6,086 nucleotides of DNA from Deltaproteobacteria bacterium. GTDB taxonomy: Bacteria > Desulfobacterota > Desulfarculia > Adiutricales > JAGVGV01. The stretch lies in the NCBI GenBank assembly GCA_015233515.1, contig JADFXS010000177.1, positions 1-6,086 on the forward strand. The letters run 5' to 3'. Under the pieces are notes generated by a model. That model made no database searches. It was not told the DNA's origin and saw only the letters and a list, made by a program, of their open reading frames with translations. This document shows positions 1 through 6,086 of the stretch, in pieces. How positions within the stretch are numbered: position 1 is the stretch's first letter; each line of letters begins with the position of its first letter. Position numbers and translations under genes: made by a program.

Positions 1-318
1 AAGGGCCATGTCGGTGTACAAATCAGCGGATAAAAAACCACCGGGTTCATCTCCCTGGATTCCGCCGATAATCATCATGGTTGGGCCATCCTTACGGCCA
101 CGGATTTTATAGACATTTAATTCATATGGAGTATCCCGGAAATAGGTGGTGTGTTCACGCCGAGAGTCGTTATCGGCGGCCAGACCCCAGGTTGCCGCCG
201 GGTCGATGAGCACCAGCAATGCGATTATCATCATGATAATGGGGTGAAAATATTTCTTGACCGATCTTGGCCGCGGCATTGGGGACGAAGCTGCATTCGA
301 AATCATGGTTCGATTCAT
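1..318 (-). CDS. Csd4/Pgp1-like M14 zinc carboxypeptidase, exported; partial (C-terminal part beyond left edge)
   Basis: The frame is open for 106 codons from ATG 318 to base 1, so only the N-terminal part is present. A basic stretch (RPRSVKK, residues 16-22) precedes a hydrophobic segment (about 27-39) and a small-residue region (GLAAD, 45-49). This is a signal peptide, so the enzyme acts in the periplasm. From residue 80 comes the first zinc-site strand and loop of the M14/succinylglutamate desuccinylase-like fold, TMMIIGGIQGDEPGG. Q88 and E91 sit where usual members have His and Glu. The same Gln-x-x-Glu is the zinc site of Helicobacter pylori Csd4, a D,L-carboxypeptidase that trims muramyl tripeptide to dipeptide and shapes the cell. 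I infer the same reaction here. The third ligand (His) would lie outside the window. The start is uncertain because no Shine-Dalgarno sequence stands out. ATGs at 306 and 279 are alternatives, and 279 gives the most typical signal peptide. A 130-bp gap separates it from the upstream coiled-coil gene. Confidence 0.85.
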   Translation of the reverse strand, partial: MNRTMISNAASSPMPRPRSVKKYFHPIIMMIIALLVLIDPAATWGLAADNDSRREHTTYFRDTPYELNVYKIRGRKDGPTMMIIGGIQGDEPGGFLSADLYTDMAL

Positions 319-448
319 GAAGACCGTTTGAGAATTTTGCGCCGGCCTGCCATGACGATGAGGCCAGGCGGACAACGGCGGTGGATCGGTGTATGGCTTG
401 GAAGCCTGATCGGAAAACAAGAATTTCCACGGAGGCTGGAAATAACAA

Positions 449-1204
449 TCAGCCATTTTCAGCGGTCAGGAGTTTCTTGAGTAGCAGTTGTCCATCATCG
501 GCATAGGCGTACACCCAAGCTTGTTTATAGGTCGACGCTCCGGTTAATTTATCGATCCGTCCCCGGACGGTTTTGCCGTTTCGAATATTGAACTGGCTGC
601 CTTTTTTGATTTCGGACGGTTTACCTTGTTTAAAATCAACTTCCGGGTAAACGGCCATGGCCGGGGAACCGGCCGTGGGATTGCCTAAGACAAGGAAAAT
701 GTATCCGGAAACCGATCTGATTTCCGGGTGTAGGTTATTGAGGTTGAACTGAAAACGCAGCGCCTTGTTGTCGCCTTCCGGTTCCATGGTCAGTTTTTCG
801 GCATCCACCAAGCCGGTGGTGATCGTGGTACCGGCTGGAGACGATTGCGGTTGAGGCGGTTCCGGTGGCCTGGGGGGGTCGGGTTGGGAAGCAACCATCA
901 TCGGTGGCGCGTCGATCTTGGCGAGTGATTCCGCGGGCTTTTTAGGATCGGTTTTGTTCAGCTCGCCCACTAATTGCTGGTAATGGTCCAAGACCTTGGA
1001 TTGAAAACGAATGTCATCCGCGATACGACTGACCTTTTCCAACCTGGCTTTAAGTTCCTGGTTTTCAACCGATAGTTCCAACCAGCGATTGATACTCAGG
1101 ACGGAAACTATGGAAAAACCCAAGGCAAACAGACCGGTCAGCCATAAAAAACGGCTGGAAATGGTCAGGCGGCGGACGCGGCCGAAGGAGCGCATAATAA
1201 GCAC
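449..1204 (-). CDS. Inner-membrane-anchored coiled-coil protein with proline-rich linker and beta-rich C-terminal domain; function unknown
   Basis: I do not recognise this 251-residue protein as a named family. A short basic N-terminus (RVRR, 9-12) is followed by one membrane segment at about 19-38. A charged helical stretch at about 39-85 has heptad-like spacing (ENQELKARLEKV) and probably forms a coiled coil. A Pro-rich linker at about 98-124 is full of PP pairs. A C-terminal domain at about 130-251 alternates hydrophobic residues as beta strands do. The expected topology is a short cytoplasmic tail, one membrane pass, and the rest in the periplasm. Its place between a YkuD enzyme and an M14 carboxypeptidase suggests a scaffold or partner for peptidoglycan-trimming enzymes, which is inference. 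The start at 1204 is GTG; ATG 1195, three codons later, is equally possible, and neither has a clear ribosome binding site. It starts 35 bp after the upstream gene, consistent with one operon. Confidence 0.83.
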   Translation of the reverse strand: MLIMRSFGRVRRLTISSRFLWLTGLFALGFSIVSVLSINRWLELSVENQELKARLEKVSRIADDIRFQSKVLDHYQQLVGELNKTDPKKPAESLAKIDAPPMMVASQPDPPRPPEPPQPQSSPAGTTITTGLVDAEKLTMEPEGDNKALRFQFNLNNLHPEIRSVSGYIFLVLGNPTAGSPAMAVYPEVDFKQGKPSEIKKGSQFNIRNGKTVRGRIDKLTGASTYKQAWVYAYADDGQLLLKKLLTAENG

Positions 1205-1239
1205 GTTGAACGGCTCGCGTCTTTTTTCAGATTTGACGG

Positions 1240-2923
1240 CTATTGTTTGGCTCCCGCGCTAATGTCCTGCCAGGATTCTTCCTTGATGCGCCAGTCTTTT
1301 TTGTCTTTCTTGAAGATCAAGGTTTTCAGACCATAGTCCCGGTGTTGATCGGATCGAAAATCCTGGACAAAGGTTACCAGGGCCTGGGACCCCTCCAGCT
1401 GGACATCCGGCTTTTGGATTTTGATGGAAACGTTAGTGTATTTTTTGGCTAAGTCAGCCTTATAATTTTTGAAAGCCTTGACGTTCATACCGCGGTAACG
1501 AAAATCAGGATGGTAAAAGGCGATATATTCGTCCAGGTCTTTTTTCCGCCAGGCATTCAGCCAGTTATCAACTAATTTACGCAGTTCGTCGGCTTCATCC
1601 TTGCTAGGTTTCGGCTCCGGTTTGATTTCCGGTTTTGGTTCAGGTTTATTAGTCTGTTTAGAGGCTACGGTTGTCTCGGGTGTTTTGGGTTCGGTTTTAC
1701 TTTGCGTCGCGGCCCCAGATTTGGCGGGCGTTCGTTTTTCCGGTTTGGCGGGTTCGGTTGGCTCGGTTTTGGCGCCCATTCCTGACTCTTCGAAAACCGG
1801 CTGCTGGAGTTGGGCCTTGGCGACTAGCTTAGGTTTCGAAGAAGTCTCTGATTTGGCGGCCGCCACCGTTGTGGCCGCTCCGCTTTCCTCGGCCAGGACC
1901 TTGTCCTTGATTGAGGCCGGCAGCCATTTGGGTGCGGGCTTAGGTGGGAAATTATCCCAGACTTCAGAGGCGATTTCGTATTTCCCGTTTTTTTCGCGGA
2001 GGTATAATCGTTTTATTCCATTGCTGACGAAATGTTCATCACCGTGATAATACTGATCAAACAAGACGACTATCATGCCTTGATGACGAAAGATCCGCAA
2101 ATTATTCAGATCGACTTTGATTTTATTGTACTGCTTGAAAAGACGTTCCTTATGCGATACCCAGGCTTGATAATTTTTGCCGTCATCGCTCAGGAAATCG
2201 TCGGCGTATGCCGCCTTGTAGTCCCGAATGCTTTTCGCTATCCAAGCCTTGCGCCAGTTTTCCACAAAGGTTTTAACCCTGGCCGCTTCCCGGTTGAGGT
2301 CTTCCACTTTTTTGTATTTGTCGTCATGATAAACCAGAATCGGGGTATCATAAAGTTTTATCAACTCCTCCAGCCCCAGGATATCGATGTTTTTTAACTC
2401 CACGCAGCCGTTCGAGTCCAAGGGGGTGAGTTTTTTGTTGATGCCGTGCAGCCAGATGCCGCTGCCTTCCTTGTTCAGTCGTTTATCCCAAAAATTGGGA
2501 TAATCCATAGGGTAAGCCAGAATACCGTATAGAGGGGCCAACTCGGACATCACGGATTTTTTATTGAAAATATAAAACCCTTCCGGAGTTTTTTTGTCGC
2601 CTTGCGAAGTCTTGTCCCCCACATTTTCTCCGGTGGAACAATCCATGACCTTGCTAAGGAAGTACTGACCGCCCTTGTATTCGTAAAGAAACAGTCGTTG
2701 CTGGGATTTTTCCACAACGATTACAAAAGGCTCGGAATTCGCTCCCGGGTCGATCAGGCCATCCGGGGCTTGGTTCAAGGGTTGACCCAGGGGGGGGGTG
2801 TTTGGGGGACTGTTCCTTGGCCAGGGTCAGATCGGCGAACATCATCAGCGGCAGGGTAAGAATGGAGAACCACGTCCACATAGAGAGACCAAAAATTTTA
2901 AACATGTAATTTTTCTTAATCAT
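1240..2923 (-). CDS. Exported YkuD L,D-transpeptidase/L,D-carboxypeptidase with two NTF2-like domains (Csd6/Pgp2-like); frame interrupted at a C9 run
   Basis: Two frames must be joined. The first starts at ATG 2923 and encodes a signal peptide (KK near the start, hydrophobic core about 10-30, likely cut after TLA at 35). It then enters nine C on the coding strand. The second frame, open from 2826 to 1240 with a first common start TTG at 2778, holds the enzyme. Removing one C joins them into 560 residues. Joined numbering: YkuD domain about 65-199 with the active-site segment HGINKK...SNGCVEL, catalytic H159 and C173; NTF2-like domain 1 about 211-325; Lys/Pro/Glu/Thr-rich linker about 326-441; NTF2-like domain 2 about 442-555. 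YkuD plus NTF2 is the layout of H. pylori Csd6 and Campylobacter Pgp2, which remove the terminal D-Ala from muropeptide tetrapeptides. L,D-transpeptidation is the alternative reaction. ATG 2923 overlaps the stop of the lipoprotein gene (ATGA), which suggests translational coupling. Unless the frameshift is bypassed, the enzyme would lack its export signal. Confidence 0.9.
1600..1830 (-). other. Low-complexity Lys/Pro/Glu/Thr linker-coding segment within the YkuD gene
   Basis: This part of the YkuD reading frame encodes short imperfect Pro-Glu and Pro-Lys repeats, for example KPEPKPEIKPEPKP just before the second NTF2-like domain, and TEPTEPAKPEK further upstream. At DNA level the plus strand shows repeated ggtt/ggtttc units. 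It is probably a flexible periplasmic spacer that lets the C-terminal NTF2-like domain reach away from the catalytic core. The repeats are degenerate and stay in frame. Confidence 0.7.
2790..2798. repeat. Homopolymer run of nine G (nine C on the coding strand) at the frameshift point
   Basis: Nine consecutive G on the plus strand lie inside the YkuD gene, just after the signal-peptide codons; a second run of five G follows at 2804-2808. The frame carrying the signal peptide and the frame carrying the catalytic domain differ by one base, and they meet here. With eight C the reading is His-Pro-Pro-Leu-Gly-Gln-Pro, continuous into the enzyme. With nine the leader frame reads on to a stop at 2654 and the product is a short useless peptide. 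Upstream of the run, the enzyme frame meets a stop at 2827-2829, so the two frames overlap only between 2826 and 2654. Runs of this kind slip during replication and transcription and are also common sites of sequencing error. Confidence 0.9.
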
Positions 2924-3558
2924 GGTCCGCCAGGTTGGTCCTCCAGTTTATAAACTAAGCGGGCATTGCCTCGAACACCGGCCAAGACAAGAGCCAGTTC
3001 TCCGGTTTGGGGTGGACGATCAACCGGTTTAAACCTGATCTGATAAGTTGTGGCCCACGGGACGATATAAGGATAATAACCTTCCAACGCAGGTGTTCTT
3101 TTCTTAACGCGCCGGATTTCAAAAGGTATCATTCGTCCAAAATCCTTGTGTTCCAAATAGACCCGCCATGGCGAGTCTTTAGTGTCCAGGTCTATTTCTT
3201 CCGGGCGAGGGCCGGACACCGATAATAAAAATTCCAATTCGCTCCGACCAGCCGCCAGTTGATCGGCCAGCATTTTCTCCGACTCTTCCAGGTTAAGGCT
3301 GTAATCACGAGCGTATTGCCGGACATAAGCTCTCCGGTAATCTATGGACTTTAAAGTTCCGGCCGCCAGCAACATAGCTTCAAAGTCCTGATACACCTTG
3401 GCTTCAGTCGTCCAACGTTTAAGGACATCAGCATATGAGGGCATGAGGTCTTTTTCGTCCACAACTTGTTCCCGGCTCGATCCGGAACAGGCACATAACC
3501 AGATCGCTATCCCTAAGGCCAAGAGTGTGAACCAGCCTCTGAAGCATTGTTTCCGCAT
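2920..3558 (-). CDS. Orphan outer-membrane-type lipoprotein coupled to the YkuD gene
   Basis: The 212-residue product starts with a lipoprotein signal peptide: MRKQ, a hydrophobic core, then a lipobox Leu-Cys-Ala-Cys with the lipidated cysteine at 24. The next residues are Ser and Gly, not Asp, so by the usual Lol rule it should go to the outer membrane. The mature part is mostly charged helix to about residue 115 and then beta-like to the end, with a Tyr/Pro-rich stretch (EGYYPYIVPW). I recognise no family. I chose ATG 3558 over GTG 3564 because a strong Shine-Dalgarno sequence (AGGCGGTGA, 3569-3561) is well placed for the ATG and overlaps the GTG. The stop codon shares four bases with the start of the YkuD gene, which argues for coupled synthesis. 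It may therefore be a partner or localiser of that enzyme (inference). Confidence 0.85.
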   Translation of the reverse strand: MRKQCFRGWFTLLALGIAIWLCACSGSSREQVVDEKDLMPSYADVLKRWTTEAKVYQDFEAMLLAAGTLKSIDYRRAYVRQYARDYSLNLEESEKMLADQLAAGRSELEFLLSVSGPRPEEIDLDTKDSPWRVYLEHKDFGRMIPFEIRRVKKRTPALEGYYPYIVPWATTYQIRFKPVDRPPQTGELALVLAGVRGNARLVYKLEDQPGGP

Positions 3559-3560
3559 CT

Positions 3561-3569
3561 TCACCGCCT
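3561..3569 (-). promoter_or_regulatory. Strong ribosome binding site that decides the lipoprotein start
   Basis: The coding strand reads AGGCGGTGA two bases before ATG 3558, matching eight of nine positions of the full anti-Shine-Dalgarno complement. The core AGG lies six bases upstream of the ATG, a normal spacing. The alternative GTG at 3564 lies inside this site, so it is unlikely to be the start. Confidence 0.7.
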
Positions 3570-3595
3570 GTATTTTTCAGCCTAAAAAATTACAG
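3568..3595 (-). promoter_or_regulatory. AT-rich inverted repeat in the lipoprotein leader
   Basis: The coding strand reads CTGTAATTTTTTAG, then GC, then TGAAAAATACAG. The outer arms CTGTA/TACAG pair perfectly, and a T5/A5 stretch follows after one bulged A. The folded arm ends on the first bases of the ribosome binding site. It could weakly hide that site or be a poor terminator for purB. The stem is mostly A-T pairs, with no T-run directly after it, so I make no firm functional claim. Confidence 0.3.
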
Positions 3596-3599
3596 CTCA

Positions 3600-3628
3600 T
3601 ATATACTTCAATTTGCTTCAAGTTTCAA
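3600..3628 (-). promoter_or_regulatory. Candidate sigma-70-type promoter for the envelope gene cluster
   Basis: In the gap between purB and the lipoprotein gene, the coding strand has TTGAAA (3628-3623, five of six to the -35 consensus), a 17-bp spacer and TATATA (3605-3600, four of six to the -10 consensus). Transcription would start near 3593, giving a leader of about 35 bases before ATG 3558. It could drive the lipoprotein, YkuD, coiled-coil and M14 genes independently of purB. The region is AT-rich, so chance matches are possible. Confidence 0.45.
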
Positions 3629-3637
3629 TAGATTTCC

Positions 3638-4942
3638 TTACTTGCTTCCGTCCGCGAAAACCCGTTCGAAAATGGTATCCACGTGTTTCAAATGGTAGTT
3701 CAAGTCAAACTCGCTCTCGATTTCTTCAGAAGATAAATGTAATCTGATCTCTTGGTCTTTCAAGAGTAATTCCTTGAAGTTCAGGTTTTGCTCCCAGGCT
3801 TGCATGGCGTTACGTTGGACCAAGCGGTAGGCTTGGTCGCGGATCAAGCCTTTTTTGGTCAACGCCAAAAGGACTCGCTGTGAATTGTACAGGCCTCCGG
3901 AACTGTTCAAGTTAGCCATCATCCGATCGGGATAGACTACCAGATTTTCCATGAGCTTGGTCATGCGGGTTAACATGAAGTCCAGCAAAATAGTGCTGTC
4001 CGGGACAATAATCCGTTCCACCGAGGAATGACTTATATCACGTTCATGCCATAAGGCCACGTTTTCCAAAGCGGCCATGGCGTCGGCCCGGATCACCCGG
4101 GCCAGGCCGGTGATGTTTTCCGTAAGAATAGGGTTGCGTTTGTGAGGCATGGCTGAGGAGCCTTTCTGTTTTTTGGCGAAGGGTTCCTCGACTTCTCGGA
4201 CTTCGGTTCGCTGCAGGTGGCGGATTTCGACGGATATTTTTTCCAGGGTCGCCGCCGTTATCGCCAGGGTGGAAAAAAACTCGGCATAGCGATCTCTCTG
4301 GATAACCTGTGTGGATACCGGCGCGGGTTTCAGACCCAGCTTGGCGCACGCCTTGGCCTCAATCGCGGGGGAGATATTGGCGAAGGTCCCCACGGCTCCG
4401 GAAATCTTGCCATAAGCGATATTTTCCCTGGCGCGAACCAGCCTATCCAGGTTGCGGCCCATTTCCGCGTAATAAACAGCTAACTTTAGACCAAAGGTGA
4501 TCGGTTCGGCATGGATGCCGTGGGAACGGCCGATCATGACGGTATTTTTATGCTCAAAGGCCCGTTGTTTGATGGCCGCTCGCAGCTTCTCCACTCCTTC
4601 GATGAGCAGGTCGGCGGATTTGGACAGCAAAAGGGCGTTGGCCGTGTCCAGAACATCGGAGGAGGTTAGTCCCAGGTGGAGAAAGCGGGAGGCCGGTCCT
4701 ACGTTTTCTTCGATATTGGTCAGAAACGCGATGACATCGTGTTTGATCTCGGCTTCGATCCGGTCAATCCGATCGACGGAGAAATCGGCTTTGGCCTTGA
4801 TTTCGGCCATAGCTTCGGCCGGGATCAGTTGTTCTTCGGCCATGGCCTCGGCCACGGCTAATTCCACATCCAGCCAGGCCTGATATTTGGCCTGGGGTTC
4901 CCACAGTGCACCCATTACGGCTCGAGTATAACGAGGGATCAT
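3638..4942 (-). CDS. purB: Adenylosuccinate lyase
   Basis: This cytoplasmic enzyme of purine synthesis splits SAICAR to AICAR plus fumarate and adenylosuccinate to AMP plus fumarate. The 434-residue product is collinear and of normal length for the shorter bacterial type. Seen in order (numbered from ATG 4942): the N-terminal MIPRYTR; H68 in KHDV; H89 in HLGLTSSD; catalytic H141 in RSHGIHAEP; the fumarate lyase signature GSSAMPHKRNP at 261-271 with the catalytic serine on its flexible loop; and the C-terminal YHLKHVDTIFERV. I chose ATG 4942 over ATG 4951. The ribosome binding site AAGGA touches ATG 4951 directly but is nine bases from ATG 4942, and the later start gives His numbers 68, 89 and 141, identical to Bacillus subtilis PurB as I recall it. 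The 79-bp gap to the lipoprotein gene holds a candidate promoter, so co-transcription with the envelope genes is uncertain. Confidence 0.97.
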   Translation of the reverse strand: MIPRYTRAVMGALWEPQAKYQAWLDVELAVAEAMAEEQLIPAEAMAEIKAKADFSVDRIDRIEAEIKHDVIAFLTNIEENVGPASRFLHLGLTSSDVLDTANALLLSKSADLLIEGVEKLRAAIKQRAFEHKNTVMIGRSHGIHAEPITFGLKLAVYYAEMGRNLDRLVRARENIAYGKISGAVGTFANISPAIEAKACAKLGLKPAPVSTQVIQRDRYAEFFSTLAITAATLEKISVEIRHLQRTEVREVEEPFAKKQKGSSAMPHKRNPILTENITGLARVIRADAMAALENVALWHERDISHSSVERIIVPDSTILLDFMLTRMTKLMENLVVYPDRMMANLNSSGGLYNSQRVLLALTKKGLIRDQAYRLVQRNAMQAWEQNLNFKELLLKDQEIRLHLSSEEIESEFDLNYHLKHVDTIFERVFADGSK

Positions 4943-4951
4943 TTTTGGCAT

Positions 4952-4956
4952 TCCTT
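4952..4956 (-). promoter_or_regulatory. purB ribosome binding site that favours ATG 4942
   Basis: AAGGA on the minus strand abuts ATG 4951, too close to serve it. It is nine bases from ATG 4942, a normal distance. This supports trimming three residues from the longest reading frame. Confidence 0.65.
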
Positions 4957-4960
4957 AAAA

Positions 4961-4991
4961 ATTATAAAATTTAGCCGAGACATATTGACAA
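4961..4991 (-). promoter_or_regulatory. Candidate purB promoter
   Basis: On the minus strand, TTGTCA (4991-4986) and a perfect TATAAT (4966-4961) are separated by 19 bp. That spacing is longer than ideal, and a start site about seven bases downstream would fall at or inside the ribosome binding site. The boxes may therefore be mis-paired, or the real promoter may use only one of them. Confidence 0.3.
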
Positions 4992-4994
4992 TAT
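4982..4994. promoter_or_regulatory. Perfect palindrome in the divergent spacer, overlapping -35-like boxes on both strands
   Basis: ATATTG-A-CAATAT is a perfect 13-bp inverted repeat with a one-base centre. It lies in the 84-bp spacer between purB (minus) and the hydrolase gene (plus). It contains TTGACA on the plus strand (4985-4990, a perfect -35 hexamer) and TTGTCA on the minus strand (4991-4986). A protein bound here could affect both directions. On the plus side I found no good -10 box at 16-18 bp spacing. No known regulator's site is recognised. Confidence 0.35.
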
Positions 4995-5026
4995 CCGTCA
5001 GGCTGTAAAAGAATGATTAAATTAGG

Positions 5027-5971
5027 ATGCCATGGCTGCGTCAAGTATTTTTTTTAGTGGCTGGTTATATATTGCCGCTCCGAAAATCGGTTTGGTGTGT
5101 TTGTTTGGCTCTGGCGCTGTCCGCCTGGGCCGGACCAACCTCCGGAAAAGGTGACACGTTAATGAACGGTCAAGACCGTTTTGTAATTCATCAAGGAGCC
5201 AAGGTTCATTATGTGAACTATGGTCAAGGGCCGACCGCTTTGATTTTCATCCACGGCTGGACCTGTAATGCGACTTTTTGGACGGCTCAGGCGTCTTATT
5301 TTACCCCCCGGTGGCGGGTTCTGGCCGTGGACCTGCCCGGTCACGGCAGGAGCGACGCGCCTCACGTCGCCTATACTCAGGAATACTTGGCCCGGGCGGT
5401 TCATTCGGTTATGGATCATGCCGGAGTGAATCGGGCGGTCCTCATCGGACATAGCATGGGGTTTCAGGTGGCTAGACAATTGGCCAGACTTTTTCCCGAT
5501 CAGGCGGCGGCTTTGGTTTCCGTTGATGGATCGGCCTGGCGACAACCCACGGACGAAGACGAGTTCATGGCCAGAAAAAGACGCTTGGCTTCCTTCGTCG
5601 CCACACTGCGCAGCCCGCAATACCAACAAGTGGCCAGCAGTTATATCGATCTGATGTTCACCAAGATGAGTCCGCCCGAACTCCGGCACGAAATCAAGAG
5701 CAAAATGCTGACCACTCCGGGGCATGTGGCCGCCAGCGCCATGGAAAAAATGGACGATCCCTGGGTTTGGAGCGACTTCGTCGTCAATGTTCCAACTTTG
5801 GCGATATATAGTCGGATGCCCTATGTGGACGCCGACAACCGGGAGTTCCTCCGCCGTTTGTTCCCCTCCTTGGAATACCATGAATTCAGTGGGACCGGAC
5901 ATTTTCTCATGATGGAAGAACCGGAGAAATTCAATCGGGTATTGTGGGATTTCCTGGAAAAACACCAGTAA
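5027..5971 (+). CDS. Alpha/beta hydrolase (esterase/lipase-like), probably exported
   Basis: The 314-residue product has the standard alpha/beta hydrolase order: oxyanion-hole segment IHGWTCN (75-81), DLPGHGRSD (102-110), nucleophile elbow GHSMG with S143, a cap region at about 168-245, a candidate acid D268 or D270 after the strand TLAIYS, and the catalytic His at 292 in GTGHF. The substrate cannot be told from sequence. Residues 1-42 contain two hydrophobic stretches, the second (KSVWCVCLALALSAWAG) signal-peptide-like, so periplasmic export is likely. The start is doubtful. ATG 5027 has only TTAGG touching it, whereas ATG 5162 (residue 46) has AAGGTGA seven bases upstream and would give a 269-residue cytoplasmic enzyme with the whole catalytic domain. 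It diverges from purB and no partner gene is visible. Confidence 0.92.
   Translation: MPWLRQVFFLVAGYILPLRKSVWCVCLALALSAWAGPTSGKGDTLMNGQDRFVIHQGAKVHYVNYGQGPTALIFIHGWTCNATFWTAQASYFTPRWRVLAVDLPGHGRSDAPHVAYTQEYLARAVHSVMDHAGVNRAVLIGHSMGFQVARQLARLFPDQAAALVSVDGSAWRQPTDEDEFMARKRRLASFVATLRSPQYQQVASSYIDLMFTKMSPPELRHEIKSKMLTTPGHVAASAMEKMDDPWVWSDFVVNVPTLAIYSRMPYVDADNREFLRRLFPSLEYHEFSGTGHFLMMEEPEKFNRVLWDFLEKHQ
5151..5157 (+). promoter_or_regulatory. Strong internal ribosome binding site ahead of ATG 5162 in the hydrolase gene
   Basis: AAGGTGA lies seven bases before ATG 5162. This spacing and match are much better than those at ATG 5027. It either marks the true start of a cytoplasmic enzyme or is a chance match inside codons for Gly-Lys-Gly-Asp near the end of the signal-peptide region. 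Confidence 0.4.
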
Positions 5972-6086
5972 TTAACCTTTTGTCCGGCGAAATATTCCAC
6001 AAACCGGAAAACTTGAAGAGTTGACGGCGCAATGGGTTTCGCCCTTTCTCGCAGTATTTTGTCGTTTTAAAGGTGATATATTTCAA

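What the first reader, a model, noticed from the sequence alone, without database searches (positions are those of the whole stretch)
2779..2826. Possible phase-variable (or mis-sequenced) C9 run separating a signal peptide from a YkuD peptidoglycan enzyme
A complete signal peptide with a coupled start codon lies in one frame and a complete YkuD/NTF2 enzyme in the next; they meet exactly at nine C on the coding strand. Eight C would restore a 560-residue exported protein. Such runs are classic slippage switches, and I recall shape-gene variation at homopolymer tracts being reported for Campylobacter pgp1 and pgp2. If real, the cell could switch a wall-trimming enzyme, and hence shape, on and off. 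The leader frame also lets the lipoprotein be made while the enzyme is off.
Basis: partly seen in the sequence, partly recalled or inferred. Interest (0 to 1): 0.75.

Follow-up and report, generated by a model that had tools for sequence, protein, structure and literature searches.

The report
Frame break in a cell-shape enzyme gene
In this single assembled DNA fragment, a run of nine C's puts a likely cell-shape enzyme out of frame with its export signal; the run looks like a chance weak spot hit by a one-base slip (in the cell or in the sequencing), and a genetic switch is possible but not shown.

Summary
Observation confirmed; switch unproven. G9 at 2790-2798 (C9 on the coding strand) is the longest run in the record. 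A signal-peptide leader (ATG 2923) is one frame off from a YkuD + Cds6_C + DUF4440 enzyme. The nearest known protein (72%) has both in one frame; its KHPPLGQP motif places the break inside the C run; codon usage agrees. Best solved match: Bdellovibrio Bd1075, then Csd6 and Pgp2. An M99 (Csd4/Pgp1-like) gene lies downstream, as in 19 of 22 related loci. Against an evolved switch: of 64 related genomes, 61 have leader and enzyme in frame, 2 are contig-cut, 1 is broken in the opposite sense without a run; none of 62 has a C/G run of 8 or more there. But their DNA is at most about 58% alike at protein level, so recent evolution of a switch is not excluded. Long C/G runs are not enriched in 22 related loci. 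Most likely an incidental run hit by a one-base slip: a real null allele, or a sequencing error. Only reads can tell.

The parts
2790..2798 (-). C9 run (G9 on +) in which leader frame and enzyme frame meet
   Evidence: placed by homology to P0004 and, less sharply, by codon usage
2654..2923 (-). Leader ORF, 89 aa: signal peptide, probable cleavage after ...LTLA, then KEQSPKHPP; beyond the run the frame is not homologous and ends at TAG 2656-2654
   Evidence: signal peptide judged by eye and by alignment with P0004, no dedicated predictor used
1240..2778 (-). Enzyme ORF, 512 aa: YkuD, Cds6_C NTF2-like domain, Pro-rich linker, DUF4440/SnoaL domain; homology reaches upstream of the TTG to the C run (frame open from 2826)
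2920..3564 (-). Upstream lipoprotein-like gene whose TGA overlaps the leader ATG (ATGA); lipobox judged by eye
   Evidence: 43% over 166 aa with L021
449..1204 (-). Downstream protein with one likely TM segment, coiled-coil-like (by eye); holds G7 at 872-878 in an unbroken frame
   Evidence: 35% over 253 aa with L021
1..456 (-). N-terminal part of a Peptidase_M99 (Csd4/Pgp1-like) gene, cut by the record end
   Evidence: 20.8 bits, under the Pfam cut-off of 27; 64% over 56 aa with the L021 protein, which scores 135.8 bits for M99
3638..4951 (-). purB (adenylosuccinate lyase), head of the gene row; also next to the cassette in L001, L021 and, by reading its ORFs, in part in L029

Best explanation
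An ordinary exported LD-carboxypeptidase-type shape gene (Csd6/Pgp2/Bd1075 kind), in a bacterium whose closest named relatives are called Thermodesulfobacteriota or Deltaproteobacteria, carries by ordinary codon choice in a His-Pro-Pro-Leu linker, just after the signal-peptide cleavage site, a long C run. Replication slippage in that run gave an allele whose leader frame runs out at 2654 without joining the enzyme. SHOWN: the frame break, its place, the fused architecture in relatives, the absence of such a run in the (distant) relatives whose DNA is held. INFERRED: that the slip is in the cell's DNA rather than in the data; that the allele is a null or off allele, because a product begun at TTG 2778 would lack a signal peptide; that untranslated enzyme mRNA lowers expression of the two downstream genes by polarity. 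The run makes reversion possible, but nothing here shows that selection keeps it as a switch.
For: One frame in P0004 through KHPPLGQP; codon-usage change point. 19 other runs of 6-7 bases lie inside genes of the record in frames that homology carries across them, which speaks against a generally error-prone assembly. Leader in frame in 61 of 62 evaluable genomes, and no C/G run of 8 or more there in 62; enzyme body in one frame in 64 of 64 genomes. Probability of a C8 from window codon use at HPPL 0.026. C/G runs of 8 or more in L001-L022: 20 seen, 60 (order 1) and 25.6 (order 2) expected. MutS_V found in 6 of 6 nearest genomes (MutL not tested). Precedents for loss of this gene kind: C. jejuni rod isolates (PMC5133587 section 6; a figure legend there says all indels lie in homopolymeric tracts) and the N-terminal deletion of Bd1075 in B. 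bacteriovorus 109J (PMC8938487 passages).
Against: No reads, no second assembly and no close relative's DNA at this site (P0004 was found as protein only), so a data error is not excluded. The gene is conserved, so a null allele is a priori uncommon. Some near genomes carry many C9 matches (G006 60 and G008 79 overlapping matches in about 2 Mb each; not compared with expectation), so long C runs are common in part of the group.
Confidence: 0.42

Rival explanations
1. Sequencing or assembly error: the organism carries an in-frame run and the record's run length is a consensus error at its longest homopolymer.
For: The break sits at the single longest run in the record; relatives are in frame; only one contig of this gene is known (P0003: 1 member, 1 contig). 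L029 shows a leader/enzyme break without a run in another assembly, so stray breaks of some origin do occur.
Against: 19 other runs of 6-7 inside genes lie in unbroken frames; a short contig suggests short reads, whose consensus is usually right at nine bases (inference; the platform is unknown).
Confidence: 0.35
2. Evolved phase-variable switch: slippage in the C run turns export of the enzyme, and by polarity the downstream coiled-coil-like and M99 genes, on and off in subpopulations.
For: Run length and place; the off frame ends at 2654. Pgp1/pgp2 homopolymer variants are in print and were read as potential phase variation: helical-to-rod frequency 2.1e-4, and 29 of 859 genomes with 7 or 9 instead of 8 A in pgp1 (PMC5133587); also PMC5530802 passages. 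The relatives' DNA is too distant to show a switch that arose recently.
Against: No C/G run of 8 or more at this place in 62 genomes; long runs not enriched in 22 related loci; MutS_V in 6 of 6 near genomes, whereas C. jejuni lacks mismatch repair (PMC5530802); no reversion in C. jejuni in over 525,000 colonies nor on passage in PMC5530802.
Confidence: 0.13
3. Leaky or programmed +1 ribosomal frameshifting at CCC-C: ribosomes shift forward by one in the run, in exactly the needed direction, and make some exported enzyme without any DNA change.
For: The leader frame reads CAC CCC CCC CCT and the needed shift is +1. CCC-C is +1-prone, with up to 1% shifting in E. coli when placed at the second codon (PMC4519876 introduction).
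Against: No unusual RNA fold around the run (z 0.15, 1.44 and 0.25 for three stretches); the split is not conserved and L029 would need the opposite shift; the same paper gives under 0.003% for non-programmed shifts in general and says m1G37 suppresses +1 shifts; a yield near 1% would be a leak, not a main route.
Confidence: 0.07
4. Two separate genes: a small leader peptide and a cytoplasmic enzyme begun at TTG 2778.
For: Mechanical ORFs; the protein database lists the enzyme from that start (P0003).
Against: Enzyme-frame homology continues upstream of the TTG to the run; no evident Shine-Dalgarno before the TTG (by eye); a peptidoglycan enzyme without export would not meet its substrate (inference); relatives are fused.
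Confidence: 0.02

Closest known systems
Bd1075 of Bdellovibrio bacteriovorus (PDB 7O21), LD-carboxypeptidase that makes curvature
   Same: YkuD + NTF2-like core, E 2.1e-48 over query residues 17-279; loss of function by an N-terminal lesion is known in strain 109J (PMC8938487 passages)
   Different: The window's enzyme has a further linker and DUF4440 domain and sits in a gene row with M99; bd1075 is described as monocistronic; the 109J lesion is an in-frame 57-residue deletion ascribed to 8-bp repeats, not a homopolymer slip
Csd6 (Helicobacter pylori, PDB 4XZZ) and Pgp2 (Campylobacter jejuni, PDB 6XJ6)
   Same: Same two-domain core (E 4.8e-26 and 7.4e-19); a gene of the M99 kind (Csd4/Pgp1, names recalled) lies downstream here
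   Different: Extra C-terminal domain; in C. jejuni M1cam pgp1 and pgp2 lie far apart by their locus tags, 0872 and 1302
Homopolymer length variants of pgp1 and pgp2 in Campylobacter
   Same: Small indels in runs break shape peptidase genes (PMC5133587, PMC5530802)
   Different: There mainly an A8 run near the 3' end of pgp1, with many isolates and reads; here one C9 in one contig, in the leader of the pgp2-like gene

Membership tests
Csd6/Pgp2/Bd1075 LD-carboxypeptidases | YkuD catalytic domain | tested here: met
   PF03734 6.2e-15, 56.5 bits, cut-off 23.4; HG...DSNGC in the window, with H161, G162 and C175 (P0004 numbers) invariant among 15 aligned relatives; their catalytic role is recalled
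Csd6/Pgp2/Bd1075 LD-carboxypeptidases | NTF2-like Cds6_C domain after YkuD | tested here: met
   PF24125 4.3e-36; matches to 7O21, 4XZZ and 6XJ6 cover both domains
Csd6/Pgp2/Bd1075 LD-carboxypeptidases | Signal peptide in frame with the enzyme | tested here: not met
   Not met in this record; met in 61 of 62 evaluable related genomes (hydropathy proxy)
Csd6/Pgp2/Bd1075 LD-carboxypeptidases | Tetrapeptide-to-tripeptide trimming and effect on cell shape | not testable with these tools
   needs the enzyme and the organism
LdtF/DpaA/YafK (NCBIfam NF040599) | Score over the curated cut-off | tested here: not met
   28.4 bits against a cut-off of 365
Homopolymer phase-variable genes | Long run placed so that a one-base change breaks the frame | tested here: met
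   G9 2790-2798 at the joint
Homopolymer phase-variable genes | Run length varies between cells or strains | not testable with these tools
   one contig, no reads
Homopolymer phase-variable genes | Run kept in close relatives | tested here: inconclusive
   0 of 62 genomes with a C/G run of 8 or more there, but the nearest is only 58% identical; the DNA of P0004 (72%) is not held
Homopolymer phase-variable genes | Excess of long runs in the lineage | tested here: not met
   22 loci, 232,789 bases: 20 runs of 8 or more against 60 and 25.6 expected; 9 of 9 or more against 23 and 8.8; whole genomes not compared with expectation
Programmed +1 frameshift genes | Slippery site in the needed direction | tested here: met
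   CCC-C, +1 (motif from PMC4519876)
Programmed +1 frameshift genes | Stimulatory element and conserved split frames | tested here: not met
   no unusual fold; 61 of 62 relatives fused

The most novel reading that the evidence does not exclude
A C-run contingency switch just behind the signal peptide turns a whole curvature cassette (Pgp2-like enzyme, coiled-coil-like protein and, by polarity, Pgp1-like M99 peptidase) on and off in an uncultured relative of the Thermodesulfobacteriota, with +1 slippage at CCC-C giving a low leak of exported enzyme in the off state.
Probability: 0.1. Interest if true: 0.7.

Novelty: new member of a known kind. Interest (0 to 1): 0.27.

Why it matters
If the run length is real, this is another lineage, outside Campylobacter, in which a curvature-type LD-carboxypeptidase is lost or toggled by a one-base slip. 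The linkage of Pgp2-like and Pgp1-like genes seen on the way (19 of 22 loci) makes a shape cassette in this poorly cultured group testable in itself. If it is an error, it is a caution against reading switches out of single contigs.

Tried and rejected
Viral contigs: 8 stretches matched a pattern, none a relative by tblastn. Plasmids with purB and phages with the leader region, megablast only: no match. Rfam at gathering thresholds: none. Tandem repeats: one unrelated 18-base pair at 643-678. Promoter/terminator scan of 2400-3700: 1 and 2 sites against 1.3 and 1.7 in shuffles; one terminator-like site, 2747-2733 on the minus strand, lies just behind the joint, but at chance level. Conserved programmed frameshift: rejected because relatives are fused and L029 breaks in the opposite sense. 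Internal TTG start: rejected by upstream homology. Gene-caller starts as evidence of split leaders: not used. 27 of the 120 listed proteins (the window's own among them) lack a hydrophobic leader as called, but a called start can lie inside an in-frame leader, as P0062 shows against L030. Paper searches answered; no paper held 'phase variation', 'homopolymeric tract' and 'Desulfovibrio' together.

Rows left out of counts: L053 repeats the genome of L043; L063-L069 repeat genomes already counted; L001-L022 were not counted beside L023-L062 in the frame audit. Of 56 class genomes with a match (63 searched), 51 were audited; G012, G026, G029 and G056 (matches to the C-terminal part only) and G052 (a lone YkuD match near a contig start) were not. 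Of 22 phylum genomes with a match at 1e-60 or better (395 searched with P0005), 7 were already in, 13 were added, and G168 (one TAA inside its match) and G265 were not fetched. A second G005 match reads through one TAG, while the best pieces of L027, from the same genome, share one frame. Some of the 64 genomes are near-twins by their leaders (such as L071/L072 and L077/L078), so they are not 64 independent observations. An in-frame leader was judged by a 12-residue hydropathy threshold of 1.6, not by a signal-peptide predictor. Organism names rest on hit titles; no taxonomy look-up was made.

Full report
WHAT IS THERE. The window is 6086 bases, the full length of the one contig listed for its enzyme (P0003); no genome is held for it. 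On the minus strand run purB (3638-4951), a lipoprotein-like gene (2920-3564), a leader ORF (2654-2923), a YkuD/NTF2 enzyme ORF (1240-2778), a protein with one likely TM segment (449-1204) and the start of a Peptidase_M99 gene (1-456); an alpha/beta hydrolase gene (5027-5971) lies on the plus strand. The M99 fragment itself scores under the Pfam cut-off (20.8 against 27 bits); it is named by its 64% match over 56 residues to the L021 protein, which scores 135.8 bits. The lipoprotein stop and the leader start overlap as ATGA.

THE BREAK. G9 at 2790-2798 is the longest homopolymer in the record. The leader has a signal peptide (by eye) and then KEQSPKHPP. The closest known protein, P0004 (72% identity, 558 aa), reads ...VQAKDQSSKHPPLGQPLTQAPDAMIDPG in one frame. 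The leader matches it up to KHPP and the enzyme frame matches it from PPLGQPL onward, so the frame changes inside the C run. A codon-usage change-point score, trained on the record's genes away from the joint and using no homology, puts 0.55 of its mass at 2786-2801 and peaks at 2802-2803.

IS THE RUN SURPRISING? A run of nine G or C somewhere in such a record is not (0.158 of Markov copies). Given the residues His-Pro-Pro-Leu and the record's codon use, a C8 arises with probability 0.026. That is low but needs no selection.

WHAT THE ENZYME IS. Pfam gives YkuD, Cds6_C and DUF4440. Among solved structures the best match is 7O21 (E 2.1e-48), which PMC8938487 names Bd1075, then 4XZZ (Csd6) and 6XJ6 (Pgp2). 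It is far below the cut-off of the DpaA/YafK model. By kinship it is an LD-carboxypeptidase of the curvature kind with an added C-terminal domain. Activity and cell shape are untested.

RELATIVES. I audited 64 distinct genomes at DNA level: 51 of 56 class genomes with a match (63 searched) and 13 more from the 22 of 395 phylum genomes with a strong match. In all 64 the recognisable enzyme pieces (three, or two in L077, L078 and L091) share one frame. 61 have a hydrophobic leader in that frame, 2 are cut by a contig end, and 1 (L029, 58% identity over 301 residues) has a leader-like ORF in another frame. The L029 break needs the opposite shift and shows no run of five or more, so it is not the same device; its cause is open. 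The longest C/G run between leader core and YkuD is 7 (3 of 62; none of 8 or more). Two cautions: some genomes are near-twins, and even the nearest is distant, with a different linker, so conservation of the run within the genus is untested. The DNA of P0004 is not held.

LINEAGE TENDENCY. In 22 related loci (232,789 bases) C/G runs of 8 or more number 20, against 60 (order 1) and 25.6 (order 2) expected; of 9 or more, 9 against 23 and 8.8: no excess. C9 pattern matches (overlapping, both strands) in the six nearest genomes are 31, 5, 60, 79, 44 and 4 (G001, G002, G006, G008, G041, G040), so some members carry many; I did not compare these with expectation. MutS_V is found in 6 of 6; MutL was not sought.

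MECHANISM. An off allele would end translation at 2654 and leave the enzyme mRNA largely untranslated; product from TTG 2778 would stay in the cytoplasm. Polarity on the two downstream genes is expected but inferred. CCC-C is +1-prone (up to 1% in E. coli at the second codon, PMC4519876 introduction), and +1 is the needed direction, so a small leak is plausible; no unusual fold was found.

COMPARISON WITH PRINT. Every rod-shaped C. jejuni isolate described in section 6 of PMC5133587 carried a pgp1 or pgp2 lesion; a figure legend says all indels lie in homopolymeric tracts; helical-to-rod frequency was 2.1e-4; the authors speculated about phase variation, saw no reversion in over 525,000 colonies, and left a lower rate open (section 6; passages). 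In the same paper's table the pgp1 A run is 8 in 830, 9 in 20 and 7 in 9 genomes. PMC5530802 (passages) reports run changes in pgp1, no reversion on passage, and that C. jejuni lacks mismatch repair. In B. bacteriovorus 109J an N-terminal deletion inactivates Bd1075, and the authors suggest lost selection in culture (PMC8938487, passages). Loss of this gene kind is thus known; a proven reversible switch is not, in what I read.

VERDICT. Observation confirmed, switch unproven. I give 0.42 to a real but unprogrammed slip allele, 0.35 to a data error, 0.13 to an evolved switch, 0.07 to +1 recoding as the main route and 0.02 to separate genes. These are judgements, not computed odds. Reads over the run decide.

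Noticed in passing
L003-L021 (19 of 22 loci); window 1-456: A protein like the L021 Peptidase_M99 (Csd4/Pgp1-like) is encoded downstream of the Pgp2-like enzyme in 19 of 22 related loci, L021 itself included (tblastn; Pfam run on L021 only). L001 and L002 end at or about 1.1 kb after the enzyme and L022 shows none. A linked two-peptidase shape cassette seems conserved in this group.
   Followed up: partly
L029, minus strand 2552-2403: In genome G041 a signal-peptide-like ORF lies out of frame with the enzyme, in the opposite sense to the window and with no homopolymer of five or more nearby.
   Followed up: partly
window 1962-1240, enzyme C-terminal part: A Pro/Ala-rich linker and a second NTF2-like (DUF4440/SnoaL) domain follow the Csd6-like core, also in P0004 and P0005. 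Pfam does not report it for the L021 protein, although its genome matches that part at 50% (G002).
   Followed up: partly
L026 and L052 (C9), L038 and L048 (C8): C8-C9 runs occur further inside the same gene in relatives, by position in or near the linker, in genes whose pieces share one frame: further places to look for run-length variation in reads.
   Followed up: no
L045, 11 residues before the YkuD match: A G7 run lies at nearly the same place as the window's run, in an unbroken frame.
   Followed up: no
window 2920-3564 and 3638-4951; L001, L021, L029: purB and a lipoprotein-like gene precede the cassette in L001 and L021 and, by reading ORFs, in L029, but were not found by tblastn in L002-L020 and L022; several of those loci hold little upstream DNA.
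   Followed up: partly
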